Assembly: GCA_029212415.1 (NCBI GenBank)
Contig: JARGOF010000008.1
Coordinates: 1-64,000, forward strand
Reading direction: 5' to 3'
DNA length: 64,000 bases
Origin: Rhizobiaceae bacterium
GTDB lineage: Bacteria > Pseudomonadota > Alphaproteobacteria > Rhizobiales > Rhizobiaceae
Each line of letters begins with the position of its first letter. Positions within the stretch are counted from its first letter, which is position 1. This document shows positions 1 to 64,000 of this stretch, one piece after another. The notes under the pieces were generated by a model that was not told the origin of the DNA, searched no databases, and saw only the letters and a program-made list of their open reading frames with translations. The position numbers and the translations under genes were made by a program.

Positions 1-2446
1 CATAGAGTTCTGCGTCGCCGGTGCTGCCGACATTCAGCGACAGCGGATGGAACCAGTGCCTGATCGTCAGGCTGACCCAGGCAAATCCCAACAGACCACT
101 GACTCCAAAGGCAATGCGGCTGTAAAGAGGCCGGCCCCCGGCACTGAGATATCCCAGCGCGCCATAGAGCAAGCCGGTCAGGAAATAGGCAAAGAGAAGC
201 TTGTTGAAGATCGCACCCGCGCCAATGGTCTCTCCGGTCAGAAGTGGATTATAGGCCACAAGCAGTCCGGTGACGGCAGCGGCCATTCCGGCAAAGCCCA
301 GAATATCCACGAAGGCCCGAAGCGTCGTGCTGCTGTTCGTCCGTTTGAGGCGCAGCAGACCCAATGCCACGCCGCCGCCCACAAAGACCATCAGAGCTGC
401 TTCGGAAAGTGTGTCGATGCGGGTGAAAACCTGGGTGGGATCGAGTGCGTGCAGGCTGACAATGGCGATTGCCGCCGTCGTGGTGGCAACCGCCACGCCC
501 TCCATGATCTCCAGCCAGCGGTCGCGTTTTTGTGTGCCGAGCAGCCAGGCGGCAAGCACAAAGCCTGCAGCAGGAATGCCGTAGCCATAGAGAAGCCAGT
601 TGAAAATCGGCGTGGTTCCCGGCGCGTGCCCGACAATCGATGGGTCCCAGACGATGCGGGCCACCCAGAGGAGCGCCGGAACCAGCGTCAAGGCGCGAAG
701 GGCCGGTACGGGACGATAGGTGTAAACCCAGGCGGTCGCAGGCGCCATCAGAGCCAACGCCACAGTCAGTGCGCCCTGTTCAAGCAGCATGCACAGTCCC
801 AATGCAAGGACACTGAGCGAAGCCACCAGATAGGTGGCTGTCACACCATCGCGGCCCGGTTCTTCCCGCGCAATGCGTTTGTCGGCGAACATCGCAATGG
901 CATAGAATGCCATGCACAATACCAATGCCATTGAACCGTAACGAACAGATATTTCGAGGAAATCCGTCCGCGCATAGGCAACAGCGAGGATCAGCGCTGG
1001 AACAAAGGCGCCACCAAAGGCAAGCGGCACCCTTGAAGCAGATCGCATGGCGCCCAGATAGCCGAGCACACCTGCAAGCAGGCTCAGGACGGCACCCAGA
1101 ACGGCAAAAGTTGAAAACATGCTCTGTTGGTAGCCCGGCAATGTTTCTGGATCGATGCTTTGCTGTTGTGCCAAACCACTCGCCAAAGTCTGCAGGTTCT
1201 CAAGGGAAAAATGCCAGGAACTGTAACCCAGAACCGTGATGACAGCGGCGACCGGAACAATCATGCGAATGGACGACCAGTAGAATGCTGCTGCGAAGGG
1301 TATGAACACACCCAGGAGCAGGGCTATGACGACCCCCATGCCCGTTCCGGTCGTGACATATCCTGACTGCAGCAGCAGAACGAGTGACAGCAAGGCGACG
1401 GCAATCTTGTCCGTTCCGACAAGGTCCTGCTGCGCGCGCGCATAGAGACTGGCGACAAACACATAGAAAACAATTGCCCAGGATGCCAGGATATAAAGAC
1501 CAAGAACCGGGCGATCTGCAAGTGAGGCAAAGCTGAAAAGAACCAGACCGAAAAACATCAAGCCCAGTGCTGCAATGATGGCAAGCCAGCGCCAGAGCCT
1601 GAGGCGCCCGACGCCGAAGGCGGCAAGGGATACTGCCAGAGCATAGATGGCAAGCCCTGCAGCGCTCGGTTCGCGCGTGTCGACCAGGAAGGGCACAAAA
1701 TAGCTGCCAACGAGGCCAAGCGCGGCAAGCAATGGCCCATGCAGCAGTGCGGCAAACATTGTGCCCACGGCAACGATACCCAGTGCGACAAAGGCGGTAG
1801 GTGCGGAAAGAAAACCATAGAGCTGATAGGCGGAATAGATCGTCGCAAAGGCGCCCATGGTTCCGGCGGCCGTGAGGATTGCCGGTATATTGGCGCTTTC
1901 AAATCCGCCGATCGAATAGGCGGATCCCCGCCTGCGCGTCCATTCCCCAACGCCGCCAAGCGCCAGTGAGAACAGGCCCCCCAGAAGGATCCGCATTGCC
2001 GGCCCCAACAGACCCTGTTCTATGGAATAGCGCACCAGGAATACCCCGCCCAGTGCAAGGGCAAGGCCGCCAACCCAGACCGCCCATTTGGCGCCAACCG
2101 TCTCTTCAAGAGAACTGCCGGATGTTGCCGGCTGGGAACTGACGCTGTTTTCGGTGGCATCGCTTTCTGGCGAGGCATTTGAAGCGGGTGTGGTGACGGC
2201 TTCCTGATCCGGTTGTGATGGTTCAGGATCGGCCGGTTCTTCGACGACAGCAGGTTCTGCAGGCTCCATTTCCTGCGATAGCTGAACGGAAGAAACAGGC
2301 TGCGTAACCGACCTTTGAAGCGTCTCCCGGAGCAAATCAACTTCGCGCTGAAGCCGCCTCACCCGAACGAAAGCGATGGTTCCCAAAATCGGCATGACAA
2401 CCAGTGCAGCAAGCAGCAGCAACACGAGCGGGATGAAATCAAACAT
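1..2446 (-). CDS. DUF2339 multi-spanning membrane protein (partial, C-terminus outside window)
   Basis: The frame stays open from an ATG at 2446 to the window edge, giving about 815 codons with no stop. The N-terminus is a hydrophobic anchor (MFDFIPLVLLLLAALVVMPI). An Arg/Glu-rich stretch that could form a short coiled coil follows, then a Pro/Glu/Ser-rich linker to about residue 115. From SSLEETVGAKWAVWVGGLAL onward the chain is a near-continuous series of hydrophobic segments, with many inner-membrane helices predicted by eye. This layout, and the visible C-terminal stretch ending near GDAELY, matches DUF2339, a family of large bacterial membrane proteins without an assigned reaction. The start has only a weak ribosome binding site. 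It lies 84 bp upstream-to-downstream from the isomerase gene read in the same direction. No function is claimed. Confidence 0.85.
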   Translation of the reverse strand, partial: MFDFIPLVLLLLAALVVMPILGTIAFVRVRRLQREVDLLRETLQRSVTQPVSSVQLSQEMEPAEPAVVEEPADPEPSQPDQEAVTTPASNASPESDATENSVSSQPATSGSSLEETVGAKWAVWVGGLALALGGVFLVRYSIEQGLLGPAMRILLGGLFSLALGGVGEWTRRRGSAYSIGGFESANIPAILTAAGTMGAFATIYSAYQLYGFLSAPTAFVALGIVAVGTMFAALLHGPLLAALGLVGSYFVPFLVDTREPSAAGLAIYALAVSLAAFGVGRLRLWRWLAIIAALGLMFFGLVLFSFASLADRPVLGLYILASWAIVFYVFVASLYARAQQDLVGTDKIAVALLSLVLLLQSGYVTTGTGMGVVIALLLGVFIPFAAAFYWSSIRMIVPVAAVITVLGYSSWHFSLENLQTLASGLAQQQSIDPETLPGYQQSMFSTFAVLGAVLSLLAGVLGYLGAMRSASRVPLAFGGAFVPALILAVAYARTDFLEISVRYGSMALVLCMAFYAIAMFADKRIAREEPGRDGVTATYLVASLSVLALGLCMLLEQGALTVALALMAPATAWVYTYRPVPALRALTLVPALLWVARIVWDPSIVGHAPGTTPIFNWLLYGYGIPAAGFVLAAWLLGTQKRDRWLEIMEGVAVATTTAAIAIVSLHALDPTQVFTRIDTLSEAALMVFVGGGVALGLLRLKRTNSSTTLRAFVDILGFAGMAAAVTGLLVAYNPLLTGETIGAGAIFNKLLFAYFLTGLLYGALGYLSAGGRPLYSRIAFGVSGLLGFAWVSLTIRHWFHPLSLNVGSTGDAELY

Positions 2447-2530
2447 TCTGTTGCACCGTATCCCTGTCTGCCGTCAGCACCAGAATTATCACTGGATTGG
2501 TACGACTATCCCATAAAAGGGTGACATGTC

Positions 2531-3130
2531 CTAAGCGTCTTTTTCCAGCGCTTCCATCACTGCATCCAGCCGGTCCTGCCCCCAGTGCATCTCACCATTG
2601 ACATAAAAGGTTGGCGCACCAAACGTGCCTCGTGCAACCGCCTCTTCCGTATTGGCGCGCAATTCATCCTTGATGGCCTGATCCTGAGCCAGATTGGCAA
2701 TTTCAACAGCCGGAAGTCCCGCCTTTTCCATCAATTCCATCACAACTTCAGGCTTGGACAAATCCTCCCCTTTTGCCCAGGCGCCGTCGAACATCAGCGC
2801 CATATAGGGATCAAGAACCTCTGGGCCCAGCTTTTCGGCGGCAATTGCACCACGCATCACCATGATCGTATTGAGCGGGAAGGACGGGTTGACCGAAAAT
2901 GCGAAGCCGTGCTTGTCGGCAGTGCGCTTCATGTCATCGAACATCCATTTGCCCTTGGCGGCAATCAGCACCGGGCTGGAATTGCCCACAGCCTTGAAGA
3001 CACCACCAAGCAGCATCGGTTTCCAGCGAATCTCTCCACCGGCAGCACTGACCATGGCGGGCAATCGCTTGAAGGCCAGATAGGACGCGCTGCTTACAAA
3101 ATCATAATAAAAGTCGACTGTCTTGGCCAT
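2531..3130 (-). CDS. 2-hydroxychromene-2-carboxylate isomerase / DsbA-family (GST-kappa fold) protein
   Basis: This 199-residue protein has the thioredoxin-like fold of the HCCA isomerase/GST-kappa family. Its N-terminal motif DFYYDFVSSASYLAF (6-20) has serines where DsbA oxidoreductases carry the CxxC pair, so it is not a disulfide oxidase. The C-terminal GTFGAPTFYVNGEMHWGQ (168-185) holds the cis-proline loop and the family signature. The founding member isomerises 2-hydroxychromene-2-carboxylate in naphthalene breakdown using glutathione. Alphaproteobacteria carry many paralogues near acyl-CoA or amino-acid catabolism genes, so the true substrate is open. No naphthalene genes lie nearby. 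A perfect TTACGT-N2-ACGTAA palindrome lies 64 bp upstream. Family is secure, substrate is not. Confidence 0.88.
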   Translation of the reverse strand: MAKTVDFYYDFVSSASYLAFKRLPAMVSAAGGEIRWKPMLLGGVFKAVGNSSPVLIAAKGKWMFDDMKRTADKHGFAFSVNPSFPLNTIMVMRGAIAAEKLGPEVLDPYMALMFDGAWAKGEDLSKPEVVMELMEKAGLPAVEIANLAQDQAIKDELRANTEEAVARGTFGAPTFYVNGEMHWGQDRLDAVMEALEKDA

Positions 3131-3193
3131 GATATACCTTCCGCTTGATGCGCTTCACTGGATTGAAACACACATTGTATTGCAAGAGATAAA

Positions 3194-3207
3194 TTACGTT
3201 TACGTAA
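3194..3207. promoter_or_regulatory. Candidate operator palindrome TTACGTTTACGTAA upstream of the isomerase gene
   Basis: The sequence TTACGT-TT-ACGTAA is a perfect 6+6 inverted repeat in the 113-bp gap between the isomerase gene and the end of the ZIP gene. It resembles the consensus described for LiuR-type MerR regulators of branched-chain amino-acid/acyl-CoA catabolism. A TACAAT hexamer reading toward the isomerase gene (3179-3174) would place the palindrome over the -35 region. No MerR-family gene is in the window, so the regulator is inferred. Confidence 0.45.
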
Positions 3208-3243
3208 AAGACAACGGCCCGCCTATCAAATCCGCAGCCCTGG

Positions 3244-4017
3244 TCAGGCGAATGTTACGTCCAGAAACATCATGAGCACCAGACCGATGGTCAGTCCGGC
3301 TGTTGCGGCCTTCTGGTGACCGTGCCGGTGTGTTTCAGGGATGATCTCGTGACTGATCACGTAAATCATCGCACCGGCTGCAAAAGTCAGTCCCCATGGA
3401 AGCATCGATTGGGAGATGCCGACTGCACCTGCACCAAACAGGCCCGCAACCGGTTCTACGAGACCACTCAGGCCGGCGATTGCGAATGCATAGAATTTTG
3501 AATACCCTTCCGAGCGCAGAGCAAGCGCCACAGCCAGACCTTCCGGCGCATTCTGCAATCCGATGCCAATGGCCAATGTTGTGCCGGCGTTGATGTCCCC
3601 ACCGCCAAATCCGATGCCGACGGCCATTCCCTCCGGAATGTTGTGCAGGGTGATGGCCAGAACAAACAGCCATATCTTTGACAGCCGGATTGCATCCGGT
3701 CCTTCCCGGCCCGAGATGAAGTGCTGGTGGGGAATGCTCTCATCGAGGAGATAGATTGTTGCAACACCCAGAATGATTCCTGCTCCGGCAACCAGCGCGG
3801 GAATTGCTCCCGCTCCGTAAAGCGCGGTCGAGGCCTCTATGCTTGGAATGATCAATGAGAAAAAGGAGGCGGCCAACATGACGCCTGCGGCAAACCCCAG
3901 GAGGGCGTCGTTCCACTGACGGGCAACGGGTTTGCCAATCAGAATCGGGACTGCGCCCAGCGCGGTCATCAAACCGGCAGCCAAACTGCCGACAAAGCCA
4001 AGCATGACATTATTCAT
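3244..4017 (-). CDS. ZIP family divalent metal transporter
   Basis: A 257-residue inner-membrane protein with about eight hydrophobic segments. It carries the ZIP signature: HNIPEG (125-130) in TM4 and QNAPEG (155-160) in TM5, the metal pathway, with HEIIPE (223-228) in a later helix. ZIP proteins bring Zn(II), and often Fe(II) or Mn(II), into the cytoplasm. A short His-containing loop (SIPHQHF, about 94-100) sits between TM3 and TM4. The ATG at 4017 is preferred over a TTG at 4044 because it begins directly before the first membrane segment. It is transcribed in the same direction as the isomerase gene but ends about 110 bp before it. Metal specificity cannot be read from the sequence. Confidence 0.92.
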   Translation of the reverse strand: MNNVMLGFVGSLAAGLMTALGAVPILIGKPVARQWNDALLGFAAGVMLAASFFSLIIPSIEASTALYGAGAIPALVAGAGIILGVATIYLLDESIPHQHFISGREGPDAIRLSKIWLFVLAITLHNIPEGMAVGIGFGGGDINAGTTLAIGIGLQNAPEGLAVALALRSEGYSKFYAFAIAGLSGLVEPVAGLFGAGAVGISQSMLPWGLTFAAGAMIYVISHEIIPETHRHGHQKAATAGLTIGLVLMMFLDVTFA

Positions 4018-4080
4018 GGGAAATACCGTGCGGCCAAGGTGCAAATCGCCCGGTAATTCTTATTCATCCTGCAGCAACAT

Positions 4081-4866
4081 TCATCCCTCATTGCGCCAGA
4101 TTTTCTTCACTTCAGCTGGAACCGATCCGCCCAGTTCCTTGGTAATGGCCTCAGACGTGCGCCAGAGCGCATGGACAAATCCTGTTTTTGATGCCGCGTT
4201 CATGCGGGTAACCGGCACGGCTATGGCGATCGCGCCCGTGGCCTGATTTTCATCCTGATAAAACGGCACAGCCACTGAACTCACATCAACCTCAACAGCT
4301 TGATCAGAAAAAGCAAATCCGGCACTGCGTATTGTTTCAACCCGTGCCAAAAGCAGTTTTGGATCGGTGATGGTGTTCTCGGTAAAACGCGCCAAGGGTT
4401 CGACAAGTGCATTTTTGACCAACGCCTTGTCGCCAAAAGCCAACATCGTCATGCCTGACGCAGTGGCATGGAAAGGTATCATGTCCGCCAGATCAAAATA
4501 CACCCTTGTACCACCGGAACCGGCGTCCCGGTAACAAAGCGGCGACAGGCGATTGCCCTGCAGCAGGGATGCATGGACAAGCTCGCCCAGTTCCTCTGAC
4601 AGGCTATTCACTCGATTTGCGATGATGCGGCTGGTCGGAAAGGACTTTTCACGCAAGAATGACAGACGCAGTAGCGCACTGCCCAATCGGTATTTTCGTG
4701 TCTTTGAATCCTGTTCCAGAAAGCCGTTGCGCTCCAGTTCCGTCAGATACCGGTGAACGGTCGCCTTGTCCTGGCCCGACAGCCTGGTCATTTCCACAAG
4801 GCCGATCGACGGGGTCAACTCTGTAAAGTGGTTCAGTAAATTCAGAGCCTTTGTAATCGTACCCAT
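4081..4866 (-). CDS. IclR family transcriptional regulator
   Basis: A 261-residue DNA-binding protein with a winged helix-turn-helix at about residues 5-60 (IGLVEMTRLSGQDKATVHRY is the recognition region), followed by a GAF-like effector-binding IclR domain that ends with a conserved VAVPF-type strand near residue 200. IclR proteins usually control small carbon-catabolism operons and their own gene. The ATG at 4866 has GGAAAG nine bases upstream and is chosen as start. A TTG at 4905 would add 13 residues. A near-palindrome 94 bp upstream (4960-4980) is a candidate self-operator. Neighbours are an outward-facing L,D-transpeptidase gene and the ZIP gene, neither of which suggests an effector. 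Confidence 0.92.
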   Translation of the reverse strand: MGTITKALNLLNHFTELTPSIGLVEMTRLSGQDKATVHRYLTELERNGFLEQDSKTRKYRLGSALLRLSFLREKSFPTSRIIANRVNSLSEELGELVHASLLQGNRLSPLCYRDAGSGGTRVYFDLADMIPFHATASGMTMLAFGDKALVKNALVEPLARFTENTITDPKLLLARVETIRSAGFAFSDQAVEVDVSSVAVPFYQDENQATGAIAIAVPVTRMNAASKTGFVHALWRTSEAITKELGGSVPAEVKKIWRNEG

Positions 4867-4959
4867 AGGCTTTTGCTTTCCAGTCTCTTCGTCGTTCAAT
4901 TTCAAGAACCATCAATAGTGACAGGATTCAAAAGTGCCATCAACAGGTGAATGAGACAC

Positions 4960-4980
4960 ATGGTTTGAATATCGAACCAT
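4960..4980. promoter_or_regulatory. Candidate IclR operator (imperfect 21-bp palindrome)
   Basis: The arms ATGGTT and AACCAT are perfect inverted repeats separated by nine bases, with further pairing inside (17 of 21 positions match the reverse complement). The element sits in the 290-bp divergent gap between iclR (start 4866) and the transpeptidase gene (start 5157), where an IclR-type regulator would be expected to bind. Sequence symmetry and position are the only evidence. Confidence 0.4.
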
Positions 4981-5156
4981 AAAATACACCAATCGTCTTA
5001 CAGAGCAGTCCTCCCCGGCAGCCGCCTTGTAACACTGCATTGCTCAGCTGAAACTGTTTCAAATGCTGCATTCGCGGTTTCTTGATGCGGGATTTACTGA
5101 ATCCTAATGGTGCTGTTCTACCATCGGGTACGAGTATAAAGCGGGCTAGTTGTGTA

Positions 5157-6566
5157 ATGAGTAAATTGTCTTCGCATTTATTGTCAGCGGCATTTGTCAG
5201 CGCGTCCATTCTTCTGGTCGCATCGGCAACCCCGGCATTGGCCACCAAAAACAAGACCCAGACGCCGGAAGAGATAGCGGCGGTTTTACCAAAAACCAAA
5301 CCTTCCGAACCGGTTCTGATGTTGGTTTCCCTCGACCGTCAAAGCATGCAGGTTTATGCTGGTGACACGTTGATGGCGCGATCAAAGGTCTCCAGTGGCA
5401 AAAAGGGGCACCGCACACCGACCGGCATTTTCAGCATATTGCAGAAAAACCGCCACCATCATTCCAATATCTATAGCCAAGCACCGATGCCCTACATGCA
5501 GCGGTTGACCTGGTCCGGCATAGCGCTGCACGAATCCAGCAGCGTGCCCGACAGACCGGCTTCCCATGGATGCGTGCGGCTTCCAGGGGCCTTTGCCAAG
5601 CAGCTTTTTGGTTACACGAGAGCCGGTGCACATGTGCTGATTACCGATGAGGAACTTTATCTGTCTCCCGTTTGGAGCCGTAACCTGTTTTACCCGGACG
5701 TGCAGCCTGACAATCGGATTGCACGGTTCAACCAGCCGTCAGCCGGCATGTCGAAGCCCATCCAGCGCGCCGAACCGCCGATGGCGATCAGACTGGCGCA
5801 GAATACAAAGCTGCCATCAGAAAATCTGAACAAAGATGACAGATCGGTCGGAGATAATTTTGTCCTGCGTAGTTCCTTGAACCGGCCGTTCGGAAGTGGT
5901 CCCGACGATGATGGTTTTGAATTGCCAAAGTCCACCGACCCCATTCGCATACTCATTACCAGGCGAACCGGACGGGAACTGGTGCGTGACATCCAGACCA
6001 TGCTGAACGAACTTGGCTTCGATGCAGGCAAGGAGGACGGGTGGATCGGACGCGATACCGGAAATGCCATCATCCGGTTTCAAAAAAGCCTGGAGCTTCA
6101 TCCGACGGGGTCTGTTTCTCTGGAGTTGGCCCGCCTGCTGCATGCCCAATCCCGTGATGGCGACTTTCCGGTTGGACGTATTTATGTGCGACAGAACTTC
6201 AAGCCACTGTTTGACGCACCCGTTGGGCTGAAGGATCCGAAGCATCCTCTGGGTACGCATTTCCTGTCCGCCCTCTCCTCCCCGGAGGATACCGACAGAC
6301 TGCGCTGGATTCATGCAGCCTTGCCGGATATAGCGGAAGAAACGCCCCTGTCGGATATCGAGCTTGCTGAAGGGCCCAATATTGCATCAGCGCCCTCGAT
6401 ACATGATACGCTGCACCGCATTGAAATGCCGCAATATGTGCGTGACCGGATAACAAGCATGATTGTGCCCGGATCATCGCTGGTCATCAATGACGGCGGG
6501 CTGAACAATGAATCCTTCAAAGGCACGGACTTCATAGTTCTGACCAAAACAGCTGCCAAAGATTGA
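5157..6566 (+). CDS. Secreted L,D-transpeptidase (YkuD domain) with C-terminal peptidoglycan-binding domain
   Basis: A 469-residue exported protein. Residues 1-29 form a signal peptide ending ATPALA. The YkuD/L,D-transpeptidase domain covers about 52-165, with H125 and the catalytic motif SHGCVR (136-141, Cys139). These enzymes make 3-3 peptidoglycan cross-links or attach proteins to meso-DAP stems through a cysteine acyl-enzyme. A poorly conserved linker follows. Residues 272-330 look like a PG_binding_1 domain (DIQTMLNELGFDAG, then IGRDTGNAIIRFQ). The C-terminal 130 residues match nothing I recognise. The ATG at 5157 is chosen because it starts the signal peptide; an upstream TTG at 5082 would bury it. 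Whether it cross-links or attaches an outer-membrane protein is unknown. Confidence 0.88.
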   Translation: MSKLSSHLLSAAFVSASILLVASATPALATKNKTQTPEEIAAVLPKTKPSEPVLMLVSLDRQSMQVYAGDTLMARSKVSSGKKGHRTPTGIFSILQKNRHHHSNIYSQAPMPYMQRLTWSGIALHESSSVPDRPASHGCVRLPGAFAKQLFGYTRAGAHVLITDEELYLSPVWSRNLFYPDVQPDNRIARFNQPSAGMSKPIQRAEPPMAIRLAQNTKLPSENLNKDDRSVGDNFVLRSSLNRPFGSGPDDDGFELPKSTDPIRILITRRTGRELVRDIQTMLNELGFDAGKEDGWIGRDTGNAIIRFQKSLELHPTGSVSLELARLLHAQSRDGDFPVGRIYVRQNFKPLFDAPVGLKDPKHPLGTHFLSALSSPEDTDRLRWIHAALPDIAEETPLSDIELAEGPNIASAPSIHDTLHRIEMPQYVRDRITSMIVPGSSLVINDGGLNNESFKGTDFIVLTKTAAKD

Positions 6567-6677
6567 CGCAAGCGGGCGCGCATTATAAAGGACCAACAAA
6601 ACTTTACTTCGCAATCGCGAAGCAACCGTAGCGCGCGCGGTTCAAACTCGGCGCCTTTCGAGAAAGATCTGTTTTTG

Positions 6678-8612
6678 ATGTCTCCCTTTGAGCACGCCCA
6701 CCCGGCGCTCGATTCCGCGTTGACCAAACGTGGCTATACCGCACTGACACCGGTGCAATCTGCTGTTCTTGACGAAAATCTGCAAGACAGGGATCTATTG
6801 GTCTCTGCCCAGACCGGATCCGGCAAGACCGTGGCATTCGGCCTCGCACTCGCCGGTACAATCCTCGCAGAAGATGCAAGACTGGGCGCAGGCCGCCTGC
6901 CGCTTGCTCTGATTATCGCACCGACACGCGAACTGGCGCTTCAGGTGAGCCGCGAGTTGGCATGGCTTTACGGTGAAGCCGGCGCCAGAATCAGCACATG
7001 TGTTGGCGGAATGGACCCGCGCGCCGAACGTCGTGCCCTTGAACGTGGCGCGGATATCGTTGTCGGCACACCCGGACGGCTGCGCGATCATATCACCCGA
7101 CGGGCGCTTGATCTGAGCGAATTGCGCGCTGCAGTGCTGGATGAAGCCGATGAAATGCTTGATCTGGGTTTTCGCGAAGACCTGGAATTCATCCTTGATG
7201 CCGCACCGGTTGAACGTCGCACATTGATGTTTTCTGCAACCCTGCCGCGCGAAGTCAACGCGCTTGCCAAACGGTTTCAGAAAAACGCAGAGCGCATTTC
7301 GGTCAACAGTGAAAGAAGTGCGCATGCTGATATCGAATATATCGGCCATACTGTTGTCGCTAGTGAACGCGAAAACGCCATTATCAACGTCTTGCGCTAT
7401 CACAACACAACACGATCCATCGTCTTTTGTGGCACCCGAGAAAATGTCAAACACCTGACGGCAAGGCTTGGCAATCGCGGCTTTTCAACGGTTGCGCTGT
7501 CTGGCGAGTTCACCCAGGCCGAACGTACTCATGCCTTGCAATCCATTCGCGATGGGCGCGCCAATGTCTGCGTGGCAACCGATGTTGCCGCCCGCGGCAT
7601 TGATCTGCCGGAACTTGATCTGGTCATCCACGCGGATCTGCCGAATAATCCTGATACTTTGCTTCATCGCAGCGGACGTACCGGACGAGCCGGACGCAAG
7701 GGCGTGTGTGCACTGGTCGTGACCAATTCGCGCAAAAGGGCGGCTGAACGGCTGATCCGACTTGCCAAGGTCGACATCAAATGGATTCCGACACCCAATG
7801 CCTCTGATATTGCGCGACTGGATAATGAGCGGATCATTGAAAGTCCGTTTTTGAAAGACGAAATGGATGACGATGAGCGGGGCTTTGCCGAAGCACTGCT
7901 CAAGAATCATAGTGCCGAACAGGTTGCAGCAGCATTCTACCGGCTTTCCAGGTCGAATCTTCCAGCGGCTGAAGATCTTTCCGATATCCCGGAATACAAA
8001 TCCCGCGACAGAGCAGACAGGTCAGAGCGACCAGACAGGTCCGAGCGGCCAGGCAGAAGAGACAGGCCGGATAGACAGGAACGGCCGGACAGGCCTGACC
8101 GACATGAAAAAAAGCCAAACCTGCGCAACGATTTTGACAATGGTGGCTGGTTTCGAATCAGCGCCGGTCGCAAGCAGCGCGCCGAACCGCGCTGGCTGTT
8201 GCCGATCATCTGCCGCTCAGGTGGCGTTGATCGCAACTCGGTCGGGGCCATTTCCATCAGAGATGGCGAAACGCTTTTTGAGATTCATCCCGATAAGGTC
8301 GAATCCTATCAGCAAATGGTTGGTGAACAGGGCTGTGTCGAGCGCACCTTGAAGATCGCATTTGTCGGCAAGGGCGACCAGGCTGCAAGCGGGGAGAATT
8401 CCGGTTCTGCGGCGCAAACAGACAAACCCCGATCTGATAAGCCCCGTTCGGACAAGCCGCGGTCAGACAAGCCGCGTTCGGACAAGCCGCACAAGAAAAG
8501 CAAACCGAAGCGCCAGGACGATGTCCCACCGGTTGAGGACATCACCGACACCAGATCTGCCAAGGCAAAAAAATTCAAGGCAAGGAAGCGGCCCCTGACC
8601 CCGGACTCCTGA
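6678..8612 (+). CDS. DEAD-box ATP-dependent RNA helicase with DbpA-like C-terminal domain
   Basis: A 644-residue helicase. The Q motif lies at 20-28, Walker A AQTGSGKT at 44-51, PTREL at 82-86, DEAD at 155-158, SAT at 186-188 and motif VI HRSGRTGR at 330-337. An Arg/Asp/Pro-rich stretch of repeated DRSERP-like units fills about 443-478. A DbpA/CsdA-type RNA-binding domain (GGWFRISAGRK onward) covers about 490-560. Five tandem DKPRS units begin at residue 582, and the tail is lysine-rich. Such proteins unwind rRNA or mRNA during ribosome assembly and cold growth. The ATG at 6678 directly follows an in-frame TTG, and ATG is preferred. A 6-bp hairpin at 6607-6622 lies in the leader. The gene stands alone. 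Confidence 0.93.
   Translation: MSPFEHAHPALDSALTKRGYTALTPVQSAVLDENLQDRDLLVSAQTGSGKTVAFGLALAGTILAEDARLGAGRLPLALIIAPTRELALQVSRELAWLYGEAGARISTCVGGMDPRAERRALERGADIVVGTPGRLRDHITRRALDLSELRAAVLDEADEMLDLGFREDLEFILDAAPVERRTLMFSATLPREVNALAKRFQKNAERISVNSERSAHADIEYIGHTVVASERENAIINVLRYHNTTRSIVFCGTRENVKHLTARLGNRGFSTVALSGEFTQAERTHALQSIRDGRANVCVATDVAARGIDLPELDLVIHADLPNNPDTLLHRSGRTGRAGRKGVCALVVTNSRKRAAERLIRLAKVDIKWIPTPNASDIARLDNERIIESPFLKDEMDDDERGFAEALLKNHSAEQVAAAFYRLSRSNLPAAEDLSDIPEYKSRDRADRSERPDRSERPGRRDRPDRQERPDRPDRHEKKPNLRNDFDNGGWFRISAGRKQRAEPRWLLPIICRSGGVDRNSVGAISIRDGETLFEIHPDKVESYQQMVGEQGCVERTLKIAFVGKGDQAASGENSGSAAQTDKPRSDKPRSDKPRSDKPRSDKPHKKSKPKRQDDVPPVEDITDTRSAKAKKFKARKRPLTPDS
8421..8495 (+). repeat. 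Five tandem 15-bp repeats encoding DKPRS in the helicase tail
   Basis: Units begin at 8421, 8436, 8451, 8466 and 8481. The third and fourth copies are almost identical, and the first two differ mainly at third positions. The last unit ends in lysine codons rather than Arg-Ser. In-frame repetition keeps the reading frame if copy number changes. The encoded peptide is basic and probably unstructured. Confidence 0.85.
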
Positions 8613-8663
8613 AGCCCCGGTTCATAAAGGTCGGGCTGTTCAAGCCCTCCCGTGAAAACCGGC

Positions 8664-8684
8664 AGTGCGCCAATCTGGCGCACT
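8664..8684. terminator. Bidirectional terminator hairpin between the helicase gene and holC
   Basis: AGTGCGCCA (8664-8672) and TGGCGCACT (8676-8684) form a perfect 9-bp stem with a 3-base loop. The right arm touches the holC stop codon. On the plus strand a short T-rich run (CTTTCTTTT) follows within ten bases. The position between two convergent genes fits a shared terminator. Confidence 0.65.
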
Positions 8685-9133
8685 CACGCTTTCTTTTCCC
8701 AGCGGCGATCATCGGTTTGCTGCCAATAGGTCAAGCTATGACCTGCCCCCTTGAGCGTTTTCCATTGGGTTCTCGCAGCCTCGACCTGCATCTGATCATG
8801 TCCGTCAAACATGAAGACTGCGCGCTCGTAGGACTCCAGTGCTGACGGCTCGGCACGATCAACAAGAAACCGCACCTGCGCTGCATTGGCGTTTTCGCCG
8901 CTGGTGCAGATGAGAATGGGCTGGATAGACGCATCGGGGGACGTTTCGCTGCCATGAGGCAGAAAACTGTCTTCCGCATAGGTCCATAATTGCTGGTCAA
9001 GCGCATCGCGCCTTTCAGCACTGCCAGTCTGCACAGCGACCCGCCAGCCCCGCCCCAGACTTTTTTCAAGCAAGGGCGGGAGAGCGTCTTCGACGCGCGA
9101 TTCCGTCAGGTGATAGAAAAGTATTTCCGTCAT
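8684..9133 (-). CDS. holC: DNA polymerase III subunit chi
   Basis: A 149-residue protein matching HolC over its whole length, with the opening [20 protein letters not shown] and the conserved RAVFMFDGHDQMQVEAAR stretch near the C-terminus. Chi bridges the polymerase III clamp loader (through psi) and single-stranded DNA-binding protein at the replication fork. Many alphaproteobacteria lack a recognisable psi, so the partner here may differ. The start codon overlaps the pepA stop codon by one base, so the two genes are translationally coupled in the order pepA-holC, common in this group. Confidence 0.93.
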   Translation of the reverse strand: MTEILFYHLTESRVEDALPPLLEKSLGRGWRVAVQTGSAERRDALDQQLWTYAEDSFLPHGSETSPDASIQPILICTSGENANAAQVRFLVDRAEPSALESYERAVFMFDGHDQMQVEAARTQWKTLKGAGHSLTYWQQTDDRRWEKKA

Positions 9134-10626
9134 CAGGATTCGTAATGCGTGCGGACCAACTCATTGAGCAGGCGGACACCGTAGCCGGGCGCCCATGAAC
9201 GATTGATTTCTGTCAAAGGTGGCCCGAGGCCTGTGCCGGCAATATCCAGATGTGCCCAGGGTGTCTCATTGACAAAACGCTGCAGGAATTGCCCTGCGGT
9301 AATCGCACCGGCCATGCGTCCACCGATGTTTTTCATGTCGGCAAATTTGGAATCGATCAATTTGTCGTATTCCGGGCCAAGCGGCAGGCGCCAGACTTTT
9401 TCCTGCGTCAACGCGCCGGCCGCAGACAGTTTAGAGCACAAGTCGTCATTGTTGGAAAACAGTCCGGCATGCTGATGGCCCAGGGCAACAAGCACCGCGC
9501 CAGTCAAGGTTGCCAGATTGATCATGAATTGCGGCTTGAAGCGATCCTGACAATACCAAAGCGCGTCACACAGAACCAGTCTGCCTTCTGCATCCGTATT
9601 GATCACTTCAATCGTCTGGCCGGACATCGAGGTGACAATGTCACCGGGGCGCTGCGCGTTGCCATCGGGCATATTTTCGACAAGCCCGATAATGGCGACG
9701 ACGTTGGCTTTCGCCTTGCGGGAAGCCAATGTATGCATCAGGCCCATGACGGCTGCTGCGCCACCCATGTCGCCTTTCATGTCTTCCATTCCCGCGCCCG
9801 GTTTCAAGGAAATGCCACCGCTGTCGAAGACCACCCCTTTTCCGACAAAGGCAATCGGCTTTTGTTTCGACTTGCCACCTTTCCATTGCATGATCGCCAT
9901 GCGCGGAGGGCGAACAGATCCCTGGGCGACGCCGAGCAATGCGCCCATGCCCAGTTTCTTCATTTCCTTCTCGGTCAGGATTTCCACCTCGACACCGAGT
10001 TTTTCCAGATCACTGGCCTTCCTGGCAAATTCCACCGGCCCCAATATATTGGCTGGTTCATTAACCAGATTGCGTGCAAGCGTTACACCCTCAGCAATCG
10101 ACTGCACGGCGGCATAGGCCTTTTTGGCTTCTGCGGCATGTTCGGTGACCAGAGTGATATTGACGGTCTTCGGTTTCGTTTCCTTGCCGTTGTCGCGGTT
10201 GCGTGTCTTGTAGGTGTCGAAATCGTAATTTCGCATCAACATGCCCAAAGCAATATCGGCAACATTGTCTGCAGAAACCGCGACATCCACCGCATCCACG
10301 AACAGGGTGACATTCTGTGCCTTGTTCATCTGGGCAAAAGCCGTTCCGCCAATGCGCAGCCAGTCATTGGCCTGCAATTCGCTCGCAGCGCCTGTGCCGA
10401 CAATGACCAGGCGATCAGCCGGACTGCCGCGGGGAACAAGCATGTCTACGACAGCAAATTTCTTGCCTTCAAATCCGGCAATCTCCATCGCCTGCCTTGA
10501 TATCGCCTCAGGGTCCACCATAGTGGCGCTGTCGGTGAGTAATCCGCCCTGGCTGCTCAGGAGAATGGCCAGTCCGCCCTTTATGTTGGCAGTCCGGGAA
10601 AAAGTAATGTTCAGTTTCTGTGACAT
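9133..10626 (-). CDS. pepA: Leucyl aminopeptidase (M17 family)
   Basis: A 497-residue cytosolic metallopeptidase that removes N-terminal residues from peptides. The catalytic C-terminal half has [11 protein letters not shown] (261-271, with the metal/catalytic Lys263 and Asp268) and the M17 signature NTDAEGRL (343-350). The N-terminal half is the macro-like domain that in E. coli PepA also contributes DNA binding at cer sites. Length agrees with the family (about 500). The start ATG has TGGAGT upstream. The gene is divergent from lptF across a 259-bp gap and runs directly into holC. Confidence 0.96.
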
Positions 10627-10885
10627 AAGAACTCCAGAGTGGGATCAATCGGGTATTTTGGTCTTTTCCGTTGCAATGACAAGGCCACATTTTTTTGGCC
10701 AGGGAATTTGATGTCCCGCGCTGCATGAATGGCTCTTTTGCAGCAAGCCCATTTCTTTGAAAAAGAATGGAATTGGTAAAATGTTTTCTATGCCTCTTCG
10801 CTTGGTATCAGGTATAGGCTGCTATAGTATGTGCCTGGCCGCGGACGTCTGCGGTTACTCTGGAGGCACCCGGACCCCGCGCTGA

Positions 10886-12097
10886 ATGAAACAAATTGAA
10901 CGCTACATATTTCTCAGAGTTTTCACTCTGTCGATCGGGACCTTGGTAACGACCACCGTGATCGCTTTGACGACGCAGGTGCTGATTCGTGTCAATTTGT
11001 TGAGTTCCACCGGCCAGTCCTTGCTGACATTTCTCGAGCTTGCAGGACTTCTTATCCCCGCCATGGTGGTGATTGTCATGCCCTTTGCGCTGATGATCGG
11101 TGCTTCGCAAACACTTGGCACAATGAATTCTGATTCGGAGCTTGCGGTCATTGAAGCATCCGGCGGTTCACGTATGCTGACAGCGCGGCCCATTCTCCTT
11201 CTGGCTCTCCTCATGGCTCTGACGACATTGGTGACCAGTGTGGTCGTCGAGCCCTGGAGCAATCGGAAAATTCGCGACCTGCTGAATTCCGCCAGTGCCG
11301 ACCTGTTTTCGGTCGCGGTGCAATCTGGCACTTTTCACGAGATTGAGGAGGGGTTGCATGTCCAGGTGGGTGAAAAACTTCCAGGTGGCAAGCTTGGCGG
11401 CATTTTTCTGTCTGACCGCCGCGATGAAGTATCCGATGTCCTTTATTATGCAAAATATGGCGCCTTTGTTGAGGACGATGGCAAGGACATTCTCATCATG
11501 TCGGATGGTGAATTGCACCGTAAATCCAATGAAGACGGAAAAATTTCCATCATCCGGTTTGCGACTTACGCGCTTGACCTCAGTCTTATTGGCGGGCGTG
11601 CCAGCAAAGGCAGTTCCTATTATGCAAAGGAACGGACAACGCGTTTCCTGCTCTCACCAGATCCCAATGATGGTTCCTATAAATATAAACCGAGCCAGTT
11701 TCGCGAGGAACTCAACAAGCGGTTTTCCGAATGGATGTATCCACTGCTTTTTGGCCTGATAACCGTCTATTTTCTCGGCAAGGCCCATACCAATCGCAAC
11801 GAACAGGTATGGAGTGTCGTCACGGCCGCATCCATTGCGTTTGCCACACGGGGCTTCAGTTTCTATGCTGTGGATCAGTCGGGAACCAGCGAAGTTTTCG
11901 CCATTCTGGTGTTTGCAGTTCCCCTGGCAAGCATCGCGCTATTTTCTCTTCTGATCCTGACAAACTGGTCGTTTCGTCCGCCCAAACGGCTGGTTGAGCA
12001 AGTGGCCCGACTGGGGGCGGATCGTGACCCGCCAGCCGACACACCGGGCACATGGAATTCCGGTCTGAGCGGATCAGCACGAGGGGGTACGCAATGA
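10886..12097 (+). CDS. lptF: LPS export ABC transporter permease LptF
   Basis: A 403-residue inner-membrane subunit of the LptB2FG transporter that extracts lipopolysaccharide and passes it to the periplasmic bridge. Three membrane segments lie in the first 120 residues, then a periplasmic beta-jellyroll-type region (about 130-270) and three more segments (about 285-370), the YjgP/YjgQ layout. The conserved opening MKQIERYIFLRVF is present. A GGAGG lies about 22 bases before the ATG, further than usual. TATAGT at 10823-10828, with TTGGTA 15 bp earlier, is a weak promoter candidate. The stop overlaps the lptG start in ATGA. The ATPase LptB is not in the window. Confidence 0.95.
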   Translation: MKQIERYIFLRVFTLSIGTLVTTTVIALTTQVLIRVNLLSSTGQSLLTFLELAGLLIPAMVVIVMPFALMIGASQTLGTMNSDSELAVIEASGGSRMLTARPILLLALLMALTTLVTSVVVEPWSNRKIRDLLNSASADLFSVAVQSGTFHEIEEGLHVQVGEKLPGGKLGGIFLSDRRDEVSDVLYYAKYGAFVEDDGKDILIMSDGELHRKSNEDGKISIIRFATYALDLSLIGGRASKGSSYYAKERTTRFLLSPDPNDGSYKYKPSQFREELNKRFSEWMYPLLFGLITVYFLGKAHTNRNEQVWSVVTAASIAFATRGFSFYAVDQSGTSEVFAILVFAVPLASIALFSLLILTNWSFRPPKRLVEQVARLGADRDPPADTPGTWNSGLSGSARGGTQ

Positions 12098-13182
12098 TTG
12101 GCGTGACGCTGTGGCGATACCTCTTCAAACGATATGTTGTCATGACCGGCTGGTTCATTCTCGGCATTCTGGCAATCATCTACATGATTGATTTTACCGA
12201 GTTCTCAAACCGAGCGTCGGAACTGCCTGGCTATACGATCTCGATCGGCCTGTTGCTTTCTGCTCTGCGCCTGCCGAATATCATTCAGGCGACCATGCCG
12301 TTCATCATCCTGTTTGCCTCAATGTCCGTTCTCTTGGTGCTCAACCGGAAATACGAACTTGTCGTGGCACGATCCGCAGGCATCTCCGCCTGGCAGTTTC
12401 TTTCACCGCTTTGTGCTGCAAGTTTTCTGATCGGCGTGTTCATGGTGACCGCGGTCAACCCGCTTTCCTCCCTTGCTCTGTCTTCCGTGCAGGAAATGGA
12501 ACACGGCATTGGAATGCAGCGCGGCACAGTCGGCACGATTGAGAGAACCCCCTGGATCCGCCAGCGCACGAACGAAGGCATTACGATTATTGGCGCCAAA
12601 ACCATCGCCCGCCGTGGTCTGTTGCTGGGTCAGGCAACCTTCATCCGATTCAATGATGAAGGCGGAATCGCCGAAAGACTGGATGCCAGGGAAGCTCTGT
12701 TGGAAAATGAGCATTGGGTTTTGACAGATATCGTCAGGGTGAGTCGCAATTCTCCGCCCGAATCGGTCGAACGTCTGGAAATTGCCACCAACCTGAAACC
12801 GGAATTCGTTGAAGAATCACTGGCATCACCACAATCGATATCTTTTTTTGCATTGCCACGGAAAATTGAAGTCGCCCGATCATTCGGACTCGGGGCCAAT
12901 GCGTTTGCCATGCAATATCAATCTTTGCTGGCATTGCCGCTGCTTTTGGTGGCCATGACGTTGATCGCTGCAAACGTTTCTTTAAGATTTATTCGGTTTG
13001 GGCAGTCAGGAACTGTTATTTTGGCTGGCATCTTGGCCGGGTTTCTGCTTTATGTCGTCACAGTGTTGACAAAATCATTCGGGACCGCTGGTGTTGTGCC
13101 ACCTATTGTTGCGGCATGGCTTCCGGTAATTGTGGCGTCAGCCCTTGGGGTAACGGTGCTTCTCCACAAGGAGGATGGATAG
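12094..13182 (+). CDS. lptG: LPS export ABC transporter permease LptG
   Basis: A 362-residue partner of LptF with the same six-helix plus periplasmic-domain design. The start at 12094 is chosen because the ATGA overlap with the lptF stop fixes it and because MIGVTLWRYLFKRYVVMTGW is the family N-terminus; an upstream in-frame ATG at 12052 lies inside lptF. Membrane segments appear at about 15-35, 55-80 and 100-120, with three more after residue 270. LptF and LptG form the lateral gate of the inner-membrane extractor. The stop TAG overlaps the GTG start of lptD by one base, so F, G and D are translationally coupled. Confidence 0.95.
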   Translation: MIGVTLWRYLFKRYVVMTGWFILGILAIIYMIDFTEFSNRASELPGYTISIGLLLSALRLPNIIQATMPFIILFASMSVLLVLNRKYELVVARSAGISAWQFLSPLCAASFLIGVFMVTAVNPLSSLALSSVQEMEHGIGMQRGTVGTIERTPWIRQRTNEGITIIGAKTIARRGLLLGQATFIRFNDEGGIAERLDAREALLENEHWVLTDIVRVSRNSPPESVERLEIATNLKPEFVEESLASPQSISFFALPRKIEVARSFGLGANAFAMQYQSLLALPLLLVAMTLIAANVSLRFIRFGQSGTVILAGILAGFLLYVVTVLTKSFGTAGVVPPIVAAWLPVIVASALGVTVLLHKEDG

Positions 13183-15521
13183 TGGAATCAGCCACGATCT
13201 GCGAAAGAAAAATGTTGCGTATCGCAGGACTGATTGCATTTATTGCAGCGGGCTTTTCGACGTGCGTTATTGTGCCGACCGCCGATGCGCAGGTCTCACG
13301 GGAAAACGGCAAGATTAAAGTCGCCACGTCTCCGGACGCCCGGTTGTTGCTTACGGCCAATCAGATAACATTCAATCAGGATAGCGAAACTGTCGTAGCA
13401 GAGGGCGCCGTTCAGGTGGACTATGACGGTTATCAGCTGGTTGCGCGCCGGTTGGAATATCACCAGCGCTCCGGTCGCCTGAAAGCCTATGGCGACATCG
13501 AAATGGTCGAGCCAGATGGCAATCGCATTTATGCGCAGGAACTGGATATCACAGACGATTTTGCCGACGGATTCGTCAATTCGCTGCGTATAGAACGTCC
13601 GGACAACACCCGAATCGTCGCCGATAGTGCTCAGCGCCTTGATGCGGAAAGCACAACACTGACCAACGGCGTTTATACCGCCTGTGACATTTGTGAGGAA
13701 AATCCGGAAAAGCCTCCCCTTTGGCAAATCAAGGCAAGGCGCGTCACCCAGAATGGCAAAACCCAGACGATTCGTCTGGAAGGTGCGCATTTTGAGCTTT
13801 TCGGAAAATCGATAGCCTATCTTCCCTATCTGGTCGTTCCCGATCACACGGTCAAACGCAAGAGCGGGTTTCTTCTGCCTTCCTTCGGTTACACCAAGGA
13901 AATTGGCGCAAAGGTCAAGGTACCCTATTATTTTGCACTCAATCCGCATTATGACCTCACCGTATCCATGTCTGGATTGTCGCGTCAGGGCTTTCTTGCC
14001 GAAGCAGAATTTCGCCAGCAATTTTCCAATGGCAGTCATACGTTGCGCGTTGCGGGCATACACCAACTGTCACCGGGCGCTTTCACCGCCGGGACTGTTG
14101 ATGCGAATGAAACCACCCGCGGCCTTATCGCTTCACAGGCAGAATTCACCATCAACCCGATATGGACTTTTGGCTGGGACTTGATTCTACAAAGCGACAA
14201 CAGCTTCGCAAATACCTACAGCATTACCGGATACGACGCGGTCACTCAGGTTTCAACGGCCTATCTGGAGGGCCTTACGGGTCGCAACTATTTTGATCTT
14301 CGCGCCTATTATTTCGATGTTCAGTCGACGCTTGAGAGCAGTATTGCCGAAGAGCAGCAACCTATCGTCCATCCTTCGCTGGACTATGGCTATACATTTG
14401 AAAAGCCCGTGGCTGGCGGCGAACTCAACCTCAATTTCAATGTCCTCAGTCTGACGCGCCGTGAGGCGGAATCCGATATCGTCAATGACCGCTATGCAGG
14501 GGTAAAGGGCAGCAACTCGCGGCTCACCGGTGAAATCGAATGGCAGCGCACATTCATTACCGAGGCCGGGCTGGCGCTGACTCCGTTGTTTGCCGCGCGT
14601 GGCGATGTCAACCTCCTCGATATCACCGCTCCAGGTGGGTACACAGGCCCGCTGACAAGCGATTCGACTGTCGGACGCGGAATGTTGACGGCGGGACTTG
14701 AAGCTCGCTATCCAATCCAGATGACGACAGACAACAGCTCCCATATTTTTGAGCCCATCGGCCAAGTCTATGCACGCAATGATGAGCAAATGGCCGGTGG
14801 CCTTCCGAATGAAGACGCCCAAAGTTTTGTTTTTGACGCCAGCACGCTGTTTGAACGGGATAAATTCTCCGGGTATGACCGCATCGAAGGCGGCACTAGA
14901 GCAAATCTGGGCGTACGTTACACGGGCACCTTCAACAATGGTGTGTCGTTGCGCGGAGTAGTCGGACAATCATTCCAGATTGCAGGGCTGAATTCCTATA
15001 GTACGCCTGACCTCGTCAATGTCGGAAGCAATTCCGGACTGGAGACGACGCGTTCCGATTATGTCGGCAGCGTGGGCGTGGATCTGCCAAGCGGATTTTC
15101 GCTGACGGCTGCAGCCCGGCTTGACAAGTCAACCTATGACCTGGAGCGCTCGGATATAGGCACCAGCTATATCAGCGATGCATTTAGCACATCGCTTGCC
15201 CATACGATGGTTCAACCGCAACCCGGCTATGGTTCATCGACAAGTCGCCATGAAATCAAGGGGGCAGCCTCTTTTCGACTTGCTGAAAACTGGCGCGCAT
15301 TCGGATCCGCCAGCTACGATATTGAAAACCGCCTGATGTCTGATAATTCATTTGGTTTTGGATATGATGACGAATGTATCGCGATCAGCCTGTCCTATTC
15401 CCAGACCCGCGACATCGATCAGGCCGTTGATTGGAGCATTGGCGCCTCTATCAGCCTGCGCACCCTGGGTGATATTTCGTTCGGCTCAAGTACCTACTCG
15501 AAAACAGCCAATAGCTGGTAG
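13182..15521 (+). CDS. lptD: LPS-assembly outer-membrane protein LptD
   Basis: A 779-residue outer-membrane beta-barrel that inserts lipopolysaccharide into the outer leaflet together with LptE. The GTG at 13182 is chosen: AGGAGG sits about seven bases upstream, while the ATG at 13212 has no comparable site. The product begins with a signal peptide ending near PTADAQ. An OstA/LptA-like jellyroll follows (about 45-200: ANQITFNQDSETVVAEGAVQ, then repeats with YGDIEMVEPDG), and then a long C-terminal barrel rich in aromatic/Gly strands ending in SW. Two cysteines in TACDICEENPEKP (about residue 167-180) are present. Coupled to lptG, with surA downstream. Confidence 0.94.
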   Translation: MESATICERKMLRIAGLIAFIAAGFSTCVIVPTADAQVSRENGKIKVATSPDARLLLTANQITFNQDSETVVAEGAVQVDYDGYQLVARRLEYHQRSGRLKAYGDIEMVEPDGNRIYAQELDITDDFADGFVNSLRIERPDNTRIVADSAQRLDAESTTLTNGVYTACDICEENPEKPPLWQIKARRVTQNGKTQTIRLEGAHFELFGKSIAYLPYLVVPDHTVKRKSGFLLPSFGYTKEIGAKVKVPYYFALNPHYDLTVSMSGLSRQGFLAEAEFRQQFSNGSHTLRVAGIHQLSPGAFTAGTVDANETTRGLIASQAEFTINPIWTFGWDLILQSDNSFANTYSITGYDAVTQVSTAYLEGLTGRNYFDLRAYYFDVQSTLESSIAEEQQPIVHPSLDYGYTFEKPVAGGELNLNFNVLSLTRREAESDIVNDRYAGVKGSNSRLTGEIEWQRTFITEAGLALTPLFAARGDVNLLDITAPGGYTGPLTSDSTVGRGMLTAGLEARYPIQMTTDNSSHIFEPIGQVYARNDEQMAGGLPNEDAQSFVFDASTLFERDKFSGYDRIEGGTRANLGVRYTGTFNNGVSLRGVVGQSFQIAGLNSYSTPDLVNVGSNSGLETTRSDYVGSVGVDLPSGFSLTAAARLDKSTYDLERSDIGTSYISDAFSTSLAHTMVQPQPGYGSSTSRHEIKGAASFRLAENWRAFGSASYDIENRLMSDNSFGFGYDDECIAISLSYSQTRDIDQAVDWSIGASISLRTLGDISFGSSTYSKTANSW

Positions 15522-15554
15522 TTCGTTTCTTCAATTGTGCAGAGCACTTCATGT

Positions 15555-15578
15555 TGACGGCTCAGGGAGGAGCCGTCA
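15555..15578 (+). terminator. Hairpin in the lptD-surA gap
   Basis: TGACGGCTC (15555-15563) pairs perfectly with GAGCCGTCA (15570-15578) around a 6-base loop in the 139-bp gap. It lacks a T-run, so it may be a partial terminator, a processing site or a 3' stabiliser of the lptFGD mRNA rather than a full stop. Confidence 0.4.
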
Positions 15579-15660
15579 TCATTCTGCCTAAAGGTCATGG
15601 GATTTACACCGGATCGTGTTTTTGAAAGAATGTCCGCCCGTGCGGCAGTGAGGAAAACAA

Positions 15661-16611
15661 ATGAACATTGATCTTGTCTGGTTGTCCCGTGCAAAAGTCG
15701 TGAAAATGGCTTTTATGCTGGCCTTCACTCTTGTCGCCACAACCAGCTTGCCACATGTAACTCTTGCCAGCAGCATTGCAATTGTTGTCAATGACACCGC
15801 CATTACCACGATAGATATCCAAAGACGGTCGAAGTTGTTGAGCCTGCAGCGCGCCAAGGGAGACCTGAAGAAGAAAGCCCGTGAAGATCTGATCGAGGAT
15901 GCGATCAAGATGAACGAAGCCAGACGCCTTGGAGCCGTGGTTTCCGACAGGCAGGTCAACCAGTCCTTCGCCCGTTTTGCCTCCTCAAACAAAATGTCCG
16001 TCAAGCAGATGTCACAGATGTTGAGTCAGGCGGGCGTCGGCGCTTCCCATTTCAAGGAGTTCATTCGTGTGCAGATGTCATGGCCCAGGGTTGTTGGCGC
16101 ACGCTTTAACAACAGTGGGCAGATGAGCACGGAAGATCTGGTTTCGAAGATGCTGGAACGTGGCGGTGAAAAACCCACCACCACAGAATATATTCTTCAG
16201 CAGGTGATCTTCGTTGTACCGACCGCCAAGCGCAAAAGCATATTGAACAAACGCAAGCGGGAAGCCGAAGCCATGCGTGCACGCTTCGTCAATTGCGAAA
16301 GTACCCGGGATTTTGCGAAGGGATTGAAAGATGTATCCGTTCGTGACCTTGGCCGCGTGATGCAGCCAGCCCTGCCAGCCGAATGGAAAAGCCAGATCGA
16401 AAAAATCTCGACGGGCCAGGCAACAGCAACAAAGGTCACAGCGCGCGGTGTCGAATTCATTGGGATATGCTCCAGCGCAAAGGTTTCCGATGACCTTGCA
16501 GCCGAAATGGTATTTCGTGCAGAGGAAGCCCGCGAAAATTCGGACGGCGATGCCAATTCGAAACAGTTTCTGAAAGAACTTCGCGAAAAGGCGCGCATCA
16601 GCTATCGATGA
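15661..16611 (+). CDS. surA: SurA-like periplasmic chaperone (SurA N-terminal domain)
   Basis: A 316-residue exported protein with signal peptide (residues 1 to about 36, ending near TLASS). The SurA N-terminal chaperone domain follows (about 38-165: IAIVVNDTAITTIDIQRRSK, then the helical stretch to the VRVQMSW-like segment). SurA escorts beta-barrel proteins such as LptD to the BAM complex. The C-terminal part (about 170-280) has the length and strand pattern of one parvulin domain but lacks the usual catalytic signature, so isomerase activity is doubtful. E. coli SurA has 428 residues and two parvulin domains. GAGGAA upstream supports the start. The lptD-surA-pdxA-rsmA order is also found in E. 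coli. Confidence 0.85.
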   Translation: MNIDLVWLSRAKVVKMAFMLAFTLVATTSLPHVTLASSIAIVVNDTAITTIDIQRRSKLLSLQRAKGDLKKKAREDLIEDAIKMNEARRLGAVVSDRQVNQSFARFASSNKMSVKQMSQMLSQAGVGASHFKEFIRVQMSWPRVVGARFNNSGQMSTEDLVSKMLERGGEKPTTTEYILQQVIFVVPTAKRKSILNKRKREAEAMRARFVNCESTRDFAKGLKDVSVRDLGRVMQPALPAEWKSQIEKISTGQATATKVTARGVEFIGICSSAKVSDDLAAEMVFRAEEARENSDGDANSKQFLKELREKARISYR

Positions 16612-16641
16612 TGCGCGGCGCCATTTGCCGATGACAAATCC

Positions 16642-17679
16642 ATGACAAACGCCAAAGGCGATTCCATGCCTCTTGCCGTGACGATGGGCGACCCGTCCGG
16701 GATTGGCCCGGACATAACATTGGCCATGTGGGACAAGCGCCGGGACATTGCTCTACCTGCGTTTTATGTTCTTGCCTGCCCTGCCCTCCTTCACGATCGC
16801 TCCCGCCAATTGGGTCTGAATTTGCGCATTCGCGAAATTGATCCTGAAGAGCCCACGTTGCCAGCAGATGATTGTCTGCCTGTTATACCTCTAACCAACA
16901 CGGTTCGAGCGGTGGCGGGCGTACCTGATGCCGGCAATGCCAAAGCAATTGTCGAGTCCATTGAAAGGGCAGTCTCGCTGACGCTTGCCGGCAAGGCTAG
17001 CGCATTGGTCACCAACCCTATTGCAAAGTCGGTTCTGTATGAGTCCGGATTTCAATACCCGGGTCATACCGAATTTCTGGCTGAACTGGCGACCAGGCAT
17101 TTTGGAATAGTCTGTCGTCCGGTCATGATGCTTGCCGGTCCCAAGCTTCGTGCGGTTCCCGTAACCATACATATTCCCCTGCGACAGGTGCCGGATCAAT
17201 TGTCCATGGACCTGATCGTGGAAACAGCCCGCATCACCGCTGCAGATCTGCGGTCTCGTTTCGCCATCAAGGCGCCGCGGCTGGCGGTCTCAGGCATCAA
17301 TCCACACGCAGGCGAATCGGGATCGCTGGGTCACGAGGAAGAGGAAGTCATCGTTCCTGCCATCAAGGCTCTGCAAGCCCTCGGTATCAATGCATTCGGG
17401 CCGCTACCCGCTGACACGATGTTCCACGATGCGGCGCGCGCCCACTATGATGTTGCCATTTGCATGTATCACGATCAGGCGCTCATTCCGGCAAAAGCAC
17501 TGGGGTTCGATGATACGGTCAATACAACATTGGGACTGCCCTTTATTCGCACCTCGCCTGATCACGGTACCGCATTCGATATAGCCGGCAGTGGTAACGC
17601 CCGCGCTACAAGCCTCATTGCAGCCATCCACCTGGCGCAACAGCTTGCGTCCAACAACAGCCAGCAGGAGGCTGTCTGA
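16642..17679 (+). CDS. pdxA: 4-hydroxythreonine-4-phosphate dehydrogenase
   Basis: A 345-residue cytosolic enzyme of the DXP-dependent pyridoxal phosphate pathway. It oxidises 4-phosphohydroxy-L-threonine with NAD to the precursor that PdxJ condenses. Diagnostic segments are [15 protein letters not shown] near the N-terminus, the metal-binding [11 protein letters not shown] (about residue 135) and [15 protein letters not shown] (about 273-287), followed by [19 protein letters not shown]. The start at 16642 has a weak ribosome binding site. An in-frame ATG at 16666 with AAAGG upstream would remove eight residues and is a real alternative. The stop codon overlaps the rsmA start by one base. Confidence 0.95.
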
Positions 17680-18527
17680 TGGCTGCCATCGATGGATTGC
17701 CGCCGCTGCGTGACGTGATCAGTGCGCATGGGCTGGCGGCACGGAAATCTCTCGGCCAGAATTTTCTGCTGGACCTGAATCTCACACAAAAGATCGCAAG
17801 GGCTGCCGGTAACCTGCAGGATATGACGATCGTCGAGGTCGGGCCTGGTCCTGGTGGCCTCACCCGTGCCTTGCTGGCCAATGGTGTACGAAAAGTCATA
17901 GCAATTGAACGTGACCACCGCTGCCTGCCTGCTCTTAATCAGATTGCGGATCACTATCCCGGGCGGCTTGAAATCATTGAAGGCGATGCGTTGACCACGG
18001 ACTTTTCCAGTCTGTCGGAAGAAAAGATAAAGATCGTCGCCAATCTGCCCTACAATATTGGCACCCAATTGCTTGTCAACTGGCTTTTGAGCGAACCATG
18101 GCCACCCTATTTTCAATCTCTGACCTTGATGTTTCAAAAGGAAGTGGCCCAGCGCATCGTCGCGCCACCCGGATCGTCAGCCTACGGGCGACTGGGCGTT
18201 CTGGCCGGCTGGCGCACCAAGGCACATATGGTTTTTGACGTGCCACGGCAGGCCTTTACGCCGCCACCAAAAATCACATCATCCGTGGTTCATCTGGAAC
18301 CGATTGAAGCGCCACTGGAATGCAGTGCCAGCGTTCTGGCCCATGTGACCAAAGCCGCCTTTGGCCAGAGGCGCAAAATGCTGCGTCAAAGCCTGAAGGG
18401 ACTGGGTGGCGAAGCTCTGCTGACGGAAATGCAGATAGATCCGCGCCGGCGCGCCGAAACCCTGTCGATTGAGGAGTTTGCCGCGCTTGCAAATGCCATT
18501 GAGCTGAAAAACGCGCGGCAACCTTGA
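17679..18527 (+). CDS. rsmA: 16S rRNA (adenine1518-N6/adenine1519-N6)-dimethyltransferase
   Basis: A 282-residue SAM-dependent methyltransferase (KsgA) that dimethylates two adjacent adenosines in the 3' end of 16S rRNA late in small-subunit assembly. LGQNFLLD (25-32), the SAM motif [11 protein letters not shown] (52-62) and the catalytic NLPYNIG (122-128) are all intact, and the C-terminal helical domain ([15 protein letters not shown]) is complete. Loss of this enzyme gives kasugamycin resistance in other bacteria. The start ATG overlaps the pdxA stop. It is convergent with gmk, with 30 bp between the stops and no strong terminator there. Confidence 0.97.
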
Positions 18528-18557
18528 GGTTAACGCCGATGACGTGCAGACATTGCG

Positions 18558-19214
18558 TCAGAGGCTTTCGTCCAGAAGCCCTGACACGAAGTCGAACAGA
18601 CCGGGTCGACGGTCGCGACGCAAACGCTCGGCCTGTATGATCGCGCGAACAGACGAATAGGCCTTGTCGAGGTCATCATTGATGACAACATAATCGTATT
18701 CCCGCCAGTGCTCCATTTCAGCGCGCGAATTGGCCAGGCGAATGGCTATGGCTTCTTCGCTATCCTCGGCCCGCCGGTGCAATCGATTTTTCAACTCGGC
18801 AAGAGAGGGTGGCAGAATAAACACGGACACAACGTCTGCAGGAACCTTTTCCTGCAGTTGCAATGCACCCTGCCAGTCTATGTCAAAGAGCATGTCCCGC
18901 CCCTCGCCCATGGCCTTCTCAACCGGTTCACGCGGCGTTGCATAATAGTTGCCATGGACTTCAGCCCACTCCAGCAAAGCATCCGTATCGCGCAGACGCG
19001 CGAAATCCTTGTCCGAGATGAAATGGTAATGCACACCATCTATTTCACTGCCACGCCGTTTTCTGGTTGTGACACTGACAGACAGGTTGAGGCCATCGAC
19101 ATTTTCCAGAAGATTGTGCGCTATCGTGGACTTCCCGGCACCGGATGGCGATGACAGCACCAGCATCAATCCCCGCCGTTTCACATTGGTTGAAGGCAGT
19201 TCGGTCAATTCCAT
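18558..19214 (-). CDS. gmk: Guanylate kinase
   Basis: A 218-residue cytosolic enzyme that phosphorylates GMP to GDP with ATP. The P-loop [10 protein letters not shown] is at residues 21-30. The GMP-binding region with [17 protein letters not shown] follows (about 51-66), then [10 protein letters not shown] (about 108-117). Length is typical (about 205-220). GGAATAGGGG just before the ATG spans the yicC stop, which lies 3 bp upstream, so translation is probably coupled. The yicC-gmk pair downstream of mltG is a conserved alphaproteobacterial arrangement. Confidence 0.97.
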
Positions 19215-19217
19215 CCC

Positions 19218-20105
19218 CTATTCCAAATTTTGAATCTGTTCACGGAACTGATCCGTCAGAACTTTCAGATCCAGACCAATGGCCGTCACCGAAGACGCGT
19301 TCGACTTGGAGCAAATCGTGTTGGATTCCCGATTGAATTCCTGCGCAAGGAAATCCAGGCGTCGGCCGACAGGTCCACCGCCGCCGAGCATGGCCCGGCA
19401 GGCATCAACATGGGCTGACAGCCGGTCTATTTCTTCGCGAATATCTGCCTTTGATGCAAGCATGGCCGCTTCCATATGCAATCGGCCGCGATCAAGTTCG
19501 ATGTCAGAATCCATCAGCAATCGAACCTGAGATGCCAGACGTTCACGAATGCTTTCCAGTGATGTGGACGGATCACTTTCTACTTTTTTCACCAGTGCTG
19601 CTATGCCGTCGATCTGGCCATTCAGATAATGGGCGATCTTTTCACCTTCCGCCGCGCGCATGACCGTCAGATCTTTGATTGCATGATCCAATCCTGACAG
19701 GATCGCTGCAAATTCGCGCTCGGCAGTCTCGTCGTCGATCTGTGGCTCGGCAAACTCCAGAACTCCACGAATATTCAGCAGACCATCCAGTCTCGGCGGC
19801 GCTGCATCAAGACGATCCCGCAAACGATCAACAACCGCGATCACAGCGTCCAGGACATTCTCATTGACAATCGCTTCTGCGCGCTTGTCTTCGCGGGTGA
19901 CAGTGAGTGATGCCTGTATATTGCCTCTTTGAAACGCAGCGGTCAGCGCCTTTTTTGAATCGGCTTCAAGACGCTCAAATCCGGCAGGTGTACGAATTCG
20001 AAGATCAAGCCCTCGACCATTGACCGAGCGCAATTCCCAAGCCCAGCGCATTTGCCCGACAGCGCCTTCACGTCGCGCGAAACCTGTCATCGATTGCAAC
20101 ATCAT
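19218..20105 (-). CDS. yicC: YicC family endoribonuclease-type protein
   Basis: A 295-residue member of the YicC/YloC family. The N-terminal domain starts with the diagnostic MTGFARREG and RSVNGRGLDLRIR (about 27-39). The C-terminal DUF1732 domain contains DRGRLHMEAAMLASKADI and ends with FNRESNTICSKSN before the tail. E. coli YicC has been reported to act as, or recruit, an endoribonuclease affecting small RNAs; the activity here is inferred from family. Two consecutive ATGs (20105 and 20102) are possible starts. It follows mltG after about 160 bp and precedes gmk with a 3-bp spacing. Confidence 0.92.
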   Translation of the reverse strand: MMLQSMTGFARREGAVGQMRWAWELRSVNGRGLDLRIRTPAGFERLEADSKKALTAAFQRGNIQASLTVTREDKRAEAIVNENVLDAVIAVVDRLRDRLDAAPPRLDGLLNIRGVLEFAEPQIDDETAEREFAAILSGLDHAIKDLTVMRAAEGEKIAHYLNGQIDGIAALVKKVESDPSTSLESIRERLASQVRLLMDSDIELDRGRLHMEAAMLASKADIREEIDRLSAHVDACRAMLGGGGPVGRRLDFLAQEFNRESNTICSKSNASSVTAIGLDLKVLTDQFREQIQNLE

Positions 20106-20265
20106 GGCAGCACCTTTCCAGTCACAAAGACTGAGATATTTCCCGGTTTCACGGAACCGAAAAACGCTCCATGTCTTTGTACCGCATGACCTGCAATTGG
20201 CCCCATCGGTCCTCTAAAGGGCCACCAACACAGTCCCAATCGGGTTTTCCAGCAAAGCCAAAGCC

Positions 20266-21411
20266 CTATTCGGTCTTCTTTGCCCGATCAGCCTCAATTT
20301 TGCGCCAGCGTCTCACGTTGGCATTGTGCTGGTCCAGGGTTTCCGCAAATACATGGCCGCCTGTTCCATCTGCAACGAAATAGACGTATTTCGTGCGCGA
20401 CGGGTTGGCCACGGCTTCCAGTGCTGCTCTACCCGGATTGGCAATGGGTGTCGGCGGCAGACCCGAAATATGGTAAGTATTGTAGGGGGTCGGCTTGTCA
20501 ATATCTGACCGGTATATGGGGCGCTCAGGCGGTTTTCCCTTGCCGCCAAACAGGCCATAAATGATCGTCGGATCGGACTGAAGTCGCATGCCACGTTCCA
20601 GTCGATTGAGGAAAACCGATGCGACAATTGTACGTTCATCTGCTCGCCCCGTTTCCTTCTCGACAATAGAGGCAAGATTGACGAATTCTTCCTTCGTGTC
20701 GATCGGCAGATTCGGATTACGCCGGGCCCAGATCTGGTTGACCAGTGCATTTTGCGAGGATCGCATCTGTTCTATGATTTCTTCACGGGTTGTGCCGCGG
20801 GTGAATTTGTAGGTTTCCGGCCTAAGCGAGCCTTCAGCGGGCAGTTCAGCAGGAAGATCACCCTCCAGTTCCTCGTATTCCGCCAGGCGCTCAAATATCT
20901 GCTCAACCGTCAGCCCCTCGGCGATGGTCACCGAATGCAGGATTGATTTTCCGGATCGCAACAGGTTCATTACATCACGCATGGACGAACCACTCTTGAT
21001 CTCGTATTCGCCCGCTTTGAGCGAATTGTCTGATCCGTAGGCACTTACGCCGAGTCTGAAAATTGTCGCATTCTCGATAATATTCCTTCGCTGCAGCAAA
21101 GTGGCAATTTCACCCAGACCGGCACCGTCACGAACCAGAACATAAGCATTGCTGGCCAGTGGTCCGGGCGCATCAAATTTCACTTTTCCGAAATAGACGG
21201 CTCCTGCAGCAGCAACGGCCAAAAAGACCACCAATGACATCACGAAATTGAGAAAGACGACGAATTGGCTGCGCGCGCGTGCGGAGGGCTTTGGCGGCTG
21301 CGGGGCTTCTTCCGGTTTCAAGGCCTGCCTCGCAGACTGTGGGATGATCGGTCCACCAGACCCTGAACGACCAAAGGCGACATGTTCACCGGGTGTTTTG
21401 CCGTCACTCAC
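20266..21411 (-). CDS. mltG: Endolytic peptidoglycan transglycosylase MltG
   Basis: A 381-residue inner-membrane enzyme that cuts nascent glycan strands and may set their length. The cytoplasmic N-terminus (about 50 residues, Pro-rich) precedes one membrane helix (about 50-72). A LysM-like region (LGEIATLLQRRNII) follows, then the YceG catalytic domain with VNLASIVEKETG, where Glu251 is the expected catalytic residue. The C-terminal ANPGRAALEAVANPSRTKYV stretch is the usual signature. The start codon is GTG. Downstream of fabF, an arrangement repeated in many Hyphomicrobiales. Confidence 0.94.
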   Translation of the reverse strand: MSDGKTPGEHVAFGRSGSGGPIIPQSARQALKPEEAPQPPKPSARARSQFVVFLNFVMSLVVFLAVAAAGAVYFGKVKFDAPGPLASNAYVLVRDGAGLGEIATLLQRRNIIENATIFRLGVSAYGSDNSLKAGEYEIKSGSSMRDVMNLLRSGKSILHSVTIAEGLTVEQIFERLAEYEELEGDLPAELPAEGSLRPETYKFTRGTTREEIIEQMRSSQNALVNQIWARRNPNLPIDTKEEFVNLASIVEKETGRADERTIVASVFLNRLERGMRLQSDPTIIYGLFGGKGKPPERPIYRSDIDKPTPYNTYHISGLPPTPIANPGRAALEAVANPSRTKYVYFVADGTGGHVFAETLDQHNANVRRWRKIEADRAKKTE

Positions 21412-21504
21412 TATAAGACCTCAATTCCTGGAATCGCATCAATGAGCGCTCAGTATAACCATGAATATGGCCAGAGATGGTGATTCCAAACAGAACTGTA
21501 CACA

Positions 21505-22767
21505 TTAACTTTCATACCGTCGTAAAACCAATGAAGCATTTGTCCCACCAAACCCGAAAGAATTCGACAGGGCAACATTGATTTTGCGTTCACGAGCAAC
21601 TTTGGGAACCAGATCCAGCTTTGTTTCCACGGACGGATTGTCAAGATTCAAAGTCGGCGGCGCAATGTTGTCGCGAATGGCCATGATGCAGAAGATGGCT
21701 TCCACTGCACCGGCAGCACCCAGCAAATGTCCAATTGCCGATTTGGTCGAGGACATCAAAATGGATGAAGCGGCGTCTCCGACCAGTCTTTCAACAGCCG
21801 CCAACTCAATCGTGTCGGCCATAGTGGAGGTGCCGTGCGCGTTGATATAATCTATATCAGACGCCTCGATACCGGCGCGTTTCATGGCAGACTGCATGCA
21901 ACGGTATGCACCTTCGCCTGTTTCTGAAGGTGCAGTGATATGGAATGCATCACCTGAAAGACCGTAACCGACGACTTCAGCATAAATCTTCGCGCCACGC
22001 GCCAGAGCATGTTCGAGTTCCTCGAGTACGACGACGCCGGCGCCCTCACCCATGACGAAACCGTCGCGATCCGCGTCATAGGGCCGTGAGGCACTTTGCG
22101 GATCATCGTTATATTTTGTGGACAAGGCCTTGCAGGCAGCAAACCCCGCCATGGCGATGCGGCAAACTGGTGATTCGGTTCCACCCGCAACCATCACATC
22201 CGCATCCCCAAGGGCAATCAGCCTGGATGCATCGCCAATGGCGTGTGCGCCGGTCGAACAGGCTGTTACAACAGCGTGGTTTGGACCGCGCAGCTTGTGT
22301 TTGATGGAAACCTGACCAGAGGCGAGATTAATGAGGCGACCAGGTATGAAGAATGGAGAAACCCGACGCGGCCCTTTTTCTCTGAGGGTTTCACCCGCAT
22401 CGACAATGCCTTGCAGGCCGCCAATGCCTGATCCGATCAGAACGCCTGTGGCAATCTGATCCTCATCGGTTTGTGGTGCCCAGCCTGCGTCGGCAAGCGC
22501 CTGATCGGCAGCAGCCACAGCATAGCATATGAAGGGATCTACCTTGCGCTGTTCCTTGGGCGCCATGTAGGCATCGGGATTATAGGTCCCATTGCTGCCA
22601 TCGCCGAGCGGAATACGGCAGGCAATCTTTGCAGGCAGATCATCGACTTCGAATTCCTGAATTCTTGCTGCTGCATTCTTGCCAGCAATCAGGTTCTTCC
22701 AAGTGACTTCAGTTCCATCGCCAAGGGGGGAAACCATGCCGGTTCCCGTGACTACAACACGCCTCAT
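21505..22767 (-). CDS. fabF: 3-oxoacyl-[acyl-carrier-protein] synthase II
   Basis: A 420-residue condensing enzyme that elongates acyl-ACP with malonyl-ACP. The catalytic triad is visible: Cys170 in VTACSTGAHA, His311 in INAHGTSTMADT and His347 in KSAIGHLLGAAG. The N-terminus MRRVVVTGTGMVSPLGDG and the C-terminal NSFGFGGTNASLVL are complete. It lies downstream of acpP, separated by 190 bp that contain a terminator-like hairpin, so its expression may depend partly on read-through. KASII members also control unsaturated to saturated lipid balance in some bacteria. Confidence 0.97.
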   Translation of the reverse strand: MRRVVVTGTGMVSPLGDGTEVTWKNLIAGKNAAARIQEFEVDDLPAKIACRIPLGDGSNGTYNPDAYMAPKEQRKVDPFICYAVAAADQALADAGWAPQTDEDQIATGVLIGSGIGGLQGIVDAGETLREKGPRRVSPFFIPGRLINLASGQVSIKHKLRGPNHAVVTACSTGAHAIGDASRLIALGDADVMVAGGTESPVCRIAMAGFAACKALSTKYNDDPQSASRPYDADRDGFVMGEGAGVVVLEELEHALARGAKIYAEVVGYGLSGDAFHITAPSETGEGAYRCMQSAMKRAGIEASDIDYINAHGTSTMADTIELAAVERLVGDAASSILMSSTKSAIGHLLGAAGAVEAIFCIMAIRDNIAPPTLNLDNPSVETKLDLVPKVARERKINVALSNSFGFGGTNASLVLRRYES

Positions 22768-22861
22768 GGTGATTCCATTCTAAAAAAAGCACTTCGGTTT
22801 CATGCCATCCCGCGCTTCAAAAAAACGCGGAATGCAAAACAGGAACAGTTCCATAAAACCA

Positions 22862-22888
22862 TACAGCCCGGAAAGTTCCCGGGCTGTT
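22862..22888 (-). terminator. Terminator/attenuator hairpin after acpP
   Basis: Read on the minus strand, ACAGCCCGG and its complement CCGGGCTGT form a 9-bp GC-rich stem (arms 22863-22871 and 22879-22887) with a 7-base loop. GGTTTTATGG follows, a short T-rich tail. It stands about 70 bases after the acpP stop and 95 before fabF. It could let the very abundant acpP mRNA end before fabF while some transcripts read through. Confidence 0.6.
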
Positions 22889-22957
22889 GCATAGTGTCTC
22901 AATGAACAAGTCCACATGCCAAATGGCAACCCGGGGTACACAACCCACAGATTGAAA

Positions 22958-23194
22958 TCAGGTTTTGGCTTTATCGATATATTTGACTGCATCACCAACA
23001 GTCAAAATGGTGTCTGCAGCATCATCGGGGATTTCAACACCGAATTCTTCTTCGAACGCCATGACCAGCTCAACAGTGTCGAGGGAGTCAGCGCCAAGAT
23101 CATCGATAAAACTCGCACCCTCTGTGACTTTCTCGGCATCTACGCCAAGATGCTCTACAACAATATTCTTTACACGTTCTGCAGTATCGCTCAT
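22958..23194 (-). CDS. acpP: Acyl carrier protein
   Basis: A 78-residue acidic helical protein that carries growing acyl chains on a 4'-phosphopantetheine arm. The attachment site is Ser37 in [20 protein letters not shown]. Length and charge are typical. The ATG at 23194 has GAGGAT upstream and gives the canonical start [10 protein letters not shown]; a longer reading from 23284 would add an unrelated tail. A promoter candidate (23376-23403) and three hairpins precede it, giving a leader of about 175 nt. It serves FabD, FabG and FabF encoded around it. Confidence 0.98.
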
Positions 23195-23290
23195 GTCGGT
23201 ATCCTCGACCCTTATACGTTTTGCTATGCCTTGGATAACGGCATGCAGCCACTCAATCAAGTTCCAGCGCCGAATAAATGGCACAAATGT

Positions 23291-23359
23291 CCCGCAATTA
23301 CGCGGGCCTGTGGATTACCCGGCTTATCCGGGTCTGCAGTTGCGGTCAAAAGACCGCAA
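23291..23359 (-). ncRNA. Three consecutive hairpins in the acpP 5' leader
   Basis: Three perfect stems lie in a row: 23340-23347/23352-23359 (8 bp, AAAA loop on plus), 23317-23322/23328-23333 (6 bp) and 23291-23295/23302-23306 (5 bp). They sit between the inferred acpP transcription start (near 23369) and the gene. None is followed by a T-run on the minus strand, so they are not ordinary terminators. They could be a regulatory or stabilising leader. No known riboswitch class is recognised. Confidence 0.4.
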
Positions 23360-23375
23360 ACAGCATTGGATGCGG

Positions 23376-23403
23376 CCCATAACACGGTTTAAGGCGACGT
23401 CAA
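23376..23403 (-). promoter_or_regulatory. Probable acpP promoter
   Basis: TTGACG (23403-23398) and TATGGG (23381-23376) are separated by 16 bp on the minus strand. The -35 box matches the strongly conserved alphaproteobacterial TTGAC core. It lies in the fabG-acpP gap (295 bp) and directs transcription into the structured leader and acpP. Confidence 0.5.
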
Positions 23404-23489
23404 AGCCCGAATTCTCGCAGTATCACGCCTAAGTGCCCTAAAGTTTGTTATCAACAACAAAAACAATGGTTAATTCGTCGCTTGCGCGC

Positions 23490-24227
23490 CTAAATCATCG
23501 CCATTCCGCCATTGACGTGAATCGTCTGGCCGGTGATGTAGCTGGCCTCATTCGAAGCAAGATAGGCGACGGCTGACGCAATTTCGCCGCCAGTTCCCAT
23601 GCGACGCATGGGAATGGCGCCCATGATCGCGTCCTTCTGCTTGTCATTGAGCTTTTCGGTCATGGCTGATTCGATGAACCCGGGCGCCACGCAATTGACG
23701 GTCACACCGCGCGTGGCAATTTCCTGGGCGAGCGATTTGGACAGACCGACAAGACCGGCCTTGGCCGCGCAATAGTTTGCCTGCCCGGGATTTCCAGTCA
23801 CGCCGACGACGGACGTAATATTGATGATGCGCCCGTAGCGTCGACGCATCATGGGGTGCGTCAGTTCGCGTGTCAGTTGGAAGACCGCCGTCAAATTCAC
23901 ATTGAGAACCGCATCCCAGTTCTCATCCGACATGCGCACAAAAAGGCCATCCCGCGTGATGCCGGCATTGTTGACGAGGATATCCACTCCACCGAGTTCC
24001 TCCTCAGCCTTGCGCGCCATGGCCTTCAGCGCTTCGCGATCGGAAAGATCTGCCGGAAAAAGATGGGTGTTGCTACCCAATTCCTCGGCAAGCGCCTCCA
24101 GTTTTTCAACACGGGTGCCATGCAGGCCAACGATAGCCCCATTGGCATGCAGCATGCGGGCAATTTCTTCGCCTATCCCGCCGGTAGCGCCGGTTACAAG
24201 CGCTTTGCGGCCAGTCAGTTCAAACAT
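23490..24227 (-). CDS. fabG: 3-oxoacyl-[acyl-carrier-protein] reductase
   Basis: A 245-residue short-chain dehydrogenase that reduces 3-ketoacyl-ACP with NADPH. The Rossmann glycine motif TGATGGIG is at 12-19, NNAG at 86-89, Ser139 in NITSV, and the catalytic pair Tyr152/Lys156 in NYCAAKAG. The C-terminal YITGQTIHVNGGMAMI is the usual FabG ending. Located 48 bp after fabD in the same direction, so the two are probably co-transcribed, with acpP starting from its own promoter downstream. Confidence 0.97.
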   Translation of the reverse strand: MFELTGRKALVTGATGGIGEEIARMLHANGAIVGLHGTRVEKLEALAEELGSNTHLFPADLSDREALKAMARKAEEELGGVDILVNNAGITRDGLFVRMSDENWDAVLNVNLTAVFQLTRELTHPMMRRRYGRIINITSVVGVTGNPGQANYCAAKAGLVGLSKSLAQEIATRGVTVNCVAPGFIESAMTEKLNDKQKDAIMGAIPMRRMGTGGEIASAVAYLASNEASYITGQTIHVNGGMAMI

Positions 24228-24274
24228 GGTTATTCCCTTCGATCAGCATCACGGCAAAATCCCCTGTTGGGGAA

Positions 24275-25222
24275 TCAGTCTGCCAGATATTTTTCAATGT
24301 CTTGTGGGGTATTGAGGGGTGTTCCAGAGATGGAACGGTCGATCCGACGCGCCAGGCCCGTCAGGACTTTCCCTGCCCCGATTTCACAGGCCTGCGTGAC
24401 ACCATTTTCGGCAAACCAGGAAATGGTTTCTCGCCAGCGCACCTGCCCTGTCACCTGCCGAACTAGCAAATCAACAATGTCAGATGGCTCACGAACGGGG
24501 CTGGCAGTAATATTGGCAACGAGCGGGACAGCCGGCGCCAGAAGCCTGACGTCAGCCAATGCCTCACGCATGGCATCAGCAGCCGGTTGCATCAGTTCGC
24601 TGTGAAATGGCGCAGAAACAGAAAGCATCAAAGCGCGCTTTGCGCCCAGGGCGCTGGCTTGCGTCACAGCGTCCTCGACATTCTCCTTGTTTCCGGAAAT
24701 GACCAACTGCCCGCCGCCGTTGTCATTGGCAATCTGGCAGATACCACCCTTTGCCGCAGCATCCCTGCAAAGGCCCTCAACGACCTCCTGCTCCAGCCCG
24801 ATGATCGCAGCCATGGCGCCCTTGCCGACCGGAACGGCCGCCTGCATGGCATTGCCGCGTATGCGCAGAAGACGGGCTGTATCGGCTATCGACAGGGAAC
24901 CGGCCGCGGCAAGTGCGGAATACTCGCCCAGAGAATGGCCGGCCACATAGGCCACGCTGTCCTGCAACTTGAAACCGCCAGCCTCAAGGGCACGCATCAC
25001 GGCCATGGAAACGGCCATCAACGCCGGCTGCGCGTTGGCGGTCAACAGAAGCTCGTCTTCCGGACCGTCCCACATGATTGCCGACAATTTCTGGCCCAAT
25101 GCGTCATCGACTTCGTCGAATACTGCACGCGCCTGCGGAAATGCATCGGCCAGATCCTTGCCCATGCCGATGCTTTGGCTGCCCTGACCAGGGAACGTAA
25201 ACGCAGTGCTCATAGTTATCAT
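24275..25222 (-). CDS. fabD: Malonyl-CoA:ACP transacylase
   Basis: A 315-residue enzyme that moves malonyl groups from CoA to ACP. The nucleophile elbow GHSLGEY is at 95-101 with Ser97, and the oxyanion/N-terminal motif TFPGQGSQS at 9-17. VSAPFHSELM carries the active-site His. Two in-frame ATGs (25222 and 25213) are possible; neither has a strong ribosome binding site. A TTGACT-N17-TGATAG element 20-47 bp upstream may be its promoter. It heads the fabD-fabG-acpP-fabF cluster. Confidence 0.97.
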   Translation of the reverse strand: MITMSTAFTFPGQGSQSIGMGKDLADAFPQARAVFDEVDDALGQKLSAIMWDGPEDELLLTANAQPALMAVSMAVMRALEAGGFKLQDSVAYVAGHSLGEYSALAAAGSLSIADTARLLRIRGNAMQAAVPVGKGAMAAIIGLEQEVVEGLCRDAAAKGGICQIANDNGGGQLVISGNKENVEDAVTQASALGAKRALMLSVSAPFHSELMQPAADAMREALADVRLLAPAVPLVANITASPVREPSDIVDLLVRQVTGQVRWRETISWFAENGVTQACEIGAGKVLTGLARRIDRSISGTPLNTPQDIEKYLAD

Positions 25223-25240
25223 CCCAATTTGTAGTGCCGC

Positions 25241-25269
25241 CTATCACCATTGTATGGACGACAAGTCAA
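25241..25269 (-). promoter_or_regulatory. Candidate fabD promoter
   Basis: On the minus strand TTGACT (25269-25264) and TGATAG (25246-25241) are 17 bp apart, ending 19 bp before the fabD ATG. The -35 is good and the -10 poor. It sits in the 135-bp gap after the glutamine-synthetase-like gene, where the essential fab cluster would need its own start. Confidence 0.35.
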
Positions 25270-25357
25270 GCTTTGACAGCCGATATTGCCGCACTATTCA
25301 AGGTCCAATGCCTTGCAGAAAGTCCCATTTGGTGGCAGCGCCATGCGGGCTGGTCCA

Positions 25358-26686
25358 TCAATAGGCCGCAGCGTATTTCGCGCATATTTCCTCATCAGAC
25401 AAATCCTGCATGACCGCGATTTCACAACGTTTGTGGCGCAAATAGGTATCGACCAAGGTCTCGCCGAATGCCTCAGCAGCCCAGGCGCTTGTGGCAAAGC
25501 GCTGAAGCGCGCTCTCCAGCGAGAGCGGCAGCCGTTCGATGTTCATGGCAGAAAGTTCATCCGCGTCCATCATGGTCAGGTCAGTACGGGTTGCCTCCGG
25601 TGCATCAAGCGCCGCATCCAGACCTGCCGTTCCCGCCCTGATCAAGGCTGCAAGCACCAGATAGGGACTGGCGGCTGCATCAGCTGCCCGGTACTCGAAA
25701 TGAAATTTGTCTTCGGTATCGTCCTGCGTGCCGCCCTGGAAAACAGGACAGATGCGTACCCCGGCCTCGCGGTCCTGGATGCCCAGATTATTATAGGCTG
25801 CACTCCAGCGATAGGGCACAAGGCGCATATAGGAGGCAACGGACGGCGCTGTCAGACAAAGATATTCGGGCATCAGTTTCAGCATGCCGGCGAGAAAGGA
25901 ACCGGCGATCTGCGACAGGCCGTGCGGCCGATGTGAATCGTAATTGACCTGAGCCCCATTGATATCCTGAAGCGAAAAATGAACATGGACGCCGTTGCCG
26001 ACACCGGCCGGGTCCATCATCGGTGTGAAACTGGCGCGCGCATCCAGGCCGCGTGCGACCGAGCGCGTCATCTCACGTAAAACCACCGCGTCGTCGGCGG
26101 CACGCAGCGCATTGTTCGGTTCGATTGTGAACTCGCATTGCCCCGGCCCGTATTCCGGCATGAAGGTGTCGGGCACCAGGCCGCAGCGGTCAATCACATC
26201 CGACAATCTGTCCGGGAAGGCGCCAAGCCGGCGCCTGGCTCGCAGGGAATAGCCCAGGCCCGGTTGTTCCTGACAACCGGAATAGTGGAATTCATGTTCA
26301 AATGCCGCGGTCAGGACAAGCCCGTGCTTCTCGCGCAATGCATCGATCGCACTCATCAATTGCCCACGCAGGCAACAATCCCAAGGATCGCCAGCCAACG
26401 TCAACACATTGCCGATGACGAAACATTCATCGACCTGATAGTCGGGAATATGAATGTCAATCATGGTTGAAAAATCTGGTTGCAGCATGAGATCGCCAAG
26501 CGCACCCCAGTGGCCGGTTGCAATCGGGCCAAAGGCGGTAATCAGGGCATTCGTCGGTGTCCAGCCAACGCCAATGACCGAACGATGATCTCTGGCGCGC
26601 AACGGCATGGCCTTGCCTCGCAATTGGCCTGCCATATCGCTCGTCACCACCATGACCAGGTCTGTGTCCTTGCGTGCGCTGCTCAT
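25358..26686 (-). CDS. Glutamine synthetase family ligase (GS-like, likely glutamate-amine ligase)
   Basis: A 442-residue ATP-dependent ligase of the GS superfamily. The catalytic residues map well: FEHEFHYS (first Glu pair), EYGPGQCEF, NGVHVHFS (ATP/metal His), MRLVPYRW, DREAGVRI and the late HFEYRAAD. The N-terminal beta-grasp domain is short (ITAFGPIATGHWGALGDLML region). True nitrogen-assimilation GSI is about 470 residues with an adenylylation loop, which is absent. Relatives join glutamate to polyamines or other amines. ATG 26686 with GAGGGA upstream is chosen over an earlier start at 26803. It is divergent from the ABM gene and stands apart from the second GS-like gene, from which it differs clearly. 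Substrate unknown. Confidence 0.82.
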   Translation of the reverse strand: MSSARKDTDLVMVVTSDMAGQLRGKAMPLRARDHRSVIGVGWTPTNALITAFGPIATGHWGALGDLMLQPDFSTMIDIHIPDYQVDECFVIGNVLTLAGDPWDCCLRGQLMSAIDALREKHGLVLTAAFEHEFHYSGCQEQPGLGYSLRARRRLGAFPDRLSDVIDRCGLVPDTFMPEYGPGQCEFTIEPNNALRAADDAVVLREMTRSVARGLDARASFTPMMDPAGVGNGVHVHFSLQDINGAQVNYDSHRPHGLSQIAGSFLAGMLKLMPEYLCLTAPSVASYMRLVPYRWSAAYNNLGIQDREAGVRICPVFQGGTQDDTEDKFHFEYRAADAAASPYLVLAALIRAGTAGLDAALDAPEATRTDLTMMDADELSAMNIERLPLSLESALQRFATSAWAAEAFGETLVDTYLRHKRCEIAVMQDLSDEEICAKYAAAY

Positions 26687-26868
26687 CTGCTGTCCCTCAA
26701 TTACCAATTGGCCAAGTCTTATCACGGTCCTTTGTGTCAATAAACTGAATGCTTGGGGTGACAGGGGCGATTGAAAAGACCCTGACCAAGCAATTCCTGT
26801 CAAAAAATCATGCGATGGGTTAGGCTGACCGCTTCATTTTCAAATCAGACACGATTAAAGGAAACAAA

Positions 26869-27168
26869 ATGATTGTCGTTACAGGGACCATAGAATTCGC
26901 CGAGCAGGACGCCGAGGCAGCCATTCCGCTGATCCTGGAGGCCGTGCGCCTTACCAATGAGGAAGAAGGCTGCCTATTCTATCGCTTCTATCAGGATCTG
27001 GAGATCAGGGGCCTGTTCCGATTCTATGAAGAATGGACGACAATGGATGCTCTTTCAGCCCACGCCAAGAGTGCGCATATGGCAGCGTTTCAAAAGAGCC
27101 GGGGTGAACTGACCGTTCTAGCCCGCGCAGGAAAGATCATGGAAGCGCAGCATCTTCGAGACTTGTAG
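26869..27168 (+). CDS. ABM-domain quinol monooxygenase family protein
   Basis: A 99-residue ferredoxin-like antibiotic-biosynthesis-monooxygenase (ABM) domain protein, related to YgiN. The EEGCLFYRFYQDLEIRGLF and FYEEWTTMDALSAHAKSAHM segments carry the family pattern, with the conserved His-containing helix near residues 65-70. Members oxidise quinols or aromatic polyketides without cofactor, but many have no proven reaction. It is transcribed away from the GS-like gene across 182 bp, and its stop codon lies in the loop of a 12-bp hairpin facing the convergent alcohol dehydrogenase gene. Confidence 0.85.
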   Translation: MIVVTGTIEFAEQDAEAAIPLILEAVRLTNEEEGCLFYRFYQDLEIRGLFRFYEEWTTMDALSAHAKSAHMAAFQKSRGELTVLARAGKIMEAQHLRDL

Positions 27169-27182
27169 ACTCTCGAAGATGC
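27150..27182. terminator. Hairpin spanning the ABM stop codon at a convergent junction
   Basis: GCATCTTCGAGA (27150-27161) pairs perfectly with TCTCGAAGATGC (27171-27182), a 12-bp stem with a 9-base loop. The ABM stop codon is in the loop. There is no T-run on either strand. Position between convergent genes suggests a shared terminator or RNA end. Confidence 0.5.
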
Positions 27183-27206
27183 CCGCTCACAATATGCTGC
27201 TGCGAC

Positions 27207-28352
27207 TCAGATGCATTCTTCCAAAAGGGCGATGACATTCCGGGTTGTCAGCGTGACCGGATTGCCCCCGGCGCTCGGGTCTTCGAGCGCCATTTTTGCA
27301 ATCTCTTCCAAACGGTCCGTGCCAACACCAAGATCGCGCAATTTGTCCGGTACGCCGAGGTCTGCACGCAGAGCCAGCATATAATCATAAAACCCGTCGA
27401 AGCCCCCGGATATGCCAAGATAATCAGCGGCCCTGGAAATGCGCTCCTCGATTTTCGGACGGTTCATTTTCAGCACTGGCGGAATGACAACAGCGTTGGT
27501 CATACCGTGATGGGTGTTGTAGAGCGCGCCAATCGGGTGAGATATGGCATGCACGGCACCCAGGCCCTTCTGGAAGGCCGTGGCGCCCATGGCTGCCGCA
27601 CTCATCATGTGGCCCCTAGCCTCAATATTTTGCGGATCGGCAACCACGATTGGCAGGTTTTCCTTGACCAGCCGCATGCCTTCCAGCGCGATGCCCTGGC
27701 TCATCGGATGATAGAAGGGTGACGAATAGGCCTCAAGGCAATGGGCAAGTGCATCCATGCCCGTGCCGACTGTAATGATTTTCGGCATGCCGACCGTCAG
27801 TTCCGGATCGCATATCACCACAGAGGGCAGCACTTTCGGGTGAAAGATGATCTTTTTCACATGGGTTTTCGAATTGGTGATGACCCCGGCACGGCCCACC
27901 TCCGATCCGGTCCCGGCAGTGGTCGGCACGGCAACATTGGGAAAAATTGCATCCGCATCGGCTCTGGTCCACCAGTCACCAACATCCTCGAAATCCCAGA
28001 CCGGGCGGCTCTGACCGGCCATCATGGCAACAAGTTTTCCCAGATCTAGTCCGGAGCCGCCGCCGAAGGCAACGACACCATCGTGGCCACCGGCCTTGAA
28101 GGCTTCGATGCCCGCCGCCAGATTGATTTCATTCGGATTGGGATCAACATCGGAAAAGATGGATCGGCCCAGTCCGGCCTGTTCCAGAATATCCAGGGCA
28201 TTGAGGGTTATTGGCAGATTGGCCAGGCCCTTGTCGGTGACCAGCAGCGGTCTCTTGATGCCCGCTGCCATGCAGGCCTCAGCCAGCTCCTTGATGCGGC
28301 CGGCACCAAAACGGATTGCAGTCGGGTAACTCCAATTCACGGAAATCGTCAT
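27207..28352 (-). CDS. Iron-containing alcohol dehydrogenase (group III)
   Basis: A 381-residue NAD(P)-dependent dehydrogenase. The cofactor loop VVAFGGGSGLDLGK (about 94-107) and the metal-ligand region GMDALAHCLEAYSS ... GAVHAISHPIGALYNTHHGM place it in the Fe-ADH family, which converts primary alcohols to aldehydes or the reverse. ATG 28352 starts three bases after the aldehyde dehydrogenase stop and has AGGAAA upstream; an earlier in-frame start at 28460 lies inside that gene. It is the last gene of the GS-ALDH-ADH operon. I infer that the alcohol substrate is a glutamylated amino alcohol. A lactaldehyde- or butanol-type role cannot be excluded. Confidence 0.9.
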   Translation of the reverse strand: MTISVNWSYPTAIRFGAGRIKELAEACMAAGIKRPLLVTDKGLANLPITLNALDILEQAGLGRSIFSDVDPNPNEINLAAGIEAFKAGGHDGVVAFGGGSGLDLGKLVAMMAGQSRPVWDFEDVGDWWTRADADAIFPNVAVPTTAGTGSEVGRAGVITNSKTHVKKIIFHPKVLPSVVICDPELTVGMPKIITVGTGMDALAHCLEAYSSPFYHPMSQGIALEGMRLVKENLPIVVADPQNIEARGHMMSAAAMGATAFQKGLGAVHAISHPIGALYNTHHGMTNAVVIPPVLKMNRPKIEERISRAADYLGISGGFDGFYDYMLALRADLGVPDKLRDLGVGTDRLEEIAKMALEDPSAGGNPVTLTTRNVIALLEECI

Positions 28353-28354
28353 TG

Positions 28355-29740
28355 CTACAGTACTTTCCTGAGGTGATAGGATTTGGGGCGTGTCAGATTC
28401 TGGAAACCGATGATGGAGAGCGCGCCGCCCCGTCCGGTGTTTTTGCATCCCGTCCAGCAAAGGCCCGGATCAAGATAGTCAGCCCTGTTCATGAATATCG
28501 TGCCGGTTTGAAGGCGCCGGCCAATGGCCGCAGCTCTGTCCACATCCTGTGTCCACAATGATGCTGTCAGGCCGAATTCGCTGTCATTCATCAGCGCAAC
28601 GGCCTCTTCGTCACTGTCCACCGACATGATCCCGATGAGAGGACCAAAGGTCTCGTCACGCATGACACGCATGTCATGGGTCACATTTGTCAGTATCTGC
28701 GGCATCAGATAGGCACCGCCATCATCCTGTGGAAACAGCGCCGGATCGATATGCGCCTTGGCGCCCTGGTCAATGGCCTCGCGGCACTGCGCCCTGACTT
28801 CTGCTGCAAAGCGACGATGCGCCATGGGTCCCAGCGTCGTTGTCTCATCCAGCGGATTGCCCAATGTGTAGCCGGAGACAATGGCAACAGCCTTTTCAAC
28901 AAATGCATCATAGAGGGATGCCGTCACATAGATGCGTTCAATGCCGCAACAACATTGCCCCGAATTGAACATGGCGCCATCAATCAATGTCTCGACTGCA
29001 GCATCCAGGTTCGCGTCTTCCATGACATAGCCCGGATCCTTGCCGCCCAGTTCAAGGCCGATATTTGTGAATGTCCCGGCAGCGGCCCGTTCGATCGCCC
29101 TGCCCCCACCGACGGAACCGGTGAAATTGACAAACCCGAAACTCTTGGCCGCAATCAGTTCGGAAGTCGTTTCGTGATCAAGGAAAATATTCTGAAATAC
29201 GCCCTCCGGAACCCCCGCTTCGACAAAGGCGCGCGCCATGCGCTCGCCGACGAGAAGCGTTTGTGTGGAGTGTTTGAGCAAGACCGTATTACCGGCAATG
29301 AGGGCCGGGGCAACGGTGTTGATTGCCGTCATATAGGGATAGTTCCACGGGGCAATGACCAGTACGACACCGTGCGGCTCGCGCTCGATGCGTCGTTCAA
29401 ACTGATCGCTGTCTTCGACGACGATGGGTTTGAGCGCCTCCTCGGCAATATCAGCCATATAGGATGCACGTTCATTGAAACCGCCGAATTCCCCGCCATA
29501 GCGCATGGGACGACCCATCATCCAGGCCAGTTCGGGGACGATGTCGTCATTCATGGCGCCAACGCGGGCAACACCGGCGCGCACCAATTCTACACGTTCG
29601 GCCAAAGGCCTTTCTGCCCAGCTTTTTTGAGCCGTCGCCGCCCTTTCAACAGCAGCCTGCGCCTCGCTCGAAGACGCTGTGGGACGTTCGGCGAAAACAG
29701 ATCCGTCGATGGGTGAAATGGATTGCAACATTTTGGACAT
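28355..29740 (-). CDS. NAD(P)-dependent aldehyde dehydrogenase
   Basis: A 461-residue member of the ALDH superfamily. APWNYPY (130-136), FTGSVGGGR (206-214), the general base Glu230 in LELGGKDPG (229-237) and the catalytic cysteine cluster GQCCCG (261-266) are present. It oxidises an aldehyde to the acid. ATG 29740 lies just past the stop of the upstream GS-like gene (29742) and begins MSKMLQSISP, so the genes are tightly coupled. Placed between a GS-type ligase and an Fe-ADH, it would take the aldehyde formed by the ADH. The middle cysteine of the triplet is the usual nucleophile. Confidence 0.93.
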   Translation of the reverse strand: MSKMLQSISPIDGSVFAERPTASSSEAQAAVERAATAQKSWAERPLAERVELVRAGVARVGAMNDDIVPELAWMMGRPMRYGGEFGGFNERASYMADIAEEALKPIVVEDSDQFERRIEREPHGVVLVIAPWNYPYMTAINTVAPALIAGNTVLLKHSTQTLLVGERMARAFVEAGVPEGVFQNIFLDHETTSELIAAKSFGFVNFTGSVGGGRAIERAAAGTFTNIGLELGGKDPGYVMEDANLDAAVETLIDGAMFNSGQCCCGIERIYVTASLYDAFVEKAVAIVSGYTLGNPLDETTTLGPMAHRRFAAEVRAQCREAIDQGAKAHIDPALFPQDDGGAYLMPQILTNVTHDMRVMRDETFGPLIGIMSVDSDEEAVALMNDSEFGLTASLWTQDVDRAAAIGRRLQTGTIFMNRADYLDPGLCWTGCKNTGRGGALSIIGFQNLTRPKSYHLRKVL

Positions 29741-29741
29741 A

Positions 29742-31109
29742 TCAGGCTCTTTCAAATCCGCGGGTAACTTCCCAATCGGTGACACGGCGGTCATATTCTT
29801 CCTGTTCCCAGCTGGCAGCGCGGACATAATGGTCGATCACTGTATCGCCCATGGCAGCGCGCAGCATTTTGGAACCGTTCAATGTGCCTATTGCATCGCG
29901 CAAGGTCCTGGGAACCGAGCGGACATCCGCATTATAGGCATCACCTTTGAACTCGGCTTCAAGTTCCCGTTTGTTTTCAATCCCATCCAGACCGGCTGCG
30001 ATGAGCGCGGCCATCGCCAGATGCGGATTGAGATCCGATCCGCCGACCCGGCATTCAACCCGTATGGCATTGGTATCATCACCGCATATGCGGTAGCCGG
30101 CCGTACGGTTGTCCCGGCTCCAGACGGCCTTTGTCGGAGCGAAAGTGCCTTCGGCGAAGCGTTTGTAGGAATTGACGTAGGGCGCCAGAAACCATGTCAC
30201 GTCGCTGGCATTGTGCAACAGGCCGGCCACATAATGCCGCATCAAGTCGGACATGCCATACTCGCCCGATGCATCGCGGAACAGTGGCGTCTCGCCGTCC
30301 ATGCTCCACAGGGACTGGTGAATATGCGACGAATTGCCGGCTGAATCATTGTGCCACTTGGCCAGGAAGGTCAGAGACTGCCCCTGCCCCCAGGCAATCT
30401 CCTTGCAGGCATTCTTGATGAAAGCATGGGTATCGGCCATATCCAGTGCGTCGGAATATTTCACGTTGATTTCTTCCTGTCCTGCACTGGCTTCGCCCTT
30501 GGAACATTCGACTTCAACGCCTGCGCCGTGCAATCCGTTGCGGATGGCGCGCATGACATTTTCTTCCTTGGTGGTCTGGAAGACACTGTAATCTTCATTG
30601 TATTTTGCAACGGTTTTCAGACCGCGGTAGCCACTGGCCTGGGCTGCCTCGAAGCTCTGTTCAAACAGAAAAAATTCAAGTTCGGTGGCCATCAGGGCTT
30701 TGATGCCCATCGCTTCCAGCCGTGCGACCTGCTTTTTCAATATGGCGCGCGGTGAATGGGGCACTTCTTCAGGCGAATGATGATCAAACACATCGCACAA
30801 CACGTAGGCCGTTTTTTCAAGCCATGGCACCAGACGCAGCGTCGAGAGATCCGGCTTCATCGTATAATCGCCATAACCGCTTTCCCAGCTGGTCGACTGA
30901 TAGCCACTGACGGTTTCCATCTCCAGATCGGTCGCCAGCAGGTAATTGCAGCAATGGGTTTCCTTATAGGCGCTGTTGACAAAATAGTCGGCCTGAAACC
31001 GCTTGCCCATCAAACGCCCCTGCATATCGACCTGTGCGGCGACAACGGTATCGATCTCACCTTGTGAGACAGCTTGCTTGAGTGCTTCAAATGTAAGATT
31101 GCCGGGCAT
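29742..31109 (-). CDS. Glutamine synthetase family ligase, putative gamma-glutamylamide synthetase
   Basis: A 455-residue GS-superfamily ligase. ATELEFFLF, GQEEINVKY, GNSSHIHQSL (replacing the GSGMHVHxS of true GS), NSYKRF, DNRTAGYRI and RVECRVGGSDLNPHLAMAAL mark the active site. The family includes PuuA, IpuC and GlnA4-type enzymes that condense glutamate with amines such as putrescine, isopropylamine or ethanolamine. No adenylylation motif is present. It is the first gene of an operon with aldehyde and alcohol dehydrogenases and follows the amidohydrolase gene by 239 bp. I infer a gamma-glutamyl amine ligase. The amine is not known. Confidence 0.87.
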   Translation of the reverse strand: MPGNLTFEALKQAVSQGEIDTVVAAQVDMQGRLMGKRFQADYFVNSAYKETHCCNYLLATDLEMETVSGYQSTSWESGYGDYTMKPDLSTLRLVPWLEKTAYVLCDVFDHHSPEEVPHSPRAILKKQVARLEAMGIKALMATELEFFLFEQSFEAAQASGYRGLKTVAKYNEDYSVFQTTKEENVMRAIRNGLHGAGVEVECSKGEASAGQEEINVKYSDALDMADTHAFIKNACKEIAWGQGQSLTFLAKWHNDSAGNSSHIHQSLWSMDGETPLFRDASGEYGMSDLMRHYVAGLLHNASDVTWFLAPYVNSYKRFAEGTFAPTKAVWSRDNRTAGYRICGDDTNAIRVECRVGGSDLNPHLAMAALIAAGLDGIENKRELEAEFKGDAYNADVRSVPRTLRDAIGTLNGSKMLRAAMGDTVIDHYVRAASWEQEEYDRRVTDWEVTRGFERA

Positions 31110-31348
31110 TGGATCACATTTCCTGTTGGTTATCGGGCATTGTCGGCACGGACCTTAAAAAGACGGCGACAACAAGGTTATTTTGTCCTTGCCGCTTTTC
31201 GGCATTTTTCTTTTCGGCCAGCAGTTTGATCTTTGGCCAATCGTTTGCTCACTGGTAATACAGTCTCTCAGTATCTTCATCTTTCACTAACCCCAAGCCA
31301 TTCACTCGGCAAGAGCGACGCGGTGGGCGTTGCGAACATATCCGGCGC

Positions 31349-32158
31349 TCAATTCGGCTGCATTCCTGCCACTTGATCGAGCGCGGCCTGCAGCATTGCG
31401 ACCAATTGAGCGCCAACGGCTTTCCGGTCTTCTTCCCGGCACGCAAGATCATTCCTGATTTCGATCATCACATTGAGCAATTGCAGCGGCAAAGCATGTT
31501 TTTGCAGGGTATGCATGACGCCATGCTGAGGACCATAGGGTTCATTGCGCTCTACCTTCAGGCTTGAACGTTCCTCGGCCGCGGCAAGCAAGGCATCGGC
31601 GAGGCGCGAATCCTTGTCGTGCAGGATGCCCAGTTCAACCGCCCGTGGTTTGCCGTGGTAGACCGGCGTAAATGTGTGGATTGTGACCAGCACTGGCCTG
31701 CGACCGGCCTTCATCCGCTGTTCGATAAAATCCGTGATCGCCGCATGAAAGGGTGTGTAGACTTCCGCAATACGTGAGGCCCTGTCCCCCTCGCTGAGGT
31801 CCTTATTGCCCGGTATGTCAAATATCTCGCTGCGTGCGGGCATCGCGTCCAGTGCATCCGGGGGACGGTTGCAATCATAGACCAACCGGGAAAAATTCTG
31901 GGCAATCAGCGGGGCATCCAGCGCATCAGACATCAATCTGGAAACAGCAAAGGCCCCTGGATCCCAGGCCACATGACTGATGCTAGCCTCTTCGCTCAAT
32001 CCCAATTTGTCCAGCGAGAATGGAAAACGGTTTGATGCGTGTTCGCAGACCAACAGGACATCACTTTTCCCGTCAATATTATATCGGCTGACAGGATCGC
32101 CATCCGCGTCTCGCAATAGGTGTACCTTATTCATCATTTCAGCCTGCTCTATCGCCAT
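31349..32158 (-). CDS. N-formylglutamate amidohydrolase family protein
   Basis: A 269-residue hydrolase of the FGase (HutG2) family, with VLLVCEHASNRFP (about 34-46), HVAWDPGAFAVSR (about 62-74), TIHTFTPVYHGKPRAVELGI (about 158-177) and the C-terminal MIEIRNDL. The classical enzyme removes formate from N-formylglutamate at the end of histidine breakdown, but no hut genes are here. In this setting hydrolysis of a gamma-glutamylated intermediate is a reasonable alternative. It is divergent from the RpiR regulator across about 130 bp and reads in the same direction as the ligase-dehydrogenase operon. Confidence 0.85.
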   Translation of the reverse strand: MAIEQAEMMNKVHLLRDADGDPVSRYNIDGKSDVLLVCEHASNRFPFSLDKLGLSEEASISHVAWDPGAFAVSRLMSDALDAPLIAQNFSRLVYDCNRPPDALDAMPARSEIFDIPGNKDLSEGDRASRIAEVYTPFHAAITDFIEQRMKAGRRPVLVTIHTFTPVYHGKPRAVELGILHDKDSRLADALLAAAEERSSLKVERNEPYGPQHGVMHTLQKHALPLQLLNVMIEIRNDLACREEDRKAVGAQLVAMLQAALDQVAGMQPN

Positions 32159-32203
32159 TGTGTAAAAATCTCTACAGAAACACGCCTCCAGTCAATAGGC
32201 CTC

Positions 32204-32265
32204 TGAAACAATATTTTCAAAATTTGTGGCGCCGCTGCGAAAAGCAAGATAGGTTATTTCGAAAT
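32204..32265. promoter_or_regulatory. Candidate RpiR operators in the divergent gap
   Basis: Two palindromes lie in the 132-bp gap. TGAAA-N6-TTTCA is at 32204-32219 and the perfect ATTTCGAAAT at 32256-32265. They stand between the amidohydrolase start (32158) and the RpiR start (32291). Their spacing, about 50 bp centre to centre, would suit co-operative binding or one site per promoter. Evidence is symmetry and location only. Confidence 0.4.
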
Positions 32266-32290
32266 TCAAGAGCCTTGCTGATTGGCGCAC

Positions 32291-33145
32291 ATGTCAGATA
32301 CCGTTTCAGATATCATCCGTGACAAGTTCAATGTCCTGACCCGGGCCGAACGAAAATTGGCCAATGTGCTGCTGGATAATTACCCCGTCAGCGGCATGAC
32401 CAGCATTACCCGCCTGGCGGAACTGGCCGAGGTTTCCCCACCATCGGTCGTGCGTATGGCGCAGAAATTGGGCTTCACGGGTTTTCCGGATCTCCAGAAT
32501 GCCCTGCGCGACGAGCTCGAGGCAACCATCTCGAACCCGATCGCAAAACATGATCGCTGGTCGCAGCAAGCGCCGGACACACATATTCTCAATCGTTTTG
32601 CCGATGCCGTCATCGACAATCTGCGGCAATCGCTCGACCAATTGCCGCCAGAGGATTTTGATCGTGTCAGTGCCTTGCTGGCCGACAGAAAACGGGCCGT
32701 CTATATTGTCGGCGGCAGGATCACCCATGCCCTTGCCGACTACCTGTTTACACATCTGCAGGTGCTGCGCGAAAACATTACCCTGTTGCCAGCCAATTCG
32801 AACATCTGGCCCCATCATGTCTTGAACATGAAGCCAGGCGACCTGCTGGTGATCTTTGACATTCGCCGATATGAACGCGACCTGATCAATCTTGCAGACA
32901 TGGCCAAGGAACAGGATGTCGAAATCATACTGTTCACGGACCAGTGGGGTTCGCCTGTCGGCAAAGCGGCCAGTCATCGTTTCAATATCAAGATTGAGGC
33001 ACCCTCGGCCTGGGACTCATCGGTTGTTACCCTGTTCATGCTTGAAGCCCTTACCGCAGCGGTCGAGACACGCATTTGGGGCGTGACAAAATCCCGCATG
33101 AAACAGCTTGAGGCATTGTTCGACAGGAGAAAGTTGTTCCGCTGA
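32291..33145 (+). CDS. MurR/RpiR family transcriptional regulator
   Basis: A 284-residue regulator. The N-terminal RpiR helix-turn-helix (about 1-75; SITRLAELAEVSPPSVVRMA) is followed by a SIS sugar-isomerase-like domain (about 120-260; VYIVGGRITHALADYLFTHL, then KPGDLLVIFDIRRYERD). Most relatives sense phosphosugars, but many alphaproteobacterial members with this SIS variant sit beside amino-acid or amine catabolic genes. ATG 32291 is preferred to a TTG nine bases earlier. It probably controls the divergent amidohydrolase and ligase operon. Confidence 0.92.
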   Translation: MSDTVSDIIRDKFNVLTRAERKLANVLLDNYPVSGMTSITRLAELAEVSPPSVVRMAQKLGFTGFPDLQNALRDELEATISNPIAKHDRWSQQAPDTHILNRFADAVIDNLRQSLDQLPPEDFDRVSALLADRKRAVYIVGGRITHALADYLFTHLQVLRENITLLPANSNIWPHHVLNMKPGDLLVIFDIRRYERDLINLADMAKEQDVEIILFTDQWGSPVGKAASHRFNIKIEAPSAWDSSVVTLFMLEALTAAVETRIWGVTKSRMKQLEALFDRRKLFR

Positions 33146-33168
33146 GAATACCTCCTTGGGATTACCCC

Positions 33169-33196
33169 TTGCATCCCATCGCAATTGGCGTATAAG
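33169..33196 (+). promoter_or_regulatory. Probable rpsF operon promoter
   Basis: TTGCAT (33169-33174) and TATAAG (33191-33196) are 16 bp apart. Transcription would begin near 33203, leaving a leader of about 215 nt before rpsF. Long leaders before rpsF in other bacteria can hold an S6:S18-binding autoregulatory structure; I see several possible stems but no confident match. Confidence 0.45.
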
Positions 33197-33419
33197 CGCG
33201 CTGTTCGAAACATCCGGTCATCTGGCTGGTGGCTGAACGGAGGGCCGTCCTTTGGGACGTGAGGAAAAATAGTTTTCCGGCCTCCCGTGTCTCCGCTCTC
33301 GACCGTCACAAAACAACGCCTTTCTTGAACGTCCAGCTGGACCCAGAGAGGGTCGTTGAGGCTTAGCCGCCGATTTCCGTGGTGTGAGGACAGTTTGTAT
33401 CAAGAAAGGCAAGATAATC

Positions 33420-33812
33420 ATGGCACTTTATGAGCATGTATTCCTTGCCCGACAGGATGTATCCGCACAGCAGGTAGAAGCCCTTGTAGAACAGTTCAAG
33501 GGTATTCTCGAAAGCAATGGCGGATCAGTCGGGCGCGTTGAAAACTGGGGATTGAAATCCCTCGCCTACCGCATGAACAAAAACCGCAAGGCCCATTACA
33601 CTTTGATGGACATTGATGCACCCTCAGCTGCCGTTCAGGAAATGGAACGTCAGATGCGCATCAGTGAAGATATCCTGCGCTACATCACCATTCGTGTCAA
33701 AGAGCACGAAGAAGGTCCCTCTGCCATGATGCAGAAGCGTGATCGCGACGACCGCCCTCGCCGCGGTGATCGCGACGACCGTCCACGTCGCCCACGCGAA
33801 GACCGGAGATAG
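33420..33812 (+). CDS. rpsF: 30S ribosomal protein S6
   Basis: A 130-residue ribosomal protein that binds 16S rRNA in the platform together with S18. The canonical S6 fold is complete from [19 protein letters not shown] to the [19 protein letters not shown] strand. The C-terminal 25 residues form an Arg/Asp repeat ([19 protein letters not shown]), encoded by two near-identical direct repeats in 33739-33795; such tails occur in rhizobial S6. The ATG at 33420 is chosen because it gives the standard MALYEHV start; the frame opens earlier at a GTG (33384). Confidence 0.97.
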
Positions 33813-33821
33813 GAACACACC

Positions 33822-34070
33822 ATGGTTGATATTAATCAGATCCCGACACGGCGTCCGTTCCACCGCCGCCGCAAAACATGCCCGTTCTCCGGTGCCAATG
33901 CACCCAAGATCGATTACAAGGACGTTCGGCTTTTGCAGCGCTACATTTCAGAGCGCGGCAAGATTGTTCCGTCCCGCATCACAGCGGTCAGCCAGAAGAA
34001 GCAGCGTGAACTCGCCCGCGCAATCAAACGGGCTCGTTTCCTGGGCCTTCTGCCATACCTGGTAAAATAG
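33822..34070 (+). CDS. rpsR: 30S ribosomal protein S18
   Basis: An 82-residue basic protein that pairs with S6 on the small-subunit platform. The stretch [20 protein letters not shown] and the ending [12 protein letters not shown] are typical. Starts nine bases after the rpsF stop, so the two are co-transcribed and their levels matched. Followed by a gap with several strong hairpins before the DUF2232 gene. Confidence 0.98.
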
Positions 34071-34071
34071 G

Positions 34072-34161
34072 CTTTCAGCCTGAAAGAATACCGACCGGGG
34101 CACGCCCCGGTCGACCTCTTCGTGATGGGCACGAAGCAGGTAACAAAACCCCAAGTTGGGG
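34072..34161 (+). repeat. Four inverted repeats in the rpsR-DUF2232 gap
   Basis: Four stems follow in series: 34072-34078/34080-34086 (7 bp, tight turn), 34092-34100/34105-34113 (9 bp, very GC-rich), 34118-34124/34130-34136 (7 bp) and 34149-34154/34156-34161 (6 bp, tight turn). None carries a T-run. They fill the 164-bp gap and could block exonucleases, reduce read-through from rpsFR, or be a structured RNA. Confidence 0.5.
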
Positions 34162-34234
34162 CATGATCACCGCAGTGCCAGACACAGCAACAGATCAAGG
34201 CCTCTAACTGCTTGAACGGCAGGACAGCGAACGA

Positions 34235-35233
34235 ATGAACAACCCTGCACTTCCCCCTCCGTCGACCAGGGCCGCACTATACGGCCCGATTCTGGTCGGA
34301 CTGGTTGCCGGCGTTGCCTCAGCCATGCTGGTGCTCGGCTCCGGGGATATGTCTGCGCTATCGATCATTCTGTCTGCATCAGCAACGCTTCCGGTTCTGA
34401 TCGCCGGCCTCGGCTGGTCCAATCTTGCCGGTGCAGTCTCTGTCATTGTTGCCACTGCAATCATAGCTGTCACCGTGACTCCGCTTGGCGCGGTCATGAT
34501 CGCCGTCACAACATTGCTGCCGGCCGCATGGATTGCCCATTTGAGCAATCTTGCCCGTCCCGCCGAAGAGATCGGGGGACCGCAGGACCAGCTTGCCTGG
34601 TACCCGTTGTCAGACATCATGCTGCACCTGTGCACTCTGGTGGCCCTGTCGCTGATGATTCTCGGCTATGCGATCGGCTACGGGGAAAAAATTGTTGGTG
34701 AAATCGTCGGCAATCTGATTACCGTATTGTCCGAACAGAACCCGGATTTTCAACCAGGTCCGGATTATACCAATGAGATGATCAGCTTCATGACCCGTTT
34801 TCTGCCTGCTCTGCAGGCGGCGCTGTGGGTCGTCATCCTTTTTGCGGCCTGGTATATTGCCGGCCGCATCGTGCGGGTTTCCGGCCGGTCACGGCGCCCG
34901 GCCGACCTGATCCCGGGCGCGCTGCGCATGTCGCGGCTGGCAATGCTGTTCTTTGGCGGCGGCCTGGCTCTCAGCTTCACCGGGGGTGTCACCGGACTGA
35001 TCGGCTCGACAATTTCAGGCGCCTTTGCCGGTGGTTTCATGCTGGCTGGCCTTGCCATGCTGCATTATCGCACTGGCGGCAAGCCATGGCGTTTTGTCGC
35101 CCTGTGGTTTGCCTATGCCTCGATCTTCATTCTATTTCCTCTGCCGCTGATATTGTTTCTGTTTGCCGGTCTGTTCGAAACGGCTCGAACTGCACCACTT
35201 TCTCCACCGGGATCAAATCCCCCGAATTCTTGA
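34235..35233 (+). CDS. DUF2232 multi-pass membrane protein
   Basis: A 332-residue protein with about eight hydrophobic segments (for example [20 protein letters not shown] near residue 10 and [20 protein letters not shown] near 290). It matches the DUF2232 family, which lies between rpsR and rplI in most Hyphomicrobiales. No reaction is known. AGGACAG upstream supports the ATG at 34235. Its fixed place inside a ribosomal operon suggests a growth-linked membrane role, but that is only context. Confidence 0.85.
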
Positions 35234-35265
35234 AATCAATCGAAATCACTCTGAAAGGAACGATC

Positions 35266-35925
35266 ATGGATGTTATTCTTCTGGAACGCGTCGCAAAACT
35301 CGGACAAATGGGCGATACTGTCACAGTCCGCGATGGCTTCGCACGCAACTACCTCTTGCCACAGGGCAAGGCACTTCGCTCAAACAATGCCAACAGGGCA
35401 CGTTTCGAAACGGAGCGGGTGCATCTTGAAGCTCGCAATCTGGAACGTCGCGGCGAAGCACAGCAGATCGCCGACAAGCTTGAAGGAAAGTCCTTCATCG
35501 TTGTTCGCGCAGCTGGTGAAACCGGTCAGCTCTACGGTTCGGTCGCCGCACGCGATGTGGTTGCCATTCTTGAAGCAGAAGGCTTCACCATTGGCCGCAG
35601 CCAGGTTGAACTGACGACACCGATCAAGGCCATTGGCCTGCATGATGTCACGCTTACGCTGCATGCCGAAGTGGAAGTCAAGATCGGCCTCAACGTCGCC
35701 CGCTCGGCTGATGAAGCTGAACGCCAGTCAAAGGGTGAAGACCTGTCATCTGCCGATGCCATTTACGGCGTTGATGAAGACGATACACGGGCAGAAAATG
35801 CCTACAAAGGCGAAAATGAATTCGGCGAAGAATACGACGAAGACGCCGATTACGATGATGCCGGTTCTGAAGAAATTGCTGCCGACGATGTCGCTGCAAC
35901 CCAAGAAGACGAAACGACAGCCTGA
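35266..35925 (+). CDS. rplI: 50S ribosomal protein L9 with acidic C-terminal extension
   Basis: A 219-residue protein. The N-terminal 23S-rRNA-binding domain has [19 protein letters not shown] and the L9 signature near [10 protein letters not shown], then the connecting helix and C-terminal domain to about residue 150. The last ~60 residues are an Asp/Glu-rich tail, longer than the 148-residue E. coli form. L9 is a distal large-subunit protein that limits frameshifting and ribosome collisions. The ATG at 35266 has AAAGGA upstream. A textbook terminator follows. Confidence 0.97.
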
Positions 35926-35947
35926 CATCAAACAGTCTGATTATCGG

Positions 35948-35981
35948 AAAAGCCCGGCCGTTGCGCCGGGCTTTTTCATTT
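35948..35981 (+). terminator. Rho-independent terminator of the rpsF-rpsR-rplI operon
   Basis: AAAAGCCCGGC (35948-35958) pairs with GCCGGGCTTTT (35965-35975) around the loop CGTTGC, and a T-rich run extends to 35983. It begins 22 bases after the rplI stop. This is the strongest terminator in the window. Confidence 0.9.
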
Positions 35982-36112
35982 TTGCATCGCGATTCCCGAT
36001 GACAGGCCCGATGGGCAAAGAATGGATAACGCGCTGGAATATTTGAAAAACGGTGATACACTTCCACGCGGGATGAATTCCTTTTGTTACAATTGTAATG
36101 TGGGGTATATTT

Positions 36113-37414
36113 ATGTTGGGCACCCGTTTTCTCGAACGCCTTGTTCGCCACATCATTCAAATCGGTAATCTGACGATCACCTTTGCCGACGGGGTAAATA
36201 TCCACATAGGCGATGGTTCTGGCCCGCCGGTTCACCTGCGCTTCAAGAGCTCTGAGGCCGAGAGAGCGGTCGCATTCGATCCCGGTCTGAAACTCGGCGA
36301 ATGCTACATGGACGGAGACATCGAGTTTCTGGAAGGTGACATTCTCAAGCTTCTCGAAATGGTTTTCACAAATGCCAAGGGAGATGTCATAGCGACCTCA
36401 CCCTGGTTGACATTCGTCGAGCGCGCAAGGCGAGTTGCCTACCATATCATGGACTGGAACACGCTGCGGAAATCGCGGTCAAATGTTCAGCATCACTATG
36501 ATCTGTCCGGCGCGCTCTATGATCTTTTCCTTGATCCCGACAGGCAATATTCCTGTGCGTATTTTGAAGATCCCTCAATGGATCTCGAGCAGGCGCAGCT
36601 GGCAAAAAAACGCCATATCGCGTCAAAACTGATCATGGACCGGGAAAATCTGAAAGTGCTGGATATTGGTTCGGGCTGGGGTGGCATGGGGTTGCATCTG
36701 GCCCGCCAGTTCAACGCAAGGGTCACAGGCGTTACCCTTTCGGACGAGCAATTTACAATGTCCAATCAGCGGGCACGCGAAGACGGCTTCAGCGGACAAG
36801 TGGACTTCAAGTTGCTGGATTACCGCAATCTGGAGGAAACCTACGACCGTATCGTATCCGTCGGCATGTTCGAGCATGTCGGCACCAAACATTATGCAAC
36901 CTATTTCAACAAATGCGCTGCCATGCTCAACCCCGACGGCGTCATGCTGCTGCATACGATTGGCCAGTTTTCCGGGCCCACCCCCACCAATCCATTCATC
37001 AAGAAGCACATCTTTCCCGGTGGGCATATCCCTTCCCTTTCGCAAATCGTGCCATCCATAGAACGTGCAGGGTTGGTGATCACCGATATCGAAGTGCTGA
37101 GATTCCATTATGCAGAAACGTTGAAAGCATGGCGGTCACGTTTTCTGGATCATTGGGATGAGGCAAAAGCGCTCTATGACGAGCGTTTCTGCAGGATGTG
37201 GGATTTTTATCTCGCCTCATCCGAAGCATCTTTCCGCTGGCAGGACCTGGAGGTCTTCCAGATACAATTGGCCCACCGGATGGACGCCGTGCCGATGACC
37301 CGGGATTATATCGGTAAAAACGGGCACGTGCCGCATCGCGCAAAGAAGGCCAGTGCATCTGCGAAAAAGAAGCTCAAAACGGCGCCCGACAAGGCCAGAC
37401 AACGGCGGCATTGA
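36113..37414 (+). CDS. cfa: Cyclopropane-fatty-acyl-phospholipid synthase family methyltransferase
   Basis: A 433-residue SAM-dependent enzyme that adds a methylene bridge to unsaturated acyl chains of membrane lipids. The N-terminal lipid-binding domain (about 1-130) is followed by SNVQHHYDLSGALYDLFLD, VLDIGSGWGGMGLHLA (SAM site), and VGMFEHVGTKHYATYF with the catalytic-region Glu/His; the C-terminal helical part ends in a Lys-rich tail. The ATG at 36113 is preferred because GGGG lies upstream; the ATG at 36098 has no site. Rhizobial genomes often have several cfa paralogues, so this may not be the main one. Confidence 0.9.
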   Translation: MLGTRFLERLVRHIIQIGNLTITFADGVNIHIGDGSGPPVHLRFKSSEAERAVAFDPGLKLGECYMDGDIEFLEGDILKLLEMVFTNAKGDVIATSPWLTFVERARRVAYHIMDWNTLRKSRSNVQHHYDLSGALYDLFLDPDRQYSCAYFEDPSMDLEQAQLAKKRHIASKLIMDRENLKVLDIGSGWGGMGLHLARQFNARVTGVTLSDEQFTMSNQRAREDGFSGQVDFKLLDYRNLEETYDRIVSVGMFEHVGTKHYATYFNKCAAMLNPDGVMLLHTIGQFSGPTPTNPFIKKHIFPGGHIPSLSQIVPSIERAGLVITDIEVLRFHYAETLKAWRSRFLDHWDEAKALYDERFCRMWDFYLASSEASFRWQDLEVFQIQLAHRMDAVPMTRDYIGKNGHVPHRAKKASASAKKKLKTAPDKARQRRH

Positions 37415-37601
37415 TTCCCTTTCGAGAGTCAAACAGAATCAGGTATCATCGTCCTTTTCCACAAGTGGCTTGTGGAGAATGTGTGTGGTGGCACGAATTG
37501 CGCATGACTTGCCAATTAGCGATTCATATATCGGCTCATTGAGTCTATAGCTGCCCGACAGATTCATGGCTCCGTACGCGGATTGAAACAGAAAGACAGT
37601 G

Positions 37602-39128
37602 ATGAGCGATCCGGCGAGAAAATATGGCGCGGCTGATAATGACGACGGTGGCAGTCTTTATCGCGAAACTCCTGGAAATATTGAAGCAGAACAGGCTCTT
37701 CTTGGTGCCATTCTCGTCAATAATGACGCCTATTATCGCGTATCGGATTTTCTGAAGCCGGGGCATCTGCATGAGCCCTTGCACCGCAAGATATTCGAGG
37801 TCGCCGGCGACATCATTCGCATGGGCAAAACCGCCAACCCGATCACCATCAAGACATTCCTGCCCGCTGATGAAAAAGTCGGCGATATGACGGTGGCTCA
37901 ATATCTTGCACGCCTGGCCGCCGAGGCCGTCACCATCATCAATGCCGAAGACTATGGCCGAGCTGTCTATGACCTGGCATTGCGCCGGTCACTGATCACC
38001 ATCGGTGAGGACATGGTCAACATCGCCTATGATGCGCCGTTGGACATGCCCCCGCAAAACCAGATCGAAGACGCTGAACGTCGGCTTTTTGAACTGGCCG
38101 AAACCGGGCGTTACGATGGTGGCTTTCAGTCCTTCAATGATGCGGTTGCATTGGCCATCGACATGGCGGGAGCGGCCTATCAGCGGGACGGCGGTCTTTC
38201 CGGAACATCGACGGGTATCAAAACACTTGATGCCAAAATGGGCGGGCTGCAATCGTCCGACCTTATCATTCTGGCCGGTCGTCCCGGCATGGGCAAAACA
38301 TCTTTGGCAACCAATATTGCCTATAATATCGCGAAAGCCTACCGACCCGAAGTTCAGGCGGATGGCTCCACCAAGGCCGTCAATGGCGGCGTTGTCGGTT
38401 TCTATTCGCTGGAAATGTCATCTGAACAATTGGCAACCCGTATTATTTCCGAGCAAACCGAAATTTCATCATCCAAGATCCGGCGCGGTGAAATCACCGA
38501 GGCCGATTTTGAATTGCTGGTCGGTTGTTCTCAGGAGATGCAGAAGGTCCCGTTCTACATCGACCAGACGGGTGGTATTTCCATCGCTCAGTTGTCAGCC
38601 CGTGCGCGGCGTCTGAAACGCCAGCGTGGCCTGGACCTCCTGGTGGTTGACTATGTTCAGTTGATGACCGGATCCAAGAAGGCGGGTGAAAACCGCGTTC
38701 AGGAAATCACCGAGATCACGACCGGCCTGAAGGCGCTGGGCAAGGAGCTCCAGGTTCCAATCCTTGCGCTGTCTCAGCTGTCACGTCAGGTGGAAAACCG
38801 CGAAGACAAACGCCCGCAACTCTCCGACTTGCGTGAATCGGGCTCCATCGAGCAGGACGCCGACGTGGTGCTTTTCGTGTTTCGCGAAGAATATTATATC
38901 AACAATACGGAACCACGCCGGTCGCCGGAAGAAGTTGCCGCCGATATCAAGACCGAGGAATATTTGCGGTGGGAAGAGCAGATGGCCCGGGTCAAAGGTC
39001 TGGCCGATGTCATCATCGCCAAACAACGCCACGGTCCGACCGGCACCGTAACGCTTGGCTTCACCGCCGAATATACGCGCTTTGCTGATCTGGCAGACAA
39101 TTCCTACCAGCAATACAGCCATGAATAA
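37602..39128 (+). CDS. dnaB: Replicative DNA helicase
   Basis: A 508-residue ring helicase that unwinds the chromosome ahead of the replisome. The N-terminal DnaB domain (NIEAEQALLGAILVNNDAYY) is followed by the RecA-like domain with Walker A AGRPGMGKTS (about 225-234), the H1a DGxx region, LDLLVVDYVQLM (Walker B), QVPILALSQLSRQVE and the Arg-finger region EQDADVVLFVFREEYY. The C-terminus KQRHGPTGTVTLGF is standard. ATG 37602 follows an in-frame GTG at 37599. The 187-bp gap after cfa contains a 7-bp hairpin at 37459-37475. The stop overlaps the alr start. Confidence 0.97.
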   Translation: MSDPARKYGAADNDDGGSLYRETPGNIEAEQALLGAILVNNDAYYRVSDFLKPGHLHEPLHRKIFEVAGDIIRMGKTANPITIKTFLPADEKVGDMTVAQYLARLAAEAVTIINAEDYGRAVYDLALRRSLITIGEDMVNIAYDAPLDMPPQNQIEDAERRLFELAETGRYDGGFQSFNDAVALAIDMAGAAYQRDGGLSGTSTGIKTLDAKMGGLQSSDLIILAGRPGMGKTSLATNIAYNIAKAYRPEVQADGSTKAVNGGVVGFYSLEMSSEQLATRIISEQTEISSSKIRRGEITEADFELLVGCSQEMQKVPFYIDQTGGISIAQLSARARRLKRQRGLDLLVVDYVQLMTGSKKAGENRVQEITEITTGLKALGKELQVPILALSQLSRQVENREDKRPQLSDLRESGSIEQDADVVLFVFREEYYINNTEPRRSPEEVAADIKTEEYLRWEEQMARVKGLADVIIAKQRHGPTGTVTLGFTAEYTRFADLADNSYQQYSHE

Positions 39129-40330
39129 TGGTCCGGAATAATTTGGAAAATTCATCGACAGAAGAACCGGACCGCTTTGATGGGTCTGCAGATGAGAGCT
39201 ATGGCGCCCGCCTGATCATCAACATCGATGCACTGGTGGAAAACTGGCAGGCCATGCGGGCATTGTCGGCACCTGCCCGCTGTGCCGCCGTGATCAAAGC
39301 TGATGCTTACGGACTTGGCGCCACGCCGGCTGCTGCTGCCCTCTACAAGGCCGGCTGTCGCGATTTTTTCGTCGCAACAGCACGTGAGGGCGCCGAGGTC
39401 CGCCTACAGGCGCCCGAAGCTCGCATCTTCGTGATGAATTGCATTTTACCGGGAATAGAAGCGCAATGCCGTGCCGCAGACCTTGTTCCGGTTCTGGCAT
39501 CGATGGAACATATCGCCCAGTGGACGTCCCTTTGTATTGCCCATGGCGATCACCCCTGCGCTCTGCAGGTCGACACGGGCATGAACCGGTTGGGAATCAC
39601 CCAGGATGAAGCGCTGGTACTGGCAAATGATGTCACCCGGCCGGCAGGGTTTTCTCCCGTCCTGGTGATGAGCCATCTTGCTTGCGGTGACCAGCCGGAC
39701 CACCCGCTCAATAGGCAACAATTGGAACACTTTCAAACAGTTGCAGCCGCTTTCCCAGATGTTGAATCAAGCTTTTGCAATTCGGCCGGCATTCGGCTCG
39801 GCAAGGATTACCTTTTTGATCTGACGCGGCCCGGCATTTCACTTTATGGCGGCTCCACTGGAGACAGTGACAGCAGATCCACCAGACCGGTGGTGACTGC
39901 GGAGGCCAGAATCGTCGATATCCGCCAGGCCAGCAAGGGTGAAACCGTCAGCTACGGCGCAGCAGAGACGCTGGAACGCGACAGCACGATTGCCGTATGC
40001 TCAATTGGCTATGCGGATGGCTATTTGCGGTCCCTGTCGGGTGCTGGCGTTCCCATGCGCAGCGTTCGTGACAGCGGGGCCTGCGGATTTGCCAAAGGCA
40101 TGCGCTTGCCTGTTCTTGGATGTGTCACCATGGACCTGACAGCTTTTGATATCACCGATCTTCCGACGGGATCGCTTGTGCCGGGCGATTTCATTGAATT
40201 GTTCGGCCCTAACATCAATATAGATGACGTTGCTGCTGTCGGCGGCACAATCGGCTATGAAATACTGACTGCGATGGGAAAGCGTTATCAGCGATTCTAC
40301 GTCAACAACACGAGAGAAGATATGTCCTGA
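39128..40330 (+). CDS. alr: Alanine racemase
   Basis: A 400-residue PLP enzyme that interconverts L- and D-alanine for peptidoglycan. The PLP lysine is Lys57 in AVIKADAYGLG, and the second catalytic tyrosine is in SIGYADGYLRSL. A non-conserved 25-residue N-terminal extension precedes the TIM barrel (ARLIINIDALVENWQ). Overlaps dnaB by one base and radA by one base, so dnaB-alr-radA are translationally coupled. Biosynthetic Alr is more likely than the catabolic DadX because no dadA is nearby. Confidence 0.95.
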   Translation: MVRNNLENSSTEEPDRFDGSADESYGARLIINIDALVENWQAMRALSAPARCAAVIKADAYGLGATPAAAALYKAGCRDFFVATAREGAEVRLQAPEARIFVMNCILPGIEAQCRAADLVPVLASMEHIAQWTSLCIAHGDHPCALQVDTGMNRLGITQDEALVLANDVTRPAGFSPVLVMSHLACGDQPDHPLNRQQLEHFQTVAAAFPDVESSFCNSAGIRLGKDYLFDLTRPGISLYGGSTGDSDSRSTRPVVTAEARIVDIRQASKGETVSYGAAETLERDSTIAVCSIGYADGYLRSLSGAGVPMRSVRDSGACGFAKGMRLPVLGCVTMDLTAFDITDLPTGSLVPGDFIELFGPNINIDDVAAVGGTIGYEILTAMGKRYQRFYVNNTREDMS

Positions 40331-41730
40331 TGGCGCGCGCAAAGACCCAATTCGTCTGCCAGAACTGCGGAACGGTTCATTCGCGCTGGGCGGGCAAATG
40401 CGACGGCTGCGGCGAATGGAACACCATTGTAGAGGACGACCCCACCGGCGCTGTCGGCAGGGGGCCGGGAAAACAGCATAAAAAGGGCAAACCCGTCGCG
40501 TTGACATCGCTGTCCGGCGACATTGAAGATGCGCCCAGAATTCAGACCGGCATTGAAGAGCTTGACCGGGCAACCGGTGGCGGCTTTGTGCGCGGTTCGG
40601 CCCTGCTGGTGGGTGGCGATCCGGGGATCGGCAAATCGACCCTGCTGATGCAAGCGGCTGCAGCTCTGGCAAGACGCTCGCATCGCGTGATCTATGTGTC
40701 CGGCGAAGAGGCGGTGGCACAAATACGCTTGCGTGCAAAACGCCTCGGCGCCGCCGACACAGACGTTCTGCTTGCAGCCGAAACCAATGTTGAAGACATT
40801 CTGGCGACCTTGGCACAGGACAAACGACCGGATCTGGTGATCATTGATTCCATTCAGACCCTTTGGAGCGATGTCGCCGATTCCGCTCCCGGAACCGTCA
40901 CACAGGTGCGCATCGGCACCCATGCAATGATTCGTTTCGCCAAGAAGACCGGCGCTGCCATCGTGCTGGTTGGCCATGTCACCAAGGAAGGTCAGATTGC
41001 CGGGCCGCGCGTGATCGAACATATGGTGGATGCGGTGCTTTATTTCGAAGGCGACCGCGGACACCACTACAGGATTTTGCGCACCGTCAAAAATCGTTTC
41101 GGACCGACCGATGAAATCGGCGTATTTGAAATGTCGGACGGTGGGCTGCGTGAAGTGTCCAATCCATCTGAACTGTTTTTGGGTGAACGAAACGACAAGG
41201 CGCCCGGAGCAGCTGTCTTTGCCGGTATCGAGGGCACCCGCCCTATTCTGGTGGAAGTGCAGGCATTGGTTGCCCCCTCGTCGCTGGGAACCCCGCGCAG
41301 AGCGGTTGTCGGATGGGATTCAGCCCGCTTGTCGATGATCCTGGCCGTACTCGAAGCCCATTGCGGCATTCGCCTTGGTCAGCACGACGTTTATCTGAAT
41401 GTGGCAGGCGGATACCGTATTTCGGAGCCGGCAGCGGACATGGCGGTGGCTTCTGCACTGGTTTCATCACTGGCCGGACTTGCTCTTCCCGCCGATTGCG
41501 TCTATTTCGGCGAGATAAGCCTGTCAGGTGCTGTTCGGCCGGTAGCACATACGGGCCAGCGCCTTAAAGAGGCTGAAAAATTGGGATTTGGGCAAGCTGT
41601 GTTTCCCCAGGGCTCGGCGGACCTGCCGAAAGGTGGTTCCGGAAACTGGAAAACAGTCAATGCGCTTCCGGATCTTGTTGCGAGTATTGCCGGCTCCAAG
41701 GTAAAACTCGATCAGGATGAAGACGAATAG
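40330..41730 (+). CDS. radA: DNA repair protein RadA
   Basis: A 466-residue RecA-like helicase that drives branch migration in recombination repair. The C4 zinc finger has Cys10, 13, 24 and 27 (CQNCG, CDGCG). Walker A GGDPGIGKST is at 95-104, the RadA-specific KNRFGPTDEIGVFEM follows about residue 255, and a C-terminal Lon-protease-like domain covers about 285-455 (LNVAGGYRISEPAADMAVA). Shares its start with the alr stop. It ends 54 bp before cvpA. Confidence 0.97.
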   Translation: MARAKTQFVCQNCGTVHSRWAGKCDGCGEWNTIVEDDPTGAVGRGPGKQHKKGKPVALTSLSGDIEDAPRIQTGIEELDRATGGGFVRGSALLVGGDPGIGKSTLLMQAAAALARRSHRVIYVSGEEAVAQIRLRAKRLGAADTDVLLAAETNVEDILATLAQDKRPDLVIIDSIQTLWSDVADSAPGTVTQVRIGTHAMIRFAKKTGAAIVLVGHVTKEGQIAGPRVIEHMVDAVLYFEGDRGHHYRILRTVKNRFGPTDEIGVFEMSDGGLREVSNPSELFLGERNDKAPGAAVFAGIEGTRPILVEVQALVAPSSLGTPRRAVVGWDSARLSMILAVLEAHCGIRLGQHDVYLNVAGGYRISEPAADMAVASALVSSLAGLALPADCVYFGEISLSGAVRPVAHTGQRLKEAEKLGFGQAVFPQGSADLPKGGSGNWKTVNALPDLVASIAGSKVKLDQDEDE

Positions 41731-41784
41731 TTGATAAATGGAGCGCCGGCTCTCTGGTGAGTCCCGCACTGAGGTTAGATCACA

Positions 41785-42366
41785 ATGCCTATTACCATTC
41801 TGGATGGAATTCTTGTTGGTGTTACCCTGTTTTCGGCGGTGCTTGCCATGGTGCGAGGATTTTCCCGCGAGGTGCTTTCTGTCGCATCCTGGATAGCAGC
41901 AGCCGCTGCCGCCTATACGTTTTATCCGCTGCTTGTGCCGCTCATCATGGACTATGTTTCCAGCGAGAATATTGCGACAGTGGTTTCGGCAGGCATCATT
42001 TTTCTGGTTGCCCTGATCGTCGTCTCCGTGTTGACCATGCGCATCGCCGATTTTGTGATCGACAGTCGCATTGGCGCGCTGGACAGAACCCTGGGTTTTC
42101 TGTTTGGCGCCGCGCGCGGCATATTGCTGGTGGCCGTCGCCGTGTTGTTTTTCAACTGGCTGGTTGCAGGCCCGCAGCAACCGGCCTGGGTTGCCAATGC
42201 CAAATCAAAACCACTGCTGGATTCCATCGGTGAACAGCTGGTCAACATTCTTCCCGAGGATGCCGATTCCACTATTCTGGACAGGCTCAAAGGAATGAGT
42301 GGTGAAGAATCAGGCAGCGATCAGGAGAGCCGCATTCGTGACAAAAACACCTTCAACAGAACCTGA
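41785..42366 (+). CDS. cvpA: CvpA family membrane protein
   Basis: A 193-residue inner-membrane protein with four hydrophobic segments in the first 135 residues and a polar tail. The opening ITILDGILVGVTLFSAVLAM and RGFSREVLSVASWIAAAAAA are diagnostic. CvpA is needed for colicin V export and helps envelope stability in some bacteria; its mechanism is unknown. It lies next to purF, as in E. coli, and overlaps it by 29 bp. Confidence 0.9.
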   Translation: MPITILDGILVGVTLFSAVLAMVRGFSREVLSVASWIAAAAAAYTFYPLLVPLIMDYVSSENIATVVSAGIIFLVALIVVSVLTMRIADFVIDSRIGALDRTLGFLFGAARGILLVAVAVLFFNWLVAGPQQPAWVANAKSKPLLDSIGEQLVNILPEDADSTILDRLKGMSGEESGSDQESRIRDKNTFNRT

Positions 42367-43810
42367 CAATGAGGCCGACGCCTTTCGCGATGAGTGTGGC
42401 GTTTTCGGTATCTTTGGAAAAGTTGATGCCGCCGCAGTTGTAACCCTGGGTTTGCACGCACTGCAGCACCGTGGCCAGGAAGCTGCAGGCATCGTGTCCT
42501 ATGAAACGGATAGCGGCCAGTTCTCCATCGAGCGTCATGTAGGCCTGATCGGTGATACGTTCACCAAACAAGCGGTGCTTGACCGTTTGCCGGGAAGCCG
42601 GGCCATCGGCCATACCCGATATTCGACAACGGGCGGAGAAGGCCTGCGCAATGTGCAGCCGTTTTTTGCGGAATTGGCTGTTGGCGGCTTTGCCATTTCC
42701 CATAATGGCAACATTACCAACGCACTGACAAAACAACGTGAACTGCAAAAGCGTGGCGCCATTTTTTCCTCAACATCCGATACGGAAACATTGCTGCATC
42801 TGATCGCCATGAGCACGCATGATTCCTTCACGGAAAAATTCATCGATGCGATCAAGCAATTGGAGGGTGCCTTTTCACTTGTCGGTCTTTCCGGCAAAAA
42901 GATGGTCGGCGCCCGTGACAGGCTAGGCATCCGCCCGCTGGTGCTCGGTGATCTTGACGGTGCCTATATCCTGGCATCGGAAACCTGCGCGCTGGACATC
43001 ATTGGCGCACGCTATGTGCGCGACATAGCCGCTGGTGAAGTCATCGTCATTTCCGAAGACGGCGCGGAAAGTCATTTTCCCTATGCAAAGACCAATTCCC
43101 GGTTCTGTATTTTCGAGTATGTCTATTTCGCCCGGCCGGATTCAAATATTGAAGGACTGAACGTCTACGAAGTGCGCAAGAGGATTGGTCAGGAACTGGC
43201 GAAGGAAAGCCCGGTCGAAGCAGACATGGTTGTTCCTGTACCCGATTCAGGCACACCAGCGGCCATCGGCTTTTCCCAACAGGCCGGTCTTCCCTTTGAT
43301 CTGGGCATTATCCGCAATCACTACGTGGGCCGCACCTTTATCCAGCCGACAGCGTCGATCAGGAACATGGGCGTCAAATTAAAGCACAATGCCAACAGGG
43401 ATGCGATCAAGGGCAAACGCGTCATTCTGGTGGATGATTCAATTGTTCGCGGCACCACGTCCCAGAAGATCGTCCAGATGGTGCGTGATGCGGGGGCAGC
43501 CGAAGTCCATATGCGTATTGCCTCGCCGCCCACCAGAGCATCGTGTTTCTACGGTGTCGACACACCGGAGACGTCAAACCTTCTTGCGTCACGCCTGTCC
43601 ATTGAAGAGATGAAGGACTTCATCAAGGTCGATTCCCTTTTCTTTGTGTCGATCGACGGTCTTTATCGGGCAGTCAATGAGCCTGGAAGGAACAGCGGCT
43701 GTCCACAATTCTGCGATGCCTGTTTTACCGGCGAATACCCCACAACGCTGCGCGACCGTGACAATACGGATGTCACCCGCAAACTTTCATTGATCTCAAA
43801 ACACGGATAA
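42338..43810 (+). CDS. purF: Amidophosphoribosyltransferase
   Basis: A 490-residue enzyme that makes phosphoribosylamine from PRPP and glutamine, the first committed step of purine synthesis. The catalytic N-terminal cysteine is Cys20 in RDECGVFGIFG, so about 19 residues form a propeptide that should be removed. GLHALQHRGQEAAG is the glutaminase loop, and VILVDDSIVRGTTS the PRPP motif. GTG 42338 with AGGAGAG upstream is preferred; the frame is open earlier, inside cvpA. The ending KLSLISKHG is typical of rhizobia. Confidence 0.96.
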   Translation: MTKTPSTEPDNEADAFRDECGVFGIFGKVDAAAVVTLGLHALQHRGQEAAGIVSYETDSGQFSIERHVGLIGDTFTKQAVLDRLPGSRAIGHTRYSTTGGEGLRNVQPFFAELAVGGFAISHNGNITNALTKQRELQKRGAIFSSTSDTETLLHLIAMSTHDSFTEKFIDAIKQLEGAFSLVGLSGKKMVGARDRLGIRPLVLGDLDGAYILASETCALDIIGARYVRDIAAGEVIVISEDGAESHFPYAKTNSRFCIFEYVYFARPDSNIEGLNVYEVRKRIGQELAKESPVEADMVVPVPDSGTPAAIGFSQQAGLPFDLGIIRNHYVGRTFIQPTASIRNMGVKLKHNANRDAIKGKRVILVDDSIVRGTTSQKIVQMVRDAGAAEVHMRIASPPTRASCFYGVDTPETSNLLASRLSIEEMKDFIKVDSLFFVSIDGLYRAVNEPGRNSGCPQFCDACFTGEYPTTLRDRDNTDVTRKLSLISKHG

Positions 43811-43831
43811 CGAGATCTCCAGATACGGATA

Positions 43832-44575
43832 ATGATGATGATCGACCTGAATGGCCGCATTGCACTGGTGACCGGTGCTTCACGGGGAATTGGCTATTTC
43901 ACGGCCCTGGAACTGGCCAAGGCAGGCGCGCATGTCATCGCCGTTGCCCGCACGGTTGGCGGGTTGGAAGAGCTGGACGATGAAATCAAGGCGGTCAATG
44001 GCACGGCAACGCTGGTGCCGCAGGATCTGCTGGACATGAAGGCGATCGACAAATTGGGCGGAGCCATCCATGAGCGGTGGCAGAAGCTGGATATTCTGGT
44101 CGCCAATGCCGGTATCCTCGGTCCATTGTCACCGGTCGGCCATTATGAAGCCAAGGCATTTGAAAAGGTGATGACCATGAATGTCACGTCGACATGGCGC
44201 ATCATCCGCTCGGTTGAACCCCTGCTGCAAAAGTCCGATGCCGGCAGAGCCATCATCCTGTCGTCCGGTGCGGCCCACAATTGCCGCCCTTTCTGGGGTG
44301 CCTATTCGGCGAGCAAGGCGGCTGTTGAGGCGCTGGCGCGCTGCTGGGCGGCGGAAACAGAAAACTCGCCGCTGCGGGTCAATTGTGTCAATCCCGGCGG
44401 CACACGCACCGCCATGCGCGCGCTGGCCATGCCCGGGGAGGATCCGATGACCCTGCCCCACCCTTCAACCATTGCTGAAAAGATCATCAGGCTGGCAGAT
44501 CCGCAACTGCTGGAAACCGGCAAGCTTTACGATGTGCAGGAAGACACCTTCAAGACCTACCAGCAGCCCTGTTAG
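43832..44575 (+). CDS. Short-chain dehydrogenase/reductase
   Basis: A 247-residue classical SDR with Rossmann motif TGASRGIG (about 15-22), NAGILGPLSP (about 92-101), Ser in ILSSGAA, and the catalytic pair in AYSASKAAVEALAR. It should oxidise or reduce a carbonyl with NAD(P)H. Three ATG codons in a row (43832, 43835, 43838) can start it. It follows purF by 21 bp, an association conserved across Hyphomicrobiales. The substrate is unknown. Confidence 0.9.
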   Translation: MMMIDLNGRIALVTGASRGIGYFTALELAKAGAHVIAVARTVGGLEELDDEIKAVNGTATLVPQDLLDMKAIDKLGGAIHERWQKLDILVANAGILGPLSPVGHYEAKAFEKVMTMNVTSTWRIIRSVEPLLQKSDAGRAIILSSGAAHNCRPFWGAYSASKAAVEALARCWAAETENSPLRVNCVNPGGTRTAMRALAMPGEDPMTLPHPSTIAEKIIRLADPQLLETGKLYDVQEDTFKTYQQPC

Positions 44576-44909
44576 TCCCTCCTGTTAATCTCCGCACTTT
44601 CTGATTTTTGTAAGAGCCACATTTTTTTCCTCTTCCCATCGGCAGCGATCGGCAGTCCTTTCAACTTGAATCAACCAAATTTACTATATCATTGTTATTG
44701 TTTGCGATTATGCGCACAGCAATGGAGGCTTTTGGCTTTCAATGCAGATTTCGCCTCCGCAGGGACAATGCGATAGCATCAGGATAAATTTTTAGTCATA
44801 TACTTGTCAGATATATGCCTGATAATTATATGGTGGGATATTGCACGTGCGAACACCGAACCGGTCCTGTCCCAGCCGGTTTGTCAATTCTGGGGCTTAG
44901 GGCTATTCG
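44576..44909. other. 334-bp AT-rich intergenic region before padR
   Basis: This gap holds no credible gene. It is clearly richer in A/T than its surroundings, above all at 44690-44850. It contains a CATATA-N9-TATATG dyad and further AT-rich half-sites, and should hold the promoter of the padR-efflux operon. No terminator for the upstream SDR is evident; a T-run at 44620-44630 lacks a stem. Confidence 0.6.
44797..44817. promoter_or_regulatory. Candidate PadR operator (CATATA-N9-TATATG)
   Basis: CATATA (44797-44802) and TATATG (44812-44817) are perfect inverted repeats with a 9-base spacer, overlapped by a second pair TCAG/CTGA (44807-44822). ATAATTAT at about 44822 adds a third dyad. They lie about 95 bp before padR. 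PadR proteins bind AT-rich dyads near their own promoters, so this is a sensible site, unproven. Confidence 0.4.
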
Positions 44910-45464
44910 ATGAACGTACGGACTGTTTGCCTGGCCATTTTGCATTTTTCCGATGCGACCGGCTACGAGATCAAGAAAATGTCGACCGAAGACCGCTTCT
45001 CCTTTTTTGTTGATGCCAGTTTCGGATCGATTTACCCTGCCCTTTCCCGGCTGCAGGATGATGAATGCGTAACGGTCCGCGAGGCCTATGAATCCGGCAA
45101 GCCACCGCGAAAAATATACTCCATCACACCAAAGGGCCGCGAGGAACTGATTGAATCACTCGAAGTGGTTCCACGCGCCGATACTTTCAAATCGGAATTC
45201 ATGTTGACGGCACTTTGTGCGGAACTTGTCAGCGAGGAGACGCTGGTGCGTGCAATAGACAAGCGCATAGCCGACCTTCAGGCAAAAATGAATCTGCTCG
45301 ATCAGGTCAATAGTTGCTGTGCGGACGGACCGCCCGGGATGGCATGGATTTCAGACTATGGGCGCGCGGTCACAGAGGCGAGCCTTCAGCACCTGATCAA
45401 ACACCGGGATGAACTTGTGGCCTGTGCGCGCGCTCCCAAGCGCGCATCCCAGGCTGCAGAATAG
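44910..45464 (+). CDS. PadR family transcriptional regulator
   Basis: A 184-residue winged-helix regulator. The PadR N-terminal domain covers about 1-85 (ATGYEIKKMS, SFGSIYPALSRLQDDECV, RKIYSITPKGREEL), and the C-terminal part is a dimerising helical Vir_act_alpha_C-like region. PadR proteins repress detoxification or efflux genes until a ligand binds. It lies 18 bp ahead of the adaptor gene of an RND pump, so it probably represses the three-gene operon. Ligand unknown. Confidence 0.9.
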   Translation: MNVRTVCLAILHFSDATGYEIKKMSTEDRFSFFVDASFGSIYPALSRLQDDECVTVREAYESGKPPRKIYSITPKGREELIESLEVVPRADTFKSEFMLTALCAELVSEETLVRAIDKRIADLQAKMNLLDQVNSCCADGPPGMAWISDYGRAVTEASLQHLIKHRDELVACARAPKRASQAAE

Positions 45465-45482
45465 AAAACGACAGGAACAGCA

Positions 45483-46610
45483 ATGGCATTTCGCATAAAA
45501 GGATCACACATCACCGCCCTGCTGATCGCAGGTGCCGTGATCGGCTGGATGGCAACCGGCGATATCGTGGTTGGCGGTCAGGCCAATTCAGCCAATGCGG
45601 TTGCCCCGCCGGCCGAACGCCGCGACGATGACGCAAAGGTCTTCAAGGTACGGTTCGTCGCAGTTTCTCCGGAAATACGCCCGGACATTCTGACGGTGCG
45701 CGGGCGCACGATCGCGGAATCCGTGGTGGCTGTGCGCGCCAAGACATCGGGAACACTGGAAAAGCGGCTCGTATCAAAAGGCGATAGGGTCAAGATGGGC
45801 GACCTGGTTTGCCAATTGGACCGTGGTGTCCGACAAACAATCGTGGCCCGTGCCACTGCAGTGTTGGAACAGGCTGCATTTGAGCATGCCGGTGCGATAG
45901 AATTGCAAAAGCAGGGTTATACGTCGGATGGACGTGTAAAGTCTCTGAAGGCCGTCATGGACAGTGCGGCAGCCAGCCTGGCCGAAGCGATGCAGGAACT
46001 GTCCTATTCGGATATTGTGGCGACTGCGGATGGCATTGTTCAAGACCCCATCGCAGAAATTGGCGACAATCTCTCCGAAGGTGGCACGTGCATTACCCTG
46101 ATCAATTCGGACCCGATGTTGTTCACCGGTCAGGTGTCGGAACGACAGGTCGGCTCAATTGCAGTGGGTGATACGGCGAAAATACAGTTGATATCCGGTG
46201 AGGTCGTTGAAGGTGACATACGCTACATTGCAACCTCCGCAGATGCTGCGACCCGCACATTCCTGATAGAAATCGAGCTCCCGAACAGTGATGACAGGCT
46301 GCGTGATGGTGTGACCGCTGTTGCCCAGATCGCCCTGAAAGGCGCCGAGGCCTACAAGGTCAAGTCATCATGGCTGACGCTGAACGACAATGGGGATATC
46401 GGCGTGCGCGTTGTCGACGACAACAATCTGGTCATGTTCAAAGTGCTGAAAATCATATCACACACCCCACAAACCATGTGGGTGACCGGGCTGGAGCCCG
46501 GCTCCAGGGTCATAACGGTCGGCCAGGACTATGTCATTGCCGGTCAGAGGGTTGAACCTGTCCCTGCCGATGCAGATGTCAAACAAATGAAGGATGAGAG
46601 CAACTCATGA
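45483..46610 (+). CDS. RND efflux periplasmic adaptor subunit (membrane fusion protein)
   Basis: A 375-residue adaptor. An N-terminal hydrophobic anchor (about 9-27) is followed by the lipoyl half-motifs (VRAKTSGTLEKRLVSKGDRVKMGD, about 84-107), a short alpha hairpin (about 120-175) and beta-barrel/membrane-proximal domains. It would link the inner-membrane pump to an outer-membrane channel. No lipobox cysteine is visible near the start. AGGAA precedes the ATG. The stop overlaps the pump start in ATGA. Confidence 0.92.
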   Translation: MAFRIKGSHITALLIAGAVIGWMATGDIVVGGQANSANAVAPPAERRDDDAKVFKVRFVAVSPEIRPDILTVRGRTIAESVVAVRAKTSGTLEKRLVSKGDRVKMGDLVCQLDRGVRQTIVARATAVLEQAAFEHAGAIELQKQGYTSDGRVKSLKAVMDSAAASLAEAMQELSYSDIVATADGIVQDPIAEIGDNLSEGGTCITLINSDPMLFTGQVSERQVGSIAVGDTAKIQLISGEVVEGDIRYIATSADAATRTFLIEIELPNSDDRLRDGVTAVAQIALKGAEAYKVKSSWLTLNDNGDIGVRVVDDNNLVMFKVLKIISHTPQTMWVTGLEPGSRVITVGQDYVIAGQRVEPVPADADVKQMKDESNS

Positions 46611-49600
46611 CTTCCGCCCTGCAGGCCATCATATCGCGTCCCAAGACGATCATCACATTGATGGTCTTCATGATCGCGGCCGGCATCATGTCCTATATCG
46701 GCATCCCCAAGGAAGCCAATCCGGATATCGACGTACCGGTCTATTTCGTATCGATCAATCAGCAGGGCATCTCTCCCACCGACGCAGAACGTCTGCTGGT
46801 TCGACCGATGGAGACATCGCTGCGCGGGCTGGATGGACTCAAGGAACTGACGGCCATTGCCTCGGAAGGCTATGCGGCGATTGTTCTTGAATTCAACATT
46901 GAATCTGACAAGGACGAGGTTCTTGCCGACATTCGCGACAAGGTTGATCAGGCAAAGGCCGAACTGCCAAGCGAAGCGGACGAACCGAGCATTGCAGAAA
47001 CAAATTTTGCACTTCAACCGACCATTATCGTGACTCTGTCCGGTGATGTACCGGAGCGCACGCTGACCAATCTGGCGCGACGCCTGAAGGACGAGATAGA
47101 GGCGATTTCCACGGTCCGCGAGGCCAATCTGAACGGTGACCGTGAAGAGTTGCTTGAGGTCATCCTCGACCTGATGAAGCTTGAATCCTACGATATCACC
47201 CAGGATGAACTGCTCAACGCGCTGTCGCAGAACAACCAGTTGGTGGCAGCCGGTTTCATTGACGATGGCAACGGACGTTTCAACGTCAAGGTTCCGGGTC
47301 TCGTTGAAACGGCCCAGGACGTGTTTGCAATACCGATCAAGCAGAATGGCGAAGGCGTTGTGACGCTTGGAGAAGTGGCCGAAATCCGGCGTACCTTCAA
47401 GGATCCCTCTACGTTCACGCGGGTCAACGGACAACGGGCCATCTCCATTGAAGTGACCAAGCGCATCGGAACCAACATCATTGAAAACAATGATGAGGTT
47501 CGCGCGGTCGTTGCCGCTTTCACCAAGGATTGGCCGGACTCGGTCCACGTGAACTATCTGCTGGATGGCTCGAGCTTCATTTTCGAGGTTCTGGGCTCGC
47601 TGCAATCCTCGATCATGACAGCCATATTGCTGGTGATGATCTGTGTGGTCGGTACATTGGGTATACGCTCAGGCCTGCTTGTCGGCCTGGCCATACCCGG
47701 ATCCTTCATGCTGGCATTCCTGATCCTTGCCGGTCTCGGCATGACGGTCAACATGATGGTCATGTTCGGCATGGTTCTGACAGTTGGCATGCTGGTTGAT
47801 GGTGCCATCGTCGTGACCGAATATGCAGACCGCAAGATCGCCGAGGGCATGGAAGCAAACGAGGCCTACAAGCGCGCCGCAAAGCTGATGTTCTGGCCTG
47901 TCGTGTCCTCAACGGCAACAACGCTTGCTGCCTTTCTGCCGCTGCTCCTGTGGCCCGGTGTCCCCGGACAATTCATGAGCTATCTGCCGAAGATGGTCAT
48001 TATCGTTCTCAGTGCCTCCCTTTTGACCGCGCTGGTCTTCCTGCCGGTCACCGGCACCCTGTTTGCCGCGATTGCTGTTTTCGTGGCCAAACGCGCCAAT
48101 GCGGTGACCGCATTGTTTGTTGGTCTCATTGCCGGCCTGTTTGCCTATGGCAGGCCGCTGGCCGCTCTTGATTTCCCGATACGCGCAGGCGGAAGCGCCC
48201 TGACGGCGGCGATTGCGATATTCATCGGCTATTGGGTCACCCGCTTCATCAATTCACGGCGAAAGCCTCAGACTGTCGGCGGGGTCGATAAAGTTGCCCT
48301 CATGCTGTCTTCAGAAGCAACGCTGGATGTCAGGAAAATTCCGGGCATCACCGGTTCCTATCTGCGACTGCTGAGCCGTGCAGTGGGCACCTTATGGGGA
48401 AACGCAGTCGTAATCGTCGCCATTTTGGCCATGACTGTGGGAAGCTTCGTCTATTTTTCCGCCAACAGCCAAGGCGTTGAATTCTTCGTTGATGAAGAGC
48501 CGGACGTGGCCATTGTGCTTGTTTCAGCACGCGGCAACCTGTCTGCAACGGAGATCAGGGATCTGGTTGGCGAGGTCGAGACAGAAGTTCTGCAGGTCAA
48601 CGGCATTGAAAACGTCGTCATGTCCTCCACTGCTCCCGGTGGTGGCGGTCGCGGCGGCAATGTGCTGGGCGGAGTCCAGGACAAACCAGCCGACGTCGTC
48701 GGCGAATTACAGATTGAGCTGGCCGATTTTTGCTGCCGCCGCAAGGCTGTGGAAATCTTCGAGGATATCCGCCTGCGCACAGCCGATATTGCCGGTATCA
48801 AAGTGGAAGTTCGCAAGATCGAAGGCGGCCCACCGACGGGCAAGGACCTGCGTCTTGAAGTCAAGTCAACCGACTACGACACGATGGTTGCCACTGTCGC
48901 GCGCATTCGCGACCATGTCGACACGATGGACCTGCTGACCGATCAGGAGGATTCACGTCCCCTGCCCGGCATAGAATGGCAGATCGATGTAGACCGGGAA
49001 CAGGCCGGTCGATACAACGCGGGTATTGTTCAGGTTGGCGCCATGGTGCAACTGGTCACCAACGGCGTCCAGATCGGCAGTTACCGCCCCAATGATTCAG
49101 AAGACGAAGTGGACATCAGGGTACGGCTACCTCAGGATGAGCGCACGCTCGACCAGTTCGAATTGCTGAAATTGCGCACGGCAAACGGCCAGGTGCCTCT
49201 CTCCAACTTCATTGAGCGCACAGCACAGCCAAAGGTCTCCTCCATCACGCGCCGCGATGGTCTCTATGCCATGGACGTCAAGGCAAGCGTTGCAGAGGGC
49301 GCCATGGTGGACGGCAGGGCTGCAACGCCGGATGATGCGGTCAAGGCTGTTCAATCATGGCTGGATACGCAGCAATGGCCGGAGAACGCATTCCTTCGCT
49401 TCCGCGGCGCGGATGAGGAACAAAAGGAGTCGGGTGAATTTCTTGCCAAGGCTGCTCTCGCGGCACTCTTCATGATGTTTGTCATTCTTCTGACGCAGTT
49501 CAATTCGTTCTACCAGACGGTTTTGACGCTTTCGACCGTCATACTGGCTGTATCCGGCGTGTTGCTGGGCATGGCGGTGACCGGTCAAAGGTTCTCGATC

Positions 49601-50122
49601 ATCATGACCGGCACAGGTATTGTGGCTTTGGCGGGTATTGTGGTGAACAATGCCATTGTGCTGATCGATACATTCAATCGGCTGCGCGAGGAAGGTGTCG
49701 ATGATATCCGCCAGGCCGCACTGAAAACATCGGCGCAAAGGTTGCGCCCCATCATGCTGACCACGGTGACGACCATATTGGGCCTGGTTCCCATGGCGCT
49801 GCAGATCAATATGAACTTCTTCACCCAGACAATTTCGGTTGGCGGCATTACATCCATCTGGTGGGTTCAACTGTCGACGGCCATCATCTTCGGCCTGGCA
49901 TTTTCGACCATGCTGACCCTGGTGATGATCCCCGCCATGCTGACCATGCCGTCCAATGTTGTGCGCACATGGCGCGCCTTTAGAGGACGTTCCGGTGAAC
50001 CTACCGCAGACGGAACATGGTCTGATTCCGGACAGCAACAGGTGGATAAACAATCCAATCAGCCGGGCCGAAGCAGTGTCAATGACGATGTACCCATGGA
50101 GCGCCCGCTCGCTGCTGAATAG
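46607..50122 (+). CDS. RND efflux pump permease with enlarged central region
   Basis: A 1171-residue proton-driven exporter of the AcrB/CzcA superfamily. TM1 lies at about 13-32, TM2-TM6 at about 335-490 and TM7 at about 600-620, with TM8-TM12 after about 950. In TM4, GMLVDGAIVVTEYADR keeps the first proton-relay Asp, but the second position is Gly, as in heavy-metal-type pumps. GIVVNNAIVLIDT occurs in the TM10 region. AcrB has about 1050 residues. Here two extra hydrophobic stretches (about 498-515 and 530-550) enlarge the loop between TM6 and TM7. No outer-membrane channel gene follows. Substrate unknown. Confidence 0.93.
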   Translation: MTSALQAIISRPKTIITLMVFMIAAGIMSYIGIPKEANPDIDVPVYFVSINQQGISPTDAERLLVRPMETSLRGLDGLKELTAIASEGYAAIVLEFNIESDKDEVLADIRDKVDQAKAELPSEADEPSIAETNFALQPTIIVTLSGDVPERTLTNLARRLKDEIEAISTVREANLNGDREELLEVILDLMKLESYDITQDELLNALSQNNQLVAAGFIDDGNGRFNVKVPGLVETAQDVFAIPIKQNGEGVVTLGEVAEIRRTFKDPSTFTRVNGQRAISIEVTKRIGTNIIENNDEVRAVVAAFTKDWPDSVHVNYLLDGSSFIFEVLGSLQSSIMTAILLVMICVVGTLGIRSGLLVGLAIPGSFMLAFLILAGLGMTVNMMVMFGMVLTVGMLVDGAIVVTEYADRKIAEGMEANEAYKRAAKLMFWPVVSSTATTLAAFLPLLLWPGVPGQFMSYLPKMVIIVLSASLLTALVFLPVTGTLFAAIAVFVAKRANAVTALFVGLIAGLFAYGRPLAALDFPIRAGGSALTAAIAIFIGYWVTRFINSRRKPQTVGGVDKVALMLSSEATLDVRKIPGITGSYLRLLSRAVGTLWGNAVVIVAILAMTVGSFVYFSANSQGVEFFVDEEPDVAIVLVSARGNLSATEIRDLVGEVETEVLQVNGIENVVMSSTAPGGGGRGGNVLGGVQDKPADVVGELQIELADFCCRRKAVEIFEDIRLRTADIAGIKVEVRKIEGGPPTGKDLRLEVKSTDYDTMVATVARIRDHVDTMDLLTDQEDSRPLPGIEWQIDVDREQAGRYNAGIVQVGAMVQLVTNGVQIGSYRPNDSEDEVDIRVRLPQDERTLDQFELLKLRTANGQVPLSNFIERTAQPKVSSITRRDGLYAMDVKASVAEGAMVDGRAATPDDAVKAVQSWLDTQQWPENAFLRFRGADEEQKESGEFLAKAALAALFMMFVILLTQFNSFYQTVLTLSTVILAVSGVLLGMAVTGQRFSIIMTGTGIVALAGIVVNNAIVLIDTFNRLREEGVDDIRQAALKTSAQRLRPIMLTTVTTILGLVPMALQINMNFFTQTISVGGITSIWWVQLSTAIIFGLAFSTMLTLVMIPAMLTMPSNVVRTWRAFRGRSGEPTADGTWSDSGQQQVDKQSNQPGRSSVNDDVPMERPLAAE

Positions 50123-50368
50123 GTTTCCTGCAGCATGTCGCCGGCACAAACCTATTGAAGCCGGTGGCAGGCTCCTATTAACCGTGGCGTTTGCATGATC
50201 GTTCTTACCGACTTTGCAGCCAGGACGTGCAGGCCGCTTCTGCTCGTGCGGTTGGAACAGACAAGGGTGGTAAACGGATTTGTTTACAGGGTGTGACGTC
50301 GTTCTCGGGGCTGATCACAATGCCCTCACAAGCGTCAGGCCCATACAAGCGCCAAACTTATACACGCG

Positions 50369-50629
50369 TCAGGTAAGAGCCGCCCATCCATGGCGTGAAG
50401 CAAGCCCATTTGGGCTGCCGTCGGCTTGCCCACGGGACCGGCAAAGGCACATATATCGTTGCTGAATTATTGACTGAGGTACACCGCCCCCCCCCCAAAA
50501 AGCCTGTCCAATTGTGGACAGTCTTGGGTAGAAGAGTTTTTGGTGCATGATTGGCATGGGCATCTTCGATGGAGCAGCTTGCAGCCCTGCCAGGCAACAG
50601 AGCAAACAAGCAACGGCTTTGACCATCAT
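50369..50629 (-). CDS. Possible small secreted protein (low confidence)
   Basis: An 86-residue reading frame starting with two ATGs (50629 and 50626), with GGAAG about five bases upstream. The first 19 residues (MMVKAVACLLCCLAGLQAA) look like a signal peptide. The frame crosses a tract of ten G. With 11 G the reading would continue in another open frame to about position 50358; with nine G it would stop after about 51 residues. Nothing in it resembles a known family. It lies downstream of pssA on the same strand, past a hairpin. It may be noise. Confidence 0.2.
   Translation of the reverse strand: MMVKAVACLLCCLAGLQAAPSKMPMPIMHQKLFYPRLSTIGQAFWGGGGVPQSIIQQRYMCLCRSRGQADGSPNGLASRHGWAALT
50487..50501. 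repeat. Homopolymer tract C10-A5 (G10 on the minus strand)
   Basis: Ten consecutive C (50487-50496) followed by five A (50497-50501). It is the longest single-base run noticed in the window. Such tracts slip in replication and are also error-prone in some sequencing methods. It falls inside the possible small secreted ORF. Confidence 0.9.
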
Positions 50630-50702
50630 CTATCTTCCGCCAAGCTCCAGATTCCCATTGAGCGGAAGAACTGATTCAAATTGTCAGGGCAAGGCACTCA
50701 AT

Positions 50703-50723
50703 CCATTGAGAAAACCTCAATGG
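50703..50723 (-). terminator. Hairpin after pssA
   Basis: CCATTGAG (50703-50710) and CTCAATGG (50716-50723) are perfect inverted repeats with a 5-base loop, 11 bases past the pssA stop on the minus strand. GATTGAG rather than a T-run follows, so termination may be weak. Confidence 0.4.
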
Positions 50724-50733
50724 CAAGCCATTA

Positions 50734-51570
50734 TCAGTCAGAGTTTTCCGACTCCGCAACTTCGCTCTCGGCACCATAGCGCCGTCCCCAGGCGCGCGCG
50801 CCAAAGGGCAGAGAAAGCAGATAGAGTACCGTCGTTGCGGTCATGGTTTCCCAGGTAAATGTCATCAAAAGAGCGACATAAAGGACCACAATAAGCATGA
50901 TGGGAAAGACCAGGTCCCTGCGAATGCGCTGCCCCAATGTCTTTCCGGAATAGACCGGGACCCGGCTGACAAGCAGAAGCGCAATCAGCAATGTGTAGGC
51001 CGACGCCAGATAGGCAAACAGAGCGCTGCCTTCCACACCAAGAAAACCGAGATAGACCGGCAGCAGCACCAGCATGGCGCCGCCAGGGGCTGGAATGCCA
51101 AGGAAATAATCCGATTGCCAGGTGGCCTTGGTTTCCCTGTCCTCCATGACGTTGAAGCGCGCAAGCCGCAGTGCGGCGGCTATGGCGTAAATCATGGCGG
51201 CTATCCAGCCGAAGGATCGCACCTGATCGAGCAGATAGGCATAGAGCACCAGCGCCGGGGCAACGCCGAAATTGACGATATCGGCGAGCGAATCCATCTG
51301 CGCACCGAACTTTGTGGTCGATTTGAGCAGTCGCGCCACACGGCCATCCACCGCATCCAGAAAGGCCGCGAGCAGCACCATGGAAACGGCCAGTTCAAAC
51401 CGCTGCTCAAAGGCCAGGCGAATGCCTGTCAGTCCTGCGCCGATCGCCAGCGCTGTTATGATATTGGGGATCATCATGCGAATGGAGATATCGCGAAGAC
51501 GCGGGCCCCTGCTTCCGTCATCATCCGGGCCGGAGCCGTTCGGATCAAAAGGTGAAAAACCGGTATCCAT
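50734..51570 (-). CDS. pssA: CDP-diacylglycerol-serine O-phosphatidyltransferase
   Basis: A 278-residue inner-membrane enzyme that makes phosphatidylserine from CDP-diacylglycerol and serine. The CDP-alcohol phosphotransferase motif is clear: DGRVAR (75-80), Gly89, Asp93 and Asp97 in LLKSTTKFGAQMDSLADIVN. About seven hydrophobic segments follow an acidic N-terminus. It is the type II (Bacillus/Sinorhizobium-like) synthase, not the soluble E. coli type. It starts six bases after the psd stop, so both are one operon, and its product is the Psd substrate. Confidence 0.95.
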   Translation of the reverse strand: MDTGFSPFDPNGSGPDDDGSRGPRLRDISIRMMIPNIITALAIGAGLTGIRLAFEQRFELAVSMVLLAAFLDAVDGRVARLLKSTTKFGAQMDSLADIVNFGVAPALVLYAYLLDQVRSFGWIAAMIYAIAAALRLARFNVMEDRETKATWQSDYFLGIPAPGGAMLVLLPVYLGFLGVEGSALFAYLASAYTLLIALLLVSRVPVYSGKTLGQRIRRDLVFPIMLIVVLYVALLMTFTWETMTATTVLYLLSLPFGARAWGRRYGAESEVAESENSD

Positions 51571-51576
51571 GATCTG

Positions 51577-52275
51577 TTAAGCCTTCCTGGAGACCGTCTT
51601 GCCCTTTTGGCTATCAAATTCGGCCAGCGTTGTTTCGCCGGCAATGGCCGTCTGCCCGACCGACACCCGGGGTGTTGCAGCCGGTGGCAAAAAGACATCC
51701 AGACGCGAACCAAACCGGATGAGACCGAAGCGCTCACCTGCCCCCAGATGGTCGCTGGTCGATGTCCAGCAGACAATCCTGCGGGCCACAAGACCGGCGA
51801 TCTGAATGACACCAATGGGACCATGCGCCGTGTCGATCACCAGTCCGTTGCGCTCATTTTCCTCACTGGCCTTGTCCAGTTCCGCATTCAGAAAGGAACC
51901 CGACTTGTAGACAATCTGGGTCACCGTGCCTGTCATCGGGGCGCGGTTTACGTGGCAATTGAAGACATTCATGAAAACGGAAATGCGCAGCATTTCCGTG
52001 TCGCCCAGTCCCAGCTCACTGGGCGGAACCACCTTGGTGATGGACGAGACCTTTCCATCCGCCGGACTGATCACCAGATCATCGTCCAGCGGGGTCAGGC
52101 GCTCCGGATCGCGAAAAAAGTAGGCACACCATACTGTCAGCACCAGACCAACCCAGAAAAGCGGGTCCCAGATCCAGCCCAGAACGAAGGAACCGACCAA
52201 GAAGGCCAGAACAAATTTGTAGCCTTCCTTGTGGATGGGCACCAATGTGTCTGTAATCGTGTCCGCAAGGCTCAT
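51577..52275 (-). CDS. psd: Phosphatidylserine decarboxylase proenzyme
   Basis: A 232-residue short-form Psd that converts phosphatidylserine to phosphatidylethanolamine. The self-cleavage site is Gly189-Ser190 in [13 protein letters not shown]; Ser190 becomes the pyruvoyl group of the alpha chain. Two membrane segments lie near 20-52, then [21 protein letters not shown] (about 56-76) and the conserved [18 protein letters not shown] upstream fixes the ATG at 52275. First gene of a psd-pssA operon, as in Sinorhizobium. Confidence 0.95.
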
Positions 52276-52464
52276 TCGAGTTTCTCCTGATGCAGGTCAA
52301 AGATATCGCGGGATCTGAACGCTTGTCATGCGGTCACTGTTCCCGTCTGTTCGCTGGCGCAGCTCGTATCGTCAATTTTACACTACGTCCATGCCGGCTG
52401 ATAGGTGAAACTGGTCTTTTCCTGCTGCACCGGCATTGGGTTCGAAAATTCTATTGTATGGACG

Positions 52465-54351
52465 TCAGTCGAAGGGGCGTTTGCGCACGATAATACCGAG
52501 ATCATCATGCTCCTGGAACACTTTGAGTTTTTCCTCGGTTTCGCGGGCTTCACGCTGACGATTCCACATGTCCATATAGAGGCCCTTGTGCTCCAGCAGT
52601 TCCTTGTGCGTGCCTCTTTCGGCGATAATGCCATCCTTCAATACGATGATTTCATCCGCGTTGATGACCGTCGAAAGGCGGTGGGCTATGACCAAAGTGG
52701 TGCGACCCTGGCTGACATAGTCAAGCGCCGTCTGGATTTCCTGCTCCGTGGCTGAATCGAGCGCTGATGTCGCCTCGTCCAGTATCAGAATCGGTGGCGC
52801 CTTGAGGATCGTTCTGGCAATTGCCACACGCTGTTTCTCACCGCCGGAAAGTTTCAGGCCGCGTTCACCCACGGGCGTTTCAAGGCCCTGAGGAAGCTTG
52901 GCGATGAATTCGCTGATCTGGGCCATGTCGGCCGCCTTCAACACTTCTTCCTGGCTGGCCGTCACACGTCCGTAGTGAATATTATAGGCCAATGTATCAT
53001 TGAACAGCACCGTATCCTGCGGCACCATGCCTATGGCCCCGCGCAGGGAACTCTGCGTCACATCGCGGACATCCTGACCATTGATCGTGATAGCCCCTTC
53101 CTGCACGTCATAAAAGCGGAAAAGCAGACGAGACAGAGTCGATTTACCGGCACCGGACGGTCCGACGACAGCTACGGTCTTGCCATGCGGCACTTCAAAA
53201 CTGATGCCCTTCAAAATTGGCCGGTCCTGATCATAGCGAAAATGCACATCCTCAAAGCGGATGGCGCCGGACTGGCTGTCCAGTTCCACAGCGTCCGGTT
53301 TGTCCACCACCTCTTCCTTGACATCCAGAAGATCAAACATGTTTTCGATATCGGTCAGTCCCTGACGAATTTCCCGATAGACAAAGCCGATGAAATTGAG
53401 CGGAATGGACAATTGCATGAGCATGGCGTTGATGAAGACAAAATCGCCGATGGTCTGTTCGCCGCGTTGTACGGCCATGGCGGACATGACCATCATGACG
53501 GCCATGCCGGCGCCGAATATCACACCCTGGCCCATATTCAGCCAGCCCAGTGACGTCCATATACGTGTCGCTGCGTGTTCATAGCGTTCCATGGATTCGT
53601 CATAGCGACGGGCTTCCATATCTTCGTTGCCAAAATATTTGACGGTTTCATAATTGAGCAGTGAATCGATTGCCTTGGTATTGGCCTCCGTATCGGAATC
53701 ATTCATGTCGCGTCTGATCGAGATGCGCCAATCGCTGGCGCGTACAGTGAACCAGATATACAGCCAGACAACGACGGCGGTCACGACCACATAGGAAAGA
53801 CCGTAGGTAACGCCAAAAATCACCGCAACAAGGGCAAATTCAAGCAGGGTCGGCAATGTGTTGAGGATGGTGAAGCGAACGATCGCCTCAATACCTTTGA
53901 CGCCACGCTCAATGATGCGCGAGAGGCCACCGGTGCGCCGTTCCAGATGGAATCGCAGCGACAGTCGATGGATGTGAACAAAGGTGCGGTAGGCAAGCTG
54001 ATGAACGGCATGCTGTCCAACCTTGGCAAACAATGCATCGCGCAACTGATTGAAACCCAGTTGGACAACCCGCGCAAAATTATAGGCAATCACCAGCATG
54101 ATGGGCGCAATCAGCACGGCTGGCAGGAATCCCAGCCCGTCGGTATTGCCGTTCAGCGCATCCGTCGCCCATTTGAAAAAATAGGGAACGACAACCTGAG
54201 CGACTTTGGCGACCAGCAGGAAACCGCCTGCCCACATCACCCGTCGCTTGAGGTCCGCCCGGTCCGAGGGCCACATATAGGGCCAAAGATTTTTGAGCGT
54301 TTGAAGCGGGTTACCCGTTTCGGATGAAATCGTTTTTTTCTGATCGGACAA
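52465..54351 (-). CDS. Atm1/HMT1-type ABC transporter (fused permease and ATPase)
   Basis: A 628-residue half transporter. The membrane domain has six helices in about 35-345, and the ATPase domain starts near 375: Walker [11 protein letters not shown] (about 404), signature LSGGEKQR and Walker B ILILDEATSALDS. QLSIPLNFIGFVYREIRQGL and the N-terminal layout match bacterial Atm1 (ABCB7-like) exporters, which move glutathione conjugates or persulfides and affect heavy-metal tolerance. The start is TTG with AGAAGG seven bases before it; no ATG is available in frame nearby. Confidence 0.9.
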   Translation of the reverse strand: MSDQKKTISSETGNPLQTLKNLWPYMWPSDRADLKRRVMWAGGFLLVAKVAQVVVPYFFKWATDALNGNTDGLGFLPAVLIAPIMLVIAYNFARVVQLGFNQLRDALFAKVGQHAVHQLAYRTFVHIHRLSLRFHLERRTGGLSRIIERGVKGIEAIVRFTILNTLPTLLEFALVAVIFGVTYGLSYVVVTAVVVWLYIWFTVRASDWRISIRRDMNDSDTEANTKAIDSLLNYETVKYFGNEDMEARRYDESMERYEHAATRIWTSLGWLNMGQGVIFGAGMAVMMVMSAMAVQRGEQTIGDFVFINAMLMQLSIPLNFIGFVYREIRQGLTDIENMFDLLDVKEEVVDKPDAVELDSQSGAIRFEDVHFRYDQDRPILKGISFEVPHGKTVAVVGPSGAGKSTLSRLLFRFYDVQEGAITINGQDVRDVTQSSLRGAIGMVPQDTVLFNDTLAYNIHYGRVTASQEEVLKAADMAQISEFIAKLPQGLETPVGERGLKLSGGEKQRVAIARTILKAPPILILDEATSALDSATEQEIQTALDYVSQGRTTLVIAHRLSTVINADEIIVLKDGIIAERGTHKELLEHKGLYMDMWNRQREARETEEKLKVFQEHDDLGIIVRKRPFD

Positions 54352-54527
54352 GGAAATGCCTTCTGAAGCATGATGCGCTGGAATTCGTCGAAATCGTTTT
54401 GACCACTGCCAGGATGCTCAGCGGAAAAGCGAATTGTTGTCGTGCCATTGTGCCATTGGCGCATTTGACCACGTTCAACAGATTTAAGGCAGCAATTCTT
54501 CAATCGCTGCCCGGCCTATAGGTATAG

Positions 54528-54568
54528 AAAAAACAGGCTGGAACCTACCCTTATTAGATAGGTTCCAG
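54528..54568 (-). terminator. Rho-independent terminator of the LysM-protein gene
   Basis: CTGGAACCTA (54538-54547) and TAGGTTCCAG (54559-54568) make a perfect 10-bp stem with an 11-base loop. On the minus strand the stem is followed by CCTGTTTTTTC. It starts 31 bases after the gene's stop codon. The remaining gap to the ABC gene is unremarkable. Confidence 0.85.
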
Positions 54569-54598
54569 ATTGATCCAGTCAAGCGTTTGCAAAAAACC

Positions 54599-57244
54599 CT
54601 AGTTATGAAGAATTCTGTCTCGGTGCAGTTTTTCAGCATTATCAAGCGGCTTTTCGGGCACCGCAAAGATCTGACCGGGTTCAATGAAATCCGGATTTTT
54701 GATCTCATCCTCATTGGCCAGATAGATCGTGGTGTAACGCACGCCTTTGCCATAGATCCGCAGCGATATCTGCCACAGGGTATCTCCGCGGCGGATAATG
54801 ACCGAACTGTCGACCGCTTCAAGAGCCGGTTGCATGATTGTCTCTGGCCCGTCGTCCGCCATATTGGTGGCATCTTTGGAACCCTCGGTACCAACCGCTG
54901 TGTCCAGAGCCGCCACCGTGTCCGCGTCCTCAGCAGCTTCAACATCAGCGGAAGCTGGCGCCGCGCTTTCTGAAGGCGCCTTTGTATCCACCGCAGCAAC
55001 GTCCTGCTTTTTCGCCTCGGCACTTGCCGCTGCGTCCGATCCCGCCATGGTATCGGTGGCCGCAGCCGTGTCGTCGTCTTCATCTGCCACCATTTCGGTG
55101 CCAGCAGAGGCTGAGGATGGCGCTGCCCCTTCTGCAGGCTCCCCGGCATCCACGGCAGCCATTTCAGGCTTGTCCGCCTCAGCAAGTGTCGCTGAATCAG
55201 ATTCAGCCATGGTGCCGGTTTCTGCCATAGTGTCTTTGTCAGCGTCAGCGGTGGGTGAAGATGGCGCTGCGCCATCTGAAGGTGCCTGCGTATCAACGGC
55301 AGCCATCTCGGACATTTTGGCCTCAGTGCCTTCTGCTGCATCTGAGTCCGCCATCGTGCCGGTTTCTGCCGCCACTGTGTCTTCGTCTGCATCTGCTGCA
55401 GCGTCGGCGATCGGTGTGGTGGAAGAAGGTGCAGAGCCTGCTGCAGGCTCCTTGGTATCAACGGCAGCCATTTCAGACTTTTCGCTTTCAGCGCCTGCTG
55501 CCGCGTCCGAGCCCGCCATCGTGTCAGTTTTTGCCGCCACTGTGTCTTCTTCAGCATCTTCCGCTGCACCGACGACAGCGGTGGTGGATGATGGTGCAGG
55601 GTCTTGTGACGCTTCCTTCATATCGACAGCAGCCATCTCAGGTTTTTCCGTCTCAACACCTGCCACTGCATGCGATTCCGCTTTTTTATCGGCCTGTGCC
55701 GCCACTGTGTCTTCGTCTTCATTCGTGGCCGCATCGGCTCCAGCGCTGTCGCCAGTCGCCTGCGCATCAGCCTTTTCAACCGCCGCCATGGCCATGTCGG
55801 TTTTATCCGCAGCCTTTGCAGCAACAGCCGCCACCAATTCGCCTTCAGGCCGGGTGAAAGGCACCGCGACACGCATTGCTGTATCGGTGCTGCCAGCCAG
55901 TTTCAGATCGGCGCCTATGGTGTGTTCGCCGACAGCGATATCTCTATTGGCTTCAACCAGAAAACGACCGTTTTTGCTGACCTGGCTCGTTCCGATGACT
56001 TCGCCATCGGCGGTAACCCGAACGGTTGCGCCAGGTGTTGCCGATCCGGCGACAAAGATCTGACCGGCTTCGATTTCGACCGCATCAATACGCAACTTCG
56101 TTGCGGCAGCCATGGCTGGTTTATTGTCGTCTGCCGGCTGATTGCTGTCACCCGCATCTGCGGCAAGATTGGCGACGACTGTTTCTTCCTCATTTGACGT
56201 GTCAGCGTCGTTGCTGGCGACCTCATCTTCGGTGGCTGCATCCGATGATTCGGCCACGGCTGTAACGGTATCGAATGATTCGTTCGAAACGGCTGCATTT
56301 TCCTCGGAAGCTGCAACCTTTTTGCCTGCCACCTCATCGGTTTCGGGCGTTTCAGCGGCCACTTCATCTTCGGTGACCGTATCGGCAGAGGCCATTTCCT
56401 TGTCCGACGCCATCTCATTGTCAGAGGTCATTTCGGATGGTTGCTCGTCCGTGTCAGCGGCACTATCGGCAACGCTCGCCGCTGCAGGCTCTGTTGCCGC
56501 TGCATCCGCCTCGCCACCGACCATCGCTGTTTGCGTATCGGTCTGTTCGCTTTCGGCAATTTTTGGCTGGTTGATGATGCGACTTGCCTCACCGGGTTTC
56601 GTCACCATGACCAGAAGTTTTGTCGGATCGCTCTCAGGCACGCTGATCATGGCGATTTCCTGCGAATCCGTGATGGATTCATCTTCACCAACGGCCCGCA
56701 GAATAATCTCGTGGTTGCCGGCAGGCAGCGGTTCATCCATCACAAAGGCAAAATCACCTGTTGTGCCTGCCTTTGTTGTTGCCAGCACTTCTCCGTTTCT
56801 CACAATTTCGATTGTCGCATCCGGAGCGCCATGACCGGCTATCAGCGTCGATCCGTCCGGTTCCACGCGAACCACGTCAAAACCCGGCATCGCTGCTGCG
56901 ACGGCTTCAGCTGCCGCTTCCAGGCCATCTGCCGACGTATCGCTCTTTGGCGTTGGGCTCTGTATCGCGGGCGTTGGGCTCTGTATTGCGGCTGCCTGTG
57001 TTTCTTCGTTTTCCGAATCAGCCTCACCTGCGGTCAAGTCCGATACAGCGCTGACAGGCTCTGTGGATTCAGGCGCTTTCTTGGTGTCCGTTGGCTCCGA
57101 TTGTGTCACTTCCGAAGTTGTTTTTGACGCCTTGAGAGCATTGGATTGCCATCCCAAAGGATCGATCCGGTAAAGGTACACGCCAATAAGCGCGATGATT
57201 ACCAGACCAGCAATGGCCAATTTCCCGGAATTCTTTCTGTTCAT
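54599..57244 (-). CDS. LysM-domain protein with Ig-like domains and long acidic repeats
   Basis: An 881-residue protein with a single N-terminal membrane anchor (about 8-26) and an outward-facing body. Two Ig-like bacterial domains are visible (about 110-185: STLIAGHGAPDATIEIVRNG; about 376-450: GQIFVAGSATPGATVRVTAD). Between and after them lie Ala/Asp/Glu-rich stretches, including five imperfect ~50-residue repeats (anchor EMAAVDTK) in about 540-770. A LysM domain closes the protein (SVIIRRGDTLWQISLRIYGK, about 814-860) and should bind peptidoglycan. It may span membrane and wall. The repeats cause long open frames on both strands. Exact role unknown. Confidence 0.85.
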   Translation of the reverse strand: MNRKNSGKLAIAGLVIIALIGVYLYRIDPLGWQSNALKASKTTSEVTQSEPTDTKKAPESTEPVSAVSDLTAGEADSENEETQAAAIQSPTPAIQSPTPKSDTSADGLEAAAEAVAAAMPGFDVVRVEPDGSTLIAGHGAPDATIEIVRNGEVLATTKAGTTGDFAFVMDEPLPAGNHEIILRAVGEDESITDSQEIAMISVPESDPTKLLVMVTKPGEASRIINQPKIAESEQTDTQTAMVGGEADAAATEPAAASVADSAADTDEQPSEMTSDNEMASDKEMASADTVTEDEVAAETPETDEVAGKKVAASEENAAVSNESFDTVTAVAESSDAATEDEVASNDADTSNEEETVVANLAADAGDSNQPADDNKPAMAAATKLRIDAVEIEAGQIFVAGSATPGATVRVTADGEVIGTSQVSKNGRFLVEANRDIAVGEHTIGADLKLAGSTDTAMRVAVPFTRPEGELVAAVAAKAADKTDMAMAAVEKADAQATGDSAGADAATNEDEDTVAAQADKKAESHAVAGVETEKPEMAAVDMKEASQDPAPSSTTAVVGAAEDAEEDTVAAKTDTMAGSDAAAGAESEKSEMAAVDTKEPAAGSAPSSTTPIADAAADADEDTVAAETGTMADSDAAEGTEAKMSEMAAVDTQAPSDGAAPSSPTADADKDTMAETGTMAESDSATLAEADKPEMAAVDAGEPAEGAAPSSASAGTEMVADEDDDTAAATDTMAGSDAAASAEAKKQDVAAVDTKAPSESAAPASADVEAAEDADTVAALDTAVGTEGSKDATNMADDGPETIMQPALEAVDSSVIIRRGDTLWQISLRIYGKGVRYTTIYLANEDEIKNPDFIEPGQIFAVPEKPLDNAEKLHRDRILHN
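54930..55640 (-). repeat. Five imperfect ~150-bp repeats in the LysM-protein gene
   Basis: Units are anchored by codons for EMAAVDTK or close variants at about 54990, 55155, 55300, 55462 and 55625. Spacing is 145-165 bp. Each continues with AP-rich, then ADEDTVAA-type and TMAGSDAA-type segments. The last copy (nearest the C-terminus) is the most diverged. Unequal crossing-over or slippage could change copy number. Confidence 0.75.
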
Positions 57245-57487
57245 TTCTTAACTCCAGCCGACACAAGGCACAAAGAATCGCTTGCATTCGGATATAGACT
57301 ATTCGTTTTCAGGCAATGGTCATAATCTTGCAACAATGTGCGACCAATGCCACAAATCCGGGCCAAACTAGACTTTTTGCAGTGCGCAAACAAGCGCTTC
57401 GGCTGATTTGTTGAAAGCTGCTTGTCCATTCAACAGACCAAGTGGGTTTTACTTGACGTTTTGCACCGCATCATGCTTGTTCAGACC

Positions 57488-58096
57488 ATGTCAGAGATTC
57501 GATCGATTTGTGTTTATTGCGGCTCCCAACCGGGCAATGATCCGGCCTATGAAGAGACCGCGCGGGCTTTGGGCAAATCCATGGCGCAAAACAACATCAG
57601 ACTTGTCTTTGGGGGTGGCACCCAGGGCCTGATGGGGGCGGTTGCAGACGCCGTATTGAAAGCTGATGGACTGGTGACGGGGATCATCCCGGAATTTCTT
57701 CAGACACGCGAGGCCGGCAATGGCTATGATCTGGTGTTTGACGAATTGATTGTCACAGAGGACATGCACACGCGCAAACATACGATGTTCGAGAAATCCG
57801 GTGCATTCGTGGCCCTGCCCGGCGGCATCGGTACGCTTGAGGAAATCATCGAGATCATGACATGGGCGCAATTGGGACGCCACACAAGACCGATGGTGCT
57901 TGCCAATATTGCCGGGTTCTGGAACCCGCTGCTGGAATTGCTCGGCCACATGCGTTCAGCCGGCTTTCTGCATACGGCGCATCTGGCCCAGCCGCTGGTC
58001 GTTTCCGACCCGGCGCAAATCGTCCCGACAATCCTCAAGGCCTGGCAATCGGGTGAGGTCAGCGCTGGCAAACAGGACGTCATAGAAAAAATGTAA
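57488..58096 (+). CDS. LOG-family (TIGR00730) nucleoside 5'-monophosphate phosphoribohydrolase
   Basis: A 202-residue Rossmann-like enzyme. CVYCGSQPG (8-16), GGGTQGLMG (42-50), MHTRKHTM (93-100) and the catalytic PGGIGTLEE (111-119) match the Lonely Guy family, which splits cytokinin or other nucleoside monophosphates into base and ribose phosphate. Plant-associated relatives make cytokinin, but many bacteria use related enzymes in purine/pyrimidine salvage, so hormone production is not implied. ATG 57488 gives MSEIRSICVY; an in-frame ATG at 57422 would add 22 residues. Confidence 0.9.
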   Translation: MSEIRSICVYCGSQPGNDPAYEETARALGKSMAQNNIRLVFGGGTQGLMGAVADAVLKADGLVTGIIPEFLQTREAGNGYDLVFDELIVTEDMHTRKHTMFEKSGAFVALPGGIGTLEEIIEIMTWAQLGRHTRPMVLANIAGFWNPLLELLGHMRSAGFLHTAHLAQPLVVSDPAQIVPTILKAWQSGEVSAGKQDVIEKM

Positions 58097-58296
58097 CGCC
58101 GGTTTCGCCCCCCCGCCTGAGGGGTGACGATAACCCTTCATACTTACGTTCCACCAGCAGCAATACCGGTCACGTCCGTTCACAAGCCAGTGACCCGGCC
58201 GTCGTGCGGGTTGTCCCGGGCCATTGACAGCGCCATGTGCCCGAGGAGGCAGGGACAGAACTCTGCACAGAACCTCAGCACAGGATATAGCCAGCC

Positions 58297-59127
58297 ATGC
58301 CGATTGATCGCCGTACTTTCATCACAGGATTTGCAGGCCTGGTGGCCGTCTCGGCGCTCAAGCCAATTGCCGCAAACGCCGCAATGAATGATTTTCGTCC
58401 GCAAGGCCAATCGAGTGTCGACCATGGCGCCTTCGATGTTCTTGTCAGAAAATATGTCAAACCGGATGCGCAGGGCTATAACCGGGTCGATTATCGCGGG
58501 ATAAAGAAAAACCTTTCCGGACTGAAGGCCTATATTGCCGCGCTGGAGACAGTCAATCCGGTTTCCCTGTCGCGAAATGAAGCCCATGCCTATTGGATCA
58601 ATCTTTATAATGCCAAGACACTGCAAGTCGTGGCGGAAGCCTATCCCGTGACCTCGATCAAGAAGATCAATCTCGGCGGCTCATTTCTGTTCGGTTCCGG
58701 CCCCTGGAAAGCAGATCTCCTGCGGGTTAACGGCACAGATTTGTCGCTTGACGATATAGAGCATCAAATCATTCGGCCGCTTTTCAAGGACGAAATGTCC
58801 CACTACGGGCTCAACTGCGCCTCCTATTCCTGTCCCAACCTTGCCACCAGCGCGTTCACCGGAACCAATATCGACGCGCTGCTGCGGCAAAATGCAATTG
58901 ACTACGTCAATCACCCCCGTGGTGTGACCGTCAAGAATGGCCGCATCACGGCTTCGAAAATCTATTCCTGGTACGCCGGCGATTTTGGCGGCAAGAACAG
59001 ACTCAAACAGCATTGGGCATCTCTGGCAAATACGGCCAAGGCAAAGCAGATCGGCTCAGCCTCGATTGCCAATTATGCCTATGACTGGAGCATCAATGGA
59101 ATTGAAAGTGCACAGACTGACAGTTAG
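58297..59127 (+). CDS. DUF547 exported protein with Tat-like signal
   Basis: A 276-residue protein. The N-terminus has DRRTFITG (4-11), a twin-arginine pattern, and a hydrophobic stretch to about residue 30 (ending IAANAA). The rest matches DUF547 (VDYRGIKKNLSGLKAYIAAL, then YWINLYNAKTLQVV and HYGLNCASYSCPNLA, which holds a conserved Cys pair). The family has a transglutaminase-like fold, but no reaction is established. The 200-bp gap after the LOG gene has a C7 run and no clear promoter. It is convergent with rarD. Confidence 0.85.
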   Translation: MPIDRRTFITGFAGLVAVSALKPIAANAAMNDFRPQGQSSVDHGAFDVLVRKYVKPDAQGYNRVDYRGIKKNLSGLKAYIAALETVNPVSLSRNEAHAYWINLYNAKTLQVVAEAYPVTSIKKINLGGSFLFGSGPWKADLLRVNGTDLSLDDIEHQIIRPLFKDEMSHYGLNCASYSCPNLATSAFTGTNIDALLRQNAIDYVNHPRGVTVKNGRITASKIYSWYAGDFGGKNRLKQHWASLANTAKAKQIGSASIANYAYDWSINGIESAQTDS

Positions 59128-59148
59128 CAATATCATAGGCGCAATGCC

Positions 59149-60060
59149 TCACAACAACGGTCTGGCCTCGACACGAGACTCGCGCAGCGAGGACCATGTA
59201 TAGAGTGCCAGGGCAATCCATATCAGGCAGAATGCCGCAAGCTGCCACATGGATAATGGTTCGTGGAATACGAAGATGGCGGCCAGAAAAATGAGGGACG
59301 GCGTCAGGTATTGCATCAGGCCGAGCGTCGAAAAGCGTAAGAGTTTCGCCCCGAAGGCGTAAAGAATGAGCGGCACTGCAGTGAACGGTCCGGCTAGCAG
59401 CAGCAAGCCCGTATCCCGTGTATCGCCGGCCATAAAATGGCCCGTGCCCTCCATATCCAGGAAGTACAGAACCAAAAGTGATGGTACACTCAGCAGCAGG
59501 ACCTCGAGAAAGAACCCCTGGCTTGGGCCGATCGGCAAGGTCTTGCGCAGGAAACCATACATACCGAAGCTGAAGGCCAGGGCGAGCGAAACCCATGGCA
59601 ATCCGCCGGCCGTCACCGTCAACAACAAGATGGCTGCGCAAACAAGTGCGATGGCTGCCATTTGCAACCGGTTGAAACGCTCTCCAAGGAACACAGCCCC
59701 CAGAGCGATATTGACAATCGGATTGATATAATAACCCAATGCCGTTTCGACCGTTTGCTCATTGGCAATCGCCCAGACATAAATACCCCAGTTGATCGAT
59801 ATGAAAATGGCCGTTATCGCCGCAAGCAACAGGGTTTTGGGGTGCCTGAAGGCCAGCTTGAGGTCTGCCGTGCGTCCCAGTAACAAAATGAGGATGCCTG
59901 CCACGGGAACCGAACATAAAATTCGGTAGGCAACCACCTCAACGGGCGGAATATGGCTCACCATTTTCATGTAGAGCGGCATCACCCCCCAAAGAAGGTA
60001 GGCTCCCATCGCGAAGCCAAAGCCCCGCAATGCGGATTTGTCTGTTTCCTTGCCACCCAT
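59149..60060 (-). CDS. rarD: EamA-family permease RarD
   Basis: A 303-residue inner-membrane protein with ten hydrophobic segments in two EamA repeats, matching RarD (chloramphenicol-sensitive protein family). GFAMGAYLLWGVMPLYMKMV opens the protein, and ALGYYINPIVNIALGAVFLGERF is the repeat signature. The family is in the drug/metabolite transporter superfamily; cargo is unknown. It ends 21 bp from the DUF547 stop. Confidence 0.9.
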   Translation of the reverse strand: MGGKETDKSALRGFGFAMGAYLLWGVMPLYMKMVSHIPPVEVVAYRILCSVPVAGILILLLGRTADLKLAFRHPKTLLLAAITAIFISINWGIYVWAIANEQTVETALGYYINPIVNIALGAVFLGERFNRLQMAAIALVCAAILLLTVTAGGLPWVSLALAFSFGMYGFLRKTLPIGPSQGFFLEVLLLSVPSLLVLYFLDMEGTGHFMAGDTRDTGLLLLAGPFTAVPLILYAFGAKLLRFSTLGLMQYLTPSLIFLAAIFVFHEPLSMWQLAAFCLIWIALALYTWSSLRESRVEARPLL

Positions 60061-60139
60061 GGCGGGACACTTTCGATTTTCGAGACAGGATTATTCCATA
60101 CAGAGCGACACGGCGCACGGCATCAGGTCAATGTGCAAT

Positions 60140-61738
60140 TCAGGTGCAGCCTGTCTTCAGCAACTTGTAGGTAACCGAATCCATCAGAGCCTGAAATGAA
60201 GCATCAATGATATTGTCCGAAACCCCGACGGTCCACCACCTCTGGCCGGTGGTATCGCGCGATTCAATCAAAACCCTGGTAATGGCTTCAGTGCCGCCAT
60301 TGAGGATACGCACCTTGTAGTCCGTCAGTTCCAGATCCTCGATCTCTTTTTGATAGGGGCCAAGGTCCTTGCGCAGCGCTATGTCCAGGGCATTGACCGG
60401 ACCATTTCCTTCGGCCACGGACATTTTGGTTTCGCCTTGAACCTCAACCTTGACGATGGCCTCCGACACGGTTTTCACATTGCCGATGGCATCAAAACGT
60501 CGTTCCACCATGACCCGAAAGGACTCGACCTTGAAATACTCCGGCACGCGCCCAAGGGTTCGCCGGGCAAGCAGTTCGAAACTGGCGTCAGCTCCCTCAT
60601 AGGCGTAGCCGCTGGCTTCATGTTCCTTGACGATGGAAATCAGCCGGTCAAGGCCGGGATTGTCCTTGGAGACTTCAATGCCTCTGCTCTTCAGCTCATT
60701 GATGAAATTCGATTTTCCACCCTGGTCGGACACCATGACGCGGCGTTTGTTGCCAACGGTTTCAGGCGGCACATGTTCATAGGTACGCGGATCCTTGAGC
60801 AAAGCAGAGGCATGAATGCCGGCCTTGGTGGCAAAGGATGATGTCCCGACATAGGGGGACTGGCTCTCCGGTGAACGGTTCAGCAATTCGTCAAATGAAT
60901 GCGAAAGCCGCGTCAGTCCCTGCAGTTTGTCCTTGTCGATGGATGTGACAAAGCGTTCGTTCCAGACAGGCTTGAGCACGAGGTTGGGGATCAGCGTCAC
61001 AAGGTTGGCATTGCCGCAGCGTTCGCCGATGCCATTCAAGGTTCCCTGAACCTGGCGCACACCCGCCTCAATGGCCGCCAGTGAATTGGCAACAGCCTGA
61101 CCGGTGTCATCGTGGGCATGAATACCAAGGCGATCTCCTGCCAAGCCGCTCGCCATGACAGTTTTGATGATGCTGGCGATTTCGGCCGGCTGGGTGCCGC
61201 CATTGGTATCGCACAGCACGATCCAGCGCGCTCCGGCATCATAGGCCGTTTTGGCACAGGCCAGAGCATAGTCCGGATTGGCCTTGAAGCCATCAAAGAA
61301 ATGTTCGCAATCGACCAGCGCTTCCTTGCCGGCGGCAAGCGTGGCTTCGACAGACGCCCTGATGCAATCGAGGTTTTCCTCGTTGGAAATGCCGAGCGCC
61401 ACATCCACATGGTAGTCCCAGCTCTTGGCAACAAAACAGACAGCATCGCTTCGCGATTGCAATAAAGCGGCAAGTCCGGGATCATTGGAGGCTGAGACCC
61501 CTGCCCGCTTGGTCATGCCAAAGGCAACCATGGTGGCCTTCGCCATGCGGTTTTGTTCGAAAAAGGCAGTGTCTGTAGGATTTGCTCCCGGATAGCCGCC
61601 CTCGACATAGTCAAGGCCGAACGCGTCCAGCATGTGGGCAATGGCAATTTTGTCTTCAACGCCAAAATCAATACCCGGTGTCTGCTGGCCGTCACGCAGC
61701 GTTGTGTCGAACAGAAAGATTTTTTCGCGCGCGCTCAT
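60140..61738 (-). CDS. cimA: (R)-citramalate synthase
   Basis: A 532-residue member of the HMG-CoA-lyase-like family that condenses pyruvate and acetyl-CoA into citramalate, giving a threonine-independent route to isoleucine. DTTLRDGQQTPGIDF (11-25) carries the metal/catalytic Arg-Asp, and GIHAHDDTGQAVANSLAAIEAG the His-x-His region. The C-terminal LeuA regulatory domain (about 400-525) is present. Distinguished from LeuA by the DYVEGGYPGANPTD motif. ATG shares one base with the cysS stop, so they are coupled. Confidence 0.92.
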   Translation of the reverse strand: MSAREKIFLFDTTLRDGQQTPGIDFGVEDKIAIAHMLDAFGLDYVEGGYPGANPTDTAFFEQNRMAKATMVAFGMTKRAGVSASNDPGLAALLQSRSDAVCFVAKSWDYHVDVALGISNEENLDCIRASVEATLAAGKEALVDCEHFFDGFKANPDYALACAKTAYDAGARWIVLCDTNGGTQPAEIASIIKTVMASGLAGDRLGIHAHDDTGQAVANSLAAIEAGVRQVQGTLNGIGERCGNANLVTLIPNLVLKPVWNERFVTSIDKDKLQGLTRLSHSFDELLNRSPESQSPYVGTSSFATKAGIHASALLKDPRTYEHVPPETVGNKRRVMVSDQGGKSNFINELKSRGIEVSKDNPGLDRLISIVKEHEASGYAYEGADASFELLARRTLGRVPEYFKVESFRVMVERRFDAIGNVKTVSEAIVKVEVQGETKMSVAEGNGPVNALDIALRKDLGPYQKEIEDLELTDYKVRILNGGTEAITRVLIESRDTTGQRWWTVGVSDNIIDASFQALMDSVTYKLLKTGCT

Positions 61739-63108
61739 TACTTGATTTCCCAGGTGGTCGTGCGGGCTCCGGTATCGGGGTCCTTGCCGTCTTTCAATTG
61801 AATGCCCTTTTCCAACAGGTCATCACGAATGGCATCAGCCTCAGACCAGTTTTTCTGCTCCAGAAAAGCCAGTCGCGCCGCGATACGCTCGGCAATCATG
61901 GCTTCATCAACATCGGCATTTTTTGTCTTCCTGTATTCATCGAATCCGAGCAGATGCAACGTCGCGGCCAATTGCGGCCCCTCCAGAGCGCTCAGCCGGG
62001 CCATGGCTGCGGAGAAATTGAGATCATCGCACAGCGCATCGACGATCTGTTGATCCGCCGTTCCATCAGCCGGTGCATCACCCACTTTTCGCGCAAATTT
62101 ATCCAGCAGGGTTTCCGCCTCTTCAAGTTTGCGTTTGCTGAAGTCAATCGGCTCGCGATAGTGGGTCATCAGCATGGCCAGCCGCAGGACTTCTCCGGGC
62201 CAGCTTCTGCCGCCGAATTTGTCTTCGTCCAGCAGCGCATTGATGGTGATGAAATTGCCGAGGCTTTTCGACATTTTCTGCCCCTCAACCTGCAGATAGC
62301 CATTGTGCATCCAGACATTGGCCATCTGGCTGGTGCCATGGGTGCAGCATGATTGCGCATTTTCATTTTCGTGATGGGGAAAAATAAGGTCGAGCCCACC
62401 GCCATGAATGTCGAAGACCTCGCCCAGATAGCGCTCACTCATCGCGGAACATTCGATGTGCCATCCGGGACGCCCGATGCCCCAGGGTGAGTCCCAGCCA
62501 GGCTCATTGTTGGACGACAGTTTCCACAGGACAAAATCACCCGGATTCTTCTTGTGGCTCTCGACCGCAACGCGCGCACCGGCCTGCTGGTCTTCCAGCT
62601 TGCGATGCGACAAGGCGCCGTATTGGGGCGTCGACTTCACATCAAACAGCACCTCGCCGCCGGCCTGATAGGCATGGCCCTTGTCGATCAGCGTGGAAAT
62701 CATCTGCTGCATCTGGGCAATATTGTCCGTTGCCCGTGGCTCTATCGTTGGCTCCAGGCAACCGAGACGGCGCACATCCAGATGGTATTGCTCCGTTGTT
62801 CTGGCCGTCACCAGAGCAATGGCCTCGTTAAGTGGCATATCGGGGTAATCGCGGGCGGCGCGGACGTTTATCTTGTCATCAACATCGGTGATGTTGCGCA
62901 CATAGGTGACGTGTTTGGCACCATAGAGATGGCGCAACAGCCGGAACAACAAATCAAAGACGATGGCCGGCCGAGCATTGCCGATATGAGCATAATCATA
63001 AACCGTCGGACCACAGACATACATGCGCACATTGTCCGGATCAATCGGCTGAAACGCGTCCTTTTGACGAGTCAGTGTATTGTACAGTTTCAGGCGCGGA
63101 TTGCCCAT
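61738..63108 (-). CDS. cysS: Cysteine-tRNA ligase
   Basis: A 456-residue class I aminoacyl-tRNA synthetase that charges tRNA-Cys. [16 protein letters not shown] holds the HIGH-type motif, QKMSKSLGN the KMSKS motif, and the zinc ligands include the early VCGP cysteine and the HHENENAQS region. ATG 63108 has GGGAG nine bases upstream; ATG 63123 would add five residues. Overlaps cimA by one base. The 193-bp gap to the LysE gene has no recognised element. Confidence 0.97.
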
Positions 63109-63301
63109 AAAACATACTCCCATTGTGCCTGTGGCCAGGGCTTTTGTCTTGAAACAAGTGGAGACGAAAACAGCCGGACCAGCGATTGGCTAGCGAATAA
63201 TAATCCAGCAGATGCATGTGGCGGCTGTGCCGCAAAGCGTTTTCATGTGGCAACTTATCGCCGCTTGTGACAGCAACGTCAAGCCATGGCATTGCGCAAT
63301 T

Positions 63302-63931
63302 TCAACTGTTGAGAAAACGCAGCAGCAAACCGACGGCCAGAATGGCCATGATCAGCGCAATCAGAAGATCAAGAATCCGCCAGGCGACCGGTTTTACAAA
63401 GATCGGCGCCAACAACCGCGCCCCATAGCCCAGCCCGAAAAACCAGACGAAGGATGCCAGCACCGCGCCGCAGCCAAAAGCCAGTCGCGCCATGCCGTCA
63501 TATTGCCCGGAAAGACCTCCGATCAGCAACACCGTGTCCAGGTAGACATGCGGATTGAGAAAAGTCAGCGCGAGGCACGTGGTCACTGCTGCGGCCAGAC
63601 TGCCGGCCTTCTTGTCTGCGACCTCCATTCCTTGGGGATAGAGCGCCCTTTTCAAGGCCAGAAATGCATAGCCAAACAGAAAGGCCGCGCCGCCGAGCGT
63701 GACGATATTGATCAGAATGGTTGACCGCGCGACGAACGTCCCCACTCCGGCAATGCCAGCGGCAATGAGAATGGCATCCGACAATGCGCCGATCAGACAG
63801 ACGACAAAAACATGGGCGCGCACCAGACCCTGTCGCAAGATAAAGGCATTCTGGGCGCCAATGGCGACAATCAGCGATCCACCCAGAAAAAAACCAGCCA
63901 TTGACGCGCGAAAAACGGGATCGTCAAACAT
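63302..63931 (-). CDS. LysE/ArgO-type amino acid exporter
   Basis: A 209-residue membrane protein with six hydrophobic segments. SLIVAIGAQNAFILRQGL (about 19-36) and CLALTFLNPHVYLDTVLLIG are the LysE/ArgO signature. Such proteins export lysine or arginine, or related cations, and are usually controlled by a divergent LysG/ArgP regulator, which would lie past position 64000. About 69 bp of upstream sequence is in the window. Substrate is not certain. Confidence 0.92.
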   Translation of the reverse strand: MFDDPVFRASMAGFFLGGSLIVAIGAQNAFILRQGLVRAHVFVVCLIGALSDAILIAAGIAGVGTFVARSTILINIVTLGGAAFLFGYAFLALKRALYPQGMEVADKKAGSLAAAVTTCLALTFLNPHVYLDTVLLIGGLSGQYDGMARLAFGCGAVLASFVWFFGLGYGARLLAPIFVKPVAWRILDLLIALIMAILAVGLLLRFLNS

Positions 63932-64000
63932 CTTTTGCCTGCCTGTTCAAACGTATGGTGCACCGATCAAAACAGTGACATCTGATCATCATTTGGGGGT

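Follow-up and report, generated by a model that had tools for sequence, protein, structure and literature searches.

A five-gene locus of a Rhizobiaceae bacterium, lying in a 64,000-nucleotide stretch of its genome (here termed the window), very probably constitutes a gamma-glutamylation operon for ethanolamine. The case for it is built on gene content, gene order, conservation, catalytic residues and kinship to described systems, and from these we infer the substrate, each reaction, the regulation and the use of a remote transporter. Operons of this kind are already known from Chromohalobacter salexigens, A. tumefaciens C58 and Phaeobacter MED193. The four minus-strand enzymes and the divergent RpiR regulator listed by the first-pass annotation were all recovered with Pfam models (Table 1), and the distance of 239 bp that it had given between amidohydrolase and ligase is borne out with the start codons chosen here, which leave only 1 and 2 bp, respectively, at the two junctions of the ligase, aldehyde dehydrogenase (ALDH) and alcohol dehydrogenase (ADH) genes.

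Table 1. Features of the locus and of its downstream flank. Start codons of the minus-strand operon genes (ADH 28352, ALDH 29740, ligase 31109, amidohydrolase 32158) were chosen from the sequence as likely; the regulator starts at 32282 (TTG) or 32291 (ATG).
Feature	Position	Strand	Basis or remark
Second GS-like gene	25358..26803	-	just downstream of the operon
Small ABM-domain (monooxygenase-type) gene	26869..27168	+	just downstream, outside the operon
Iron-containing alcohol dehydrogenase (ADH)	27207..28352	-	PF00465 E 1.4e-45 (Pfam); same slot in order as MED193_10056
Aldehyde dehydrogenase (ALDH)	28355..29740	-	PF00171 (Aldedh) E 2.3e-118 (Pfam); same slot as MED193_10051
GS-superfamily ligase	29742..31109	-	PF00120 (Gln-synt_C) E 4e-98 (Pfam); identity to 5DM3; tree
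239-bp gap, amidohydrolase to ligase	31110..31348	.	slot of a transporter (TRAP or permease) in most relatives
FGase-family amidohydrolase	31349..32158	-	PF05013 E 2.6e-40 (Pfam); closest solved chain 2ODF (Atu2144) E 3.4e-87
RpiR-family regulator, HTH_6 + SIS	32282..33145	+	PF01418 E 1.6e-16; PF01380 E 8.4e-23 (Pfam); divergent from the amidohydrolase gene

In the proposed route, the ligase would act as an ethanolamine gamma-glutamylase, using ATP to couple ethanolamine through its amine to glutamate at the gamma-carboxyl, and the iron-containing alcohol dehydrogenase, a putative gamma-glutamylethanolamide dehydrogenase, would oxidize the amide so formed, gamma-glutamylethanolamide, to an aldehyde. 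This gamma-glutamyl aldehyde would then be converted by the aldehyde dehydrogenase to gamma-glutamylglycine, from which the FGase-type protein, as gamma-glutamylglycine amidohydrolase, would release glycine and glutamate, the latter being recycled. Enzymes of the FGase family act on N-acyl amino acids, and gamma-glutamylglycine would thus fit as a substrate. The divergent RpiR protein is probably the regulator of the operon, and uptake would probably fall to an EtoVWX-like TRAP transporter encoded on another contig, most relatives having a transporter within the operon. The sequence of events advanced by the first-pass annotation, in which glutamate is added, the alcohol and then the aldehyde are oxidized and the glutamyl group is removed, is supported.

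The ethanolamine pathway of C. salexigens and A. tumefaciens C58 reportedly goes back to Vetting 2015. That credit is given in PMC10132767 and PMC9397018, and Table 2 of the latter assigns the gamma-glutamyl ethanolamine pathway of C. salexigens to PF00120, PF00465, PF00171 and PF05013, so that all four enzyme families are common to it and to the window, the sequences having been compared through PDB chains only. A. tumefaciens C58 provides, in Atu2144, the solved chain closest to the window amidohydrolase. The ethanolamine operon of Phaeobacter sp. MED193 (MED193_10021-10056), five products of which rise on phosphorylethanolamine according to PMC10132767, is listed there with the RpiR gene MED193_10021 in first place, and by locus tag it shows the window's order of RpiR, amidohydrolase, ligase, ALDH and ADH, a likeness that rests on order and names. 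In MED193, however, EtoVWX (TRAP) stands between amidohydrolase and ligase, and its EtoX is stated to bind ethanolamine with a Kd of 7.9 uM (PMC10132767), whereas the window presents the 239-bp gap at this point, the EtoX-like TRAP lying on another contig. The GlnA4 pathway of Streptomyces coelicolor, as outlined in PMC6529630, shares the logic of a proposed gamma-glutamylation, two oxidations and a formylglutamate-type amidohydrolase, but its cluster differs from the window, with a short-chain dehydrogenase and a glutamine amidotransferase given in the figure legend. Likewise, the E. coli Puu pathway relies on glutamylation by a GS-superfamily ligase, but makes use of an oxidase and PuuD.

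The window ligase is 61.1% identical over 450 residues to PDB 5DM3, which we take to be the C. salexigens ligase. The six metal ligands, two ADP residues and most glutamate residues of GS are conserved in it, and both ammonia-specific residues are replaced (D50 by S and E327 by F). This replacement is in line with the descriptions of GlnA4 and PauA7 in PMC6529630, where D50 and E327 are not conserved in GlnA4 and GlnA4 is modelled on PauA7. The ligase tree, which has long outgroup branches and was built without IpuC and GlnA4, places the window ligase within a 21-row clade (support 99/99) together with 5DM3. E. coli GlnA lies apart from this clade, paired with another GS of the same genome (L001) that is encoded elsewhere, and E. 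coli PuuA also falls outside it, grouped with other GS proteins of the same genome. The clustering with nitrogen-assimilation GS that the first-pass annotation had named as contrary to its proposal was looked for in this tree and no such grouping was seen, and the comparison with PuuA that it had suggested resulted in separate clades.

Among the matches listed, which comprise 80 named relatives, all five genes occur together in 68 of the 80 related loci, and because the set recurs in this way we do not regard its grouping as chance. Of the other 12 loci, five run into contig ends, and the remaining seven, which all belong to Kiloniella, are without a matching ALDH or ADH. Among 20 genus and family loci, L103 and L104 lack an ALDH match, and the two operon copies of genome G011 (L113 and L114) are incomplete, L114 being without ALDH or ADH in the 8.7 kb downstream. 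The RpiR gene is present in 77 of the 80 listed loci, and Paracoccus denitrificans PD1222 carries a TRAP-bearing operon with a divergent RpiR gene. Within the genus, the ligase was found in 8/8 genomes (E <= 1e-120) and EutB in 0/8, the E. coli positive control being detected. The second GS-like gene is next to the operon not only in the window but also in 3/20 genus and family loci (G006, G007 and G026), and, among the matches listed, in 2/80 named loci (L009 and L026, which correspond to G007 and G006, respectively); since it is so seldom beside the operon, it was left out as a member of the pathway.

The slot between amidohydrolase and ligase is far more variable than the enzymes. Among the relatives listed, it holds a TRAP system in 23/80, an amino-acid-type permease, belonging to either of two distantly related sorts, in 56/80 and nothing in one; over all the loci compared, those listed and others, it is empty in L026, L108, L110, L115 and plasmid pMET3. 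Given this variation, a transporter within the operon was not treated as essential to the operon type. EtoVWX is absent from the window operon, and the 239-bp gap was searched for remains of a transporter without success, the best match (TRAP_P, 20 residues, E 0.12) being regarded as fortuitous. The predicted RNA fold of the gap is unremarkable (z -0.20), and scans for promoters and terminators stayed at background level. The transporters that the first-pass annotation had proposed to look for beside the cluster in related genomes do exist, and one type points to the substrate: in L009, the operon ligase of which is 84% identical to that of the window, the TRAP binding protein EtoX matches 4UAB (E 8.2e-164), reported in PMC12410723 as Csal_0678 with ethanolamine.

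Each of the 8/8 genus genomes encodes one EtoX-like protein (E <= 1e-90), and the sole one of the genome studied here lies on contig C25, next to glycerol-3-phosphate-type genes. It is a divergent EtoX, 64% identical to that of L009, but its nearest relative in the tree lies inside an ethanolamine-type operon elsewhere, and of the 109 columns that do not vary among the other 25 sequences it keeps 105, as well as a glutamate that would form the ligand platform. Neither permease sort had a match in searches of the same genome, which were run without a positive control. Simple loss of the uptake system from the genome was rejected in view of this TRAP, and ethanolamine is probably taken up through it. 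A more elaborate proposal, which we consider rather unlikely, is that the operon of this species and of its sister (G006) has become separated from ethanolamine uptake, which would now be under the control of a GlpR-like regulator, next to GlpK-like and glycerol-3-phosphate-oxidase-like genes. A single glycerol-phosphate signal would then govern the import and use of ethanolamine and of glycerol phosphate, the two halves of the glycerophosphoethanolamine headgroup. The C25 TRAP differs in lineage from the TRAPs that the genus has in its operons, and such a detachment would therefore mean that the native transporter was lost and an acquired one took its place.

That the same chemistry serves another amino alcohol (alaninol, 1-amino-2-propanol or 3-amino-1-propanol), instead of or besides ethanolamine, seems improbable to us. 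Members of the ligase and dehydrogenase families concerned can have a broad substrate range, and the window locus, lacking a transporter, offers no such pointer to the substrate, the remote EtoX being divergent; close relatives, however, combine these enzymes with an EtoX that matches the ethanolamine-bound 4UAB, the remote EtoX retains the predicted platform glutamate and nearly all invariant columns, and the expected action of the amidohydrolase fits gamma-glutamylglycine. The first-pass annotation had offered ethanolamine or alaninol, and of the two ethanolamine is favoured.

Its preference for an amino alcohol over a polyamine is upheld. Degradation of polyamines or isopropylamine, of the PuuA or IpuC type, is very improbable: the ligase is slightly closer to E. 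coli PuuA (29.0% identity) than to GlnA (25.9%), and the ABM-domain gene lies just beyond the operon, on the other strand, but PuuA belongs to another tree group, neither an amine oxidase nor a PuuD-type hydrolase is found among the five genes, and the putrescine-ligase model NF045547 scores 196.1 bits on the window ligase (cut-off 650). The polyamine version was rejected on family scores, tree and active-site residues, and the isopropylamine version, weighed by gene content only, was set aside. The same three lines of evidence reject an accidental grouping of a nitrogen-assimilation GS with a histidine-type N-formylglutamate deformylase, a reading to which we attach almost no probability. The generic family names would suit it, and the best-scoring NCBIfam models on the ligase are glutamate-ammonia ligases (TIGR03105, 247.7 bits, cut-off 469.6; TIGR00653, 241, cut-off 429.15), ahead of the putrescine ligase, all of them under their cut-offs. 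Against it stand the replaced D50 and E327, the separately encoded GlnA-pairing protein, the recurrence of the five genes among the listed loci and the score of the HutG model TIGR02017 on the amidohydrolase (19.8 bits, cut-off 278.75).

With the ethanolamine operon reading, five genes receive likely names in place of generic labels (glutamine synthetase family protein, N-formylglutamate amidohydrolase) behind which the pathway is hidden. It is mildly surprising that the enzymes are retained as a set when the content of the transporter slot changes, from TRAP to permease systems to nothing at all. Ethanolamine is a piece of cell-membrane lipids, and with the ligase present in 70/101 sampled genomes of one alphaproteobacterial family, a route from membrane-lipid ethanolamine to glycine would be common in that family.

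All four minus-strand enzymes of the operon and its divergent RpiR gene were located where the first-pass annotation had placed them (see table), on a contig that forms part of a 5.84-Mb genome. Housekeeping genes flank the operon: one side carries mltG/yceG, fabF, fabG and fabD types, the other a gene for ribosomal L9. Next to the operon lies a second GS-superfamily gene, both in the window and, among 20 genus and family loci examined, in G006, G007 and G026; 20 of 101 family genomes contain relatives of it (E <= 1e-90). The match in G026 (L118) is broken across two frames, and the relative in G002 (68%) is far from that genome's ligase. At the place of the small ABM-domain gene, the G006 locus (L026) carries an ORF of equal size, which, as in the window, runs counter to the operon genes.

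Coordinates of the operon genes and their neighbours in the window
Feature	Position	Strand	Remark
Second GS-superfamily gene	25358-26803	-	Closest solved chain 4HPP, E 6e-88
Small ABM-domain (PF03992) gene	26869-27168	+	Between operon and second GS gene
Fe-ADH	27207-28352	-	
ALDH	28355-29740	-	
GS-type ligase	29742-31109	-	
FGase	31349-32158	-	
RpiR	32282-33145		Divergent from the minus-strand enzymes

The pathway of this operon is already explained, and what differs here is that the transporter appears to be separated. According to PMC10132767, five operon products of Phaeobacter MED193 rise on phosphorylethanolamine, its TRAP binding protein EtoX binds ethanolamine, and C. salexigens and A. 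tumefaciens C58 are also named for the ethanolamine pathway; by the locus tags given there, MED193 and the window share the same gene order. The review PMC9397018 tabulates for C. salexigens the same four Pfam families as in the window, and PMC12410723 gives the PDB chain 4UAB as Csal_0678 with ethanolamine. The TRAP binding protein of L009, the operon locus of G007, matches 4UAB at E 8.2e-164 (next chain, 7.3e-15). The closest solved FGase is Atu2144 (E 3.4e-87), deposited as a hypothetical protein, and the closest solved ligase is 5DM3, which we take to be the C. salexigens protein encoded next to Csal_0678. EutB was found in none of eight genus genomes, while the E. coli positive control was detected.

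The ligase shares 61.1% identity with 5DM3, 57.6% with 11ZS, 29.0% with PuuA and 25.9% with GlnA. It retains all six metal ligands together with G265, R321, R359, H271 and R344, and has A at N264, as do 5DM3, 11ZS and PuuA; Y179 falls in an alignment gap, and the ammonia-specific D50 and E327 are replaced by S and F. At the E327 position GlnA4 has F and PauA7 W, according to PMC6529630. The top NCBIfam scores of the window's ligase are to glutamate-ammonia ligase models, every one under its cut-off. In a tree of 31 rows, from which GlnA4 and IpuC were absent and in which long outgroup branches leave the deep joins unsure, the ligase is one of 21 rows in a clade (99/99) that also includes 5DM3 and 11ZS. 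The clustering with nitrogen-assimilation GS that would have spoken against the first-pass reading did not appear, E. coli GlnA lying outside this clade with the genome's own L001; PuuA, the comparison suggested there, likewise lies elsewhere, with the genome's own L006, and the second GS pairs with L008, also of this genome. Within the clade, the ligases of the window, G006 and G007 join one another and those of L100, L101 and L103, from the same genus, join 5DM3; because the genus ligases are split in this way, the history of such operons is mixed even within the genus. On plasmid pCB3060_2 of Rhizobium sp. CB3060 (L125), a ligase 49.7% identical neighbours ALDH, FGase, APC permease, aminotransferase and dimethylformamidase-like genes, ADH and RpiR being absent from the annotation of that stretch; this set may encode a related route for a different amine.

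Scanning named genomes yielded at least 80 loci. Among the 80 listed, tblastn (E 1e-10, with position limits) detected RpiR and FGase in 77 each, ALDH in 72, ADH in 71 and the complete five-gene set in 68. Five of the 12 incomplete loci (L056, L070, L077, L078 and L080) run off contig ends; the remaining seven, Kiloniella L010-L016, keep RpiR, FGase, TRAP and ligase, with ALDH and ADH matches not found by the same search. In L010 a two-component system follows the operon genes. The RpiR match is just 35-36% identical in three Nitratireductor loci (L071, L075 and L086). In L088 the ligase and ALDH genes are separated by a toxin-antitoxin-like pair with HTH and PIN domains (10401-11313); eight more named loci have about 1 kb extra at this place. 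The ligase was detected at E <= 1e-120 in 70 of 101 sampled family genomes. FGase, ligase, ALDH and ADH occur together in 11 of 13 family loci selected by us outside the genus; the exceptions, both from G011, are L113, with matches for ligase and ADH only, and L114, with the ligase and a partial EtoX at a contig end and no ALDH or ADH match within 8.7 kb downstream. Among seven other genus loci, no ALDH match was found in L103 and L104.

The proposed look for transporters beside the cluster in relatives was borne out, the slot between FGase and ligase holding a TRAP system or a permease in 79 of the 80 listed: TRAP in 23, an amino-acid permease like that of L017 in 48, and a second, distantly related sort in eight (20.6-22.9% identity to the L017 permease in best local alignments; AA_permease_2 in all four checked by Pfam). 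The second sort is also present in the family locus L119. The slot is empty in the one other, L026, a near relative of the window, and FGase and ligase lie close together, with no TRAP or permease match found, in L108, L110 and L115 among the 13 family loci; therefore the empty slot is uncommon, yet not special to the window. A five-gene cassette without a transporter was also found on pMET3 of Aminobacter sp. NyZ550 (L122), typed as a conjugative plasmid, where bhcRABC glyoxylate genes lie beside it, in line with glycine as a probable end product.

Each of the eight genus genomes has one ligase match (E <= 1e-120) and one EtoX-like match (E <= 1e-90), that of G002 with one internal TAG. The EtoX-like gene lies inside the operon in six and elsewhere in G006 and the window's genome, where it belongs to L097, a TRAP system on another contig (C25) with matches to DctQ, DctM and DctP of L009. 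L097 EtoX matches 4UAB (E 2.9e-137). Of 109 columns that are invariant in 25 other sequences it retains 105, one of them a glutamate that would be Glu220, numbered through an assumed tag offset. In the tree it stands outside the group of the genus' operon EtoX proteins, on a branch flagged long, and pairs at 100/100 with the EtoX of L077 (80% identical over 323 residues), which sits within an operon of this kind. A GlpR-like gene directly precedes L097, whose neighbours also include a GlpK-like and a type-2-glycerol-3-phosphate-oxidase-like gene; each of the three scores under its NCBIfam cut-off. The oxidase-like gene occurs in three of eight genus genomes (E <= 1e-80). G006 keeps the block, with identities of 100% for the three TRAP proteins and 94.7-98.8% for the glp-like proteins. 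We infer that the L097 TRAP system serves ethanolamine and would be under glycerol-phosphate control.
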